Origin: Chloroflexota bacterium | Lineage (GTDB): Bacteria > Chloroflexota > Anaerolineae > Anaerolineales > UBA11579 | Reading direction: 5' to 3' | Assembly: GCA_016191875.1 (NCBI GenBank) | Contig: JACPVG010000016.1 | Location: 106,444 to 155,686, forward strand | DNA: 49,243 bases | In this document: positions 1 to 49,243 of the stretch, piece by piece | Layout: each line of letters starts with the position of its first letter | Numbering within the stretch: the first letter of the stretch is position 1 | The notes under the pieces: model-generated | What the model saw: only the letters and a program-made list of their open reading frames with translations | Told to the model about the DNA's origin: nothing | Databases searched by the model: none | Program-made: the position numbers and the translations under genes

Positions 1-68
1 TGAAGCGAGGTATCTCCAATGCGGGTCAGATCGTCGATGCTGAGGTCATGACCGTTTATCTCGAGCAT
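1..68 (-). CDS. Partial N-terminus, probable aromatic amino acid lyase (HutH-like)
   Basis: Only the first 22 codons are inside the window; the gene runs off the left edge. The ATG is at 68 and the translation begins MLEINGHDLSIDDLTRIG. This matches the usual opening of histidine/phenylalanine ammonia-lyases, a beta hairpin of the type L-x-G-x-x-L-(T/S)-I-(D/E)-x-(L/V). Family members deaminate histidine or an aromatic amino acid through an MIO cofactor made from an Ala-Ser-Gly triad, which would lie far outside the window. An AGGA about 13 bases upstream is a poor ribosome site. The gene follows the unknown protein at 118-900 by 49 bp on the same strand. The call rests on a very short stretch; another protein with a similar start is possible. 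Confidence 0.4.
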   Translation of the reverse strand, partial: MLEINGHDLSIDDLTRIGDTSL

Positions 69-117
69 GGCAGTGAAATTTCCTGTAGAGTTGGCAGGGA
101 GCACAGATTTTTGCGCG

Positions 118-900
118 CTACCAGTCGATGCCCGGAGCCGTCTGAACTCGAGCTGGTTTGCCGATGGTCCTGTACATGGTTACATGGTCGAACGGCTGAC
201 CGAGAATGCCGTCGTGTATTGCCCATGACCGAAGGCGGATGCTATGCTGCGCTTCCGGCTGCCTGAAGGGGCCGCCATCCAGCGCGCCGGTCAGGCTGCC
301 ATCTGGTGAAAACCCAGAGTTTATTTCTTCCATAAATCTCCGGCCAGTCTGATAAGCGAATCCGTAGCGCTCAAAGATGATCGCATTGTGATAATACAGC
401 GGTTCGACGAAGAACATGGCGTGCCCAAGACTGGTGACGAAATTCTCGAAGGAGACCTGGGCATCCTTCAGCCGGTGAAGGCCGCGCCTCACCTGCCCGG
501 GCAACAGTCCGGCCTGCATGGCCGCACTCTCAGCCTCGAGATTCCTTTGCAGGGTTCCGAACTTTGTGGGTGAGCCGTCCGGCGTCCGGTCGACATTGAA
601 GCGTGGAGATTCCGGATCGTTCATGACGTATAGCAGGATGTGAATCTGCCCATTGACCGTATCGGCGAAGTGACCGTAAAGGACTGGATCTTCAAAGCCA
701 TGCTGGTGGAAGAGCGAAAGTTCCACCGCGTTTCTGTCTTGAGTGCACTCAATCTGTAGAAGATCGTTCCCATCTTTATCCACCAGAAATGGCGAAAGGT
801 TAAAGTCGGACAATATTTCAGGTGGAATTAAGCGGTTGTAGACCTCGCGCTGCCGGCTGGGCGGCAGATGGTTGATGCCGGATATCGATGTGGGTGCCAC
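118..900 (-). CDS. Conserved-looking protein of unknown function, 260 aa
   Basis: I do not recognise the family. The product is soluble, without signal peptide, membrane segment or cysteine cluster. It reads as a mixed alpha/beta protein: an N-terminal part rich in Pro and acidic residues (1-110), a helical segment (120-160) and a C-terminal part rich in His, Tyr and Gly (165-260), including the stretch FFVEPLYYHNAIIFERYGF. ERYGF is reminiscent of the end of a GNAT acetyltransferase fold, but no acetyl-CoA loop is visible, so I do not assign it. The start is a GTG at 900, 5 bp after the smpB stop, so it is probably translated from the same transcript as smpB. No strong ribosome site is visible. 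Confidence 0.7.
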   Translation of the reverse strand: MAPTSISGINHLPPSRQREVYNRLIPPEILSDFNLSPFLVDKDGNDLLQIECTQDRNAVELSLFHQHGFEDPVLYGHFADTVNGQIHILLYVMNDPESPRFNVDRTPDGSPTKFGTLQRNLEAESAAMQAGLLPGQVRRGLHRLKDAQVSFENFVTSLGHAMFFVEPLYYHNAIIFERYGFAYQTGRRFMEEINSGFSPDGSLTGALDGGPFRQPEAQHSIRLRSWAIHDGILGQPFDHVTMYRTIGKPARVQTAPGIDW

Positions 901-905
901 TGAGC

Positions 906-1355
906 TTACCGTTTGTTAAGAGCGCGACGAATTTCCCGTTCGGCATCGCGCTCCTTAATGGATTGCCGTTTGTCGTAGTTGCGCTTACCTTTTACCAGGG
1001 CGATCTCGACCTTTGCCCGTCCGTCCTTGATATAGACCCGAATGGGGATGATGGTGGTGCCTTTCTGGCGGGTTTCATCCCAGAGGTCGGCAATCTGGCT
1101 TCGGTGGAGGAGCAGTTTCCTTTCCCGCAAGGGATCGTGGTTCTGATGGCTGGCTGGATCGTAAGGAGCGATATGGGCATTGACCAACCAGGCCTGACGA
1201 CCGTCGGTGCGGACATACGCCTCTTTGAGACTGATCTGGCCGGCGCGAATCGACTTTATCTCGCTGCCCTGCAAGGCCATTCCAGCCTCGTAGGTGTCCA
1301 AGATGAAGTAGTCGTGGCGCGCCTTTCGGTTGGTAGCAACAACCTTCTGTTCCAT
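906..1355 (-). CDS. smpB: SsrA-binding protein SmpB (trans-translation)
   Basis: SmpB binds the tRNA-like domain of tmRNA and delivers it to stalled ribosomes, where the nascent peptide is tagged for proteolysis. The 149-residue product has the family's usual length and motifs: N-terminal NRKARHDYFI, the GSEIKSIR segment of the OB barrel, RERKLLLHR, and a basic C-terminal tail (KGKRNYDKRQ, then a KERDAEREIRR helix) that mimics the missing anticodon arm. The reading frame is open 19 codons further upstream, but the family begins at MEQK, so I place the ATG at 1355. No tmRNA gene (ssrA) was recognised in the window. It lies 93 bp downstream of the TPR-protease gene and 5 bp before the unknown gene at 118-900. 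Confidence 0.97.
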   Translation of the reverse strand: MEQKVVATNRKARHDYFILDTYEAGMALQGSEIKSIRAGQISLKEAYVRTDGRQAWLVNAHIAPYDPASHQNHDPLRERKLLLHRSQIADLWDETRQKGTTIIPIRVYIKDGRAKVEIALVKGKRNYDKRQSIKERDAEREIRRALNKR

Positions 1356-1448
1356 CGAAAGGATTTTAGCATGGTTGCCTGCGCCCGGGCCGAACCGGAG
1401 CGCGGTTACCAACCGGCGGGTGGTAGTGGTTAAACAATATGCGCAATC

Positions 1449-3971
1449 TCAGCGCGATACGGCAAGTTTGGCGAGGCTGCCTGCTTCATCCAAGGTTATG
1501 CGCGCCACCCGGGTGTGGGTAGACGAACCGGATTGAATCCGCTTCGTCAGAGTGATTACGCGGCGGTGGGGATTGGTGGCAAGCCTACTCTTGGCATGGA
1601 GGTGCTGGGAAGGGCACTCATGGCCGCTGCAATCGAGGTGTTCCTGGTTGCACACCAATTTGGCACCGGACATAGAAGGCAGGTAATCTCTTACGATAGA
1701 CTTCACCTGGCGGATCACGTCTTCTGAGATTGGGAGGGGTTCGGCGGCCTTGTCCTGCCGGGCGCAGACCGTCTTCACTTCAACGGGATTGAACTCTCTA
1801 GGGGTAAATTTCGGCGCGGGAGTATTTGCCCCGATGCGCGCCAGCGGATCGCCATAGAGAACGAACGAAATCAGAGTCTTTTGATCCTCTCCATCCAGGA
1901 AGCCCTGTCGGCGGTCCATCTCCCTGGCCAGCTGAATTTTGGCCCGGCGGAGCGCTTCCCCGGCAGGTTGGCCTTCCTTCAGGTTTGTCCAGAAGTATTT
2001 TCCCACGAGGTCCGCGGCGATCAACGGTGTGGAAATCGAGCCGTATGAAATGCATGTCGAACCTACGAACGCCTGGGTACCCGACGCAAGGAATTTTAAG
2101 GCGATAGCCTCTTCCACGCGCTTATCCAGGATATGGGCGCCATAGCAGGCTTCGGAGAAGACGATGCCGGGAGCGCGGCCGCTGTTTTGCACGTCCTGAG
2201 GTCTCAGTGCAATGGGATAATCTACGGTCCCAGAGTCCTCCAGTGGATCTCGTTGTCCGAACCATTCCGGGGCGTCTACCAGGCCGTGGAGATTGAAGTA
2301 GCCCAGGGCTGCGGGTGGTAGTCGCGCCGAGCTCTTGCCGTCGGCGTTCAACGGAGGCGATACAGAGAGGGCCTGATGCTTGCCGATGGTTCGGAAAACC
2401 GCATGGGAAGCGCGCTGCCAGACCTGAGCCGTGACGCCCAGGCTGGCTTCCGAACCGGTGCGCTGCAGGCGGCGCAGCAGGCTTTTCCACCACGGTTGGG
2501 ATGCCTGCGCGCCCGCTATTTCTCGGGCTGTAGCGATGCGTTCAATCTGACTGACCATTGCACGGAGGGTGCCTTCCCGAGGGGTTGGCACGCGGCCAAC
2601 GGGCCAGGCGGGGACAAAGTAATTGTCATCAAGCGTGGCGTACGGATTGTCGGATGGGACCTCATGGTCTTCATCATCCACTGGATTGGGCAGCAGGTGG
2701 AACGGGATGATCTCAGGGCCGCCAATGATCAACAGTGCACCGAGCCGCTCACCATTAGTTCTTAGCGCCGCGTCCAAATCGCGAATAAAGTTCTTGATCT
2801 CCCAGGGGTCACGCCGGGCGACCGGGGCGAGGGCGAATACAGAGGCCGACTCAGAATCATCGACATAAACGAGATGGCTGCCCATCTGTCCCCTCCGCTG
2901 GTTGGCTTGAACCAGGCGCAGCATGGCAGCATGAATCGTCTTGAGGTTTCCGGCCCCGTACTTTTCTTCAAGCGCCTGCCGGGATGTCAGCAGAACATAG
3001 GCCGGAAAGCGGCCATCGGCCCCGGTCAGGTGGGGCTGTTTAAGTGCGGCGGCAAGCCTATCCAGTTCCTCCCGGATATCTATGACCTCTTCCTTTGGCA
3101 ATGCAACTGGGGCAGCAGGGGCCTTCCGGTTTCTGCGCGCTTTGGATTTTATCGAACCAGGTCCGAGACTGTTCCACCCCAATGTAGCGGCGACTGCGGC
3201 GGGAATCGGAAGCCTGATTGGGGCTTCAAGCACCTGGGGCCAGATCTTGCGATAAGGGTGTTCCAACCCCCACAAACGCGCAGGAGTCTGCCCGGTAACA
3301 TCTCGGGAAGCAATATCATGTAACCGCACTACGGCGGCCGACTCATCGCCGTTTCTAAGCAAGGCTTCCGCCAGGGCCAACTGGAAGGCGAGACAATCCG
3401 GCCAGCGTTGAGCCATCGTCTCTGTCCACTCAGAGGCAGCTGGCCAATCCTCCGAGCGGCGCAGGGCATATAGCGCGAGGAGCCCTGGCAGGGGCGAGGG
3501 CGGTTCAAGGACTGCGATGGATTTCAGGTGGGACGCACACTCAGATTCGGAAAGGCTGCTTCGTTTTGATTGTAGATCAATGACAGCCAGCGCCCAATCT
3601 GGGAGGACTCCCAGATCTTTGAGCGCGCCGGAAAGGATGGCGACATTCCCAAAGGTGGCGGTTGCCAGCGGCATGTTGGCTTCCCTGGCGAAGTGTGCCA
3701 ACATGATCTGGCCCTGAAGCAACTCGGGATCCAGTTGAAGCAAGCGCTTGAGCTCCGTGGTCGCCAGGTCCTTCCTGCCGTTAGCCCACTGGGCTTCTGC
3801 ATTCACCAGAGCGATTCCAAGATCGCCAGGGAATTCTGCGAGCCACGACTCCGCGAGGCGGCGCGTGAAGGTGTGCTGATTGGCGCGCCGGGAAGCGCGC
3901 AGCAGGAGAATAACTTCGTGGCGAGCGACGGCTGCCCCTTCGGCGATCTGTCGTTGGCGTGTACTGTCCAT
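1449..3971 (-). CDS. TPR protein with C-terminal C25/caspase-fold (clan CD) cysteine protease domain
   Basis: An 840-residue protein with three parts. Residues 1-260 are helical TPR-like repeats (for example TTELKRLLQLDPELLQGQIM). Residues about 320-715 look like a gingipain-type C25 peptidase: a strand LGALLIIGGPEIIPF (410-424), DNPYATLDD then PVGRVPT (441-463), catalytic His562 in YFNLHG, and catalytic Cys609 in VFSEACYGA, followed by GEALRRAK and LYGDPLARI (706-713). This strand-His-Cys order is that of clan CD proteases, which include caspases, CHAT and gingipain. Residues 770-792 form a Cys/His-rich cluster (C774, H778, C781, H784, C786, H790, H792) that could bind metal. No signal peptide is present, so it is cytoplasmic, unlike secreted gingipains. 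The ATG is 3 bp after the stop of the giant TPR gene, implying coupled translation. Substrate and role are unknown; a pseudo-enzyme is unlikely because both dyad residues are present. Confidence 0.85.
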   Translation of the reverse strand: MDSTRQRQIAEGAAVARHEVILLLRASRRANQHTFTRRLAESWLAEFPGDLGIALVNAEAQWANGRKDLATTELKRLLQLDPELLQGQIMLAHFAREANMPLATATFGNVAILSGALKDLGVLPDWALAVIDLQSKRSSLSESECASHLKSIAVLEPPSPLPGLLALYALRRSEDWPAASEWTETMAQRWPDCLAFQLALAEALLRNGDESAAVVRLHDIASRDVTGQTPARLWGLEHPYRKIWPQVLEAPIRLPIPAAVAATLGWNSLGPGSIKSKARRNRKAPAAPVALPKEEVIDIREELDRLAAALKQPHLTGADGRFPAYVLLTSRQALEEKYGAGNLKTIHAAMLRLVQANQRRGQMGSHLVYVDDSESASVFALAPVARRDPWEIKNFIRDLDAALRTNGERLGALLIIGGPEIIPFHLLPNPVDDEDHEVPSDNPYATLDDNYFVPAWPVGRVPTPREGTLRAMVSQIERIATAREIAGAQASQPWWKSLLRRLQRTGSEASLGVTAQVWQRASHAVFRTIGKHQALSVSPPLNADGKSSARLPPAALGYFNLHGLVDAPEWFGQRDPLEDSGTVDYPIALRPQDVQNSGRAPGIVFSEACYGAHILDKRVEEAIALKFLASGTQAFVGSTCISYGSISTPLIAADLVGKYFWTNLKEGQPAGEALRRAKIQLAREMDRRQGFLDGEDQKTLISFVLYGDPLARIGANTPAPKFTPREFNPVEVKTVCARQDKAAEPLPISEDVIRQVKSIVRDYLPSMSGAKLVCNQEHLDCSGHECPSQHLHAKSRLATNPHRRVITLTKRIQSGSSTHTRVARITLDEAGSLAKLAVSR

Positions 3972-3974
3972 TGA

Positions 3975-6900
3975 TCAGTCCAATCCTTGAGGTCGGTGAA
4001 CGAGGTTGAGGGCGATAATGCCCCCCAGCTGGCGCCGGATGTTCGAATCACCGGGTGATAATTGGCTGGCTCTCTTGAGTATGAGTTCTGCGCCGGAATA
4101 ATCCCGGTTCTCGCGCATAATTTCACCGGCGCATATATACGCGCGGGTATCCTTGGGCGCGAGCGCCATGGCCTTCCGGTAGGCCTCCAGTGCATTTTCG
4201 GGCTCGCGCCGCAGGCGGTAGATATCGCCTGTTTCCAGATAAGCTTCGACCAGTCCGGGTGACAATTGCGCGGCGTGGGAAAGGTGGTGAAGAGCCTGGT
4301 CCAATTGCCCTGCCTGGCGAAGCAGCGCGCCCAACTGGTAGTGCAGTTGGGCGCGCTGCCCAGGCGGCAAACCACTGCTATCAGGGCGAAGGGCAGCCCG
4401 GCACATCTGGATGGCCTCAGGCAAGTTACCCAGGCGCGTCTGGAGAGTTGATATGGCTGCCGCCACGTACGGGGAATCGGGATGGACCTGGGCCACCTTT
4501 TCCATGTACTCGAGCGCGGCGGCATCTCCTTCTAGGTGCGCGATGACATCCGCGCGCTCAAGTGTGAGCGGAATCGGACTGGTCGAACGCTCAATGCTCT
4601 CATCAATCACTTCAAGAGCTTCGACGTGGCGCCCCAGCGCCATCAGGCTTCTTACCTGCCAACTCCTGGCCGCCGGCAGCAAAGGGGATTTAGCCAGAGC
4701 GGCTCCGGACTTCTTCAGGCTTTCAGCAAAGCGGTTTTCCTGGAAGGCGATGCGCGCTTCAAGCACTAACGGCTCGGGACTATCCGGAGAAATCTTCTTC
4801 CACTTCGCTATGCACCTCAGCGCTTCTGGAAAGTCACCACAGGCAAAGTGAGCCTCGGCGAGCGCGCCCCAGACCTCTGGCGGAGTTGCCCGGGTTGAGC
4901 TTGCGGGCTCCAACACACGCAGCGCGTTCCCCGGCGCATTCTGGCTTAAATACTCCCGGCCGAGCGCCAGGCGCAGACTGACCTCATCGGGCGCGAGCGC
5001 GAGCGCATGCTCGTAGTGCCGGACCGCGTGAGCATCCATCCCCAATTGCGAGCAAAGGTTGCCAGCCAGTTCATGCCAGCGAACTTCCTCAGGCCAAAGG
5101 GTCAGGGCTTCCGAAATCCACTGTACGGCATCCGTCAGTCGGCCAGCCCGTTTTGCGAGAAAGGCGCACAGTGCAAACCAGAGCGGGTTTTTGATGGGCT
5201 GCTCGAGGAGCGGCCGGCACAAGCTCAGACCAAGGTCGGGATCGTCTTTGAGGTGGTAGAGCGCCAATTGAGCCAATGCGAATGCGCTCTGGTTATCCAA
5301 ATCTTCTACTATTTCGGGCAGCCAACTGCAGGCGGACCGGCGACAAGCTGCTATAGCGGCCGCAAGAGCATCGCGCCTTTCTGCCAGGTTCTTGATTTCG
5401 TTTCTTGAGGGCGCGATGCCATCCAGCGCCCAGCGCATTCGCGCCTCCCATAGCGCCAAGGCGGACCCGGCGCTGGCATGAGCCAGCCGTCTGGCGTGCT
5501 CGAATTCAGCAGCAGCCAATTCAAGCGCCTGTTCTTCGAGCACTTCATCGCCGGGCGCGTGATGCGTGACCTGGAGGGCTCGGCAAAGGTGCTGACGTTC
5601 GGCCTGCAAGACCAGTAATTTCGCAACCATGAAATGAGCGCGGGCTTCCTGCCGGGTGGGGTTGACCGCCGCGCGGGCAAGGGAGAGCGCGGCATTGTAG
5701 TCTCCAATGTCCTGAGCCGCTTCGGCCAGCGATAGGCGGGCGGCGGCCTGGTCGTGCGATGGGGCGTTCGAGATTTCGAACTCGGTGAGGGTGGCGCGCG
5801 CGATTTCAAATAGCTCTGCGGCGTTTGCCCACTGCCCAATCCGCGTGGCCAGCCGTGCTTGAATTGCCAGTTGGCGCGGATGGGCGGAAGTTGCCGACAC
5901 CAGCTCATTCAACATCTGGCTGGCGATGACCTCTTCGCCATTGTCAAGGGCAAGTTCTGCCCTCAACACGATGGCGTCCACTTCCAGGTCATCAGGGAAT
6001 TCCCCGACGAGATTTCGGGCTTTGTCGAGATCCAGGCATGCGCGAGCCAGTTCCGTGCAGAGCACGATCAATTGGCCGCCACGTGGTTCAAGATCAAGCG
6101 CCTGGCAGGCATGGCTGTAGGCTGCGGGTATCTCACCGGATTCCTGCAGGATTCTCGCCAGCTGTTCGTGCAGTTGAGAATTCAGTGGATGCTGTGGAAG
6201 CGCCCCCTGAAGCGCCAGCAGGGCCGATTGTAGTTTCCCCATTGCCCAAAGGATGCTGGCCTTCTTAACGACAAGTTCGGGTTCGTCGGCCGCGAGGGCG
6301 AGCAGTTTTTCAACTATCTCAAGGGCCTGCGGGTGGCTGCGAGTCTTCAGTTGAATCTCAAGGACATCGGAGAGTATCTGCCTGGAGTTGCCATCCGATC
6401 CTTCCAGGGCCCTCTCAAGGTAGGAGAGGCTGTTTTTGTAATCCTCAATCTCGCTGAATGCAGCGGCCGCCCGTCTGAAGTGCTCTGATGAAACGCCCTT
6501 CAGCGATTGAAGCCGACCCAGGGACCGCTTCCCGTTTTCTATATCTCCCAGCCGAAACCAGGCAAGCCCCGTCCGGAGCGCGATCTCCGGTGACGCGCTG
6601 TCCGCCGCCCGGGCGTGTTCGAGGATATCCAGCGCAAGTCTGAATGCGTTGAGTGAAGACGCCTGATCGGACGCCCAGAGCAAGATGTCGGCATTGTTCT
6701 CGCAGCGAGAAGGGACCTGACCAAGCAGGTCGAGAGCGTTCTCTACCAATCCCGAGGCTTTGAACGCCTCGACTTGAAGTCGTATCACTAGGGGATCGTC
6801 GGCAGTTGCGGGCAGGTGATCTTTCAGGGCGGCGAGCGCCACTTCGGGTTGACCGGAATCCAGGGCGGCGCGCGCCATTCCAGTCACCAGCCGAAAACGC

Positions 6901-9254
6901 CATTCGGTCGACTTTCCCTGGCGCGCCCTGAGCAGATCGCGGAAATGGGCCAGGGCTTCCCGGCCCTCTCCCTGCAGGGTGAGGAGTTCTGCCTGAAGAA
7001 TCTTAAGTTGAAAGGAATCGGGAGCAAGGGTTTGCGCGCTGGCAAGGATCTGGTCGGCCTCCGCCAGGCCGGTTTCGCCTTCCAGCAGGAGTTCCAGGAG
7101 GGCCAGGTGAACCTCAAGTTCATCGGGGAATTCTTTACACATCTGCCGGAGAATGCATTGAGCATTCCCGGACTGCCCCAGCGCGCGATAGGAATCTGCC
7201 AGGATCCAATCCAGCTCCCGATCGATAACTGCCTCTTTGCGGGCAGCTTCCAATAGTGCAATCGAAAGCTCGGCCTTGCCCAATCGATTCAGGGCAGCGG
7301 CGAGCCGCCTGATCGGAGCGTGATCTGGGATAGCGACTGATAGCTCTCGGTCGATGAATAGTTTGCAGGCAGTTTCAAGACTCTCGGACGCCGGGACATT
7401 CTCCCCAATTTCCAGAAGGATCTCGCCCTTCAAGAGATGGAGTTGGGCAGGTGCTTCGACCAGCCCAAAAGCGCGTTCTATGGCTGCCAGCGACCGGGCA
7501 AGGGCACCCAGGCTTCGATAATGTTCGGCCAGTGCCAGCCATGCGTCCGCCATAACCGGATCGAGTTCAGTCGCGGTCTCGAAGTGAACAAGGGCGTTCT
7601 CCTGGTCCCCCAGGACCTGAAGGGCGCGCCCGAGCACTACGTGACCGCCGCCGCTTGAGGGCTCGAGGAGGATCGCCCGCTGGCTCAATTTTGCGGCCAT
7701 CTTGGCATTGCCGCAACACAATGCCGCTCGGGCAGCGTGGCGGAGGTCGCCAGGTTGGACAGCATCCGCGTGTGCGAGGACGAGTTGCCAGGCTTCAAGA
7801 CTGGCCGCCCACTCCCAGTTGCTTTCGTAGGAGCTTGCCAGAAGCCGCTGGGCGTCGATGTCATCCGGTGCGAGAGTGAGGAGAACCTGGGCGTGTTCGA
7901 GGGCGTCAGCGGGTTTTTTTACATCCAAGAAGGTCTCAACCAGGATGCGGAGAGCGAATCTGTCGACGGGGTCCCGCTCGAGGAGATTCTGGGCAACCCG
8001 GATTGCCTCAGAGGTAAGCCCCAGCGCGGCCAGCAACCGGGCCAACATTCGCAATTGGGCTGGCTGATCGCCAGTTGCGGTTTCAGCGCCGTTCGGGGCC
8101 GCTGAACAGCGCGAGAAGGCTTGCAGGGCATAATCTTCCGCCCTGGCGCGCTGATTGGCCATGTATGACGCGTTTGCCATAGCGATCAATGTGAACACAT
8201 CGTCGTCAGTGGATTGACCACCCACCGGTGGAAGATTGACCAGGCTCGGGTCCAGTTGGCCGGTATGCAGTTTGGCAATTACTATGGCTTCGCTATCTGC
8301 TCCGTTTCCTAATGAAACCGAAGCGGCCTGGGCCAGCGCCAGCAGAGCGGTATCGCGATCATCGTTTTCGGCCGCGGAACGCGCGACCTGGGCCGTGATG
8401 TCTGCCTGAAGCTGTTGGGAGATCTGCCAGGCGCGATCCAAGAGTGGCACGGCCTCCGCCGGGCGGTTCGCCAATTGGAGCAGATCTGCCTGGTGGAACA
8501 GGCGCGTGATGAGTTCGGGGGCATCCGCGTCCGCCAAGTGGGGGGCAAACGACTCTGTGAGCCGGGCAGCCAGGGCACCGCACGATTCAGACGATATGGC
8601 TCCCAGTCTGTGCAATGCCTTGATCTGCTCGTTTGAAGGCAGAGGTTCGATTCCCTCTGAGAGCAGGTCAATCTGATCTGGCGGGGGTATGGGATTGGAC
8701 AGGATGGACAGCATGCCGATCCCCTGCAAACTATGGGAACCAACAGACCTTATCAGGTGAAGGATGGGGGCCTTTGCCAGGGGCGAAAGCGCAAAGAAAC
8801 AGGAGAGTGCCGTGTTCCAGAGTGGAACATTTGCCGTGTGGGCCTCGCGAATGAGGTCGTCGGCATTGGCGTCAACCCGGACTCGCTCACGCAGGCCGAG
8901 CGCAACAAGGCCGGCCAACTTCAGGCTGTTTTCTGTTGGAGTGAAGTTGTGCATCAGGTCGCCGATGTTTTCCAGCGCGGCGGCGGCCTCGCGGCGCAAC
9001 GATTCTGGTAAGCTGAAGCCCGCATCCGCATTCAGCGAGTCAAAATGCTCTTCGGCATCCAGTGTGAGCAGAGCGAGAGCCGCAGGAGACCAGCGCATCG
9101 GGGTATCTACCGCATAGTTTGCGGCGCGGCGGAAGAACTCCTCGTCGCCTAACAGACTCCAGGCCAGAGGCAAGCGCCGGAGAGCGCTTACAACGGTAGA
9201 TGCCCCCTCCTTGCCGAGGGCAATCCCCAGTTCCCTGGCTGGTGAGAACGTCAT
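3975..9254 (-). CDS. Giant TPR-repeat protein, ~1760 aa
   Basis: Almost the whole length is tetratricopeptide-like helical repeats from about residue 240 to the end. Typical TPR positions recur many times (ALVHFETATELDPVMADAWL, ALEAYRKAMALAPKDTRAYI). The first ~240 residues are helical but not clearly TPR. There is no signal peptide, membrane segment or enzymatic motif, so a cytoplasmic scaffold or sensor is the natural reading. An in-frame TTG at 9275 would overlap the upstream gene by 14 bp. I prefer the ATG at 9254, 8 bp after the upstream stop; neither has a good Shine-Dalgarno. The stop is 3 bp from the start of the TPR-protease gene and the upstream neighbour is a small membrane protein, so the three are very likely made together. 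The repeats suit binding of a protein partner such as the protease, but that is inference. Confidence 0.9.
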   Translation of the reverse strand: MTFSPARELGIALGKEGASTVVSALRRLPLAWSLLGDEEFFRRAANYAVDTPMRWSPAALALLTLDAEEHFDSLNADAGFSLPESLRREAAAALENIGDLMHNFTPTENSLKLAGLVALGLRERVRVDANADDLIREAHTANVPLWNTALSCFFALSPLAKAPILHLIRSVGSHSLQGIGMLSILSNPIPPPDQIDLLSEGIEPLPSNEQIKALHRLGAISSESCGALAARLTESFAPHLADADAPELITRLFHQADLLQLANRPAEAVPLLDRAWQISQQLQADITAQVARSAAENDDRDTALLALAQAASVSLGNGADSEAIVIAKLHTGQLDPSLVNLPPVGGQSTDDDVFTLIAMANASYMANQRARAEDYALQAFSRCSAAPNGAETATGDQPAQLRMLARLLAALGLTSEAIRVAQNLLERDPVDRFALRILVETFLDVKKPADALEHAQVLLTLAPDDIDAQRLLASSYESNWEWAASLEAWQLVLAHADAVQPGDLRHAARAALCCGNAKMAAKLSQRAILLEPSSGGGHVVLGRALQVLGDQENALVHFETATELDPVMADAWLALAEHYRSLGALARSLAAIERAFGLVEAPAQLHLLKGEILLEIGENVPASESLETACKLFIDRELSVAIPDHAPIRRLAAALNRLGKAELSIALLEAARKEAVIDRELDWILADSYRALGQSGNAQCILRQMCKEFPDELEVHLALLELLLEGETGLAEADQILASAQTLAPDSFQLKILQAELLTLQGEGREALAHFRDLLRARQGKSTEWRFRLVTGMARAALDSGQPEVALAALKDHLPATADDPLVIRLQVEAFKASGLVENALDLLGQVPSRCENNADILLWASDQASSLNAFRLALDILEHARAADSASPEIALRTGLAWFRLGDIENGKRSLGRLQSLKGVSSEHFRRAAAAFSEIEDYKNSLSYLERALEGSDGNSRQILSDVLEIQLKTRSHPQALEIVEKLLALAADEPELVVKKASILWAMGKLQSALLALQGALPQHPLNSQLHEQLARILQESGEIPAAYSHACQALDLEPRGGQLIVLCTELARACLDLDKARNLVGEFPDDLEVDAIVLRAELALDNGEEVIASQMLNELVSATSAHPRQLAIQARLATRIGQWANAAELFEIARATLTEFEISNAPSHDQAAARLSLAEAAQDIGDYNAALSLARAAVNPTRQEARAHFMVAKLLVLQAERQHLCRALQVTHHAPGDEVLEEQALELAAAEFEHARRLAHASAGSALALWEARMRWALDGIAPSRNEIKNLAERRDALAAAIAACRRSACSWLPEIVEDLDNQSAFALAQLALYHLKDDPDLGLSLCRPLLEQPIKNPLWFALCAFLAKRAGRLTDAVQWISEALTLWPEEVRWHELAGNLCSQLGMDAHAVRHYEHALALAPDEVSLRLALGREYLSQNAPGNALRVLEPASSTRATPPEVWGALAEAHFACGDFPEALRCIAKWKKISPDSPEPLVLEARIAFQENRFAESLKKSGAALAKSPLLPAARSWQVRSLMALGRHVEALEVIDESIERSTSPIPLTLERADVIAHLEGDAAALEYMEKVAQVHPDSPYVAAAISTLQTRLGNLPEAIQMCRAALRPDSSGLPPGQRAQLHYQLGALLRQAGQLDQALHHLSHAAQLSPGLVEAYLETGDIYRLRREPENALEAYRKAMALAPKDTRAYICAGEIMRENRDYSGAELILKRASQLSPGDSNIRRQLGGIIALNLVHRPQGLD

Positions 9255-9261
9255 GGGCGGA

Positions 9262-9588
9262 TCAGGCCCAGCCAACCTGATGAATCAGAAAATAGGATGC
9301 GGCCATCATGAGCAAGCCGACAAACACCAGCATGGAGCCAATACCCCGGGCGGTGCGCACGAGTTGATTCATGGCGTCGACCAGGGCAGTGGTGTTCCCA
9401 ACCAATCCGGCAACCTCATCGGCAATCCCTTTCTGCGCGAGGTGCGCGGTTTGATCTCTGAGGCTTTCGATATCTTTCCCGATCGCCTTTGAAACCAGGA
9501 CAAAGACCCCCAATACGAAGGCCGTCACCCCCAGGAAGAATATCACTGAGGCCATGAAGAAGATTACATCTCGATACACAATAGTCAT
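9262..9588 (-). CDS. Small two-helix membrane protein of the TPR/protease cluster
   Basis: A 108-residue protein of unknown family. A long hydrophobic helix (about 8-33, FFMASVIFFLGVTAFVLGVF) is followed by a ~45-residue soluble helical segment (KDIESLRDQTAHLAQKG, ALVDAMNQLVRTARG) and a second membrane helix (about 83-102, GSMLVFVGLLMMAASYF). The middle looks able to form a coiled coil. The frame is open 15 codons further upstream, but the ATG at 9588 has a strong AGGAGG 9 bases before it, so I start there. Its stop lies 8 bp before the giant TPR gene. Position suggests it anchors the TPR/protease pair at the membrane or passes a membrane signal to it; nothing in the sequence proves that. Confidence 0.82.
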   Translation of the reverse strand: MTIVYRDVIFFMASVIFFLGVTAFVLGVFVLVSKAIGKDIESLRDQTAHLAQKGIADEVAGLVGNTTALVDAMNQLVRTARGIGSMLVFVGLLMMAASYFLIHQVGWA

Positions 9589-9665
9589 GGTCTTCGCCTC
9601 CTGACCCTGAATGATTCGGGTAGCCAGGTGCAAGGAATGTGCCCGGCTGGGAGGCGATTTGGAGA

Positions 9666-9694
9666 TTGACGGGACGGGGAAACGGAATTAAAAT
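9666..9694 (+). promoter_or_regulatory. Sigma-70-type promoter for rplY
   Basis: TTGACG at 9666-9671 and TAAAAT at 9689-9694 with a 17-bp spacer, both close to consensus. Transcription would start near 9701, giving a leader of about 138 nt before rplY. Confidence 0.65.
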
Positions 9695-9710
9695 CCTTGG
9701 TTGCAACGCA

Positions 9711-9737
9711 GTCTCCTCATAATGAGGGGACATTTTT
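9711..9737 (+). terminator. Hairpin plus T-run in the rplY leader (terminator-like)
   Basis: An inverted repeat (9711-9720 with 9722-9731, one G-U pair, effective loop of about 5 nt) is followed at once by ATTTTTA. It has intrinsic-terminator shape on the plus strand but lies only about 10 nt after the predicted start of transcription. There is no plus-strand gene upstream for it to terminate, so an attenuator or 5'-protecting hairpin is possible. Confidence 0.45.
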
Positions 9738-9788
9738 ATGCCAGGATGACACTGGCCCATCGGACCGGCGTGGCCGGAATTCAGCCGA

Positions 9789-9824
9789 GGGATGAAGGTA
9801 ACCCGCACGGGTGAGAGGCATCCC
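9789..9824 (+). promoter_or_regulatory. Second leader hairpin just upstream of the rplY ribosome site
   Basis: GGGATG at 9789-9794 can pair with CATCCC at 9819-9824, enclosing a small ACCC/GGGT hairpin at 9801-9812. The structure ends directly at the AAAGGAAGG ribosome site (9825-9833), so folding could affect translation of rplY. It matches no riboswitch class that I know. Confidence 0.35.
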
Positions 9825-9838
9825 AAAGGAAGGATGAC

Positions 9839-10498
9839 ATGGAACAAGAAGTTCTAAAAGCAACAGTACGTACTGAAACTGGCAAGAAGGTGAGCGCTCT
9901 TCGTCGGGCTGGTCAGCTTCCGGCCGTGATTTATGGCAAGGCGCTCAAGGCCCCGATTGCTGTCTCGCTGGATCTGCGAGAGGCGACACGGGTGTTGCGG
10001 CATGTGGGCTCCTCAACGCTTCTGACTCTGGAGGTAGAGGGGCGCGAGATCCCAACCCTGGTGCGCGAGCGCCAACGCGATTTTCTGCGGGGCGATTTCC
10101 TGCACGTGGACTTTCTGGCCATTTCGCTCACCGAAAAGGTTCGCACGGAAGTCTCAATCGTTCTTGACGGCGTTTCCCAGGCGGTGAAGGACGGTGGCCT
10201 GCTTATCACCGGCGTTGAAAGCGTAGAGGTCGAAGCGCTGCCTCAGGATCTACCGGAGAACTTCACAGTGGATCTGAGCGTTTTGAAGGCAATCGGAGAT
10301 GGTATTCATGTTTCTGACCTTATCATGCCCGCGGGCGTGGAATGCCTTTCCGACCCCGAAGAATTGATCGCGGTGGTCACTGCCCCGACGATTGAGGTCG
10401 TGGAAGAAGTCGAGCCGACTGAAGTCGTTGCTGAACTGGAGCCCGAAATAATCGAGAAGGGCAAAGCTCAGGAAGAATCCGAAGAAGGGGAGGACTAA
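9839..10498 (+). CDS. rplY: Large ribosomal subunit protein bL25 (Ctc form)
   Basis: bL25 binds 5S rRNA in the central protuberance of the 50S subunit. The 219-residue product is the long TL5/Ctc version: residues 1-95 are the 5S-binding L25 domain (TVRTETGKKVSALRRAGQLP near the start, then PAVIYG) and residues 100-185 are the C-terminal beta domain (LPENFTVDLSVLKAIGDGIH). A very acidic Glu-rich tail (190-219) follows, common in Ctc proteins. The ATG at 9839 follows a good ribosome site (AAAGGAAGG). It is transcribed away from the TPR/protease cluster, has its own promoter (9666-9694) and ends in a terminator (10527-10560), so it is a single-gene unit. L25 genes often sit alone or next to peptidyl-tRNA hydrolase; the latter is not seen here. 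Confidence 0.97.
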   Translation: MEQEVLKATVRTETGKKVSALRRAGQLPAVIYGKALKAPIAVSLDLREATRVLRHVGSSTLLTLEVEGREIPTLVRERQRDFLRGDFLHVDFLAISLTEKVRTEVSIVLDGVSQAVKDGGLLITGVESVEVEALPQDLPENFTVDLSVLKAIGDGIHVSDLIMPAGVECLSDPEELIAVVTAPTIEVVEEVEPTEVVAELEPEIIEKGKAQEESEEGED

Positions 10499-10526
10499 CC
10501 TCACTCATCCTCGGTGGTTGCTATCC

Positions 10527-10560
10527 AAGCGAGCCTCTCTCAAAGAGGCTCGCTTTCATT
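10527..10560 (+). terminator. Intrinsic terminator after rplY
   Basis: A 12-bp perfect stem (10527-10538 with 10544-10555) and 5-nt loop, followed by a short T-containing tail (TTTCATT). It lies 28 bp after the rplY stop and before the convergent Nudix gene. Confidence 0.8.
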
Positions 10561-10610
10561 ATCGTAACCGGGTGGGTGTTCTAACGCCGGGCTCGATACG
10601 CCAGCGGGGG

Positions 10611-11219
10611 CTACCCGTCCTGCTTGAGAGCAACGATCGCATCTATAAGGGCAGTTGTAAACCTTGCGCTGGCTCCCCAAAGAGTTTCTCCATTAAACTC
10701 CTTGTAGAAAATGACATCGAAGCTGAACCCTTTGGACCAGGTACGCGTGGTTGTGTAGCGGTTCACTGGGTCCATCAGCCAAGCAAGAGGAATAGAGAAT
10801 ACCCGGCCAACTTCGGTTGGGGAGGCGGTTATCGGGGCAGGCTGGGAGAGCAGGCCGACCACGGGAGTGACGAGGTAGTTTGAAACGGTAAGGAATTCCT
10901 GTAACTTGCCAAGAACCTCAACCGCCGTACCGGGAATGCCAAGTTCTTCGCGCGTTTCGCGCAATGCCGTGGAAACCGGAGATTCGTCGCCATCCTCCAT
11001 TGCGCCACCCGGAAAAGCCACCTGCCCGCTGTGGCGGTCGCCGTGAAGAATTGCGCGGCGGATGAAGAGCAGATGAAGTCCCGCGCTCTCCTGAAGGAGT
11101 GGCATCAACACCGCCGCAGGTCGGGCGGGAGCATCAAAGAATCCCCGTGGGTAGGTACCCTCCGGCGGCCTATCTGAAAGACCGGCTAGGGCAGCCCTGA
11201 TGGTGTCAGCCGTGATCAC
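10611..11219 (-). CDS. Nudix hydrolase, CoA pyrophosphatase (NudL/YeaB) type
   Basis: This type cleaves CoA and related nucleotide diphosphates, usually to 4'-phosphopantetheine and 3',5'-ADP. The 202-residue product shows the Nudix box as GGAMEDGDESPVSTALRETR followed by EELG (71-94), with metal-binding Glu91 and Glu92. It also has the extra NudL signature upstream of the box (LLFIRRA, then HSGQVAFPGG, 50-72), which is why I prefer CoA pyrophosphatase over a generic Nudix enzyme. The start is a GTG at 11219; no better ATG is available before the conserved core. It is convergent with rplY and 87 bp downstream of the small membrane gene, so it may belong to the tRNA-thiolation transcription unit or have its own promoter. 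Substrate is inferred from family signature only. Confidence 0.88.
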   Translation of the reverse strand: MITADTIRAALAGLSDRPPEGTYPRGFFDAPARPAAVLMPLLQESAGLHLLFIRRAILHGDRHSGQVAFPGGAMEDGDESPVSTALRETREELGIPGTAVEVLGKLQEFLTVSNYLVTPVVGLLSQPAPITASPTEVGRVFSIPLAWLMDPVNRYTTTRTWSKGFSFDVIFYKEFNGETLWGASARFTTALIDAIVALKQDG

Positions 11220-11306
11220 TATTGTTCTGATTTGCCCAGGTGTAATCTGGTGATGCGGCGTGCTGCGTCTGATGTGAAGTGCGATGAACGCTGGTGCTGG
11301 GGATAA

Positions 11307-11576
11307 TCAATCGTTAACGGCCGCGCCTCGTCCCAACCACATGACGAGCACTAACGCGACTGCGCTGCCAAGACTTGCGATGCCCACGTTGAGGGCGCCC
11401 AGGCGGCCAATACTCCAGCCGAGGGCGGCAGCGATAGCATGGCCGCTCCAGAACCCGGCCCAGGAGGCTATTAGGTAGCCTGCCAACCGTCCGGGACCGC
11501 CGCCCTGCCAGAAGTGAAATACGGCTCCGTAGAGGGAAGCTAGAAGCGCTCCGAACAATAAGCTGGGGAAAGTCAT
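11307..11576 (-). CDS. Small integral membrane protein downstream of mnmA
   Basis: An 89-residue, very hydrophobic protein with about three predicted membrane helices (roughly 3-20, 30-52 and 60-82), Gly/Ala-rich and with few charged residues. I do not recognise a family. Its ATG overlaps the mnmA stop by 4 bp (ATGA), so it is translationally coupled to mnmA. No catalytic motif, signal peptide or metal-binding cysteine is visible. Coupling suggests co-expression with tRNA thiolation but says nothing firm about function. Confidence 0.72.
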   Translation of the reverse strand: MTFPSLLFGALLASLYGAVFHFWQGGGPGRLAGYLIASWAGFWSGHAIAAALGWSIGRLGALNVGIASLGSAVALVLVMWLGRGAAVND

Positions 11577-12688
11577 CTGTTGTTCAGAAGGTTTACGCGG
11601 CGTCTGGCTGCGGCCGGGGCAACTTGTGTTTCGATGATTCCGCCGCCAAGGACTTCATCGCTCAGATAGATGACGGCAGCCTGCCCGGGGGTGATGTCTC
11701 TGACTGCATCGTCGAAGGTTGCGATGAACCTGTTCGGACCGTCTGGCGAGACGGTCGCCGGGCGCGGAGGGGCGGTATAGCGCGTCTTCACCAGTGCGCG
11801 GAAGGGCTGAACGGGAGCAGGCTGGAGCCAGTTCATTTCGCTGGCTGTCAGCGTATGGCATCCCAAATCGTCCGCGGGCCCCACGCGCAAGGTATTGCTG
11901 GCAATGTCCTTTTCCAGCACGTAGAGGGGTTCTGCGCTGGAAATTCCCAGACCCTTGCGCTGACCAATCGTATAGAAGGGCAGACCGGCGTGTTGGCCGA
12001 GCAGGTTGCCATACGAATCAAGAATCGCGCCGGGGGACGCCGTGTTGGGAGCGTTGCGCTTGAGGAAATCTTCGTAGCGCGTGCCTGCCAGGAAACACAG
12101 GTCCTGGCTCTCGCGGGCATGCGCCACCGGTAGATTGAGTTCCGCAGCCTTCTGGCGGACTTCGGACTTGGTCAGTTCGCCGATAGGAAACAGAGCCCTG
12201 TCCAACTGGCTGGGGTCGAGGGCGTGCAGGACATAGGATTGGTCTTTGTGCTGGTCATTGGCGCGGAAGAGATGCGCCCGTCCCTGGGCATCGCGTTCCA
12301 AACAGGCGTAGTGCCCGGTGGCCATGAACTCTGCACCCAGTGAGAGGGCGCGGTTAAGGAGAAACTCCCAGCGAATGTGGCGGTTGCAGATCATGCAGGG
12401 ATTGGGCGTCACTCCGCGCATGTATTCGTTGATGAAATAGGTAACGACCTGTTCGGCGAATGCGTCTTTGGCATCAACGACATAGAACGGGATCTCAAGT
12501 TGGGAGGCGACGCGGCGGGCCAGGGCCATTGCCTCCGGTGTGCAGCAGCGGTTGGCAGTTTCCCGCCCCGGCTCTGTCCAAAGTCGGAGCATCATGCCGA
12601 TGACCTCGTAGCCCTGTTCCTTCAGCAGGGCGGCGGCCACGGAACTATCAACGCCACCGCTCATGGCGACAACCACGCGCGCATTCAT
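11573..12688 (-). CDS. mnmA: tRNA-specific 2-thiouridylase MnmA
   Basis: MnmA activates U34 of tRNA Lys/Glu/Gln with ATP and replaces its 2-oxygen by sulfur. The 371-residue product has the PP-loop ATP motif SGGVDSS (10-16), the substrate-tRNA segment with NPCMICNRHI (96-105, catalytic Cys101), ATGHYA (123-128) and the second active-site Cys198 in ESQDLCFL. Length is normal. The C-terminal beta barrel is complete, with the family's usual GQAAVIYLSDEVLGGGII near the end. The ATG overlaps the stop of the cysteine desulfurase gene by 4 bp. That enzyme would be the natural sulfur donor, either directly or via a relay, so the pair forms a self-contained s2U34 module. No TusA-E relay proteins are present nearby. 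Confidence 0.97.
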   Translation of the reverse strand: MNARVVVAMSGGVDSSVAAALLKEQGYEVIGMMLRLWTEPGRETANRCCTPEAMALARRVASQLEIPFYVVDAKDAFAEQVVTYFINEYMRGVTPNPCMICNRHIRWEFLLNRALSLGAEFMATGHYACLERDAQGRAHLFRANDQHKDQSYVLHALDPSQLDRALFPIGELTKSEVRQKAAELNLPVAHARESQDLCFLAGTRYEDFLKRNAPNTASPGAILDSYGNLLGQHAGLPFYTIGQRKGLGISSAEPLYVLEKDIASNTLRVGPADDLGCHTLTASEMNWLQPAPVQPFRALVKTRYTAPPRPATVSPDGPNRFIATFDDAVRDITPGQAAVIYLSDEVLGGGIIETQVAPAAARRRVNLLNNR

Positions 12689-13866
12689 GCGGTCTGGCTT
12701 TCCAGGGCGCGGGCAGTTTCGATGACGCCGGGCAGAACGCTCAGGAATCGCTGGATCTCAGCATCGGTTGTCTGTGGTCCTAGCGTGACGCGCAAGGAGC
12801 CCGAGGCCCATTCCGGAGCAAGGCCGAGCGCCAGGAGAGTTTCGGATGGTTCGGGGTTGCCGGTCTTGCAGGCTGAACCGGATGAACAGGCGAATCCCTG
12901 TCCATCCAAGAGCATGAGCAGTTCACTGCCGTTAACTCCCTTGAAGGCGAAGCTACTATGATTGCGCAGGCGGGCTTCGGGATGTCCGGTGAGAATAGAG
13001 TCAGGAATCGCCTCCAAGACCTCGGCGACAAGTTTATTGCGCATAGCCATTATCTTACCAGTTGTCTGAGCGAGCTCCGCCTGTGTGATAGCCAGAGCTT
13101 CGGCCAGTCCAACGATCAGTGGAACGTTGCTTGTCCCGGCGCGCAGCCCGAATTCCTGGGAGCCGCCAGTGAGTATAGGCAGGAGGGGGGTGCCCCTGCG
13201 GACGAATAGTGCGCCGATACCTTTGGGCCCATGAAGCTTGTGACCCCCCAGCGAAACGAGGTCGGCCCGAATTTTGGAGAGATTCAGCGGCAGATGTGCG
13301 GCCGCCTGCACAGCGTCTGTATGCAGGAGAACACTGCTTGCGGCGCAGACCTCGGCGATTTCCGCTACCGGATTTATCGTGCCGATTTCATTGTTCCCGT
13401 GAATGATGGACACAACCGCCGTGCTGGTGCGCAGCAAGGGTTCCACGTCCTGTGGCGTCGTCCCGCCAAATGTATCTACTGGTGCATATTCCAACTGGAA
13501 GCCATGATGCGCGGCCAGAGCGCGGGCAGTCTTCGCTACCGCCGGATGCTCAACTGGAGTGATCAGAATCTGGTTGGCGCCGCGCGTCTCGCGCGTCATC
13601 CATGCCGCGCCTCTCAAGGCGAGGTTGTCGCTTTCCGAGCCACCGGAAGTGAATAGTATCTCTTCGGGTTGGATGCACAGTACGTCAGCGATCTGCCGGC
13701 GGGCGGCCTCAATGGCGGCCTCGCTGCGCTGCCCATACCAGTGAGTCGAAGAGGGATTGCCAAATGTGTCCGTGAAGTATGGCAGCATTTTTTCCAGGAC
13801 GCGTGGGTCCACTGGCGTGCTGGCGGCATAATCCAGATAGGTTCTGGAAGAAAAATCTGATACCAT
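12685..13866 (-). CDS. Cysteine desulfurase (IscS/NifS family)
   Basis: A PLP enzyme that removes sulfur from L-cysteine and holds it as a persulfide. The 393-residue product shows YLDYAASTPVD (10-20), the His-bearing VEHPAV (105-110), PLP Lys210 in SLGGHK, and the catalytic loop ACSSGSAC with Cys333 (preceded by Cys327, as in many NifS-like proteins). It is of normal length. The ATG overlap with mnmA and absence of iscU, iscA or other Fe-S assembly genes suggest that its main job here is tRNA thiolation, though a role in Fe-S assembly cannot be excluded. It is divergent from the phosphohexomutase gene, with a 125-bp shared upstream region. Confidence 0.95.
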   Translation of the reverse strand: MVSDFSSRTYLDYAASTPVDPRVLEKMLPYFTDTFGNPSSTHWYGQRSEAAIEAARRQIADVLCIQPEEILFTSGGSESDNLALRGAAWMTRETRGANQILITPVEHPAVAKTARALAAHHGFQLEYAPVDTFGGTTPQDVEPLLRTSTAVVSIIHGNNEIGTINPVAEIAEVCAASSVLLHTDAVQAAAHLPLNLSKIRADLVSLGGHKLHGPKGIGALFVRRGTPLLPILTGGSQEFGLRAGTSNVPLIVGLAEALAITQAELAQTTGKIMAMRNKLVAEVLEAIPDSILTGHPEARLRNHSSFAFKGVNGSELLMLLDGQGFACSSGSACKTGNPEPSETLLALGLAPEWASGSLRVTLGPQTTDAEIQRFLSVLPGVIETARALESQTA

Positions 13867-13940
13867 GACGGCGATTATATCGCCAATCGGCGCGCGGCCT
13901 CAAATGCGCCTATTCCTGCCATCTATCTAGTATTTGTTGT

Positions 13941-13946
13941 TATAAT
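13941..13946 (+). promoter_or_regulatory. Minus-10 element (TATAAT) upstream of the phosphohexomutase gene
   Basis: A perfect TATAAT at 13941-13946, 46 bp before the chosen start codon. The -35 region (around 13917-13923) is weak. Predicted transcription start is near 13953, which is downstream of the alternative TTG at 13950 and supports the ATG at 13992. Confidence 0.45.
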
Positions 13947-13991
13947 GGTTTGTACAATAAATCACGATTGAACGCCGGAACCGGAGCCCTC

Positions 13992-15413
13992 ATGCCGAAT
14001 CAAATACTCTTTGGGACAGATGGCTGGCGGGGAAGAATCGCAGAAGACTTCACCTTCGCGAATCTGCGGCGCTGCACGCAGGGTTTCGCCAACCATTTGA
14101 ACGCGGAAGGTCGTGCCGGGGAGTCCGTGGTCGTTGGGTATGATAAGCGCTTTCATTCCGAAAATTTCGCCGCCGCCGTCGCTGAAGTGCTGGCAGGAAA
14201 CGGCTTTCGGATCTTCCTTACCCGGGAGGCGACGCCCACACCTGTGATCTCTTATGCTGTCGTTGCCAAGAAGGCTGTCGCCGCAGTGAATATCACGGCA
14301 TCGCATAATCCGCCAACCGATAACGGCTTCAAGGTGCGCGATCATCACGGGGGCGCCATTGCGCCAGAAGGTCTGGCAACTATCGAGGCCGGCATCCCAG
14401 AGGATTCGGATGCCGTTAAGGTGATGGCGCTGGAAGAAGCGATTGATGGGGGGCAAATTGAACTATTCGATGCTTCAGACGACTATGTCGCGCATCTCAA
14501 GGACTTGATCGATCTGACTCCTATCCGCGAGGCTGGATTGACGATATTGGTGGACTGCATGTGGGGAAACGGGGCAGGCTGGTTTCCGCGCCTGCTCGGG
14601 GGTGGGCCGACCAAGGTGATCGAAATACATAACCACAGGAATCCCATTTTCCCTGAGATGCAGCGGCCGGAGCCAATCCCACCGAATGTAGATGCTGGAC
14701 TGCAGGCCACGCTTGAACATAATGCGGATGTGATGATCGTGACGGACGGCGACGCGGATCGGGTGGGCATTGGCGACGAGAAAGGCATGTTCGTTGACCA
14801 ACTCCGAGTCTTCGGTTTGCTGGCCTATTACTTTCTGGAAGTGCGGGGCGAGCGCGGCCCAATCGTGAAGACGATTTCCACCACCACGATGCTGAACAAA
14901 CTCGGCAGACTCTACGATGTTCCTGTCCACGAGACCGGTGTTGGCTTTAAATATGTCGCTCCGAGGATGGTTGAAACCGATGCCATGATTGGCGGCGAAG
15001 AATCGGGCGGCTATGCTTTTCGTGGAAATGTGCCGGAGCGGGATGGCATCCTTGGAGGCCTGTATTTTCTGGATATGATGGTGCGGTTGGGTAAGCGCCC
15101 GACCGAACTGCTTCAACTGTTGTTTGAAAAAGTGGGGGAGCATTTCTATGACCGGATTGACACCGTATTCACCGGCGAACGCGAGACGCGCAAACAGATG
15201 ATTCGAAACGCAAAGCCGAGCAGCATCGGGGGGCTGGGGGTCTTGGGATTGGATACCACGGATGGGTTCAAATTCAACCTTGAAGACGGCGGCTGGTTGC
15301 TGATTCGGTTCTCTGGCACTGAGCCCAAGCTGCGCGTTTACTGTGAGACCACCCACGGCGACAAGGTGCAGAAGATCCTCCAAGATGGACTGCGAATCGC
15401 GGGGATTGAATAG
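13992..15413 (+). CDS. Phosphoglucomutase/phosphomannomutase family protein
   Basis: An alpha-D-phosphohexomutase that moves phosphate between C1 and C6 of a hexose through a phosphoserine. The 473-residue product has an N-terminal LFGTDGWRG, the catalytic ITASHNP loop with Ser104, the metal loop TDGDADRVG, the sugar-specificity loop GGEESGG and the C-terminal phosphate-binding [12 protein letters not shown]. All four domains are present. The sugar loop GEESGG is of the phosphoglucomutase/phosphomannomutase sort, not phosphoglucosamine mutase (GEQSGH). The open frame extends to a TTG at 13950, but the ATG at 13992 has GGAG 5 bases upstream and precedes the conserved start of the domain. tatD follows after 11 bp. 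It would supply glucose-1-phosphate or mannose-1-phosphate for envelope sugars. Confidence 0.94.
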
Positions 15414-15424
15414 GCAATACGACC

Positions 15425-16240
15425 ATGGCGGCTGAGCGCCCGACACTGACAGATACCCATTGTCACCTCTTCCTCGATCAATTTAGCGCGGACAGACCAG
15501 AGGTGATTGTCCGGGCGATAACGGCGGGAGTCTCGCGCATACTCGTTCCCGGCATCGATGTGGAGAGCAGTCGGGCGGCAATCCAACTGGCTGAAGACTA
15601 CGACGAAATCTATGCAGCGGTGGGCATCCATCCAAATTCAGCCCATCTTTGGAACGAAGAAGCGGGAGCCATCCTGCGCGAGCTTGCAACCCACCCGAAG
15701 GCGATCGCCATCGGCGAGATCGGACTGGATTATTACTGGGACAAGACTTCCCATAACGTTCAAGAACAGGTTTTTCAATTTCAATTAGAATTAGCCAGCG
15801 AAGTGAACCTGCCGGTCGTTGTCCACAACCGCGAGGCCACGCAGGATATACTTCGCAAGTTGTTTGCATGGCAGGAGGAGTTGGAGCGAATGAACAGCCC
15901 GATTGCTGAGCGGCCCGGGGTGTTGCATTCCTTCAGCGGTGAGCTTGCCGATATGGAAGCGGCGCTGGCCGCGAACTTCTACATTGGAATCACCGGCCCT
16001 GTGACCTTTAAGAAAGCGCAGGGACTACGCGAGGTGGCACGCCGGGTGGCGCCGACTCGGCTACTTATCGAGACGGATGCGCCCTACCTGGCGCCAGAGC
16101 CGGTGCGCGGGCAGCGCAACGAGCCGCAATTTGTGGAGCATATCGCCCGGCGGCTAAGCGAACTACGCGGTATCAGCCTGGAAAGGCTCTGTTTGGAGAC
16201 CTCCACCAATGCGGATGCACTACTTGGATGGCAGAACTGA
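15425..16240 (+). CDS. TatD family metal-dependent hydrolase (DNase)
   Basis: TatD proteins are TIM-barrel enzymes of the amidohydrolase superfamily with 3'-5' exonuclease activity. The 271-residue product has the metal-binding start TDTHCHLF (two His), AVGIHPN, the bridging Glu in AIGEIGLDYYWD, VVHNREA, HSFSG and the final metal Asp in LLIETDAPYLAPEP. Every metal ligand expected of the family is present, so it should be active. The ATG is 11 bp after the phosphohexomutase stop. Its 3' end overlaps the next frame (polyprenyl synthase) by up to 32 bp, which points to one operon. Whether the main role is DNA repair, RNA quality control or something else is not settled for the family. Confidence 0.94.
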   Translation: MAAERPTLTDTHCHLFLDQFSADRPEVIVRAITAGVSRILVPGIDVESSRAAIQLAEDYDEIYAAVGIHPNSAHLWNEEAGAILRELATHPKAIAIGEIGLDYYWDKTSHNVQEQVFQFQLELASEVNLPVVVHNREATQDILRKLFAWQEELERMNSPIAERPGVLHSFSGELADMEAALAANFYIGITGPVTFKKAQGLREVARRVAPTRLLIETDAPYLAPEPVRGQRNEPQFVEHIARRLSELRGISLERLCLETSTNADALLGWQN

Positions 16241-17210
16241 ATTGACGACGGTGAATTTCTTTACCCCTGTGCAGGAACACATCCCTCTGGTTGAGGCGCG
16301 GATGCGGGACCAGTCGCGCGGTCATCATCCAGATCTGCAGGCGGCAATGGAGCACCTATTGGACGCGGGCGGCAAACGCGTGAGGCCGATCGTGTGCCTG
16401 CTGGCAGGCGGTATGCTCGGTGCGACGCGTGAGCGAAACATCACGCTGGCGGCGGCTGTCGAATTGCTGCACACCGCCACGTTGGTACACGACGATATGA
16501 TCGATGGGGCGCTGCTACGGCGTGGTATCCCAACTCTCAATGCGAGTTGGTCGCCGGCCGCAACCATCCTGACAGGTGATTTCATTTTCGCGCGGGCGGC
16601 AAAGCTGGCGGCTGAGACCAACTCCATCGAGGTCATGAACCTGTTTGCGAAAACGCTGTCCACGATTGTGAATGGCGAGATCACCCAGATGTTCAGCGGC
16701 AGGGGGGTTGCCAGCCGCGAGAACTATTTTGAACGCATCTATGCCAAGACCGCCTCAATGTTCGAATTGGCCTCGTCGGCACCGGTCTTCCTCGCGGGGT
16801 TCGGAGAAGAAACGTTTGAGGCGCTGCGCACCTATGGCTATGAAATAGGAATGGCCTTCCAAATCATGGATGACATCCTGGATTTCGTCAGCCATGAGTC
16901 AAATCTTGGTAAGCCGGTGGCGAGCGATCTGCGAAACGGATTGGTGACGTTGCCGGCCTTATGTCACATGGAACTTGTGCCTGGCGCGGTCGACGTATTG
17001 CTGGCGCTTGCCAACGGGCGCACCCAATCCGAGGCTGAGGTCGACCAGTTAATTCATTCGATCCGCGCGAGCGGAGCCATCGACATGGCGCTGGATGAGG
17101 CCACCGCATTTGTGGAGCGTGGGCTGCAATCGCTGGATGCTATGCCTCTGGGGTCAGAGCGCAATGGACTTGAGGAACTGGCTCGCTTTGTGGTGAGCCG
17201 GGCAACGTGA
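16209..17210 (+). CDS. Polyprenyl (all-trans) diphosphate synthase
   Basis: Adds isopentenyl diphosphate units to an allylic diphosphate to make the isoprenoid chain of quinones or undecaprenyl-type carriers. The product has GGKRVRP (the substrate Lys-Arg site), the first Asp-rich motif VHDDMID, the second QIMDDILDF, and the GKPVASDLRNGLVTLP segment between helices, all typical. Residues just before the first Asp motif are compatible with a medium or long product. The start is uncertain. ATG at 16209 overlaps tatD by 32 bp and has GGAG about 10 bases upstream. A TTG at 16242, 1 bp after the tatD stop, would begin LTTVNFF and better fits the usual N-terminus. Chain length cannot be predicted with confidence. 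Confidence 0.93.
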   Translation: MRMHYLDGRTELTTVNFFTPVQEHIPLVEARMRDQSRGHHPDLQAAMEHLLDAGGKRVRPIVCLLAGGMLGATRERNITLAAAVELLHTATLVHDDMIDGALLRRGIPTLNASWSPAATILTGDFIFARAAKLAAETNSIEVMNLFAKTLSTIVNGEITQMFSGRGVASRENYFERIYAKTASMFELASSAPVFLAGFGEETFEALRTYGYEIGMAFQIMDDILDFVSHESNLGKPVASDLRNGLVTLPALCHMELVPGAVDVLLALANGRTQSEAEVDQLIHSIRASGAIDMALDEATAFVERGLQSLDAMPLGSERNGLEELARFVVSRAT

Positions 17211-17293
17211 CCCGGCAGGTCGATGTGGGCTGTTGTGGCACCTGTCCCTAAGAGGAAGGTACATATGGAAGGGTGGCGGCGAGAATTGGGGAA

Positions 17294-17299
17294 TATAAT
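17294..17299 (+). promoter_or_regulatory. Minus-10 element (TATAAT) for the CBS-domain gene
   Basis: TATAAT at 17294-17299, 32 bp before the start codon; predicted transcription start near 17306. No convincing -35 box. It implies that the CBS gene can be expressed apart from the upstream operon. Confidence 0.4.
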
Positions 17300-17330
17300 C
17301 TTTATAGACGGACCACGATAGGAGTTCACT

Positions 17331-17753
17331 ATGGATATCAAGAAAAGCCAGGTAAAAGACTGGATGACTCCCAATCCAGTGGCAATCACACCTCAAACCA
17401 ACCTCCCAAAGGCTCACCAGCTGATGAAGGAGTACAAGGTCAGGCGGTTGCCTATCGTGGATAACGGGCGATTGGTGGGAATCGTAACCCTGGGCGATAT
17501 CCGCGAAGCCAGTCCCTCAGACGCCACCTCCTTGAGCATCTACGAGCTGAACTACCTGCTATCGAATCTGACCGTGAAGGACATCATGACCAAGGATCTC
17601 CACATGGTTGGCGCGGAAACCTCACTGCATGACGCGGCTGCGCTGATGCTGGAGAAGAAAATCGGCGGCCTGCCGGTTATGGATGGAGATAGCCTGGTGG
17701 GAATCATCACAGAATCCGATATTTTCAGGGCAGTCGTGGAGATGTTCAAGTAG
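17331..17753 (+). CDS. Stand-alone CBS-domain pair protein
   Basis: A 140-residue protein made of two CBS domains only (about 8-65 and 80-138), each with the usual VKDWMTPNPVAITP / VKDIMTKDLHMV start and GRLVGIVTLGDI / DSLVGIITESDI end. Such Bateman modules bind adenosine nucleotides (AMP, ATP, sometimes SAM) and act as energy or ligand sensors. There is no attached enzyme or DNA-binding domain, so it must act through a partner that is not obvious here. The ATG at 17331 has AGGAG upstream. A preceding TATAAT (17294) and a following hairpin (17761-17784) suggest a single-gene unit, separated by 120 bp from the polyprenyl synthase. Confidence 0.95.
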   Translation: MDIKKSQVKDWMTPNPVAITPQTNLPKAHQLMKEYKVRRLPIVDNGRLVGIVTLGDIREASPSDATSLSIYELNYLLSNLTVKDIMTKDLHMVGAETSLHDAAALMLEKKIGGLPVMDGDSLVGIITESDIFRAVVEMFK

Positions 17754-17760
17754 AAATCAA

Positions 17761-17784
17761 AGAGCGTCCGTAAGAGAACGCTCT
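17761..17784. terminator. Hairpin between convergent CBS and response-regulator genes
   Basis: AGAGCGT (17761-17767) pairs with ACGCTCT (17778-17784) with a 10-nt loop, in the 52-bp space between two convergent genes. It is followed by CTTCAT, so the T-tract is poor. Probably a weak shared terminator. Confidence 0.5.
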
Positions 17785-17805
17785 CTTCATAAATGGCCGG
17801 GGAAT

Positions 17806-18462
17806 CTATTCGGCTGGCAGATGGTCTTCGACGCTGTGTCTGACGGCGTACGCTGCGGCTTCAGACCTGGTTCGCAGGTTCAGCTTGCTCAGAATCGAAC
17901 TTACGTAGTTTCTGACGGTTTTCTCACTGAGGAAGATTTCTGCGGCGATTTCCTTGTTCGTCTTGCCCTCGGCGATAAGGGATAAGATGCGAATCTCCTG
18001 ATCGCTCAAGGCGGCAAAAGCCTCGTCCGTGGCCTTACGTGAGGCTTCGCGGACTCGCTTGAACACCTTTTGAGTCAGGGTGGGATCGAGCAGCGATTCA
18101 CCCCGCCCGATCGCATCCAGCGCGTTGACCAAGTCGTCGCTGCCAATCTGCTTGAGAACATAGCCGCAAGCTCCCGCACTGATGGCATCAAACAGCAACT
18201 CATCCTCGGCAAACGATGTTAACATGATGATTTTGGTATCTGGCAAAAGGGCGATGATCTCGCGGGTAGCTTCGATGCCGTTCTTGCCAGGCAGGCGAAT
18301 ATCCATCACGACCACATCGGGCTTGTATTCCAGGGCGCGTTGAACAGCTTCGTCTGCTGAGCTTGCTTCGGCGATGACTTCGAAATTTGCGTAGTTGGAC
18401 AGAAGGGATTTCAGGCCAAGCCGAACGACCTCATGGTCGTCTACCAACATAATTTTTAGCAT
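17806..18462 (-). CDS. NarL/LuxR-family response regulator
   Basis: A 218-residue two-component regulator. Residues 1-120 form a receiver domain ([12 protein letters not shown] with the acidic pair, phospho-acceptor Asp54 in [10 protein letters not shown], Thr in MLTSF, Lys in YVLKQ). Residues about 148-210 form the LuxR helix-turn-helix ([20 protein letters not shown], then [19 protein letters not shown]). It starts at the ATG at 18462, back to back with the histidine kinase gene at 18533, which is of the DegS/LiaS type that phosphorylates this class of regulator. Sequence style is close to DevR/DosR and LiaR proteins, but the signal and targets cannot be deduced. Confidence 0.95.
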
Positions 18463-18467
18463 TTGCG

Positions 18468-18496
18468 TTGACCCGTATCTAGAGGGAAGATATAAT
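18468..18496 (+). promoter_or_regulatory. Sigma-70-type promoter for the histidine kinase gene
   Basis: TTGACC at 18468-18473 and TATAAT at 18491-18496 with an ideal 17-bp spacer. Predicted transcription start is near 18503, about 30 nt before the ATG. It lies in the space between the divergent regulator and kinase genes, where the regulator itself could bind. Confidence 0.75.
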
Positions 18497-18532
18497 TTCC
18501 ACGGTTATGGATTATAGCATGGATTGCGCGGC

Positions 18533-19915
18533 ATGATTGTGGTGAACAAACGACTCTTGCGCTGGCTGACGATCGTCCTGCCGGTAGGGTTTACCATCCT
18601 CTTGCTGGTGCTCACGGATTTGCTTTTCGCCACCCCGGCTTCGGTTTCAGAACTTGCGTTTGCACTGTTACTGGTTGCCCTCGGCACTTCCGGATTTTCA
18701 GCCTGGGTGTTTCGCATCATCGACGTGCGCGAAGCAGAGATCGCGCGCCGCGCCAGCCAGCTGGAAGCGCTCAGTTCAGCGGCGCTGGCTCTCACGACGG
18801 AACTGGACCTGGCTCTGGTGTTGCAGAAAGTTGTCGACCTGAGCAAGGATCTTGTGGCCGCGCGCTTTGGCGCGCTGGGGGTTCTGGATGAAACCGGGAA
18901 GTATTTTGAGCAGTTCATAACGTCTGGAATCAGCAGCGAACGACGACGCGAAATCGGAGAGCCGCCCATGGGGCATGGTGTTTTCTCCGTCCTGATCGAT
19001 GATGGGCGCCCTTTGCGGGTGGATGACATTCGACGCCACCATCGATCCGTAGGTTTTCCGGCGAGCCATCCGGAAATGAAGTCGCTGCTTGGCGTGCCAA
19101 TAATCTCGAAAGGCAAAGTGATCGGCGACCTGTACGTGGCGGATAAGCTACCGAATGTTGCCGCGGAGACGTCAAGCGCCGTGTCGGAGCATCCCTTTGA
19201 ATCGGAAGACCAGCAGGTGTTGGAGATGTTCGCCACACAGGCGGCCATTGCAATCGAAAACGCTAAACTCTACCGCCAGGTGCAGCAACTGGCGGTTCTG
19301 GAAGAGCGGCAGAGATTTGGCATGGACCTGCACGACGGAATCATCCAGTCCATATATGCAGTTGGATTGATGCTCGAAGATATTCAGCGCAGGGTGGAGA
19401 ACGAGCCGAAAGCCTCCGGGGCGCGGATCGGGAAGGCGATCCAATCCCTTAATCAGGTAATCCGGGACCTCAGAAACTATATCCTGGATCTGAGGCCGCA
19501 GCACTTTCAGGGGCGCGATATCCTTCAGGGCGTTGAGGAATTGGCGCGCGCTTTGCGCGCCAATTCTCTGGTGGACGTCAGTGTGACCCAGGGGAGCATC
19601 AACCTGGAGCGCATTACTCCGGCTCAAACTGTGGAAATCCTGCACATTGCCCAGGAAGCGCTATCCAACGTGCAGAAGCATGCCCGGGCAACCGAAGTCT
19701 CCATTCGCCTTGAAAACCTGGACAACCGGGTGCTCCAGATGTGCATTGAGGATAATGGAACGTCGATCCCGCGCGAGGCGTTGACAGATTCTCCTGGAAA
19801 TGGGCTTCGAAATATGCGCGAAAGGACCAACGGACTTGGCGGGGAGATAGAGATAGGCCCGCTAACGGAAGGGGGAACACGAGTGGCGGTGCGTATCCCT
19901 CTGAGAGAAGGCTGA
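18533..19915 (+). CDS. Membrane-anchored GAF-domain sensor histidine kinase (HisKA_3, DegS/LiaS type)
   Basis: A 460-residue kinase with two N-terminal membrane helices (about 8-32 and 40-63), a GAF domain (about 85-245, with GDLYVADKLP and FATQAAIAIENAKLY near its end), a HisKA_3 dimerisation domain with the phospho-acceptor His in GMDLHDGIIQSIYAVGL, and a HATPase_c domain (N-box EALSNVQKHA, then IEDNG and GNGLRNMRER). The family partners NarL/LuxR regulators, here the divergent gene at 17806-18462. The frame can start at TTG 18524; I prefer ATG 18533. Neither has a strong ribosome site. The short loop between membrane helices suggests that the signal is sensed by the GAF domain or within the membrane, not by a large extracellular domain. 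Confidence 0.95.
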   Translation: MIVVNKRLLRWLTIVLPVGFTILLLVLTDLLFATPASVSELAFALLLVALGTSGFSAWVFRIIDVREAEIARRASQLEALSSAALALTTELDLALVLQKVVDLSKDLVAARFGALGVLDETGKYFEQFITSGISSERRREIGEPPMGHGVFSVLIDDGRPLRVDDIRRHHRSVGFPASHPEMKSLLGVPIISKGKVIGDLYVADKLPNVAAETSSAVSEHPFESEDQQVLEMFATQAAIAIENAKLYRQVQQLAVLEERQRFGMDLHDGIIQSIYAVGLMLEDIQRRVENEPKASGARIGKAIQSLNQVIRDLRNYILDLRPQHFQGRDILQGVEELARALRANSLVDVSVTQGSINLERITPAQTVEILHIAQEALSNVQKHARATEVSIRLENLDNRVLQMCIEDNGTSIPREALTDSPGNGLRNMRERTNGLGGEIEIGPLTEGGTRVAVRIPLREG

Positions 19916-20079
19916 TACTGCCTCCCTTCTTCAGGCGTGGGAGAATCCGCTGTCTTCTGGAGTGACAGCGGGATGATTGTCATTCTGCCGACCGGACAAT
20001 TGCCACTTGGGGGTAGGGACGATGATTCTATACTTGTTCTAGCCCTGCCTTCCAGCGGCGGCGTACAGGTAGAGACCAG

Positions 20080-20472
20080 ATGCCCACTTTGCGCACCATG
20101 CTATTTGATGACCATGCGATGGTTCTGGAGCAGGTCGCGGGCCGCTTGAGGCAGGAGAACGACATTGAGGTTTGCCAGACCAGCGGTCTGGTGAATGTGG
20201 TCGAATCAACGCGTGCGGTCCGCCCGGATGTTGTAGTGATTGATCCTCAGAACAAGGACGGTTATAACTACGACCTGTTGTTCCTGGTGCGGCAAAGCCA
20301 ACCTGAAACGAAAATCATCATCTTGACTGCAATTGCGGATACATCAATGAGAATGGTTTTGCAGCGGATCGGTATCAGCGACGTTCTGGAAAAGGGGGTG
20401 GATACCGAGAAGCTCCTGGACGCCATTCGCAGACCGAGCGGCCAGGGGGCAAAGCGGTCATCGTCCGAATAG
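20080..20472 (+). CDS. Stand-alone response-regulator receiver domain
   Basis: A 130-residue receiver domain with no output domain. The acidic pair is present (FDDH, 10-11), the phospho-acceptor is Asp55 in VVVIDPQNKDG, followed by the Thr in ILTAIAD and the Lys in EKGV. The loop after Asp55 (PQNKDGYN) is longer and more polar than the usual (L/M)PG, so it is a divergent receiver. It follows the histidine kinase by 164 bp and may be a phosphate sink or connector for it. A possible promoter (TTGGGG 20007-20012, TATACT 20029-20034) precedes it. The last 15 bp overlap the 3' end of the convergent zinc-ribbon gene. Confidence 0.85.
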   Translation: MPTLRTMLFDDHAMVLEQVAGRLRQENDIEVCQTSGLVNVVESTRAVRPDVVVIDPQNKDGYNYDLLFLVRQSQPETKIIILTAIADTSMRMVLQRIGISDVLEKGVDTEKLLDAIRRPSGQGAKRSSSE

Positions 20473-21762
20473 CCGGCGCGCAAACCGCTGTAGGCGAGTG
20501 GGTGGCAATTCCCCGAGCACATCACCGGTGCAGGCGTTTACGGAGACGGCGTAGCGTTCGCCGTTCATGGCGTAGTGACTCAACCACCACGGAACCAACA
20601 CCAGCTTATAACTTTCGACAATGAGATTCAGAGTACTGACCCGCAGCAAGCGATACTCCCCGATGATCTCATAATCAAGTTTTCGCCTGATCGCCTGCAA
20701 CACCTTGGCGCGCGCTGAAATGGCCGCATTTGACAGCGCGACCGTGTACGTCTCTGCCAGCCAGCCGGCAGTCTTGTCGAGATCGGGCGGCTGAATGGGT
20801 ACAGCTCTAAGAGATTCAAGATTCGATTCAAATCCAGCTTGGTTCTGTCTGGAAGCAGGAATAAAGACATCATCAAAGTCCGCCAGGGTGTTGCCTGACA
20901 TGGGACCCCATTCCTGGTTCTGGTAGATTTCAGCGCTCCAGGTGGCATAGCCGCCAATATCAAAGGTCCAGACTGGGAGGTAGATCCCCGTCATTCGTTC
21001 AAGCCCGCCTGCATTCAGTAGCCCATGGCCATGCCACCATTCAACAATCTTGGACTCAGCGGACTTTCCGCCAATCTGTGGATCGAGCATCCCTGAAGGC
21101 GCGATGACCTCTTTATTTTCCAGGCCTTGAATAGAATATGCCGAATCGCAATGAGGGCAGGTAAACGACAATACCTGCGGCTCGAGCAAGAACTGCGCCC
21201 CGCATGCTCTACATTCGAAGACCTGCCGAATCTGAGGTTTGGAGTGCCCCCTGGCGGTGTAAATGCTGGAAATAAACTGCTGCTCAAGGTCGCGATTCGG
21301 GGCTGGTTGAGGAGCAAGGTCGCCCTCAGAATGCCCGCAGTTTTCGCAAGTCCGGGCGCGCCCGCTAGTCGTAAACACCAAGGCAGCTCCGCAATTTGGA
21401 CATTCGTGCCGGCTGCCTGTTGCCGCGGCGTTAATTTTCTGGTTGTTTTTCGGAAACTGGTCTGGATTCACCATCTCCTCGGCAACGATCTTTCCATCCA
21501 GAATGGCCAATTCACGACGGGCGCGCGGTTCGGCCGGGTAGAGCGCCAGGATATGTTCAATGAGGTCTCGTTTACGCTTTGGGTCTGGCTCGATCTGGCT
21601 GAGCCAGAAGTAGGCTTCGGCTTGTTGGGAGGGATCGCTTGCGCGATCAATGACCTTCTCCAGATAATAGCGCGCAGAACTGGTTTCTCTGGCCCTGGCA
21701 GAAGCAATTCCCCGTACAAGGAGTTGACGGGTGGCTTCGCCCTCCCAATTACGCCTGGACAT
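20458..21762 (-). CDS. Protein with multiple zinc ribbons, third gene of the MoxR/VWA cluster
   Basis: About 434 residues, function unknown. The N-terminal ~90 residues are helical and TPR-like (AEAYFWLSQIEPDPKRKRDL). Two zinc ribbons follow: CPNCGAALVF with CENCGH, and CRACGAQF with CPHCDS. The C-terminal ~200 residues are a beta-rich domain with many Trp and Tyr (YLPVWTFDIGGYATWSAEIY) and a second copy-like part (YKLVLVPWWLSHYAMNGERY), suggestive of a large folded binding domain. The frame is open to a GTG at 21813; I prefer ATG 21762 because AAAGG lies 6 bases upstream. It is encoded 67 bp downstream of the VWA gene on the same strand. The position implies a client or partner of the MoxR/VWA machine. 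Confidence 0.8.
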   Translation of the reverse strand: MSRRNWEGEATRQLLVRGIASARARETSSARYYLEKVIDRASDPSQQAEAYFWLSQIEPDPKRKRDLIEHILALYPAEPRARRELAILDGKIVAEEMVNPDQFPKNNQKINAAATGSRHECPNCGAALVFTTSGRARTCENCGHSEGDLAPQPAPNRDLEQQFISSIYTARGHSKPQIRQVFECRACGAQFLLEPQVLSFTCPHCDSAYSIQGLENKEVIAPSGMLDPQIGGKSAESKIVEWWHGHGLLNAGGLERMTGIYLPVWTFDIGGYATWSAEIYQNQEWGPMSGNTLADFDDVFIPASRQNQAGFESNLESLRAVPIQPPDLDKTAGWLAETYTVALSNAAISARAKVLQAIRRKLDYEIIGEYRLLRVSTLNLIVESYKLVLVPWWLSHYAMNGERYAVSVNACTGDVLGELPPTRLQRFARRLFGR

Positions 21763-21829
21763 TATCTGCCTTTGAGCCTCCTGAATGCCCGGATAGAAAA
21801 CATGGGCCTTCACATAATGTTGTCGGAAA

Positions 21830-23200
21830 TTATGCGAGCAACAGGTCTATAGCGTTGGAGAGCTCGCGTAGATTTCGAGCCTGCAATACGTCACTGCAAA
21901 TTGACTGATATTTCCACATGTCGCTATCGCCTGTGCCCCATTGCGCCTGGGACTCCGGATTGATCCAGATCGTGCGGTGGGCGCGCCGGGCCAGTTTCTG
22001 AAATATCGCCATTTGCGGGTCGTTGAAATTGTTGCGAGCATCGCCGACAACAATAAAACTGGTCCGGCTGTCGATCGTGTCCAGAAAGCGCCTATCGAGA
22101 TCCTTCAGACTGGCACCCAAATCGGTGCTGTAATAACCGGGGGGCATCTTCTGGAGGACGCCGAGGACGGCTTCGCCCGCTGTCTTACCGTCGAAATGCG
22201 GAGACACGTATTCCAAGTGGTCGATGAAGGCGAAAGCGTGGGTTTTGCTAACCAGGTCGCTCAGGTAAAAGAGCATTGTCAGCATCAATTCGGAGCAATA
22301 GCGCATGGAGGTGCTGACGTCGCACATGATGACGACCTTAGGTTTGCGAACTCGCTTTCTGCGTTTGATCTCGATGGGGATGGCATAGTTGCGCAGATTG
22401 CTTCGAATCGTGCTTTTGGGGTCGAGCAGCCCGCGATGGTCTTTCTTCTGGCGGAGCGCGATCTTGCTCTTGAGCATAGTCGCCAGGCGGCGGGCCTCGT
22501 CGCGCACAGAATTCATTTCCTGTTCGCTCAAGGCGCTAAATGGCAGGTCCAACAGGTTTTTCTCTGACTGCTGCCGGGGTAGTTCGGAAAGGTTTTCGGC
22601 GATTCCCTGTCCAACAAACTGACGAATCTGCTGCTGCCAGGCTTCGAGGTTGCGCGTCAGGGCAGCTTCCAGCGAGGCTGCCCGTTCGGCGGGCGTGGTT
22701 CCCGACAAGACCTCCAACAATTGCTCAAGAAGCTGGCGGACCTCATCCAAACCCACTGCCCGCTCGATACGGCGCGTCAGCCAATCCAGGTATTGAAGCG
22801 AGTCGACTCGCGATAGTCCCAGTCGATTCCCCAGGCTGTCCAGCTCGGCATCGGTGAGAGCCTCGCCGCTCAGCAATTCCTCCAGACGCTGACGAAGATG
22901 TTCCTCCAGGTCTTCAAGCCATCGGGACACCTGCTCCATTTCCTCAGGACTTAGCGCTTCCAGCAGGTTCGCGCCCAATGGAGGGGCGGTGCGGCCAAAA
23001 AAGAGCGGGAAGAGGTTGTCATATGTAGGCAGGTCGCGCTTTTCCTTGATCAGCGTGGCGCGCATCGCCAGTCGAAAAACGCTTTTGTCCGTGACTCCAA
23101 GCGTCTCGACGGCCCGGAAGGCGTCGGCGCTTTCCGCCAGACTGATCCTGGCTCCGCTTGTTCGCAGCGCGGCGATGAAGCGGGCAATTCGCTCTTCCAT
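21830..23200 (-). CDS. VWA-domain protein, CoxE-like
   Basis: A 456-residue partner of MoxR-type ATPases. Residues 1-280 are helical and charged, and residues about 285-450 form a von Willebrand A domain with the MIDAS motif DVSTSM (Asp294, Ser296, Ser298), a further metal-site Thr in YYSTDLG and the Asp in VVGDARNN. CoxE-like proteins work with a MoxR/CoxD ATPase to insert metals or remodel protein complexes, for example in carbon monoxide dehydrogenase maturation, but no cox structural genes are here. The ATG at 23200 overlaps the last base of the upstream MoxR gene stop, so the two are coupled. Confidence 0.93.
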   Translation of the reverse strand: MEERIARFIAALRTSGARISLAESADAFRAVETLGVTDKSVFRLAMRATLIKEKRDLPTYDNLFPLFFGRTAPPLGANLLEALSPEEMEQVSRWLEDLEEHLRQRLEELLSGEALTDAELDSLGNRLGLSRVDSLQYLDWLTRRIERAVGLDEVRQLLEQLLEVLSGTTPAERAASLEAALTRNLEAWQQQIRQFVGQGIAENLSELPRQQSEKNLLDLPFSALSEQEMNSVRDEARRLATMLKSKIALRQKKDHRGLLDPKSTIRSNLRNYAIPIEIKRRKRVRKPKVVIMCDVSTSMRYCSELMLTMLFYLSDLVSKTHAFAFIDHLEYVSPHFDGKTAGEAVLGVLQKMPPGYYSTDLGASLKDLDRRFLDTIDSRTSFIVVGDARNNFNDPQMAIFQKLARRAHRTIWINPESQAQWGTGDSDMWKYQSICSDVLQARNLRELSNAIDLLLA

Positions 23201-24165
23201 CAGTTGTTAGGCGGGGAGGGTGGCGTCGGGTGGCTGGCGGCGGGAGGTTCGTCCAGCAAATGAGGCAGACGGCGGCGAGTCTTCACGAGGTCGGCTTCGT
23301 GTTTCAGCAGGACGCTGAGAGTCGATTCGAGGGTGTGTGGATCAAGTTCTCGGGCATTCAGTGTCAGTAGCGCCTTGGCCCAATCCAGGGTTTCGCTGAT
23401 GCTGGGAGCCTTGCGCAGGTCCAGCCCGCGCAAGCGATTGACAATCTGCACCGCCTGGCGGGCGAGTAAAGGGGCCAGGCCAGGGACTTTGAGGCGCACC
23501 ACGGCGAGTTCCTGTTCCAGACTCGGATAGTCTATGAACAGGTACAAGCACCTGCGCTTCAATGCCTCGCTGAGTTCGCGAGTGTTATTGCTCGTCAGAA
23601 CCACCAGTGGGATGTGGCGCGCGTGAATTGTCCCCAGCTCTGGTATCGAGACCTGGAACTCGCTGAGGATTTCCAACAGGAAGGCTTCGAATTCCGAATC
23701 GGCCCGGTCGATCTCGTCAATGAGCAAGACTGCTGGCGATTCAGACATGATGGCGCGCAGCAACGGACGCTGGAGCAGAAAACGATCTGAGAAAAACACG
23801 TCTTCCTCGGCGGCCAATCTGTCGGCCGCTTCCGTCAGGGAATTTGTTTCGGAAAGAGTCTTCTGGAGTTGATCTCTGAGCAATTGCGTGTATAGCAATT
23901 GCTTGGCATATTCCCACTCATACAGGGCCTTGGTCTCATCAAGTCCTTCATAGCATTGCAGCCGAATCAATTCGCGACCCGTGGCTGCGGCCAATGCCTT
24001 TGCCAGCTCGGTCTTGCCCACTCCGGCTGGGCCCTCAACCAGGAGTGGCTTCTCCATCTGAAGGCAAAGCAGGAGAATAGTGGCTATTTCCATGGAAGGT
24101 ATGTATTTCTGGGCCTGAAGCGCGGCCTGGATTTCGGGGATGGTAGCGTACGAACTAGAATGCAT
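23200..24165 (-). CDS. MoxR-family AAA+ ATPase
   Basis: A 321-residue AAA+ ATPase with Walker A GPAGVGKT (45-52), Walker B VLLIDEIDRAD (146-156), sensor 1 in VVLTSNNTRELSEAL and the arginine finger in KRRCLYLFIDYP. These define the MoxR branch, whose members act as chaperones that remodel or load cofactors into partner proteins together with VWA proteins. The C-terminus ends in a Pro-rich tail (PPAASHPTPPSPPNN), which may be flexible. The stop overlaps the start of the VWA gene by one base. The rhodanese-MBL gene ends 12 bp upstream of the start, so four genes (24177-25295 down to 20458) probably form one operon. Confidence 0.95.
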   Translation of the reverse strand: MHSSSYATIPEIQAALQAQKYIPSMEIATILLLCLQMEKPLLVEGPAGVGKTELAKALAAATGRELIRLQCYEGLDETKALYEWEYAKQLLYTQLLRDQLQKTLSETNSLTEAADRLAAEEDVFFSDRFLLQRPLLRAIMSESPAVLLIDEIDRADSEFEAFLLEILSEFQVSIPELGTIHARHIPLVVLTSNNTRELSEALKRRCLYLFIDYPSLEQELAVVRLKVPGLAPLLARQAVQIVNRLRGLDLRKAPSISETLDWAKALLTLNARELDPHTLESTLSVLLKHEADLVKTRRRLPHLLDEPPAASHPTPPSPPNN

Positions 24166-24176
24166 CAGGTCTGGTC

Positions 24177-25295
24177 TCAGCGCAGCGCGCAGCGGTTGGC
24201 TCCGGCTTCCAGTATCGCCGGGTCGAATGGGGGCAATTCGCCCGCGATGTTCATCTTGTGGATATGCAGATGATTGCCGGGCGGAGGGGGAAGTTTGGCA
24301 AGGATGCGCTCCTCGAACTCCCCGGAATTGGGTTCGACGACGACCTGCTCGAAAACCTCTCGAATCGTGGCGGCGATGACCGGAGACCCAAACGCAACCG
24401 GCGAATCGGTGTGGGCAGGGAAGACCAGCATATCGCCGGGTAGGGACTGTAATGCCAGGAGGCTGCCATGCAGGGCGAGGGCATTCGTCGCGGTCAGGGC
24501 GGCATTATTCGACAGATCAGGTCGACCGAACGCGGAGATGAACAGCGTATCGCCAGTGAAGGCGGCGTGATATCCGAAGATGAGGCAAATCGACTCGGCG
24601 GTGTGGCCGGGCGTTGCGAGGGTGCGCAGGCGAACATCCCCCACCTCCAGATTGTCGCCATTAACCAAGGGGGAATGCTTGATGCTGGCTTGTTCGTTGC
24701 GAGGCAGGTAGTAGGGTATCGAAAGCTGGCTGGCAAGCGCGGGACCACGGGATATGTGGTCGGCGTGAATGTGTGTATCCAGCGCACCAATGATCTCAGT
24801 CTGCACCTGTGAAGCAAGGCCGGTGTAGACCTGGGGGTCAAGAGAGGCGTCCACGACCAGTGCCTGATCGCCGGCCGCGAGCAGATAACTGAGACAGCCC
24901 TTGCCAACCCGACGGACCTGGACGACGTGAAGGCCAGCCAGCGGTAGCGAGGCCACGTTCCAGGCCAGGGACCATTCCTGCATGCCGCCTGCCAGGGAAT
25001 AGGCTTCAATGCCGCGCGAGCGGAGGTAACTTGCGGCTGCCAGGCTGGTATTGCCGACATAGCAGACCAGGATGACCGGGACGGCCTGCACGGGCGCATA
25101 GCCCGCAAGCAAACCGGGACTGCCCATGTGCAGTTCGTCATAGATGTCGAGATGGCGAGCCTCGGCGATATGCCATTCGTCGAAATCCGGACTCCGGCGG
25201 ATGTCCAGAATCTCAATCGGCTGGCGCTGAGCGAGCCAGGACTGGAGGGTTGATCGGTCTATATGCAGGCTGGGGATTTCTGAAGTTCGCAGCAT
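24177..25295 (-). CDS. Rhodanese-MBL fusion, persulfide dioxygenase-like
   Basis: A 372-residue fusion. Residues about 10-115 form a rhodanese domain with the sulfur-carrying Cys78 in VCYVGNTS. Residues about 122-330 form a metallo-beta-lactamase domain with THIHADHISRG (His175, His177, Asp179, His180), ATPGHT (His231) and FTGDTLF (Asp249), the pattern of ETHE1-like persulfide dioxygenases and glyoxalase II. In ETHE1-type fusions I know, the MBL half usually comes first; here the rhodanese is N-terminal. The likely role is oxidation or transfer of sulfane sulfur such as glutathione-type persulfides, inferred from the domains. Its stop is 12 bp upstream of the MoxR start. The C-terminal ~40 residues (rich in Pro, then HLHIHKMN) are not explained by either domain. 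Confidence 0.9.
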   Translation of the reverse strand: MLRTSEIPSLHIDRSTLQSWLAQRQPIEILDIRRSPDFDEWHIAEARHLDIYDELHMGSPGLLAGYAPVQAVPVILVCYVGNTSLAAASYLRSRGIEAYSLAGGMQEWSLAWNVASLPLAGLHVVQVRRVGKGCLSYLLAAGDQALVVDASLDPQVYTGLASQVQTEIIGALDTHIHADHISRGPALASQLSIPYYLPRNEQASIKHSPLVNGDNLEVGDVRLRTLATPGHTAESICLIFGYHAAFTGDTLFISAFGRPDLSNNAALTATNALALHGSLLALQSLPGDMLVFPAHTDSPVAFGSPVIAATIREVFEQVVVEPNSGEFEERILAKLPPPPGNHLHIHKMNIAGELPPFDPAILEAGANRCALR

Positions 25296-25347
25296 ATTGG
25301 AGAGGCCAAGGGTTGTTCAAGGCAATTGTAACCCATGCGTCCGCCGG

Positions 25348-26289
25348 TCACTTCAACTGCGGCAGCAGTTGATGGGCCATAGCCTCCAGCCGGTCGGTAT
25401 CCTCGAGCGCCAGCCACTGGAGCATGACACGCTGGACCCCGGATTCCGCCCAGCGCCCCAGTTGCGCGATGATCTGGCCTGCGGTGCCAACGGCAACACC
25501 CCGGCCTGCCAGCTCCTCTGGTGTGAGGCGGCCCTGGGTGCGTACATGGACAAGCGCGTTCACCTCGTTCTCGTCCCGGCCAAATTCGCAGCCCGCCATC
25601 ATAGAGCGTTTGACAGCCTCCGGCGGGCGGCCATGCGCGGCGAGCTTGTGATCGAGAATCTGGCAGCGCCGACGGAACTCTTCCGGGGTGAGGTAAATGG
25701 CGTTCCATTCGGAGGCGTATCTGGCGGCCAGTTCCAGGGTGCGTTCTTTGCCGTTGCCGCCAATCAATAGCGGCGGTCCACCGGACCGGTTCGGGCGTGG
25801 CAGCAATACGGCGTCTTTGAGGACAAAGTACTCACCTTCGTATGTACTTGGTTCGTCACTTTTCAGCAGTCTGGTAATGACTTCGAGTCCGTTCTCTAGG
25901 CGGGCGAACCGTTCGGCGGGTGGGAGGAGTTCAAAGCCAAAGGCGGTGTGCTCGCGGGCCTGCCAGCCGGCGCCCAGCCCCAGGATCAGTCGGCCGCCAG
26001 AAAGGTCATCCACCGCAGCAGCCATCCGTGTTGTGAGAGCAGGGTTGCGGAACGAAACCGGGGTTACGAGCGGCCCAAAGTCAATCCGGCTGGTATTGGC
26101 GGCCAGCCAGGTGAGGGAAGTCCATAGCTCCAGAGAGTCTTTGTCCGGCGGATTGGCGTTTGTGAAATGGTCGGAGCGGTAGAGACCGGCAAAGCCCAGA
26201 TCTTCCGCCAGCCGAACGAGGTTTTTCCAACGCGGCCAGTTCAACCCATTCTGGCCTTCGATCATCAGGGCGACCTCAATCACATGCAT
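25348..26289 (-). CDS. LLM-class flavin/F420-dependent oxidoreductase
   Basis: A 313-residue member of the luciferase-like monooxygenase superfamily, TIM-barrel enzymes that use FMN or F420. Recognisable parts are LGFAGLYRSDHF, LGPL-type FGPLVTPVSFRNPALTTRMA, DDLSGGRLILGLGAGWQ and PPLLIGGNGKERTLELAARY, the last of which binds the flavin phosphate. The substrate cannot be inferred, and F420 versus FMN use is not certain. A strong AAAGGAGA touches the ATG at 26289 and is best spaced (7 bases) for the third codon, a GTG at 26283, so translation may begin there. It sits between an HDAC-family gene (24 bp) and the rhodanese-MBL gene (52 bp) on the same strand. Confidence 0.92.
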   Translation of the reverse strand: MHVIEVALMIEGQNGLNWPRWKNLVRLAEDLGFAGLYRSDHFTNANPPDKDSLELWTSLTWLAANTSRIDFGPLVTPVSFRNPALTTRMAAAVDDLSGGRLILGLGAGWQAREHTAFGFELLPPAERFARLENGLEVITRLLKSDEPSTYEGEYFVLKDAVLLPRPNRSGGPPLLIGGNGKERTLELAARYASEWNAIYLTPEEFRRRCQILDHKLAAHGRPPEAVKRSMMAGCEFGRDENEVNALVHVRTQGRLTPEELAGRGVAVGTAGQIIAQLGRWAESGVQRVMLQWLALEDTDRLEAMAHQLLPQLK

Positions 26290-26313
26290 TCTCCTTTGGG
26301 CTTGCGTTTGCCG

Positions 26314-27336
26314 TCAGAAGCGCCATAGATTCTTGACCCTCTTGAGGGCTACTTCCCAGCGCGGCGATTCGGGGCGCTCCCCGGGCCCAAGCCGATCTTC
26401 CCATTGATTTCCTAGCAAGATGTTGAATGCTGCCGCGGCGATATCACCAACTGCATCCAGGTCGTAGCCGCCTTCCAAGAATAAAGCCAGTCTTCCGTCC
26501 GTCATCTCGCCGGCCCACTGGTTGAGTTGGTCGAGGATTTGCGCATAGCCAGTTGTGCTTGCAACTTGATAACCCAGCGGGTCTCTCCAATGGGCATCGA
26601 GACCAAGGCTCACCAACAGGATCTCGGGCTCATAACGGTTCAGGAAAGGGAAAATGAGTTCCTTCAAAGCGGCGTCGCGGGCAGCATCCCCGCTGAATGG
26701 GGGAAGCGGGATATTGAGCGTAAGACCCAGGCCGTCCGCTTCTCCCATCTCTTCCGGGGCGCCGGTTCCCGGGTAGAGGGGAGACTCGTGAATGGAGATA
26801 AAGGCCACGTCGTTGCGGCGATAAAAAATGTCCTGAGTTCCATTTCCGTGGTGCAGGTCGAGATCCAGGATGGCGAGGCGCTTGGCGCCATGCTCTATGA
26901 GGGATTGGGCCGCCAAAGCGATGTTGTTCAGAATGCAAAATCCCATGGCTTCCTCGGGGGTGGCGTGATGGCCGGGAGGGCGGCACAGGGCGAAGCCGGT
27001 CGCCAGCTCGCGCACCCATACGGCATTTGTGAGCGCGATTGCTCCGCCTGCGGAATTCCTGGCGATATCGAGCGAAGACGGGGTCAGATAGGTGTCTTCA
27101 TCCGAGCGACCGCCCGCAGCAATGATCGCTTCGAGGCGTTGCAAATGAGCCGGCGTGTGGATGGCGAAAAACACCGAGTCCGGAACCGGAACAGGCTGAG
27201 TCTGTTGAATCGCTGTCCAAATACCATCGGCCAGCAGGCGGTCCTTAATCGCTTCGACCCGTTCCGGGCGCTCGGGATGGTCCGGTTCCTGGTGGGCTTG
27301 ATGCCCGAGGGGATAATAGATGCCGACGTTGCTCAC
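26314..27336 (-). CDS. Histone deacetylase-family amidohydrolase (AcuC/HDAC-like)
   Basis: A 340-residue arginase-fold zinc enzyme. It shows CRPPGHHA with the catalytic His pair (123-124), the zinc ligands Asp160 and His162 in LDLDLHHGNGTQ, the third zinc Asp in LGLDAHWRDPLG and the transition-state Tyr in EGGYDLDA. Bacterial members remove acetyl groups from proteins such as acetyl-CoA synthetase, or from acetylated polyamines; the sequence does not decide between them. Length fits the class II / HDAH group. It starts with GTG at 27336 after a weak site and is divergent from the mtnA-like gene, with 69 bp between them. Confidence 0.94.
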   Translation of the reverse strand: MSNVGIYYPLGHQAHQEPDHPERPERVEAIKDRLLADGIWTAIQQTQPVPVPDSVFFAIHTPAHLQRLEAIIAAGGRSDEDTYLTPSSLDIARNSAGGAIALTNAVWVRELATGFALCRPPGHHATPEEAMGFCILNNIALAAQSLIEHGAKRLAILDLDLHHGNGTQDIFYRRNDVAFISIHESPLYPGTGAPEEMGEADGLGLTLNIPLPPFSGDAARDAALKELIFPFLNRYEPEILLVSLGLDAHWRDPLGYQVASTTGYAQILDQLNQWAGEMTDGRLALFLEGGYDLDAVGDIAAAAFNILLGNQWEDRLGPGERPESPRWEVALKRVKNLWRF

Positions 27337-27405
27337 GGTCTTCTCTTAGTCGCAGGTGTGCCTTGCCCCTGAAGTATACTGGGAATTAGTCACAGCGGAG
27401 AACGT

Positions 27406-28470
27406 ATGGAATTCAAACCTCTGGAAATCAATGAGCGGTTGCCCTATTTGCTCCGGCGGGAGAATATCGCCAGGTATGAGGGGGGCAAGGTCATCATCGG
27501 TGATCGCCGGGCGTATCCATTTGAGCGCTTGCACGTGACGTGTGACTCTGTTGAACAAGTTGCCGAAGCAATACGGACTATGGTCACTCAGGGTGGCGGC
27601 TCGTGGGTGGCGGCCTCATATGCGCTGGCGATGCTGGCGAGTCAGGAACGCCGTAAGCCAAAAGAAAGACTTCGACAGATTCTCAATGAAGCAACAGAAC
27701 GCCTGAAAGGAACCCGCCCGACGTCGAACCACCTCCACCGGCTGGTTGAGCGCGCCCTGAAGGCCGGGCTGCTGGCGCTGGAGAACGGCGAAGATGTGGA
27801 AGCAGGGATTCTGGCTTGGCTCGAAGCCAAGCGGGATGACATACACATCCGCTCTGCACGCATGGGCCAATATGGCGCGGACATGATTCCGGATGGGGCT
27901 GGAATTCTAACGATGTGCTTTGCCGAGACTGCCTTCCTGCTCGGACTTGTATTTGCGCGTGACCAGGGCAAAACGCTGCGGGTGTATGTTCCAGAGACGC
28001 GCCCGTATCTGCAGGGAGCGAGGTTGACGGCACCCAGCATCCACGAACTGGGCATCGAGGCCGTCCTCATCACGGATAATATGCCGGGGTATGTAGTCTC
28101 GGAGGGCAAGGTGCAGGTGTTCTTCACGGGTGCAGATCTGGTGACACTGGATGGGCATGTGGTTAACAAGGTGGGCACTTATCAGAACGCGTTGGTCTGC
28201 CGGCAGCATGGCGTGCCGTTCTTTCCGTACTGCTGGGAGCCCGACCATAAACATCCGGGCCGCGAATCCATCTTTATTGAAGAGCGGGATCCGGCGGACG
28301 TGAGGCAGGCGCGGGGCGCCGCCACCACTCTTGAGGAAATACAGGCGTATTATCCGGCCTTCGACATCACGCCACCGCAGTTCGTCTCCGGGGTCATAAC
28401 GCTGCACGGCATAATCAGCCCCTACGATCTGGCCCGTTACTTTGGGGAAGGAGTAATTGCAGATGCGTAG
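27406..28470 (+). CDS. MtnA-like isomerase (eIF2B-alpha/ribose-1-phosphate isomerase family)
   Basis: MtnA converts 5-methylthioribose-1-phosphate to the ribulose form in methionine salvage. The 354-residue product shares the family's ETRPYLQGARLTA, ITDNMPGYV, GADLVTLDGHVVNKVGTYQ (catalytic Asp244) and PAFDITPPQFVSGVITLHG. Two normally invariant segments differ. The usual RPTxVNL is RPTSNHL, and the usual HCNxGxLAT loop is MCFAETAFL, although its catalytic Cys is kept as Cys171. It could be an ordinary MtnA from a divergent lineage or a relative that uses another sugar phosphate such as 5-deoxyribose-1-phosphate. The next gene, an MTA phosphorylase overlapping by 8 bp, would make the sugar phosphate substrate. 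GGAG precedes the ATG; a TATACT at 27375-27380 could be the -10. Confidence 0.88.
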   Translation: MEFKPLEINERLPYLLRRENIARYEGGKVIIGDRRAYPFERLHVTCDSVEQVAEAIRTMVTQGGGSWVAASYALAMLASQERRKPKERLRQILNEATERLKGTRPTSNHLHRLVERALKAGLLALENGEDVEAGILAWLEAKRDDIHIRSARMGQYGADMIPDGAGILTMCFAETAFLLGLVFARDQGKTLRVYVPETRPYLQGARLTAPSIHELGIEAVLITDNMPGYVVSEGKVQVFFTGADLVTLDGHVVNKVGTYQNALVCRQHGVPFFPYCWEPDHKHPGRESIFIEERDPADVRQARGAATTLEEIQAYYPAFDITPPQFVSGVITLHGIISPYDLARYFGEGVIADA

Positions 28471-29248
28471 GGCGATTATCGGCGGGACGGGCTTCTACGA
28501 AATCGTCGGCGGGGAGTTCATCGAGAAAGTGGTACATACCCCATACGGCGATGCACTGGTCCATGAAGGGGAAGGGGAGCACAGCGGTTTGATATTCCTG
28601 GCGCGGCATGGAAAGGATCACACCATCCCGCCTCACCGCATTAACTATCGAGCAAATCTGAAGGCCCTGGAAATTCAGAAGGTTGAGAGCATCCTGGCGG
28701 TGTTTACAGTCGGTTCATTGCGGCCGACTATCCCGCCGAAATCCCTCGTTCTCCTGGATCAATTCCTCGATTTTACGAGTGGGCGCGAGGCCACATTCTT
28801 TGACGGCGGAAGATCGGGACTGGCTCATGCTGAGGTAAACCAGCCATACTGCAGCGCGTTGCGAAAAAGATTGATCGGTATCGCGAACAGCCGGAATATG
28901 CACCTGATTGAATGGGGAACGTATGTGTGCACCAATGGGCCGCGTTTCGAGACGCCCGCCGAGATCCGGATGTTCGCGGCGCTAGGCGGCGATGTGGTGG
29001 GGATGACCGGCGTACCGGAGGTTTCACTGGCGCGCGAGCTCGGAATACACTATGCAGCGATAGCCATCCCGGTGAACTGGGGCGCAGGACTGGAAACGTC
29101 AATCAGCATCGTCAGGGAAGGAATGGACGAGCTGCGTGCCAGCGTAATCCGCTTGTGTACCGAAGGCCTGCAGGGGTTTGAACAAGGTGCTGGGGATTGC
29201 GAATGCAGGACAGCCCTCATGGTAATGCACCCTGCGGATGGCGTATGA
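28463..29248 (+). CDS. mtnP: Methylthioadenosine (or purine nucleoside) phosphorylase
   Basis: Splits 5'-methylthioadenosine with phosphate into adenine and methylthioribose-1-phosphate. The 261-residue product has the trimeric PNP/MTAP family marks: IIGGTGFYE at the N-terminus, RHGKDHTIPPHRINYRANL (His and Asn around the phosphate site), CTNGPRFETPAEIRMF and MTGVPEVSLARELGIHYAA. The GPRFET and MTGVPE segments are shared by adenine-specific and hypoxanthine-specific relatives, so the exact base is uncertain; the adjacent MtnA-like gene favours methylthioadenosine or 5'-deoxyadenosine. I chose ATG 28463 because AAGGAG lies 9 bases upstream; an in-frame TTG is at 28457. It overlaps the MtnA-like gene by 8 bp. 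A bidirectional terminator follows at once. Confidence 0.9.
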   Translation: MRRAIIGGTGFYEIVGGEFIEKVVHTPYGDALVHEGEGEHSGLIFLARHGKDHTIPPHRINYRANLKALEIQKVESILAVFTVGSLRPTIPPKSLVLLDQFLDFTSGREATFFDGGRSGLAHAEVNQPYCSALRKRLIGIANSRNMHLIEWGTYVCTNGPRFETPAEIRMFAALGGDVVGMTGVPEVSLARELGIHYAAIAIPVNWGAGLETSISIVREGMDELRASVIRLCTEGLQGFEQGAGDCECRTALMVMHPADGV

Positions 29249-29277
29249 AAAAACGGCGGCCTGTTCGCCGCCGTTGG
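29249..29277. terminator. Bidirectional intrinsic terminator between mtnP and the ALDH gene
   Basis: A 9-bp GC-rich stem (29252-29260 with 29267-29275) and a 6-nt loop between two convergent genes. On the minus strand it is followed by a run of six T, so it best terminates the dehydrogenase operon. On the plus strand TTGGATT follows, a poorer tail. Confidence 0.8.
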
Positions 29278-29279
29278 AT

Positions 29280-30806
29280 TCACTCGCCGCCAAACTTTAT
29301 CCCCTGCGCAAGGGGCAGTTGCGACGACCAGTTGATTGTATTCGTCTGGCGACGCATATACGCTTTCCAGGCATCCGACCCGGATTCGCGCCCGCCGCCG
29401 GTCTCTTTCTCGCCGCCGAAGGCGCCGCCAATCTCTGCGCCGGACGTGCCAATATTGACGTTGGCGATACCGCAATCCGAACCGGCAATGGATAGAAACC
29501 GCTCCATCACCTGCATGTTATCTGTGAAAATCGCGCTGGAAAGACCCTGGGGCACATCGTTGTGCAACTGGATGGCTTCATCGATGGTTTCGTATTCGAT
29601 GAGATATAGGAGGGGGGCAAATGTCTCTTCCTTGACCACCTCGGATTGAGCAGGCATTTTCATGATGGCTGGCGCAACGAAATTCTCCCCGATGTCAGGC
29701 AATGGTTCGCCGCCGAAGAGCAACTGACCGCCATCCGCACAGGCGCGGTCGATTGCCCGCTTCATGTCCAATATCGTTTCCGCCGTAATCAGCGGGCCCA
29801 TCAGGGTCTTGGCGTCCATCGGATCGCCAATTTGAACCTGGCGATAGGCTTGTACCAGCTGTTCGCTGAGTTGTGGCGCGATGTCCTTGTGCATCAGAAT
29901 CCGGCGTGTGGTTGTGCAGCGTTGCCCCGCGGTCCCAACGGCCCCAAACAGAATGGCGCGCAGCGCAAGATCGAGCCTGGCATCCTTGTGCACGATGATG
30001 GCATTATTCCCCCCCAATTCCAGAATCGTGCGCCCGAATCGCTTGGCGACGGCTTCTGCCACCCGGCGGCCGACGCTGGTTGAGCCGGTGAAGGATATCA
30101 GAGGTACGCGTGAATCGTTGATGAGCGATTCCCCGATTCTTGAACCCGGCCCGATCAAGAGATTGAAGATTCCACTCAGGCCGTGGTCGGCCATCACGCG
30201 ATTGGCGATATGCTGGATGGCAACCGCGCATAGAGGCACCAGATCGCTCGGTTTCCATAGAATCGTATCACCGGCGACGGCGGCAATCGCCGCGTTCCAC
30301 GACCAGACCGCCATGGGGAAGTTGAAGGCAGTAATGACACCGATGGGGCCAAGCGGATGCCATTGCTCATACATGCGGTGCTGGGGACGTTCGGAATGCA
30401 TGGTCAGGCCATAGAGTTGCCGCGACAGGCCAGTCGCAAAATCGCAGATGTCGATCGCTTCCTGGACTTCGCCATGCCCCTCGACGCGAATCTTCCCCAT
30501 TTCGAGAGTAATCAGATCACCCAGCGGCTCCTTGAGTTCGCGGATGGCGTTCCCTAAATCGCGGACGACCTCACCGCGTTTGGGCGCTGGAAGTTCCCGC
30601 CAGGAGTTGAAGGCAGCGTGAGCCTCCTGAACTACGCGCTCGTAACTCTCCTTGGTGGCCAGGGCAACCTGGGCGATCAGTTCGCCCGTGGTGGGGTTGT
30701 AAGAGGTCAGCAGTTCGGAGCCAGGATCGGTGATCCAACTATCGATGCCGAAACACGCTCCGGGATTCTTTTCTTCAATCTTTAGTTTCTTGAGAAGGGA
30801 TTTCAC
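29280..30806 (-). CDS. ALDH7-family aldehyde dehydrogenase (aminoadipate-semialdehyde type)
   Basis: A 508-residue NAD-dependent dehydrogenase. It has FNFPMAVWSWNAAIA, the FTGSTSVGR nucleotide loop, ILELGG (Glu263), and GTAGQRCTTTRR with catalytic Cys297. The C-terminal stretch NVNIGTSGAEIGGAFGGEKE leads into TGGGRESGSDAWKAYMRRQT, the clear signature of ALDH7 (antiquitin). ALDH7 enzymes oxidise alpha-aminoadipate semialdehyde/piperideine-6-carboxylate in lysine breakdown, and some detoxify aldehydes. The GTG start has AGGAG 9 bases upstream. It is the last gene of the transporter/aminotransferase run on this strand, which suits amino acid catabolism. A terminator lies just beyond its stop. 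Confidence 0.94.
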   Translation of the reverse strand: MKSLLKKLKIEEKNPGACFGIDSWITDPGSELLTSYNPTTGELIAQVALATKESYERVVQEAHAAFNSWRELPAPKRGEVVRDLGNAIRELKEPLGDLITLEMGKIRVEGHGEVQEAIDICDFATGLSRQLYGLTMHSERPQHRMYEQWHPLGPIGVITAFNFPMAVWSWNAAIAAVAGDTILWKPSDLVPLCAVAIQHIANRVMADHGLSGIFNLLIGPGSRIGESLINDSRVPLISFTGSTSVGRRVAEAVAKRFGRTILELGGNNAIIVHKDARLDLALRAILFGAVGTAGQRCTTTRRILMHKDIAPQLSEQLVQAYRQVQIGDPMDAKTLMGPLITAETILDMKRAIDRACADGGQLLFGGEPLPDIGENFVAPAIMKMPAQSEVVKEETFAPLLYLIEYETIDEAIQLHNDVPQGLSSAIFTDNMQVMERFLSIAGSDCGIANVNIGTSGAEIGGAFGGEKETGGGRESGSDAWKAYMRRQTNTINWSSQLPLAQGIKFGGE

Positions 30807-30879
30807 GATGGGGACTCCTGAGGATGGTTCCTTGAGATTTGGGCTTGCCCACCCGGATTATAAAACAAGTCGACCAGCT

Positions 30880-31776
30880 CTACGGGCCTGATGTTGCATG
30901 TTCCAGGATTTCGTATTCTCCCGGGTGGTGTGTCTTTTCCCCTTCGCACGAGGAACGGATGAAGACTCCTGTGTTTTCGCGATAGCGAACTGCGAGTGTA
31001 TGAGTTTCGGAACCCACCTGAAATGTGACATGCCAGATGTCTTTATCCAGAGATTGAGAGTCGATCAGCATCACGGGCGTGTTCTCCGGTACATTGTTTT
31101 CCCGGAGATGGGCTTCGGCGAACTGAGCGGGCGGGGGGTAGATGGTGCGACCACGCAAGGCGGGCAAGTACAGGCTGCCGTTCTGCAAGTGCGCGGCCAG
31201 GTCTTCAACGGCATCAAGCGCAACACGACCGTAGTAAATGCAATCAGGGAACGCGATCAGATTCGGCGCAAAACGATGCTGCCCCACGTGGCTGCATTCA
31301 AATACCCTCAGCCCTGCCAGTGGGGAAAACCGCCGTGCCAGAGGAACGCCATATAGTGCACAGCAGGCATCGCGGCGGCCGTTCGTGCAGACTAGAACGG
31401 TGGGTTGCATGCGTCTGTTGCTGTTGTTTTGTTGACGACTAAGATCGACATTCAGCAGGTCCTCATAACTGGCGAGCGAGAATTCAGAGAATTCCGGCAA
31501 GGAGTTGGGGCGCGGCTGCAACCCGACGATGAAGCGGATCTTTTCGTGAGCATTCGTTTCGCTGTTCCTGATCAACAGGAGCTTGCTGTTGGCGTGCCTG
31601 GCGAGCAAGTTTCCCAGATAAGCCTTAACCGAATCGTCCAGTTTGCCTTCCTGCAAAACGTCTCTGCCGTAGGGGCCTTCCATTTCCAGCAGGAACCAGT
31701 TTTCCACGAGCGGCGCGGTGCCGCGCAGGGATTCCTGGGCCTGCCGTGATTGAAATGAACAAGAGTGCTCAGTCAT
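30880..31776 (-). CDS. Sucrase/ferredoxin-like (thioredoxin-fold [2Fe-2S]) protein
   Basis: A 298-residue member of the sucraseferredoxin-like family, a thioredoxin fold that carries a [2Fe-2S] cluster in the characterised relatives. Recognisable elements are VLVCTNGRRDACCALYG (cluster Cys candidates), FECSHVGQHRFAPNLIAFP with Cys and conserved His, and an N-terminal Cys6. The C-terminal ~80 residues are a separate beta-rich part (LIDSQSLDKDIWHVTFQV). The reaction is unknown for nearly all members; electron transfer is the usual assumption. It sits 9 bp after the class V aminotransferase and 73 bp before the ALDH7 gene on the same strand, so it may be part of that pathway. Confidence 0.85.
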   Translation of the reverse strand: MTEHSCSFQSRQAQESLRGTAPLVENWFLLEMEGPYGRDVLQEGKLDDSVKAYLGNLLARHANSKLLLIRNSETNAHEKIRFIVGLQPRPNSLPEFSEFSLASYEDLLNVDLSRQQNNSNRRMQPTVLVCTNGRRDACCALYGVPLARRFSPLAGLRVFECSHVGQHRFAPNLIAFPDCIYYGRVALDAVEDLAAHLQNGSLYLPALRGRTIYPPPAQFAEAHLRENNVPENTPVMLIDSQSLDKDIWHVTFQVGSETHTLAVRYRENTGVFIRSSCEGEKTHHPGEYEILEHATSGP

Positions 31777-31785
31777 GCGATGGGC

Positions 31786-32934
31786 TCAGGGGAGAGGGGC
31801 TTCTAATCCGCTCGAGAGAGCATCAAAGTCGGCCGGTTGGTTGTACACCTGCACGGAAACTCTCAGGTAGGTCTGACCTTCCCAGGTGTAGATGGGAACC
31901 TCGACCTTAAAATCGTTATACAGTCGCGATTTCAGAGGCTCGACGTCCGTGCCGGGGATCTGGAGGGCAAACATCTGGCCGAACCAGGAATCAGTGGAAG
32001 AAAGCGGCAGCAGACCGTGCACGGATTGCAGTGTGCGCCACCACCTCGAGGCCATCCGACGGCATTCGACCTGGCTCTGCTGCCAAGCGGGCCGGGTCAC
32101 AAGGTTGATGGCGACTGGGACGGTGAGAAAAGCAGAGATATCGCGGGTACCTTGCCATTCGTGGTAATCAAGGTACTGGGATTCTCCTGGGATTTCGGCC
32201 TCATAGCCCCAGCTAACCACAAGGGGGTTCATGGCAGCTTGAAGGTGCTTGGCGACGTACAGAAAGGCAGCGCCCTTTGGTGCGCATAGCCATTTATGAC
32301 AGGCGCCTGTATAGATATCGGCACCAAGATCAACTAGGTCTACGGGAATATGCCCGGGAGCATGTGCGCCGTCGATTATCGAGATGATGCCGCGTTTCTT
32401 TGCCTCCCTGCATAGTTCCCTGATCGGGAAGTGCAGGGCGGTTTGGCTGGTAATATGGCTGCAAAAGATCGCTTTGGTGCGCTTGGTCGCGCCGCGCCAG
32501 AATTGCTCAACTACCTCCGCTTTATCGCCAAACGGCACCTGAATTGGCTGGTTGATGTAACGCGCGCCCATCTTCTCTGCCACGAATCGCCAGGTGCGAT
32601 TCGTGGCTCCGTATTCGTGGTTTGTGGCGAGTATCTCGTCGCCGGACTGCAGGTTAAGGCTGCGCGCCACCATATTGATAGCGGTGGTTGGGTTTGTGAA
32701 ATAGACTACATCTTCAGGGGGGCAGTTAAGGTATTCGGCCAACACTCGACGAGACTCGCCCAAAAGGGCGTTGAACTCTCGCCCAAGGTATTTCACGGGA
32801 TGGCGCTCAAGCTCGCGCTGCCAGCGCTGGCACTCTTCAAGCACCGGGATCGGGCAGGCGCCAAACGAGCCGTGGTTCAAGAAGTGTATTTCCTGATCTA
32901 ACAAGAAGAGAGAACGAAGATTGTTGTCTGGCAC
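31786..32934 (-). CDS. Class V aminotransferase (isopenicillin-N-epimerase-like)
   Basis: A 382-residue PLP fold type I enzyme. It has FLNHGSFGACP at the N-terminus, ATNHEYGATN, IIDGAHAPGHIPVDL (PLP-binding Asp and His), and the Schiff-base Lys214 in TGACHKWLCAPKG. These match isopenicillin N epimerase/EgtE-like proteins, which act on amino acids as epimerases, C-S lyases or beta-lyases. No ergothioneine or beta-lactam genes are nearby, so I leave the substrate open. The start is a GTG at 32934, 22 bp after the permease stop. Neighbours suggest that it acts on the amino acid brought in by the transporter. Confidence 0.9.
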   Translation of the reverse strand: MPDNNLRSLFLLDQEIHFLNHGSFGACPIPVLEECQRWQRELERHPVKYLGREFNALLGESRRVLAEYLNCPPEDVVYFTNPTTAINMVARSLNLQSGDEILATNHEYGATNRTWRFVAEKMGARYINQPIQVPFGDKAEVVEQFWRGATKRTKAIFCSHITSQTALHFPIRELCREAKKRGIISIIDGAHAPGHIPVDLVDLGADIYTGACHKWLCAPKGAAFLYVAKHLQAAMNPLVVSWGYEAEIPGESQYLDYHEWQGTRDISAFLTVPVAINLVTRPAWQQSQVECRRMASRWWRTLQSVHGLLPLSSTDSWFGQMFALQIPGTDVEPLKSRLYNDFKVEVPIYTWEGQTYLRVSVQVYNQPADFDALSSGLEAPLP

Positions 32935-32956
32935 AAGCCTGCTGGCCCCATTCGCA

Positions 32957-33817
32957 TCAGTGGTAGGTTCTTACGGTTCGTTCCCCTTGTGAATACCTCT
33001 TCTCAATTCTGTTCTGCACGGATGTGAAAATGAGCGTGAGTATCCAATAGAACAGCGCCGCAACGAGCAAGGCTTCCAGATTGCGGAAGTTGGACCTGCC
33101 TAATTTTGTGGCCCGCCACAGTATCTCACGGACGAATCCGGTCACGGCCACCAGCGATGAATCCTTCAGCATGGCGATATACTCATTGCCAATGGGGGGG
33201 ATGGCAAAGCGCAACGCTTGGGGAATCACGATTAGCCGTAGCTTCTGTCGACTGCTCATCCCCAGCGCGGTTGCCGCCTCGTGCTGGCCCTTCCCGACTG
33301 CCTGGATGCCTGCCCGAAAGATTTCGCTCATGTAGGCGCCGTAATTGAGACCCAATGCGATGACACCGGCGCCGAACCCTGAGAGGTAGATCCCCATTTG
33401 AGGAAGTGCCAGGAAGAAAAAGATAATCTGGAGGTAGAGCGGCGTGCCTCGAATTAGCGAAACGTAGAACGTACTTATGGCCACGGCGACCGCGCTCCTC
33501 GACAACCGTGCCAGGGCGGAGACGAGGGCCAAGACCATTGCCAGCAAGATGCTGGCGATGCTTATCGCGATGGTTTGAAAAGATCCAATTGCGATGAATC
33601 CGAAATTTCTGCCGATGAATTCAAGATCCAGATGAATCAGGTTAATACTGGCTGAACCAAAGCGGAGGGTTGCTCCGCTGAACATAAATCCGAGCACAAA
33701 CAGCAAGGCCAGCCACGAGGTTACTACTTTGACCTGAAATCTGCGCTGTTTTTGCTTTTCATACAGCAAGAGCGAACTTGCGTATTCGTCACTGGACTGG
33801 CCGGTATCGGCAATCAT
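32957..33817 (-). CDS. Polar amino acid ABC transporter permease (HisM/GlnP type)
   Basis: The membrane subunit of a class 3 (polar amino acid) ABC importer. Around 286 residues with four or five membrane helices, beginning with a hydrophobic helix at about residue 35-55. The EAA loop that contacts the ATPase is present as HEAATALGMSSRQKLRLIVI, followed by PQALRFAIPPIGNEYIAMLK, typical of the GlnP/HisM branch. The charged N-terminal ~30 residues are longer than usual. The frame can start at TTG 33841; I prefer ATG 33817, without a clear ribosome site. The binding protein is just upstream (33902-34801). No ATP-binding subunit is present in the window, so the ATPase must be encoded elsewhere or shared. 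Confidence 0.94.
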   Translation of the reverse strand: MIADTGQSSDEYASSLLLYEKQKQRRFQVKVVTSWLALLFVLGFMFSGATLRFGSASINLIHLDLEFIGRNFGFIAIGSFQTIAISIASILLAMVLALVSALARLSRSAVAVAISTFYVSLIRGTPLYLQIIFFFLALPQMGIYLSGFGAGVIALGLNYGAYMSEIFRAGIQAVGKGQHEAATALGMSSRQKLRLIVIPQALRFAIPPIGNEYIAMLKDSSLVAVTGFVREILWRATKLGRSNFRNLEALLVAALFYWILTLIFTSVQNRIEKRYSQGERTVRTYH

Positions 33818-33849
33818 GTTGATGAGGCTCTGCCTTTGCAATGATGAAG

Positions 33850-33887
33850 AAAATAGAGGAAGTGAAACCTTTCACTTCCTCTATTTT
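33850..33887 (-). terminator. Strong hairpin between binding-protein and permease genes (attenuator)
   Basis: A perfect 18-bp inverted repeat (33850-33867 with 33870-33887) with only CC between the arms, so the real loop is about 4 nt. On the minus strand it ends in CTATTTTC, giving a terminator with its T-tract inside the stem. Placed 14 bp after the binding-protein stop, it would let most transcripts end there and fewer continue into the permease, a common way to make more binding protein than membrane subunit. Confidence 0.8.
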
Positions 33888-33901
33888 GGGATCCATCCAG
33901 C

Positions 33902-34801
33902 CTACTGGGTCGGATCTTGTGTGAGGTCGACTCCGAACCACTGAATTGAAAGCTGCGAAAGCGTACCGTCTGTGTGCATGGCGTTGACGGCGGCATCGAC
34001 AGCGGCGACGAAGCTGGCCGTATCCAAGGAGTGGCCCTTATCGATCGCTGCGGCAAGATTCTCGGAGAAGGCTGGTCCTCCAACCTTCACAACCGGCAGC
34101 CCATTGGCGATATTTGAATCGACAACCGTGCCGGAGGTGAGGTAGACCGAGAATTCCGTGCGGCCGGCGGCGATGGACTGAGCGCATTCCTGGTCAGTAG
34201 GAAGCGTCACAACTGTCACGTCGCTAGGCGGCTGCATGAAGAGGCTTTCGGCGGGAAGGCCAAGATCGACGCTGTTCAGCCAGTCCTCGTAGGTAGTGGC
34301 AGTCCCCACGCAGACCGCTTGGCCGTTTAAGTCCTCGACCGATGTGATGCCTGAAGCGGCGGCCGCGGCGAACTGGGCCGGGGTGAAGTAATACGGCGTC
34401 ACGAAATCAAGGATTTGCTGCCGGGCGGTCGTAATGGTCATTGAACCGACGCTGATATCCCAGCGATCGCCCCAATTGCCGGCTGTGATAATGTCCCAAT
34501 CCGGTGTGACGAAGCAGGCCTCAACGCCTAGACGCTCAGCGATGGCGACAGCCACATCGACATCAAACCCGACCATTTCGCCGGCTGTCAACTGATCGTC
34601 AGCACATTTGGTGTTGGCGGCGCGTTGACCGTTCGGGTCGAGGAAGCTCTGGGGCTCATAGTTAGGGTCGGTCGAGACGATCATGGTGCCGCGGGCCTCA
34701 ATCTGCTCCAGCAGGGTTTGGGTGCCGCCACCGGCACCACAGGCTGCCAGAATCAAGCTGGCGACGATGAGAAGGGCAAAACCAGCAAACTGCTTGTTCA
34801 T
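33902..34801 (-). CDS. Amino-acid ABC transporter substrate-binding lipoprotein
   Basis: A 299-residue periplasmic-binding-protein-like lipoprotein. It has an N-terminal signal with lipobox LAAC (Cys21 lipidated), a Gly-rich linker, then a family 3 solute-binding domain: IEARGTMIVSTDPNYEPQSF, VGFDVDVAVAIAERLGV, WDISVGSMTITTARQQILDF, and FTPAQFAAAAASGI with the hinge GQAVCVGTATTYEDWL. This family binds polar amino acids. Three or four Cys (for instance in NTKCADD, EACFVTP, AVCVGT) could form disulfides, which is uncommon. The ATG at 34801 has GGAGGAG upstream, and a good promoter lies at 34885-34913. It heads the presumed operon ending with the ALDH7 gene. Confidence 0.95.
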   Translation of the reverse strand: MNKQFAGFALLIVASLILAACGAGGGTQTLLEQIEARGTMIVSTDPNYEPQSFLDPNGQRAANTKCADDQLTAGEMVGFDVDVAVAIAERLGVEACFVTPDWDIITAGNWGDRWDISVGSMTITTARQQILDFVTPYYFTPAQFAAAAASGITSVEDLNGQAVCVGTATTYEDWLNSVDLGLPAESLFMQPPSDVTVVTLPTDQECAQSIAAGRTEFSVYLTSGTVVDSNIANGLPVVKVGGPAFSENLAAAIDKGHSLDTASFVAAVDAAVNAMHTDGTLSQLSIQWFGVDLTQDPTQ

Positions 34802-34884
34802 AGCGTACTCCTCCAGAAGATTTTTTGGGTTGGGTGTAGAGTAGTGATGTTTCCGGATAGTCCTTCCTTTCTCTGATACTTTCG

Positions 34885-34913
34885 ATTATAGATACATAAC
34901 GGATTTGAAGCAA
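34885..34913 (-). promoter_or_regulatory. Sigma-70-type promoter for the amino-acid transporter operon
   Basis: On the minus strand, TTGCTT (34908-34913) and TATAAT (34885-34890) are 17 bp apart. Transcription would start near 34878, 77 nt before the binding-protein start codon. It begins only about 15 bp after the stop of the truncated cyclase gene. Confidence 0.72.
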
Positions 34914-34928
34914 GTTTTCTGACCGAAC

Positions 34929-36773
34929 TCAGCCTCTTCCAAGCACACTCTCAAGGACGCGTACGGCGAACTGGCGGCCGATAACCGATGCAACCCGCAA
35001 GGTTTGCTTTGTATCTTCCGGGAGGTGGTCGATGCGCGCCAGCAAGAGGCCCTGAAGGGTATCCGGAATCTGGATGGACTCGACGTCGCCTTTGGCAACC
35101 CATCTTCCGTTTTCCCGACCGAGAACGTCTTGATCAATAAGCATCCTGACCACTTCCTCCATGAAGAAGGGGTTGCCCTCTGTCTTGGCGAGAATCGCAT
35201 CCCGCGCGCGCTTTGGGAGAGCCTCGACTTCAAGCAGGCTGGAAATCAGCATGCGGCTTTCTTCCGCGCTCAGGCTGGCAAGTTCAACTGTTGTCAGCCG
35301 ATCGGCCGATTCGCGGCTAAGACTTGCAATGATCTCCCAGCCGGAGGCCTGATGGTCAGGACGCGTGATGAAACAGAACATTATCTTGTGGTCTGAAAAA
35401 TCCGAATCTCCAATCAGGCGCAGGAGGAGGTCGGTTGAGGATGGATCTGACCAATGGATGTCTTCGAAAACCAAGATAAGTGGCTGGTTCCGGCTCAGGG
35501 CCCGGCAGAGGTGTTGAACGGAGCGAAGATACTGGGCCTGGAGGAGTTGCGGGTCCATATTTCCCAACTGGGCAATGGCTGGGAGGTCTGCACCTATTGA
35601 AAGAAGGTGGGCAAGATACGCCAGCGTTTCGTCAGACTCATTGATCCCAATCTCCTCCAGCGTGTGGGTCAGGGCAAGTTGGGTTTCTTCGTTAGAGGCA
35701 GTTGCAGGCGCATTGATGACGTTTCGGACGAGATCGATTACGAGATGATAGGCCAGCCCGCGCCCATAGGAAAGGCATTGACCGGTTACCCATAGGGGTT
35801 TCTTTCGGGATTTTGAAATGCTCCGCTGCCATTCTGTGACCAGGCGGCTCTTGCCAAGACCGGCCTCCCCAATAATGGCAACATATTGCGGGCTGTCGGA
35901 AGATAGAGTCGCTGTGGCCGACATCAGCGCTTCTAGGTCCTTAGCGCGCCCGATCATGGGGCTGGAGATACCGGCCGCGTCCAACCCGCGCAGGCGCCCG
36001 GCACGCTCCTTGCGACCCAAGACCTCAAATACGTTCACCGGCTCGCTCTTGCCCTTAACATCAATAGGACCGAGGGACTTGAGCTCAAATACCGGTTGGA
36101 CGAATCGCCCGGTCTCTTCGGAGATCAAAATAGCACCAGGGGAAGCTGCGGCCTGCATCCGGGCAGCCAGGTTCACGGCGTCACCCATGGCCGTATATTC
36201 GTACTTCAAGTCAGAGCCGATCTCTCCAACCACGACCGGCCCGGTATTGATGCCGACACGCATCTGAAAATCCTGACCGTAATCGGCTCTGACCGATTCG
36301 GCGAACTCGGCTGTCGAAGCGAGCAGATCCAACGCGGCGTTGACGGCGCGAACGGGGTCATCCTCATGGGCAATTGGGGCGCCGAAGAAGGCGAGCAGCG
36401 CATCACCCATCAGGCGGGCGATCGAACCTTCGTAGTGGTATATCGGTTTTGATATCTGGTCGAAGGCGCGATTCATCAAACCTGCCCAATGCTCCGGGTC
36501 CATCGATTCGGCCATTGCGGTCGAGCCCACTACATCTGCAAACAAGGCTGTGACCATCCGACGCTCCCCGACGAGATGCGCGCCGGAGCGTATCTTCCGG
36601 ACGAGACTTTCTGGAGTATTGGAGGCTAGCCGAGCAAGTCGCTGATTGTCTACCGCGGTAACCACTTCGAGTGGATGGCCGCAGTTCATGCAGAATTTTG
36701 CCTGGGAGGGATTGGACTGACTGCAATTTTTGCAGTTCATGAGCAGTGATGCCTGTTTCTGACGAGTTGGCAT
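34929..36773 (-). CDS. Class III adenylate/guanylate cyclase fused to AAA ATPase, C-terminally short
   Basis: About 614 residues: a zinc ribbon at the N-terminus (NCKNCSQS, FCMNCGHPLE), a class III cyclase domain (about 70-250; VTALFADVVGSTAMAESM with the metal Asp, LMGDALLAFFG, RVGINTGPVVVGEIGS, YTAMGDAVNLAARM) and an AAA-type ATPase (Walker A GEAGLGKS; Walker B LILVFEDIHWSD). Relatives usually continue into several hundred residues of TPR-like repeats and reach about 1000-1200 aa. This one stops right after ASVIGRQFAVRVLESVLG, so the C-terminal repeat domain is missing. No matching sequence follows in the 127 bp before the next gene. It may be a deletion remnant or a natural short form. The cyclase residues are intact. 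TTG 36776, ATG 36773 and ATG 36740 are possible starts; none has a clear ribosome site. Confidence 0.9.
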   Translation of the reverse strand: MPTRQKQASLLMNCKNCSQSNPSQAKFCMNCGHPLEVVTAVDNQRLARLASNTPESLVRKIRSGAHLVGERRMVTALFADVVGSTAMAESMDPEHWAGLMNRAFDQISKPIYHYEGSIARLMGDALLAFFGAPIAHEDDPVRAVNAALDLLASTAEFAESVRADYGQDFQMRVGINTGPVVVGEIGSDLKYEYTAMGDAVNLAARMQAAASPGAILISEETGRFVQPVFELKSLGPIDVKGKSEPVNVFEVLGRKERAGRLRGLDAAGISSPMIGRAKDLEALMSATATLSSDSPQYVAIIGEAGLGKSRLVTEWQRSISKSRKKPLWVTGQCLSYGRGLAYHLVIDLVRNVINAPATASNEETQLALTHTLEEIGINESDETLAYLAHLLSIGADLPAIAQLGNMDPQLLQAQYLRSVQHLCRALSRNQPLILVFEDIHWSDPSSTDLLLRLIGDSDFSDHKIMFCFITRPDHQASGWEIIASLSRESADRLTTVELASLSAEESRMLISSLLEVEALPKRARDAILAKTEGNPFFMEEVVRMLIDQDVLGRENGRWVAKGDVESIQIPDTLQGLLLARIDHLPEDTKQTLRVASVIGRQFAVRVLESVLGRG

Positions 36774-37035
36774 CAATTCTACTCTAAAACAGGAAATCGC
36801 CAGCGAGGTTCTGTTATGGGAGTGGCTACAAGGTGGGGTTCGTCATCGCGAAGCGATTGGAGATGGACTTTGCCCAACTCTTAGCAAATGCCTTCGGCGT
36901 TTGCCAGCGAAGCAATCTCTATTCTGGCTGGAAAGATTGCTTCGTCGGGCGGAGTTTACACTGAGTGTAGCCGAAGTGCCCTCCTCCATTGGCCTTACGA
37001 GAGTAACTCCCTGTCATAGCTGGCGAGCCAAAAGG
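36774..37035. repeat. Intergenic repeat region with REP-like palindrome
   Basis: This 262-bp spacer holds no credible gene. It contains an 11-bp inverted repeat, CGAAGCAATCT (36908-36918) with its complement at 36934-36944 and a 15-nt loop, of the kind dispersed in many bacterial genomes. A second stretch (GCGAAGCGATTGGAGATGG, about 36847-36865) resembles the same element, and a third (CACTGAGTGTAGCCGAAGTG, about 36958-36977) resembles another dispersed type. No second copy of either was found in the window by eye. Confidence 0.6.
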
Positions 37036-37320
37036 TCATTTTGTTACCTCGACCCCTCTCCAGAAAGCGATGTAGCCCTTGATCTGGGCCGCCGCTTCAG
37101 AAGGGTCCGCATAGAACCAGGCGGCGTCCTTGTTGCTCTTGCCATCTACCTCGAGCGTGAAGTAGCTGGCTACCCCTTTCCATGGGCAGATGGTGTGTGA
37201 TGGACTGGCTCTGAAAAATTGCATATTGAGACTATCGGGTGGAAAGTAGTGGTTTCCTTCGACGATAATGGTTTGGTCGCTATCGGCAAGGAGTACGCCG
37301 TTCCAGGTTGCTTTCGCCAT
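37036..37320 (-). CDS. DUF427-domain protein
   Basis: A 94-residue single-domain protein of the DUF427 family, a compact beta fold of unknown activity. Typical features are MAKATWNGVLLADSDQTI at the start, EGNHYFPPDSL, SHTICPWKGVASYFTLEVDG and AAWFYADPSEAA, which is the family's Trp/Tyr-rich core. The frame opens four codons further upstream, but ATG 37320 has GGAG 6 bases upstream and starts the conserved domain. It lies between the two cyclase genes on the same strand, separated from the upstream cyclase by 115 bp and from the downstream one by the repeat spacer, so an operon link is doubtful. Confidence 0.92.
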   Translation of the reverse strand: MAKATWNGVLLADSDQTIIVEGNHYFPPDSLNMQFFRASPSHTICPWKGVASYFTLEVDGKSNKDAAWFYADPSEAAAQIKGYIAFWRGVEVTK

Positions 37321-37435
37321 CGATCTCTCCATATCAAGGCAGTTCTCGTGAGTTAGACGACTTCTCCATGTGGCATCTTACCGGTCCTGAACAACACGAA
37401 CCCTGGCACCCACGTAAATTCTGCTGCTGACTTCT

Positions 37436-39271
37436 TCAGCGAGGAATGCCGACCCGCCACACCCGGATGGCCTCATCTTCAAACCCCTTAAGGGAAGTGG
37501 TCACGTGGGGCTCAACACGGGCACCTAACTCGTCATCTTCCAACAAGACTGACACTTCAGGGTCGTCATGAAATTCATCGCTGAGCACCAGGTCTTGTCC
37601 AGACGACATATCCACTAACCGGGAGGCGAGGTTTACGGTCGTGCCGAAGTAATCTAAGCGGTCATTCAAATTAACAGCGATGCATGGCCCAAAGTGAAGG
37701 CCGGCCTTAAGTTCCAACCGCTGTGCGGTTGAGCCAGGCTGTGCCAGCGCCATCTGTGCTTCAGCAATTGCATGGAAGGCGTCCGCCGGCCGCTTGAAAA
37801 CTGCCATGACGGCATCGCCGATGGTCTTAATGAGCGCCCCATTATGATTGGTAATTGAGGATCGCAATACGTCGAAGTGAGTCATGACCTGGCCGAATGC
37901 GGGGGCGTCGCCAATCGTCCGATACATACGGGTGGATTGCCGTAGGTCAGTGAAAACCACCGCAAGCCGCCCGACCGCGAACCGGTCCCCGGGCCTGAGC
38001 GCCTCGCTGGCAAACAGATCGCGGAATTTCTGCAGGGCGGTGACCTCTGCGGCGGTTACTGCCTGGTCACTCCAGGCCACTCGCTCCAAAATGAACAAGC
38101 CCTCATCCGAAGAATTATTGGCAAGGGAGATGGATGACTGATTGAGGATCAGTTCTTCGCGGGCATCTCCGACGGCCGGCGCACTGAGTTCGATGCTGGA
38201 ATTGCCCTCAACGCTCACTCGAAAGAACTGAACTCCGGGTCTTCCGAGTACTCTGAACCGGTAGCGGCCATCATCAAACAGAGGCGTGATTGTGCGCCTG
38301 GTGTTGGCGGGTAATAGCTGTTGAGCGACGATATGGGGAGTGATCTGCGGCCCGGCGATGCAGTATTCCAGATCGATTGAGACTTCACGAATAGAAGGGT
38401 TGGGCCTGAAGGTCAGTTCGACGGATTGATCAAAATTGATCTCATATTCAATCAGACAAGTATCGCAGTGCACCTTGCTTGGGAGTTGCCGCAGTGTATC
38501 GCTGGTTTCCCGTGCTACCCGGCAGGATGGGCAGAGCAAGTGCCAGCTGAAATCCAGAATCCCAAGGCGTGTGGCGATGAGGAACATTTCGAGGACTGAT
38601 TTCCGATCCGCCTGCCATCGATCCGCCCAAGCATAAGGGCGTAGATTTGCAGCTTCAAAATCGTCAGATTTTGAGACAAGTTCCACAAGGCGCGTAGCGA
38701 TTTCGCCTGCTACGCCCAGTCCGACCAGTTCTTCTTTCAGCCGCACCAGGCGTGTGCCGCCACCTGGTGCCAGGCGAGCGCGTACGGCTGGCGCAAAGGC
38801 CTCACTCTGTTGGATTCGCCTGTCATAATCCAGGAAGGCGCGCTTGAACGCCCCTGCACTTATCAGCCCGATCTGCGCGGGTATGGCCAGCAGCCCCAGC
38901 AGGTTGCGCGGCTTTGCCCAAACCTCATAGGTCAGGTGCGTGCCCCCGCGCGCTCTTGGAGCCAGGCGGGTCTGCACTCGCATTTCGGCCACAGGCCCTG
39001 TGGAGTACTTTCGCAAGACGCCGAATTTATGGGGACGTTCCCACTCGAAGGGTTCTTCTACCCAGGTCACAGGAATTCCCAGACGAGAGAATCGAAGCTT
39101 GCGGCGCGCGTTCTTAAGGCCGAGGTCCTTCTTCCCAAGATTGTTCAGGGCGGGAAGGCCCGTGTCTCGGTTAAACCTATTCGTATCCGAAACCAGCGGC
39201 CAATAGGTAGCCGGGTCCGACTCTAAGTCGTATTCCCACTTGTAGTAGAAATTCCTTGTAAGAGTCGTCAT
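37436..39271 (-). CDS. Class III adenylate/guanylate cyclase with START-like and DUF5939-type N-terminal domains
   Basis: A 611-residue protein. Residues about 1-165 look like a SRPBCC/START-like ligand-binding domain (FYYKWEYDLESDPATYWPLV, LTYEVWAKPRNLLGLLAIP). Residues about 180-400 form a DUF5939-like region with a four-Cys zinc site (CPSC and CDTC). Residues about 415-605 are the cyclase domain: RLAVVFTDLRQSTRMYRTIG (metal Asp), GALIKTIGDAVMAVFKRPAD (second metal Asp), KAGLHFGPCIAV and YFGTTVNLASRLVDMSSGQD. These catalytic parts are complete, so cAMP or cGMP production is likely. The START-like domain suggests response to a lipid or hydrophobic ligand. It is the first gene after tRNA-His on this strand, but a terminator at 39298-39321 separates them. 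Confidence 0.92.
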   Translation of the reverse strand: MTTLTRNFYYKWEYDLESDPATYWPLVSDTNRFNRDTGLPALNNLGKKDLGLKNARRKLRFSRLGIPVTWVEEPFEWERPHKFGVLRKYSTGPVAEMRVQTRLAPRARGGTHLTYEVWAKPRNLLGLLAIPAQIGLISAGAFKRAFLDYDRRIQQSEAFAPAVRARLAPGGGTRLVRLKEELVGLGVAGEIATRLVELVSKSDDFEAANLRPYAWADRWQADRKSVLEMFLIATRLGILDFSWHLLCPSCRVARETSDTLRQLPSKVHCDTCLIEYEINFDQSVELTFRPNPSIREVSIDLEYCIAGPQITPHIVAQQLLPANTRRTITPLFDDGRYRFRVLGRPGVQFFRVSVEGNSSIELSAPAVGDAREELILNQSSISLANNSSDEGLFILERVAWSDQAVTAAEVTALQKFRDLFASEALRPGDRFAVGRLAVVFTDLRQSTRMYRTIGDAPAFGQVMTHFDVLRSSITNHNGALIKTIGDAVMAVFKRPADAFHAIAEAQMALAQPGSTAQRLELKAGLHFGPCIAVNLNDRLDYFGTTVNLASRLVDMSSGQDLVLSDEFHDDPEVSVLLEDDELGARVEPHVTTSLKGFEDEAIRVWRVGIPR

Positions 39272-39297
39272 CTGATTATTGGATGGCCCAGGCTACG

Positions 39298-39321
39298 AAA
39301 AATCGACCCAGTGGGTCGATT
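39298..39321 (-). terminator. Intrinsic terminator after tRNA-His
   Basis: On the minus strand, a 9-bp stem (39313-39321 with 39301-39309, loop ACT) followed by a TTTTT run (complement of 39298-39302). It lies 10 bp beyond the 3' end of tRNA-His and ends the hisS/tRNA-His transcript. Confidence 0.82.
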
Positions 39322-39330
39322 GGTTCGCTG

Positions 39331-39404
39331 GGTGGATGAAGGGACTTGAACCCTCAACAACCGCATCCACAGTGCGGCGCTCTGCCGGTTGAGCTACATC
39401 CACC
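39331..39404 (-). tRNA. tRNA-His (anticodon GTG)
   Basis: Folds into a complete cloverleaf on the minus strand. The acceptor GTGGATG pairs with CATCCAC. The extra G at position -1, specific to tRNA-His, is encoded in the DNA and faces C73. The D arm is GCTC...GAGC. The anticodon stem is CCGCA/TGCGG around loop CTGTGGA, with anticodon GTG. The T arm is GAGGG/CCCTT with loop TTCAAGT. CCA is not encoded (CAG follows instead), so it is added after transcription. It sits 29 bp downstream of hisS, the gene for its own synthetase, on the same strand, and is followed by a terminator. Confidence 0.95.
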
Positions 39405-39433
39405 ACGTAACAAGTATTCTAGCATGAACGCCC

Positions 39434-40705
39434 CTACGCTTCAAGGAGTTGCCTGACCTTGGCAATCATTTCAGATTCCGTGCATTCGCCCTGTTCACCT
39501 GTGGCCAATACCTTGAAACCAACTTTCCCTTTGGCGGCTTCATCCGGCCCCAGGATGACTGCGAGCTTTGCGCCGATGCGGTCGGCATATTTAAACTGCT
39601 TTCCCAGTTTTTCCGACGTCAACTGCCCAGCGACTCGAATCCCGGCTTCTCTCAGTGCATTCATGATTGCGAAGGATTTATCGCGAAGTGAGACGTCGAA
39701 GAGAGTCACGAATACGTCGGTTGGCGATTTGGCGAGTTCGGGTAGACGGCCAAGAGATTGCAGGAGCAGCGTAATTACCAAGTCGCCGACAGCAAACCCA
39801 ACGGCTTCCACGGGCTTGCCGCCCACATCGCTTACCAGATTGTCATATCGCCCTCCGCCGAACAGCGCTCTGAATTCGCCGGCTGTATCCCAGGCCTCAA
39901 AGACGGTGCCAGTGTAATATTGGAGGCCGCGGATGATGCTTGGCTCGAATACGACGTACTCCGAGGCTCCAAATGCTTCTATAGCCTGAAAGAATCTTTC
40001 CAGCGATTCGGAGCCACGCCACAACTCTTTATTCGCAAGCAGTTCGTTCAGGGAGTCGATTTGAGCGTTTGCCAGTCCAATGTCTTTGGTCTGGAGAATC
40101 CATGCCTCTGGGCTGAGTTTGTCTTTTCGGTCGATCAGCCCAAGCAGTGGCGTGCGGGCTTGTTCCGGGATGCCGATACTCTCTAATTCCTTCGCAAGGA
40201 GTCGGCGGTCATTTACACGAATCTGGACCTCATCAGAGCGTAGGCCCACCTGCTTGAAAAAGGCGGCGGCAATTGCCACGATCTCAGCCTCGGCTTCCGG
40301 GGAAGGATCGCCAATCAGATCGATGTTCCATTGAAAGAACTCGCGTGTGCGCCCCTTTTGAGGACGTTCATAACGCCAGAAGGGCCCGAACGACCACCAG
40401 CGGAGAGGGAAGGCAAGCTGATTCTGGCGCTGGGCGACCATGCGAGCCAGCGAAGGCGTGAGTTCGGGGCGCAGCGTGATGCGATCGCCGCCGCGATCCT
40501 CGAACACGTAGGACTGCTTCTCGACCAATTCGTCCCCGGATTTGGCTGCATATAAGCCTATCGGCTCCAGAATGGGCGCTTGATACTCCTGGTATCCGAA
40601 TAGCTCTGAAACATGCCGCATCTGGTCATAGAGCCAGGCGCGCAGCGCCATGTCTTCAGGGTAATAATCGCGTGTGCCCTTCACCGGGCGTATCGTTGCA
40701 GTCAT
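39434..40705 (-). CDS. hisS: Histidyl-tRNA synthetase
   Basis: Charges tRNA-His. The 423-residue class II synthetase has motif 1 (IRPVKGTRDYYPEDMALR to FGYQEYQAPILEP), motif 2 (WWSFGPFWRYERPQKGRTRE, FFQWNIDLIG), the HisRS-specific GLQYYTGTVFEAW, motif 3 (AVGFAVGDLVITLL) and the C-terminal anticodon-binding domain (PTDVFVTLFDVSLRDKS onwards, residues about 330-423). Length is normal for bacterial HisRS. The ATG at 40705 has AAAGG upstream at slightly long spacing. tRNA-His is encoded 29 bp downstream with no terminator between them, so the enzyme and its substrate are likely on one transcript. The DUF255 gene is 18 bp upstream. Confidence 0.97.
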   Translation of the reverse strand: MTATIRPVKGTRDYYPEDMALRAWLYDQMRHVSELFGYQEYQAPILEPIGLYAAKSGDELVEKQSYVFEDRGGDRITLRPELTPSLARMVAQRQNQLAFPLRWWSFGPFWRYERPQKGRTREFFQWNIDLIGDPSPEAEAEIVAIAAAFFKQVGLRSDEVQIRVNDRRLLAKELESIGIPEQARTPLLGLIDRKDKLSPEAWILQTKDIGLANAQIDSLNELLANKELWRGSESLERFFQAIEAFGASEYVVFEPSIIRGLQYYTGTVFEAWDTAGEFRALFGGGRYDNLVSDVGGKPVEAVGFAVGDLVITLLLQSLGRLPELAKSPTDVFVTLFDVSLRDKSFAIMNALREAGIRVAGQLTSEKLGKQFKYADRIGAKLAVILGPDEAAKGKVGFKVLATGEQGECTESEMIAKVRQLLEA

Positions 40706-40723
40706 TCGAAACGATCCTTTGCA

Positions 40724-42766
40724 TTAGTTCTTGATCTCGAGACCAAGTTGGGCGGCCAAATCGCTGGCCTTTACCACGGGCATTTCGCAGACCATCTGCT
40801 GGCATACATACGCCGTGGGGTTGGCCCCTAGCGGCGGCCTATCTATCACCAGGGCGGGCGCGGCGGGGCCGGGGGGAAATGGGGCTACTGCCAACACCGC
40901 ATTGGGAAGCCATGTGGAGCGAAGTACGTTGAGCAACTGCTCGGAGCTCTGGCCTTCGTCGGGCAGGATGACCGCTACTTCCTTCATGGGATGCAAGAGC
41001 AAACCCAGCGCGTACAACCATTTTCCGAAAGCCAGTGGATGCCTGCCAAGAAGACTTCCCAGATGTTGTATCATCTGTGTAGCAAGGTCATGATACTCCC
41101 CAAGGCCGGTCAACGCTGCCAGTGTTAGAAGCAATTCAGCGGCCATGCTGTTCCCGCACGGGGTCGCATTGTCTTGCAGATCCTTCGGCCGGATAAGGAG
41201 CGCTTCGTGGAAGTCGCCTGTGTCATAAAAGCCGAAGTCTTCTGCCCGGAAGTGAGCCAAGATGTCATCGACGATGATGTGGGCGAGCGAGAACCATCTC
41301 TCGTTGTGGTCTGCCTGGTAGAGCGCCAACAGGCCGAGGCCGAATGAGGCATGATCTTCTAGAAATGCTGGTTGAACAGTTTTCCCCATGCGCCATGACC
41401 GGTAGAGCCTCCCCTCGACAAGCATTTGCGTTGAAAGGAATTCTGCACATTGTTGAGCAGCCTGCAAGTACCTGCGGTCACCGAGATACCTGCCGGCTTC
41501 GGCAAATGCGGCCAATGCCAGGCCATTCCAAGCGAGCAGGACCTTATCATCGGTTGCGGGGCGGACTCTTTTCTCGCGCGTCTTCTGCAATCGTTCTAGA
41601 AACCCGGCAAGGATTGTCCTTACTTCTGACTCTGGTTGACCGAATTCAGCAGTCAGTTCGGCATCGGAAGCCGCCCGTTGTAAGATCCAGTGGTCCTCAA
41701 AATTCGGGGAGGAGTCAAGTGCAAATGCTCTGGAAATCAGCTGCCATTCATTCGGTTTTCCGGCAGTTATTAGTTCCTTGGCAGTCCAGCGATAGTACTT
41801 GCCTTCGACTCCTTGTGAATCGGCATCCAGGCTGCTGTAGAAACCGCCTTCAGTATCGCGCATTTCTGAGAGCAAGAAATCCAGTGTTGCTTCAGTAACG
41901 AGCCGATAGGGCTCATTGCGGGTGAGCAAGAACGCGTGCAGGTAGGCCCTGGCCAGCTGAGCATTGTCATACAGCATTTTCTCGAAGTGGGGAATACGCC
42001 AATGGTCGTCGATGCTGTAGCGAGAGAAGCCACCCCCAACCAGGTCCAACATGCCTCCTCTGGTCATCGCGTCCAGGGCGTGAGTCGCCATCTCCAGCGC
42101 CAGCTTGTCTCCGAAGGCGGCTCGTTGGAGCAGAAATTCAATCACCATTGGCTGCGGAAACTTGGGCGCTTGACCCCACCCACCGTCTTGCCAATCATAC
42201 GATTGTGCCAACTTGGCCGCAGACTGCTCTGCCAGCGCCGGGGATATTTCCATCGACTTGTTCAGATTGATGGATTGTCCAAGCGCGACCTTCAGCTGCT
42301 CGGCGCGCTGGGAGATATTTTCCGGATCCTGGCTCCATGCCTGCGCAATGCTGTTCAACAGGCCCGGGAAGGATGGGATGTTGTATCGAGGAACCGGGGG
42401 AAAGTAGGTCCCGCCAAAGAAGGGAACGCCCTGGGGAGTAAGAAATACGCTCATCGGCCAGCCCCCCTGGCCGGTCGTGGCTACTACGGCATTCATATAT
42501 ATAGCGTCTAGATCGGGGCGCTCTTCACGGTCTACTTTGATGTTGACGAAATGTTCGTTCATCAGCATGGCCGTTTCGGGATCTTCAAACGATTCGCGCT
42601 CCATGACATGGCACCAGTGGCAGGCTGCGTAGCCGACGCTCAGAAAGATAGGCTTGTTATCCTTTCTTGCCTTCTGAAATGCCTCCTCGCCCCAGGGATA
42701 CCAATCCACAGGGTTATGCTGATGCTGGAGCAGGTAGGGCGAGGTTTCCTTGCCTAATCGATTCAT
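40724..42766 (-). CDS. DUF255 thioredoxin-fold/six-hairpin protein (YyaL/SSP411 family)
   Basis: A 680-residue protein. Residues about 1-165 form the DUF255 thioredoxin domain ([31 protein letters not shown] with CxxC Cys49/Cys52, then [14 protein letters not shown]). The rest is an (alpha/alpha)6-barrel like those of sugar-processing enzymes ([54 protein letters not shown]). The family is widespread; the mammalian member SSP411/SPATA20 has been linked to spermatogenesis, and the bacterial role is unknown. The frame opens at TTG 42775; ATG 42766 starts the conserved sequence. It lies 18 bp downstream of scpA and 18 bp upstream of hisS on the same strand. Confidence 0.93.
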
Positions 42767-42784
42767 AAGCGACAAGATTGATGG

Positions 42785-43549
42785 CTATTCATCGAATTCA
42801 AGCTCATAATCAATCTGCGAACTGATTTTGTCGGTCGGTTCAATCTCGATTTCTGAGAATGTCCGGGCTTGTTGTGCCTGTACCTGAAATTGCTTAATCA
42901 GTTCAAGCAGGGCCAAGAAAGTCGCGACGATGTCAGCCTTTTTGGGTCTATTGCCGACCAAGCGACTGAAGGTTGTCTTCCCCTTTTGTTCCAGAATGGA
43001 TGTAATGAACAGGATTTTCTTCTTGATGCTGACCAGGGGAGGGCCAACGGCTTTGAGTAATCCGTTGGCGCGCAAACTGAATAAAAGGACCCTGGAGGCA
43101 GCTTTGAACAGGTCATCTTTTCCCAAACCAGCTAGGTCAAGCTTGCCTTCGATACGGGGCGGCGGCGCTAGACGCAGGTATGTCTTGAGGCCGATATCTT
43201 CTTTCTGGCGTAATAGGCGGGCAATCTCTTTGTATTTCTTGTAAAGGATGAGCTGCTGAACGAGATCCTCGCCGGGATCTTCTTCGCCGAGTTCACGCGA
43301 AGGCGGGCGCGGCAAGAGAGCTTCAGACTTGATCTGCATGAGCCGGGCGGCGATGAGCAGGAATCCAGAAACTTCATCCGGGCGATGATTTTGCAGTTGT
43401 TGCACATACGCCAAGAATGCATTGGTCACCTGCGCCAGGGCCAACTTAGTTATGTCGAGTTCTGAGCGTTCGATCAGGCTCAACAGGATATCAAGCGGAC
43501 CCTGGTAGATGGGCGTAGCGACTTCGAATCTGGCAGTTGAAGGCATCAT
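42785..43549 (-). CDS. scpA: Segregation and condensation protein A (ScpA kleisin)
   Basis: The kleisin that bridges Smc heads in the bacterial condensin. About 254 residues. The N-terminal domain is clear (FEVATPIYQGPLDILLSLIE, then SELDITKLALAQVTNAFLAY, VSGFLLIAARLMQIKSEALL); a variable middle follows, then the winged-helix C-terminal part (TTFSRLVGNRPKKADIVATFLALLELIKQ). The frame opens further upstream, but MMPSTARFEV at 43549 fits the family start. ScpB, its usual partner, is not next to it, and smc is not in the window. It is divergent from trxA and heads the run scpA-DUF255-hisS-tRNA-His. Confidence 0.94.
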   Translation of the reverse strand: MMPSTARFEVATPIYQGPLDILLSLIERSELDITKLALAQVTNAFLAYVQQLQNHRPDEVSGFLLIAARLMQIKSEALLPRPPSRELGEEDPGEDLVQQLILYKKYKEIARLLRQKEDIGLKTYLRLAPPPRIEGKLDLAGLGKDDLFKAASRVLLFSLRANGLLKAVGPPLVSIKKKILFITSILEQKGKTTFSRLVGNRPKKADIVATFLALLELIKQFQVQAQQARTFSEIEIEPTDKISSQIDYELEFDE

Positions 43550-43676
43550 TACGTAGCAGGCAGGGAGGCCGTAGGGCATTATATCTTACGGAATTCAGGG
43601 TAAGATAGGCAATCCATTGCCTGTCTGTACTGACGGCGGAGTCTCACATCCGCAACTACAGTAAGGAGATGCATTC

Positions 43677-44024
43677 ATGAACCAACCCATCAAAGTGACG
43701 GACACAGAGTTTGAGATTACAGTCCTGAAGAACGACCTGCCGGTTGTGGTCGATTTCTGGGCTCCCTGGTGCGGCCCATGCCGTGCAGTGGCGCCGATCC
43801 TGGACAAGCTTGCGGCAGATTACGAGGGCAAGGTGCTGATTGCCAAGGTAAACACCGATGAAGATAATCAGTGGGCAATGAAGTATGGCGTTCAGGGCAT
43901 CCCCACGATGATCTTTGTCAATAAGGGCAATCTGGTCCATCGTCAGGTTGGCGCCCTGCCAGAACCCATCCTGCGCGACCTGTTTGAGCAATTCCTGGAG
44001 ATCGCGGCCCAGCCTGCGAGTTAG
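43677..44024 (+). CDS. trxA: Thioredoxin
   Basis: A 115-residue classical thioredoxin for cytoplasmic disulfide reduction. It has VVVDFWAPWCGPCRAVAPIL with redox Cys32/Cys35 in WCGPC, the buried Asp26, and the cis-Pro in VQGIPTMIFV. ATG 43677 follows AAGGAG at good spacing. It is transcribed alone, divergent from scpA and convergent with murA, with a terminator after the stop. Confidence 0.97.
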   Translation: MNQPIKVTDTEFEITVLKNDLPVVVDFWAPWCGPCRAVAPILDKLAADYEGKVLIAKVNTDEDNQWAMKYGVQGIPTMIFVNKGNLVHRQVGALPEPILRDLFEQFLEIAAQPAS

Positions 44025-44034
44025 CGAACTGTAT

Positions 44035-44061
44035 CCGCCCCCACCGGTATGGGGCGGTTTT
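44035..44061. terminator. Intrinsic terminator between trxA and murA
   Basis: CCGCCCC (44035-44041) pairs with GGGGCGG (44051-44057), 9-nt loop, followed by TTTTA on the plus strand. It lies 10 bp beyond the trxA stop; its last bases touch the murA stop codon. It is mainly the trxA terminator. Confidence 0.75.
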
Positions 44062-45352
44062 ATTCTGACAGCCGCTCGATTTTGGCACCGAGAGCCTGGA
44101 GTTTCTCGTCTACTCGTTCGTAGCCCCGGTCGATTTGGGCGACATTGCGAATTTCGGATTTTCCCCTTGCGGCCAGGGCGGCCAGGACAAGCGCCATTCC
44201 CGCCCGGATGTCCGGACTCTCTAAATTTTCGGCAATCAGCCGGCTGGGGCCCTGAACGATGGCGCGATGCGGGTCGCACAGAACGACTTGGGCGCCCATG
44301 CCAACCAGTTTGTCTGTAAAGTACATTCTGCTTGGGTACATCCAGTCATGGAATAGAACGCTGCCGGTTGATTGGGTAGCAACCACGATAGCGATGCTCA
44401 TGAGGTCGGTAGGAAATGCCGGCCAGGGCATCACGCTGATCTCAGGGATGGCATTGCCAAGATCCTTCTCTATGACCAACTCTTGATCAGCTGGAACCAG
44501 GATATCCCCACCTTCGGTGTCCCAGCGGACGCCCAGCCTTTCGAATACCAGGCGAATCATGTCCAGGTACTGGTTACCTGCATTGCGAATCCGAATGCTG
44601 CCACGCGTGACCACGGCTGCGCCGATATAACTTACGACCTCCAGATAGTCGGGACCAATCGTAAACTCGCCTCCCGAAAGCGCGTCGGCGCCGGCAATGT
44701 GCAGCGTGTTCGAACCGATATTCTGTATATTCGCTCCGATGCTTCTCAGGAACTGACATAATTCCTGGACATGAGGTTCCGAGGCTGCGTTTCGAATGAT
44801 CGTCTCACCCTTTGCCAGGACGGCTGCCATGATGGCGTTCTCGGTCGCGGTTACGCTGGCTTCATCGAGGAGAACATCTGCACCTGTCAGACCCTTGGGG
44901 GCGCTGAATCGAAAGACTTTTTTCTCAATGTCGTAGGCGGCCTCAGCGCCAAGCGCCTGCAGGGCCAGAATGTGAGTATCCACTCGTCTGCGGCCAATGA
45001 CATCTCCCCCGGGTGGGGCGAGAGTGAGGTCGCCCAGGCGGGCTGTAAGCGGCCCAGCAAGAAGGATGGAAGCACGGATTTGTTTCAGAAGATTGGGGTC
45101 CAGTTGCCCAGCGTTTATGTGCCTGGCAGTAATTCTCCAGCGATGTTCTTCCAGGTCTTCCACTACTGCGCCGAGACTTTCCATGAGCGCGCGCATGGTC
45201 TGGACGTCGCGAATGTTGGGAACATTGTTGAGCACGACCGGCTCTTCGGTCAACAAACAGGCGGCGAGCAGGGGAAGGGCGGCATTTTTGTTTCCGGAAG
45301 GGGTCACTTCGCCGGAAAGCGGTTGTCCACCTTCAATGACGAATCGCTCCAT
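44060..45352 (-). CDS. murA: UDP-N-acetylglucosamine 1-carboxyvinyltransferase with Asp in place of catalytic Cys
   Basis: Transfers enolpyruvate from PEP to UDP-GlcNAc, the first committed step of peptidoglycan synthesis. The 430-residue product shows GNKNA (Lys22, Asn23), LLAGPLTAR, the active-site loop PPGGDVIGRRRVDTH, GPDYLEVVSYIGAA and RAGMALVLAALAA. In most bacteria the loop reads GGCxIGxRPVDxH and the Cys (Cys115 in E. coli) is alkylated by fosfomycin. Here it is Asp117, as in Mycobacterium and Chlamydia, so the enzyme should be active but naturally insensitive to fosfomycin. Other catalytic residues look conserved. ATG 45352 follows GGAG. It is convergent with trxA and divergent from the prepilin-peptidase-like gene. 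Confidence 0.96.
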   Translation of the reverse strand: MERFVIEGGQPLSGEVTPSGNKNAALPLLAACLLTEEPVVLNNVPNIRDVQTMRALMESLGAVVEDLEEHRWRITARHINAGQLDPNLLKQIRASILLAGPLTARLGDLTLAPPGGDVIGRRRVDTHILALQALGAEAAYDIEKKVFRFSAPKGLTGADVLLDEASVTATENAIMAAVLAKGETIIRNAASEPHVQELCQFLRSIGANIQNIGSNTLHIAGADALSGGEFTIGPDYLEVVSYIGAAVVTRGSIRIRNAGNQYLDMIRLVFERLGVRWDTEGGDILVPADQELVIEKDLGNAIPEISVMPWPAFPTDLMSIAIVVATQSTGSVLFHDWMYPSRMYFTDKLVGMGAQVVLCDPHRAIVQGPSRLIAENLESPDIRAGMALVLAALAARGKSEIRNVAQIDRGYERVDEKLQALGAKIERLSE

Positions 45353-45382
45353 GTGGGCTCCAAGTTTTCTATATGTTCGGCC

Positions 45383-45391
45383 TGCTATAAT
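45383..45391 (+). promoter_or_regulatory. Extended -10 promoter of the prepilin-peptidase-like gene
   Basis: TGCTATAAT at 45383-45391 is a perfect extended -10 (TGn-TATAAT). Transcription would begin about 45398, which is the A of the start codon, so the mRNA would be leaderless. No Shine-Dalgarno is seen upstream. Confidence 0.6.
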
Positions 45392-45397
45392 ACCGTT

Positions 45398-46168
45398 ATG
45401 TCTGGTTTTTTTCCACTCGCATCGGGTCTGGGAGGTATTGCGATAGGAATGTTGGTGAACCTGATCTCCAATGAACTGTCATTTCGTAGAGGGCTCATAC
45501 AAGGAGCATGCGCTCAGGCGAGAAAGGAGGGGGGCGCGCTGTGGTTCAGCCTGGTATTCTGGCAGAGTGGGGGATGTGGCCGAAACTGGCGAGTAAGACA
45601 TTTATTTGTCTTGCTCATTTACAGCGCCTTCTTCGCCGCTCTTGGGTGGTGGAACGGCCCAGTCAAGCTGCCGCTGGTGATGACAACCTGCCTGGTTGTG
45701 TACATGGGCGTGATAACGGTATTAGATCTGGAGTACAAAGTTATCCTGTTCCCTACTGTCTGGTTGGGCGCAGCCATTGGCCTGGTCGGCGGCGTGTTAT
45801 TGCATGGCGTTGCCGATACCTTGTTTGGCGGTTTGGCGGGATTCGTTAGCATGTACCTTCTCTATATCCTCGGGGCCAGCCTTGTCAATTTCATGGCGAA
45901 ACGGAGGGGGGAAGAAATCTCTGAGGTGGCACTTGGCTTTGGCGATGTGAACCTTGCTGGAATTCTTGGACTATGGCTTGGATGGCCTGGAATTCTGGCG
46001 GGCCTGTATTTTGCAGTCCTCGCCGGAGGGATTGGCAGCTTGGCCTTCGTCGTTGTGAAATCGTTGCGCGGCGGATATTCTCCTTACACGGCAATCCCTT
46101 ACGGGCCATTTCTGGTCATGGCGATGGCCTGGTTTCTCATCTTCCGACCCGCCTTGATGGGAAATTAG
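45398..46168 (+). CDS. Type IV prepilin peptidase-like membrane protein (A24 family)
   Basis: A 256-residue polytopic membrane protein with seven or so hydrophobic helices. It carries the two aspartates of A24 aspartic peptidases: one in VITVLDLEYKVILFP and the second in the GxGD motif ALGFGDVNLAGILGLWLGWPG. These peptidases cut the leader of type IV pilins and related pseudopilins. The four-Cys segment of bifunctional PilD enzymes is absent, so N-methylation is not expected. A much longer open frame exists upstream (to 44771) inside murA on the opposite strand; I start at ATG 45398, next to an extended -10, because the part before it has no membrane character or homology. No pilin genes are seen nearby. 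The stop overlaps the convergent P-loop gene. Confidence 0.87.
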   Translation: MSGFFPLASGLGGIAIGMLVNLISNELSFRRGLIQGACAQARKEGGALWFSLVFWQSGGCGRNWRVRHLFVLLIYSAFFAALGWWNGPVKLPLVMTTCLVVYMGVITVLDLEYKVILFPTVWLGAAIGLVGGVLLHGVADTLFGGLAGFVSMYLLYILGASLVNFMAKRRGEEISEVALGFGDVNLAGILGLWLGWPGILAGLYFAVLAGGIGSLAFVVVKSLRGGYSPYTAIPYGPFLVMAMAWFLIFRPALMGN

Positions 46169-46518
46169 AACTCTTCCAGGAATTTCAAAACTTGAGCGAG
46201 CACCTCGTTTTCGGTTTGGTTCGATGTCTCGACGATCAGGTCTGCGTGGGCGCGGGCATGGACTAGTCTTTCGGATTGCCTGAGATACTCGGCCGCCGTC
46301 CAGCGTTGCCCCCGCCGGACTGTGGCCTCATAATCCGCATCCAGGAATATCAACACATCCGGCCTGGCAATCTTCTGCCACATGCTTGGGGCGAAAGAAT
46401 GCTCCTGGGCGATATGACGCACGAGAAAGCCATATTCCTCCAGGATGAGTTTCAGCCGCGTTTTTCCCGATTTGCAAGGTCCGACCAGACCAACCAGGGG
46501 GTTTTTGTCAACTCTCAA
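46165..46518 (-). CDS. Small P-loop nucleotide-binding protein
   Basis: A 117-residue protein with a Walker A at 13-20 (GPCKSGKT) and a possible Walker B at LIFLDAD (56-62). Such short P-loop proteins resemble nucleotide/nucleoside kinases (a fold like adenylate or shikimate kinase), but the lid is minimal, so I only call it P-loop. The start is a TTG at 46518 with an AGG about 7 bases upstream; no ATG is available before the P-loop. It lies 6 bp downstream of the PP2C-type phosphatase gene and its stop overlaps that of the convergent A24 gene by 4 bp. Confidence 0.78.
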   Translation of the reverse strand: MRVDKNPLVGLVGPCKSGKTRLKLILEEYGFLVRHIAQEHSFAPSMWQKIARPDVLIFLDADYEATVRRGQRWTAAEYLRQSERLVHARAHADLIVETSNQTENEVLAQVLKFLEEF

Positions 46519-46524
46519 TAGCGC

Positions 46525-47229
46525 CTAGGAAATCGGGAGCGATATGGTGAGCCGGCGTGGCTCTCCTGGGGAATTGTTGGATGTGACCCTCAGGGTGACG
46601 ACGCTTATGTCGTCCAGGGGGCGGCCCTGGTCCAACTCGAAGGCCAAATTCAGCAATACATCCGAAATATCCTGCGCGTCAAACCCCTTCTCGATCAACA
46701 GTGCTGCCTGCTCTTTAATATCGATCTTCTTCCCCGACCGTTCGCCGGCATGTACAAGACCATCTGTATATGCTATGACATAGAGATCTGGCGAAAGTGG
46801 AAATTCGCGGATGACCGGACGAGTGGCTCGATAGATGCCCACCGGAACGCTGTCTTCGTCGAGGGACACGAGCGCGTTATCCTGGGTGATTAGCAGCGGA
46901 ACGGGATTGTTTCGGGTCAGAACCAGGCTTTTTGACTCCAGGTCCACCGAGAGGATGTTCAACGTGGACTGCACATGTCCTTGCCGGTGGGAGAAGAGGT
47001 AATCCGAGGCCGCCCTGGCCGCCGCGCCGTCACGGACCCCTTCAGCAAGGAGGGAAATCACCTTGCGGACGACCATATTGGAGATGCGTTTGGCGCTCTT
47101 GCCCGACCGCTGGCCATCAGCCAAGACGATGGACAACCCGCCATTCGGGCGCTCGACGACTTCCAGGGTGTCCCCGCTCTCGGCAGAGGCGTACTTGTTG
47201 AGCTTACTTACGCCAATTCGAACTTGCAT
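46525..47229 (-). CDS. SpoIIE-type PP2C serine/threonine phosphatase
   Basis: A 234-residue phosphatase domain of the SpoIIE/RsbU type with no sensor domain. It has the metal-binding Asp in VLADGQRSGKSAKRIS, SVDLESKSLVLTRNN, the Gly in VPVGIYRA, YVIAYTDGLVHAGERSG (second metal Asp) and PLDDISVVTLRV at the end. Members dephosphorylate anti-sigma-factor antagonists. No anti-sigma, STAS or sigma genes are in the window, so targets are unknown. It starts at ATG 47229, 4 bp after the stop of the methyltransferase gene, and is followed closely by the P-loop gene, so these genes appear to be co-transcribed with the lipid kinase. Confidence 0.9.
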   Translation of the reverse strand: MQVRIGVSKLNKYASAESGDTLEVVERPNGGLSIVLADGQRSGKSAKRISNMVVRKVISLLAEGVRDGAAARAASDYLFSHRQGHVQSTLNILSVDLESKSLVLTRNNPVPLLITQDNALVSLDEDSVPVGIYRATRPVIREFPLSPDLYVIAYTDGLVHAGERSGKKIDIKEQAALLIEKGFDAQDISDVLLNLAFELDQGRPLDDISVVTLRVTSNNSPGEPRRLTISLPIS

Positions 47230-47233
47230 GTCT

Positions 47234-47923
47234 TCATTCTACCATTAGGGCTTTTTTGGCTCGGAGCAGCAAAAGTTCAGCATTCTGATGCTGATGTGGG
47301 ATAACCTGGCAAGTGAAGCCAGCCTGACGATGTAATTCAACCAATCTTTCGGCTGCACTCGCGAGGAAACCTGTGCTAACGCCGATGAAACGGAACATGA
47401 TATGTCCTGGGAGGTCCAGCAGATTGCTGGGCCTGGTCAACCCCATGGGCAGAGAAATGAAGATGCCATCCGGCTTCAGTACCCTGTGAATCTCGCTCAA
47501 AGACGCCTGGCTGTAAATGGCTGGAGCCGGGAACGTGGCGATTGCGACGCTGAAGTGGCTATCGGGAAAAGGAAGCTGTTCAGCGGCGCCATTTACCACG
47601 CTGAATGGAGCGGGCAGCGGCTTCGAACGACCAGATGCAAGCCTGCTCATCTCCAGGCTTAAGTCAAGTCCGACCATTTTGTGGCCTCTGGCATTCAATG
47701 CGGCAAGGAGATGGCCGGGTCCGTGTCCAAGCTCGAGACAGTTTCCAGCAGGCACATAGGGAATAACTGCGGAAGCCCATTCCACCCACTTCCCACCTGA
47801 AACTATGTTGGCGATCAGGTCATACGAACTTGAAAAGCGATGATAGAGAAGGCGGTAGACGTAGCCTAATCCCCTAGAGACCGTTTCAATCCACCAGGAG
47901 TGGGAGTTTTCCGGGATAGACAC
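47234..47923 (-). CDS. SAM-dependent methyltransferase (class I, Methyltransf_11)
   Basis: A 229-residue class I methyltransferase with motif I LELGHGPGHLLAAL, the acidic motif II in VGLDLSLEM, VVNGAAEQLPFPDSHFSVAI (motif III region) and LKPDGIFISLP. The N-terminal part (YRLLYHRFSSSYDLIANIVS) resembles lipid or quinone methyltransferases such as UbiE, but the substrate is not clear. The frame is open to an ATG at 48016, which would overlap the lipid-kinase gene by 131 bp with an unlikely N-terminus. I prefer GTG 47923, overlapping by 38 bp, where a normal-looking start VSIPENSHSWWIE begins. The upstream lipid kinase suggests a link with membrane lipids. Confidence 0.86.
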   Translation of the reverse strand: MSIPENSHSWWIETVSRGLGYVYRLLYHRFSSSYDLIANIVSGGKWVEWASAVIPYVPAGNCLELGHGPGHLLAALNARGHKMVGLDLSLEMSRLASGRSKPLPAPFSVVNGAAEQLPFPDSHFSVAIATFPAPAIYSQASLSEIHRVLKPDGIFISLPMGLTRPSNLLDLPGHIMFRFIGVSTGFLASAAERLVELHRQAGFTCQVIPHQHQNAELLLLRAKKALMVE

Positions 47924-48785
47924 TGAAGTGAAAGTCCGTTGCCCACTCGGGAAATAGCTCCCCGTCTGCGTGTATTGGCGTTGGGCGATTGGCTCGCACA
48001 ACCAGCCGGGTGGCATGATGCTCTGCCACGCGCGGATGCTCGGCGATATTGCCCTGCCCGGATCTGAGAATCATGGGAAGGGCGCGCATGATGCCTATGC
48101 GGGTGGTGATGCTGGCGTGGACGAAACTCAGCCTTCCGTCCTTGGGGTCTGCGGAGGGTACGGTAAAGAATAGCCCGCCGGTTCTGGCTCCATTGCCGAT
48201 CGAGGCCAGTGTAACTGGGCCATCGTATGCTCCACCGTCCCATTCCATGGACATCGACCACTGGGGATTATGGGCAATTCCAACCAAGGTCGCCAGCAGG
48301 TAGCGAAATATACCGGTCACGCGGGTCATCCTCTGCTGGAGGGTGGTGATGTAAGGCTCGAGTCCCAAGCCGGCGTTGTTGACGAAATAGCGCCCGTTGA
48401 CCATGCATATATCAACTTGACTGATATGCTCGCCCGTCAGTCTTTTGACGGAATCTTCTAATGACGTCTTCAGCCCAAGATTGGCCGCCAGGTCGTTGGC
48501 TGTGCCAATGGGGATTACGCCAAATCTGGGCAGGCTTTCCAATCCGGCGCTCGCAATCATGCCGTTGATTACTTCGCCGATGGTGCCATCCCCGCCGGCG
48601 GCAACAATGGTCTCATAGCCCGCCCTGACCGCATCCCTGGCGATTTCTTCACAATGTCCGGTTCGCTGGCTCATTTCAAGGTTGTAGGAAAGCGAAAATC
48701 CTTCGAGAAGTGAGGTGATCTCGCCAGTTCGTTTTCCCGCCGCCCAACGGTTGGCGTAAGGGTTAAGGATTACTTTAGTTTTCAA
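47886..48785 (-). CDS. Diacylglycerol kinase-family lipid kinase (YegS/DgkB-like)
   Basis: A 299-residue lipid kinase of the DAGK_cat fold. It has KVILNPYANR, the nucleotide-binding AAGGDGTIGEVINGM (GGDGT 64-68), GVIPIGTANDLAANLGL and DGELFPEW near the C-terminus (catalytic/metal region). Relatives phosphorylate diacylglycerol, ceramide or sphingosine-like lipids; the exact lipid is not determined here. It starts with TTG at 48785 (an ATG in frame is not available close by) without a clear ribosome site. It lies 12 bp after the NIL-domain gene stop and overlaps the methyltransferase. Confidence 0.9.
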   Translation of the reverse strand: MKTKVILNPYANRWAAGKRTGEITSLLEGFSLSYNLEMSQRTGHCEEIARDAVRAGYETIVAAGGDGTIGEVINGMIASAGLESLPRFGVIPIGTANDLAANLGLKTSLEDSVKRLTGEHISQVDICMVNGRYFVNNAGLGLEPYITTLQQRMTRVTGIFRYLLATLVGIAHNPQWSMSMEWDGGAYDGPVTLASIGNGARTGGLFFTVPSADPKDGRLSFVHASITTRIGIMRALPMILRSGQGNIAEHPRVAEHHATRLVVRANRPTPIHADGELFPEWATDFHFSVYPGKLPLLVD

Positions 48786-48797
48786 CGCGGTTCTTAA

Positions 48798-49028
48798 CTA
48801 AGCGCTGAGCGTATTGACTTCCACACCCTGTTCGCGCAGCCAGCTGATTGCGCTCTCAATCAGGCCGGGGTTTCCCACCAGTTGAACTTCAAGCCACCCA
48901 ACATTGGTGTCGACCTCGGCGCGGATGATGTTCACGACCAGTTCTGAATAGGTGCGAATGAGAAGATTGATGATCGGGGTATTCAGCAGGGCAGGGGGAT
49001 AAATCAGTCGAACGACCTGTTCAGCCAT
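48798..49028 (-). CDS. NIL-domain protein
   Basis: A 76-residue protein that is a lone NIL domain, an ACT-like beta-alpha-beta fold found at the C-terminus of the methionine ABC transporter ATPase MetN and next to some 4Fe-4S ferredoxins, where it senses or binds ligands. The pattern AEQVVRLIYPPALLNTPIIN, then LVVNIIRAEVDTNVGWLEVQ and LREQGVEV is typical. The frame opens further upstream, but ATG 49028 with GGAG 7 bases before starts at the right place. The neighbours (lipid kinase, partial transposase-like gene) give no hint of a partner. Confidence 0.88.
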   Translation of the reverse strand: MAEQVVRLIYPPALLNTPIINLLIRTYSELVVNIIRAEVDTNVGWLEVQLVGNPGLIESAISWLREQGVEVNTLSA

Positions 49029-49125
49029 ATGGCACTCCGAGGAAACGGCAATGTTACCCATTTTAGCATGCTTTGGGATTTGCCTTAGCTGGTTGCAGGA
49101 TGGGGGAGTGGCTAAGTTAATGGAC

Positions 49126-49131
49126 TAAAAT
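49126..49131 (+). promoter_or_regulatory. Possible -10 element for the right-edge zinc-ribbon gene
   Basis: TAAAAT at 49126-49131. Transcription would start near 49138, next to the ATG at 49137, which would give a nearly leaderless mRNA. No clear -35. Confidence 0.3.
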
Positions 49132-49136
49132 AGGGC

Positions 49137-49243
49137 ATGACCAACTGTCCAAGCTGCAACCAATCTACCCGGCAGAACAAGGCTGGCCTCACCGTGGCGG
49201 GTTCGCAACGCGTTCGCTGTATGCATTGTGGCAAGCGATACAC
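49137..49243 (+). CDS. Partial zinc-ribbon protein (transposase-like N-terminus), cut by the right edge
   Basis: Only 35 codons are present. The translation is a complete zinc ribbon: MTNCPSCNQSTRQNKAGL and then VRCMHCGKRYT, with two CxxC knuckles 25 residues apart. This N-terminal ribbon with GxxVRC/YRC and CGKRYT is typical of IS1-like and related transposases and of some helix-turn-helix integrase-like proteins, where it precedes a DNA-binding domain. The 108 bp before it hold no obvious inverted repeat that I could match to a known element. Without the rest of the gene the call stays tentative. Confidence 0.6.
   Translation, partial: MTNCPSCNQSTRQNKAGLTVAGSQRVRCMHCGKRY

Follow-up and report, generated by a model that had tools for sequence, protein, structure and literature searches.

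A TPR–C25 protease operon of Anaerolineales as a probable part of a sigma-54 division regulon

What is the task of a three-gene module that combines a small membrane protein (MEM), a giant TPR protein (GIANT) and a TPR-bearing cysteine protease (PROT) in a bacterium of the Chloroflexota order Anaerolineales? The module lies in a window of 49,243 nucleotides (the whole stretch of DNA that was analyzed), which is part of contig C10 of a 3.2 Mb genome with 91% completeness. An initial annotation of this window had interpreted the three genes along the lines of TPR-CHAT (Csx29), in terms of suicide or stress signalling. Here, the protease, the promoter site and the genes that share this type of site were analyzed in the source genome and its relatives.

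Layout of the operon and the C25-type protease

The features of the module, all on the minus strand, are as follows.
9629..9644, minus strand: sigma-54-type site GGGCAC-ATTCC-TTGCA (-24/-12), 40 bp before the start codon of MEM
9597..9602, minus strand: Shine-Dalgarno sequence AGGAGG ahead of MEM, read from the sequence
9262..9588, minus strand: MEM, 108 aa, from the ORF list and a 27-row alignment
3975..9254, minus strand: GIANT, 1759-aa TPR protein and presumed scaffold, start ATG at 9254, TPR_19 match at 2.3e-39
1449..3971, minus strand: PROT, 840-aa TPR-C25 cysteine protease
3222..3926, minus strand: N-terminal TPR helices of PROT, residues 16-250, from Pfam and the model
1815..3005, minus strand: gingipain-type catalytic domain of PROT, residues 323-719
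2286..2288, minus strand: codon of His562 of the catalytic dyad, H in 160/160 aligned sequences
2145..2147, minus strand: codon of Cys609 of the catalytic dyad, C in 160/160 aligned sequences
1452..1724, minus strand: C-terminal domain of PROT, approximately residues 750-840, related to SMALL by profile-profile comparison

As the initial annotation had described, the three genes are tightly coupled, with AGGAGG before the first of them; MEM is the only gene of the module with a clear Shine-Dalgarno sequence. The annotated gap of 3 bp between GIANT and PROT was correct, whereas the gap between MEM and GIANT is 7 bp and not 8 bp. The mechanically called GIANT reading frame begins at a TTG upstream of the ATG at 9254. 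In MEM, two transmembrane helices were recognized by eye, and the ~45-residue linker between them looks like a HAMP domain by our own reading, with a weak WalK match (E 0.048). The TPRs reported earlier for both large proteins were recovered by Pfam, covering much of the length of GIANT and the N-terminus of PROT (TPR_19). Generic NCBIfam TPR labels (PrsT, MamA, and PilW) were rejected, as all of them were below the cut-off. A membrane-tethered protease with a TPR sensor or scaffold is a reasonable part of a sequence-based model.

PROT matched Peptidase_C25 (PF01364) in Pfam with E 5e-17 and 62.6 bits (cut-off 23), and its structural model supports a gingipain-type fold, in agreement with the clan-CD fold proposed for it. 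PDB sequence searches with PROT did not find a gingipain, and the fold assignment therefore rests on Pfam and the model. His562 and Cys609 had been placed correctly as the clan-CD dyad, and the dyad is not lost among the homologues, since all 160 aligned sequences keep both residues. A Pfam scan of PROT to E 0.1 returned C25 and TPR only, with no CHAT domain. Membership of PROT in the TPR-CHAT (Csx29) family was ruled out because its catalytic domain is C25 and not CHAT; TPR-CHAT/Csx29 (Craspase) was a weaker fold match to PROT than C25, and separase appeared to be a weaker one as well. The gingipains, such as RgpB and Kgp, are secreted virulence proteases. In contrast to these C25 members, PROT carries an N-terminal TPR domain and a SMALL-type C-terminal domain, and it belongs to a predicted division regulon; neither a signal peptide nor a gingipain sorting domain was obvious in PROT by eye. 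A total of 422 PROT homologues were obtained at E ≤ 0.001, and those with an organism in the source name came from Anaerolineales, Anaerolineae or Chloroflexota.

The module could be an anti-phage or stress suicide system, in which the TPRs sense a trigger and the tethered C25 protease kills or arrests the cell. We consider this improbable. PADLOC had no match for PROT or MEM, and its matches for GIANT were all weak. The earlier statement that CRISPR is missing nearby held as well: no direct repeats of at least 22 bases within 120 bases were detected in the 49 kb window, and thus no CRISPR array. No gRAMP/CRISPR system was seen next to the module in this window without repeats, and its recurring neighbours are sigma-54, kinase, NtrC-type, GHL (a protein with a GH39/PslG-like barrel) and FtsZ genes.

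Conservation of the module and its sigma-54-type sites

PROT was found in 82 of the 101 sampled genomes of the order, the source genome included, at E ≤ 1e-3 (with a weak match of 4.5e-4 in G069 and partial matches in G085 and G098), and in 23 of 249 genomes drawn across the class at E ≤ 1e-40. The gene order proved to be conserved: going upstream from PROT, GIANT was the first matched gene in 38 of the 40 fetched loci. MEM was present in 37/40; length-based ORF picking overlooked MEM at several GC-rich loci and the GHL and second FtsZ (FtsZ2) genes of the source genome, and these were located by tblastn and direct reading. At one locus (L049), the ORF called between GIANT and PROT was an antisense one of 74 aa. 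Genes for the sigma factor (rpoN), a PAS histidine kinase and an NtrC-type protein stood just upstream of the module in 14/40 loci, and GHL together with the second FtsZ lay within the fetched stretch in 18/40 (13 downstream and 5 upstream of the module). Outside the order, where 13 loci were fetched of 20 genomes with PROT and several loci were cut by contig or fetch ends, GIANT was upstream of PROT in 13/13 and MEM was found in 12/13; the fetched loci also held an NtrC-type gene (10 loci), GHL (8), an FtsZ (6) and rpoN (4). A pattern search of genome contigs for related loci returned 12 hits to the pattern, none of them a relative. This wide occurrence in a constant gene order, in many cases next to a sigma-54 circuit and an FtsZ, argues against the suicide protease, and a C25 domain present in 82/101 genomes does not fit the stress-signalling frame taken from TPR-CHAT.

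PROT and rpoN were tallied together. Among the 69 genomes of at least 90% completeness, 55 had both, 1 had PROT only, 2 had rpoN only and 11 had neither, while PROT coincided with at least two FtsZ matches in 54, occurred with fewer in 2 and was missing beside two FtsZ in 1, with neither in 12; across all 101 genomes, the corresponding counts for PROT and rpoN were 75, 7, 6, and 13, and the p-values of these co-occurrences ignore shared ancestry and are too small because the genomes are related, families f11 and f6 making up much of the "neither" class. Two genomes of the same genus, G001 (89% complete) and G002 (82%), kept rpoN, and PROT and GIANT were not found in them; G001 additionally keeps the second FtsZ and GHL. 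Therefore, the protease may be dispensable for the circuit, or it is missing from these bins.

The sigma-54-type site before MEM had been overlooked in the initial annotation, and most of the meaning of the module lies there. Compared with the pattern TGGCAY-N5-TTGCW, the first T of this predicted promoter is G, and the GG and GC are in place. The pattern GGCAY-N5-TTGCW occurred in the 49 kb window before MEM only, and no sigma-70-like match was found on the minus strand of 1300-9900. A site of this type was present upstream of MEM in 32/38 loci (window included), and such sites also preceded rpoN (17/19), GHL (14/22) and the second FtsZ (7/21); the 14/21 second FtsZ genes without their own site follow GHL. 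These four positions accounted for 72 of the 96 sites on both strands of 790 kb. The 5 bp spacing was specific, with 96 matches vs 5-18 at spacings of 0-4 and 6-11 bp, and the reversed motif gave 1 match and scrambled hexamers 4.4 ± 3.3 (maximum 24).

Outside the order, a coding-strand site was located between the NtrC-type gene and MEM in 10/13 loci, 72-94 bp before MEM in 3 of them and 442-953 bp before MEM in the other 7, where it precedes another small, often receiver-like ORF. L128 and L138 had no site on the coding strand, and the sole site of L129 lies inside GIANT. A first count that placed all 11 coding-strand sites just before MEM was wrong, as 3 are close, 7 are farther away and 1 is in GIANT.

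In the source genome, a looser pattern gave 14 matches vs 5 for the reversed control, and four of the 14 are the sites before MEM, rpoN, GHL and FtsZ2. Across whole genomes, the count of the motif is less clear-cut, since genomes without rpoN retain sites: TGGCAY-N5-TTGCA occurred 4.65 times on average in these genomes (n=20; reversed control 1.0) and 9.1 times in genomes with rpoN (n=81; reversed control 1.5). Sites also preceded genes without a known division role, and 31 of the 63 site-gene pairs were singletons; these pairs, in which no downstream family is repeated, may be due to chance.

A sigma-54 activator domain was found in 82/101 genomes, and exactly one in 74 of these 82, including the source genome, with at most 31 candidates scored per genome and with some of the single matches being weaker, other or partial proteins (G028, G029, G032, G038, G041, and G071). 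With one activator per genome, this single protein likely serves all sigma-54 sites. The activator of the source genome comprises a receiver, a sigma-54 AAA domain and a lid; it is 393 aa long, and the lid ends at residue 390. No HTH was detected in the two activators scanned, that of the source genome (to E 1) and that of L054 (to E 0.1). NtrC-type activators without a DNA-binding domain include the chlamydial CtcC and FlgR of Helicobacter. The activator described here resembles them as a receiver-AAA protein without HTH and as the lone activator for sigma-54 promoters, but its output would consist of division genes and a protease operon.

Division genes with the same type of site

Among the sigma-54-type sites of ten relatives, seven precede a gene for a short coiled-coil membrane protein. 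In the six cases readable onward, this gene is followed by a PBP-like and then a MurF-like gene, corresponding to ftsL-ftsI-murF, the head of the division cluster (dcw), with murF assigned by eye. In L182, the first protein matched FtsL_2 at 1.3e-4 (below the cut-off), and the second matched Transpeptidase at 1.5e-72. In five genomes, the contig that carries the site also carries the canonical ftsZ, ~15 kb further downstream. Since this first set had been reached via the motif, 20 further regions were picked by position alone. Of these, 19 hold ftsL-ftsI, and 15 also hold a murF-like gene. The exact site was present upstream of ftsL in 12 of the 16 PROT-bearing genomes (rpoN itself was not found in one of them, G052), and a site with one mismatch in two more, L221 and the source genome, where the mismatch is in the -24 element. 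The site was absent from the dcw head of the other two PROT-bearing genomes (L212 and L219) and from all three genomes lacking rpoN and PROT. Dinucleotide shuffles gave a mean of 0.03/16 and a maximum of 2, and no match was obtained on the opposite strand or with the reversed motif. These dcw-head sites are the strongest evidence for placing the module in a predicted division regulon. Among open-licence PMC papers, we found none linking sigma-54 to dcw/ftsZ or describing the module.

In most of the relatives examined, the division cluster thus carries the same type of predicted sigma-54 promoter as the module, and a membrane-bound complex that helps control division is therefore likely. The type of promoter, the genes under the same control and the neighbouring genes (ftsL-ftsI, the second FtsZ, and the sigma-54 circuit) all point to division and away from the suicide or stress-signalling frame of the initial annotation.

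FtsZ2 forms a clade separate from the canonical FtsZ with support of 100/100 (21 vs 21 rows). The FtsZ2 of the source genome matched the tubulin GTPase domain (1.1e-45) and FtsZ_C (2.1e-23) and ends in the tail peptide LDMPAFLRRR; most FtsZ2 proteins retain the GTP-binding loops and the tail peptide. The T7 loop of the canonical FtsZ is NLDFADV, with both aspartates in 21/21 sequences. One of these aspartates is lost in 20/21 FtsZ2 proteins: the second is replaced by His, Asn or Ala in 18/21, and the first by Gly in two, those of the source genome (NRGFADI) and G001, and L070 retains both. Of the four readable FtsZ neighbours outside the order, two keep both aspartates (L128 and L140) and two have lost one. 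The T7 aspartates are reported to promote hydrolysis in the neighbouring FtsZ subunit, and S. aureus FtsZ is hindered in its assembly when T7 is mutated (PMC8936486). Additional members of the FtsZ superfamily (FtsZl1/FtsZl2 and extra ftsZ copies) have been described from operons or loci that are conserved (PMC2875224, PMC9871819). FtsZ2 is likewise an extra member in conserved loci outside dcw. In contrast to these, it is a close FtsZ with FtsZ_C, a tail peptide and an altered T7 loop, and it belongs to a group of sigma-54-associated genes that includes a C25 protease.

The envelope offers another explanation for the same genes: sigma-54 would adjust surface polysaccharide and the wall, the protease would mature or remove envelope proteins, and the link to ftsL-ftsI would reflect wall synthesis and not division control. 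We judge this rather unlikely, because a second FtsZ with an intact tail and an altered T7 loop is a recurring partner and no signal peptide was seen in PROT by eye. The GHL barrel matches GH39/PslG, but no glutamate is invariant among 20 homologues, so that GHL may be no glycosidase; its assignment as a working glycosidase is doubtful.

SMALL, encoded after FtsZ2, resembles the last ~90 residues of PROT, with a profile-profile probability of 97% over 68 columns. A model built from three SMALL proteins alone detected 9/160 PROT sequences at E < 0.01, and the evidence for homology between SMALL and the PROT C-terminus is modest. Only this domain, apparently common to both proteins, hints at a physical encounter of the protease with FtsZ2. 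A putative FtsZ2-SMALL fusion in L052 was rejected because its reading frame crosses a run of N.

In the source genome, the circuit is scattered, with rpoN-kinase-NtrC on contig C28 and GHL-FtsZ2-SMALL on C30, and the operon itself is flanked by a ribosomal-L25 gene and smpB (assigned by eye from sequence, not by Pfam). This separate location would suit a housekeeping or stress protease that shares only the activator with the division genes and has no tie to the divisome. Such a role is highly improbable given the domain common to SMALL and PROT and the presence of GHL and the second FtsZ nearby in 18/40 loci and in several loci outside the order.

Proposed role and relation to known systems

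Taken together, the three genes probably form one sigma-54-driven operon, which encodes a membrane-anchored TPR-protease complex that would act on the division machinery. The module is best seen as the putative proteolytic arm of a sigma-54 division regulon. In the proposed mechanism, the PAS histidine kinase would phosphorylate the lone NtrC-type activator, which would then switch on all sigma-54 promoters together. MEM would anchor the complex, and the TPR superhelix of GIANT would hold the substrate or divisome partners. By analogy with HetF acting on PatU3 in Anabaena, the C25 protease may cleave a divisome-linked regulator. FtsZ2 could cap or co-assemble with FtsZ via its retained C-terminal peptide, and SMALL could either pair the protease with FtsZ2 or compete with the protease. 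A more complete scheme for the Anaerolineales is put forward tentatively. Here, sigma-54 and the lone HTH-less activator would run division through dcw (from ftsL-ftsI onward), a hydrolysis-dead FtsZ2 and MEM-GIANT-PROT; the latter would be delivered to the FtsZ2 filament by the shared C-terminal domain and would cut the Z-ring or an inhibitor of the divisome to time septation or break filaments.

HetF of Anabaena, a CHAT-TM-TPR protein, is reported to be needed for septal wall synthesis, and mutation of its active site abolishes function (PMC8406250); it is also reported to be able to cleave the regulator PatU3 (PMC12288457). The two systems share a clan-CD protease, TPRs and a membrane-anchoring part, and HetF has a link to the synthesis of the septal wall in its filamentous host. 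However, HetF carries CHAT, TM and TPR in one chain, whereas here these functions are divided among three proteins, the protease is of the C25 type, and the set also includes a sigma-54 circuit and a second FtsZ. By this analogy, HetF is the closest known protein in presumed role, and PROT is not a HetF. The tie to ftsL-ftsI here is one of shared promoter type only.

Chloroflexota include many filamentous uncultured members, and to our knowledge little of their division biology has been worked out. In this order, a single sigma-54 circuit appears to control the dcw head, an altered second FtsZ and a gingipain-type protease. This would provide, beside HetF, a second and independently built case of a clan-CD protease in division. 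The question of why clan-CD proteases meet the cell cycle, as in separase and HetF, thereby becomes testable, and a predicted role would become available for this large family, with its 422 homologues at E ≤ 0.001.

Genes downstream of the protease and elsewhere in the window

Two genes were located downstream of the gene for the TPR-C25 cysteine protease (PROT). Elsewhere in the window, two genes next to each other encode adenylate/guanylate cyclase proteins, one of which carries an AAA_16 domain and the other DUF5939.

118-900, minus strand: unannotated 260-aa gene, downstream of PROT
906-1412, minus strand: SmpB-like gene (named by eye), downstream of PROT
34929-36776, minus strand: adenylate/guanylate cyclase protein
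37436-39271, minus strand: adenylate/guanylate cyclase protein

The 260-aa gene had no match in Pfam or NCBIfam in searches to E 0.1. One or both of the SmpB-like and 260-aa genes were also present downstream of PROT in several relatives (loci L032, L036, and L040-L044). In genome family f14 (L045, L048, L051, L068, and L069), the gene after PROT resembles a beta-lactamase and carries a peptidoglycan-binding domain; Pfam was run on the L069 copy.

G005 and genomes without rpoN

Genome G005 contains two rpoN-kinase-NtrC sets as well as the genes for the glycosidase-like barrel protein and the second FtsZ (GHL-FtsZ2), with predicted sigma-54 sites at all of them (L102, L103, and L104). Despite this, PROT was not found in the genome search of G005. 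TGGCAY-N5-TTGCA sites were still numerous in some genomes without rpoN; the rpoN-less G033 has 12, compared to 1 for the reversed-motif control.

Genes behind sigma-54-like sites

In the genome containing the window, a GGGCAT-N5-TTGCA site (L097:2998-3012, contig position C28:429497) lies 11 bp upstream of a 144-aa membrane ORF; the next gene was judged MurJ-like by eye. This single case would fit a cell-wall regulon. A ~350-aa gene has a sigma-54-like site 20 bp upstream in this genome and in G089 (L091:1656 and L167).

Sigma-54 sites in seven loci (L154, L160, L173, L177, L189, L192, and L199) precede a linked ORF family of 390 to 1019 aa, several members of which resemble sensor or membrane proteins by eye. 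In eight different relatives (L151, L159, L164, L175, L184, L188, L194, and L197), a sigma-54 site precedes a family of ~350-aa proteins with an N-terminal transmembrane stretch. A Pfam scan of one member gave no convincing match. This ~350-aa family is likely a further member of the sigma-54 regulon.
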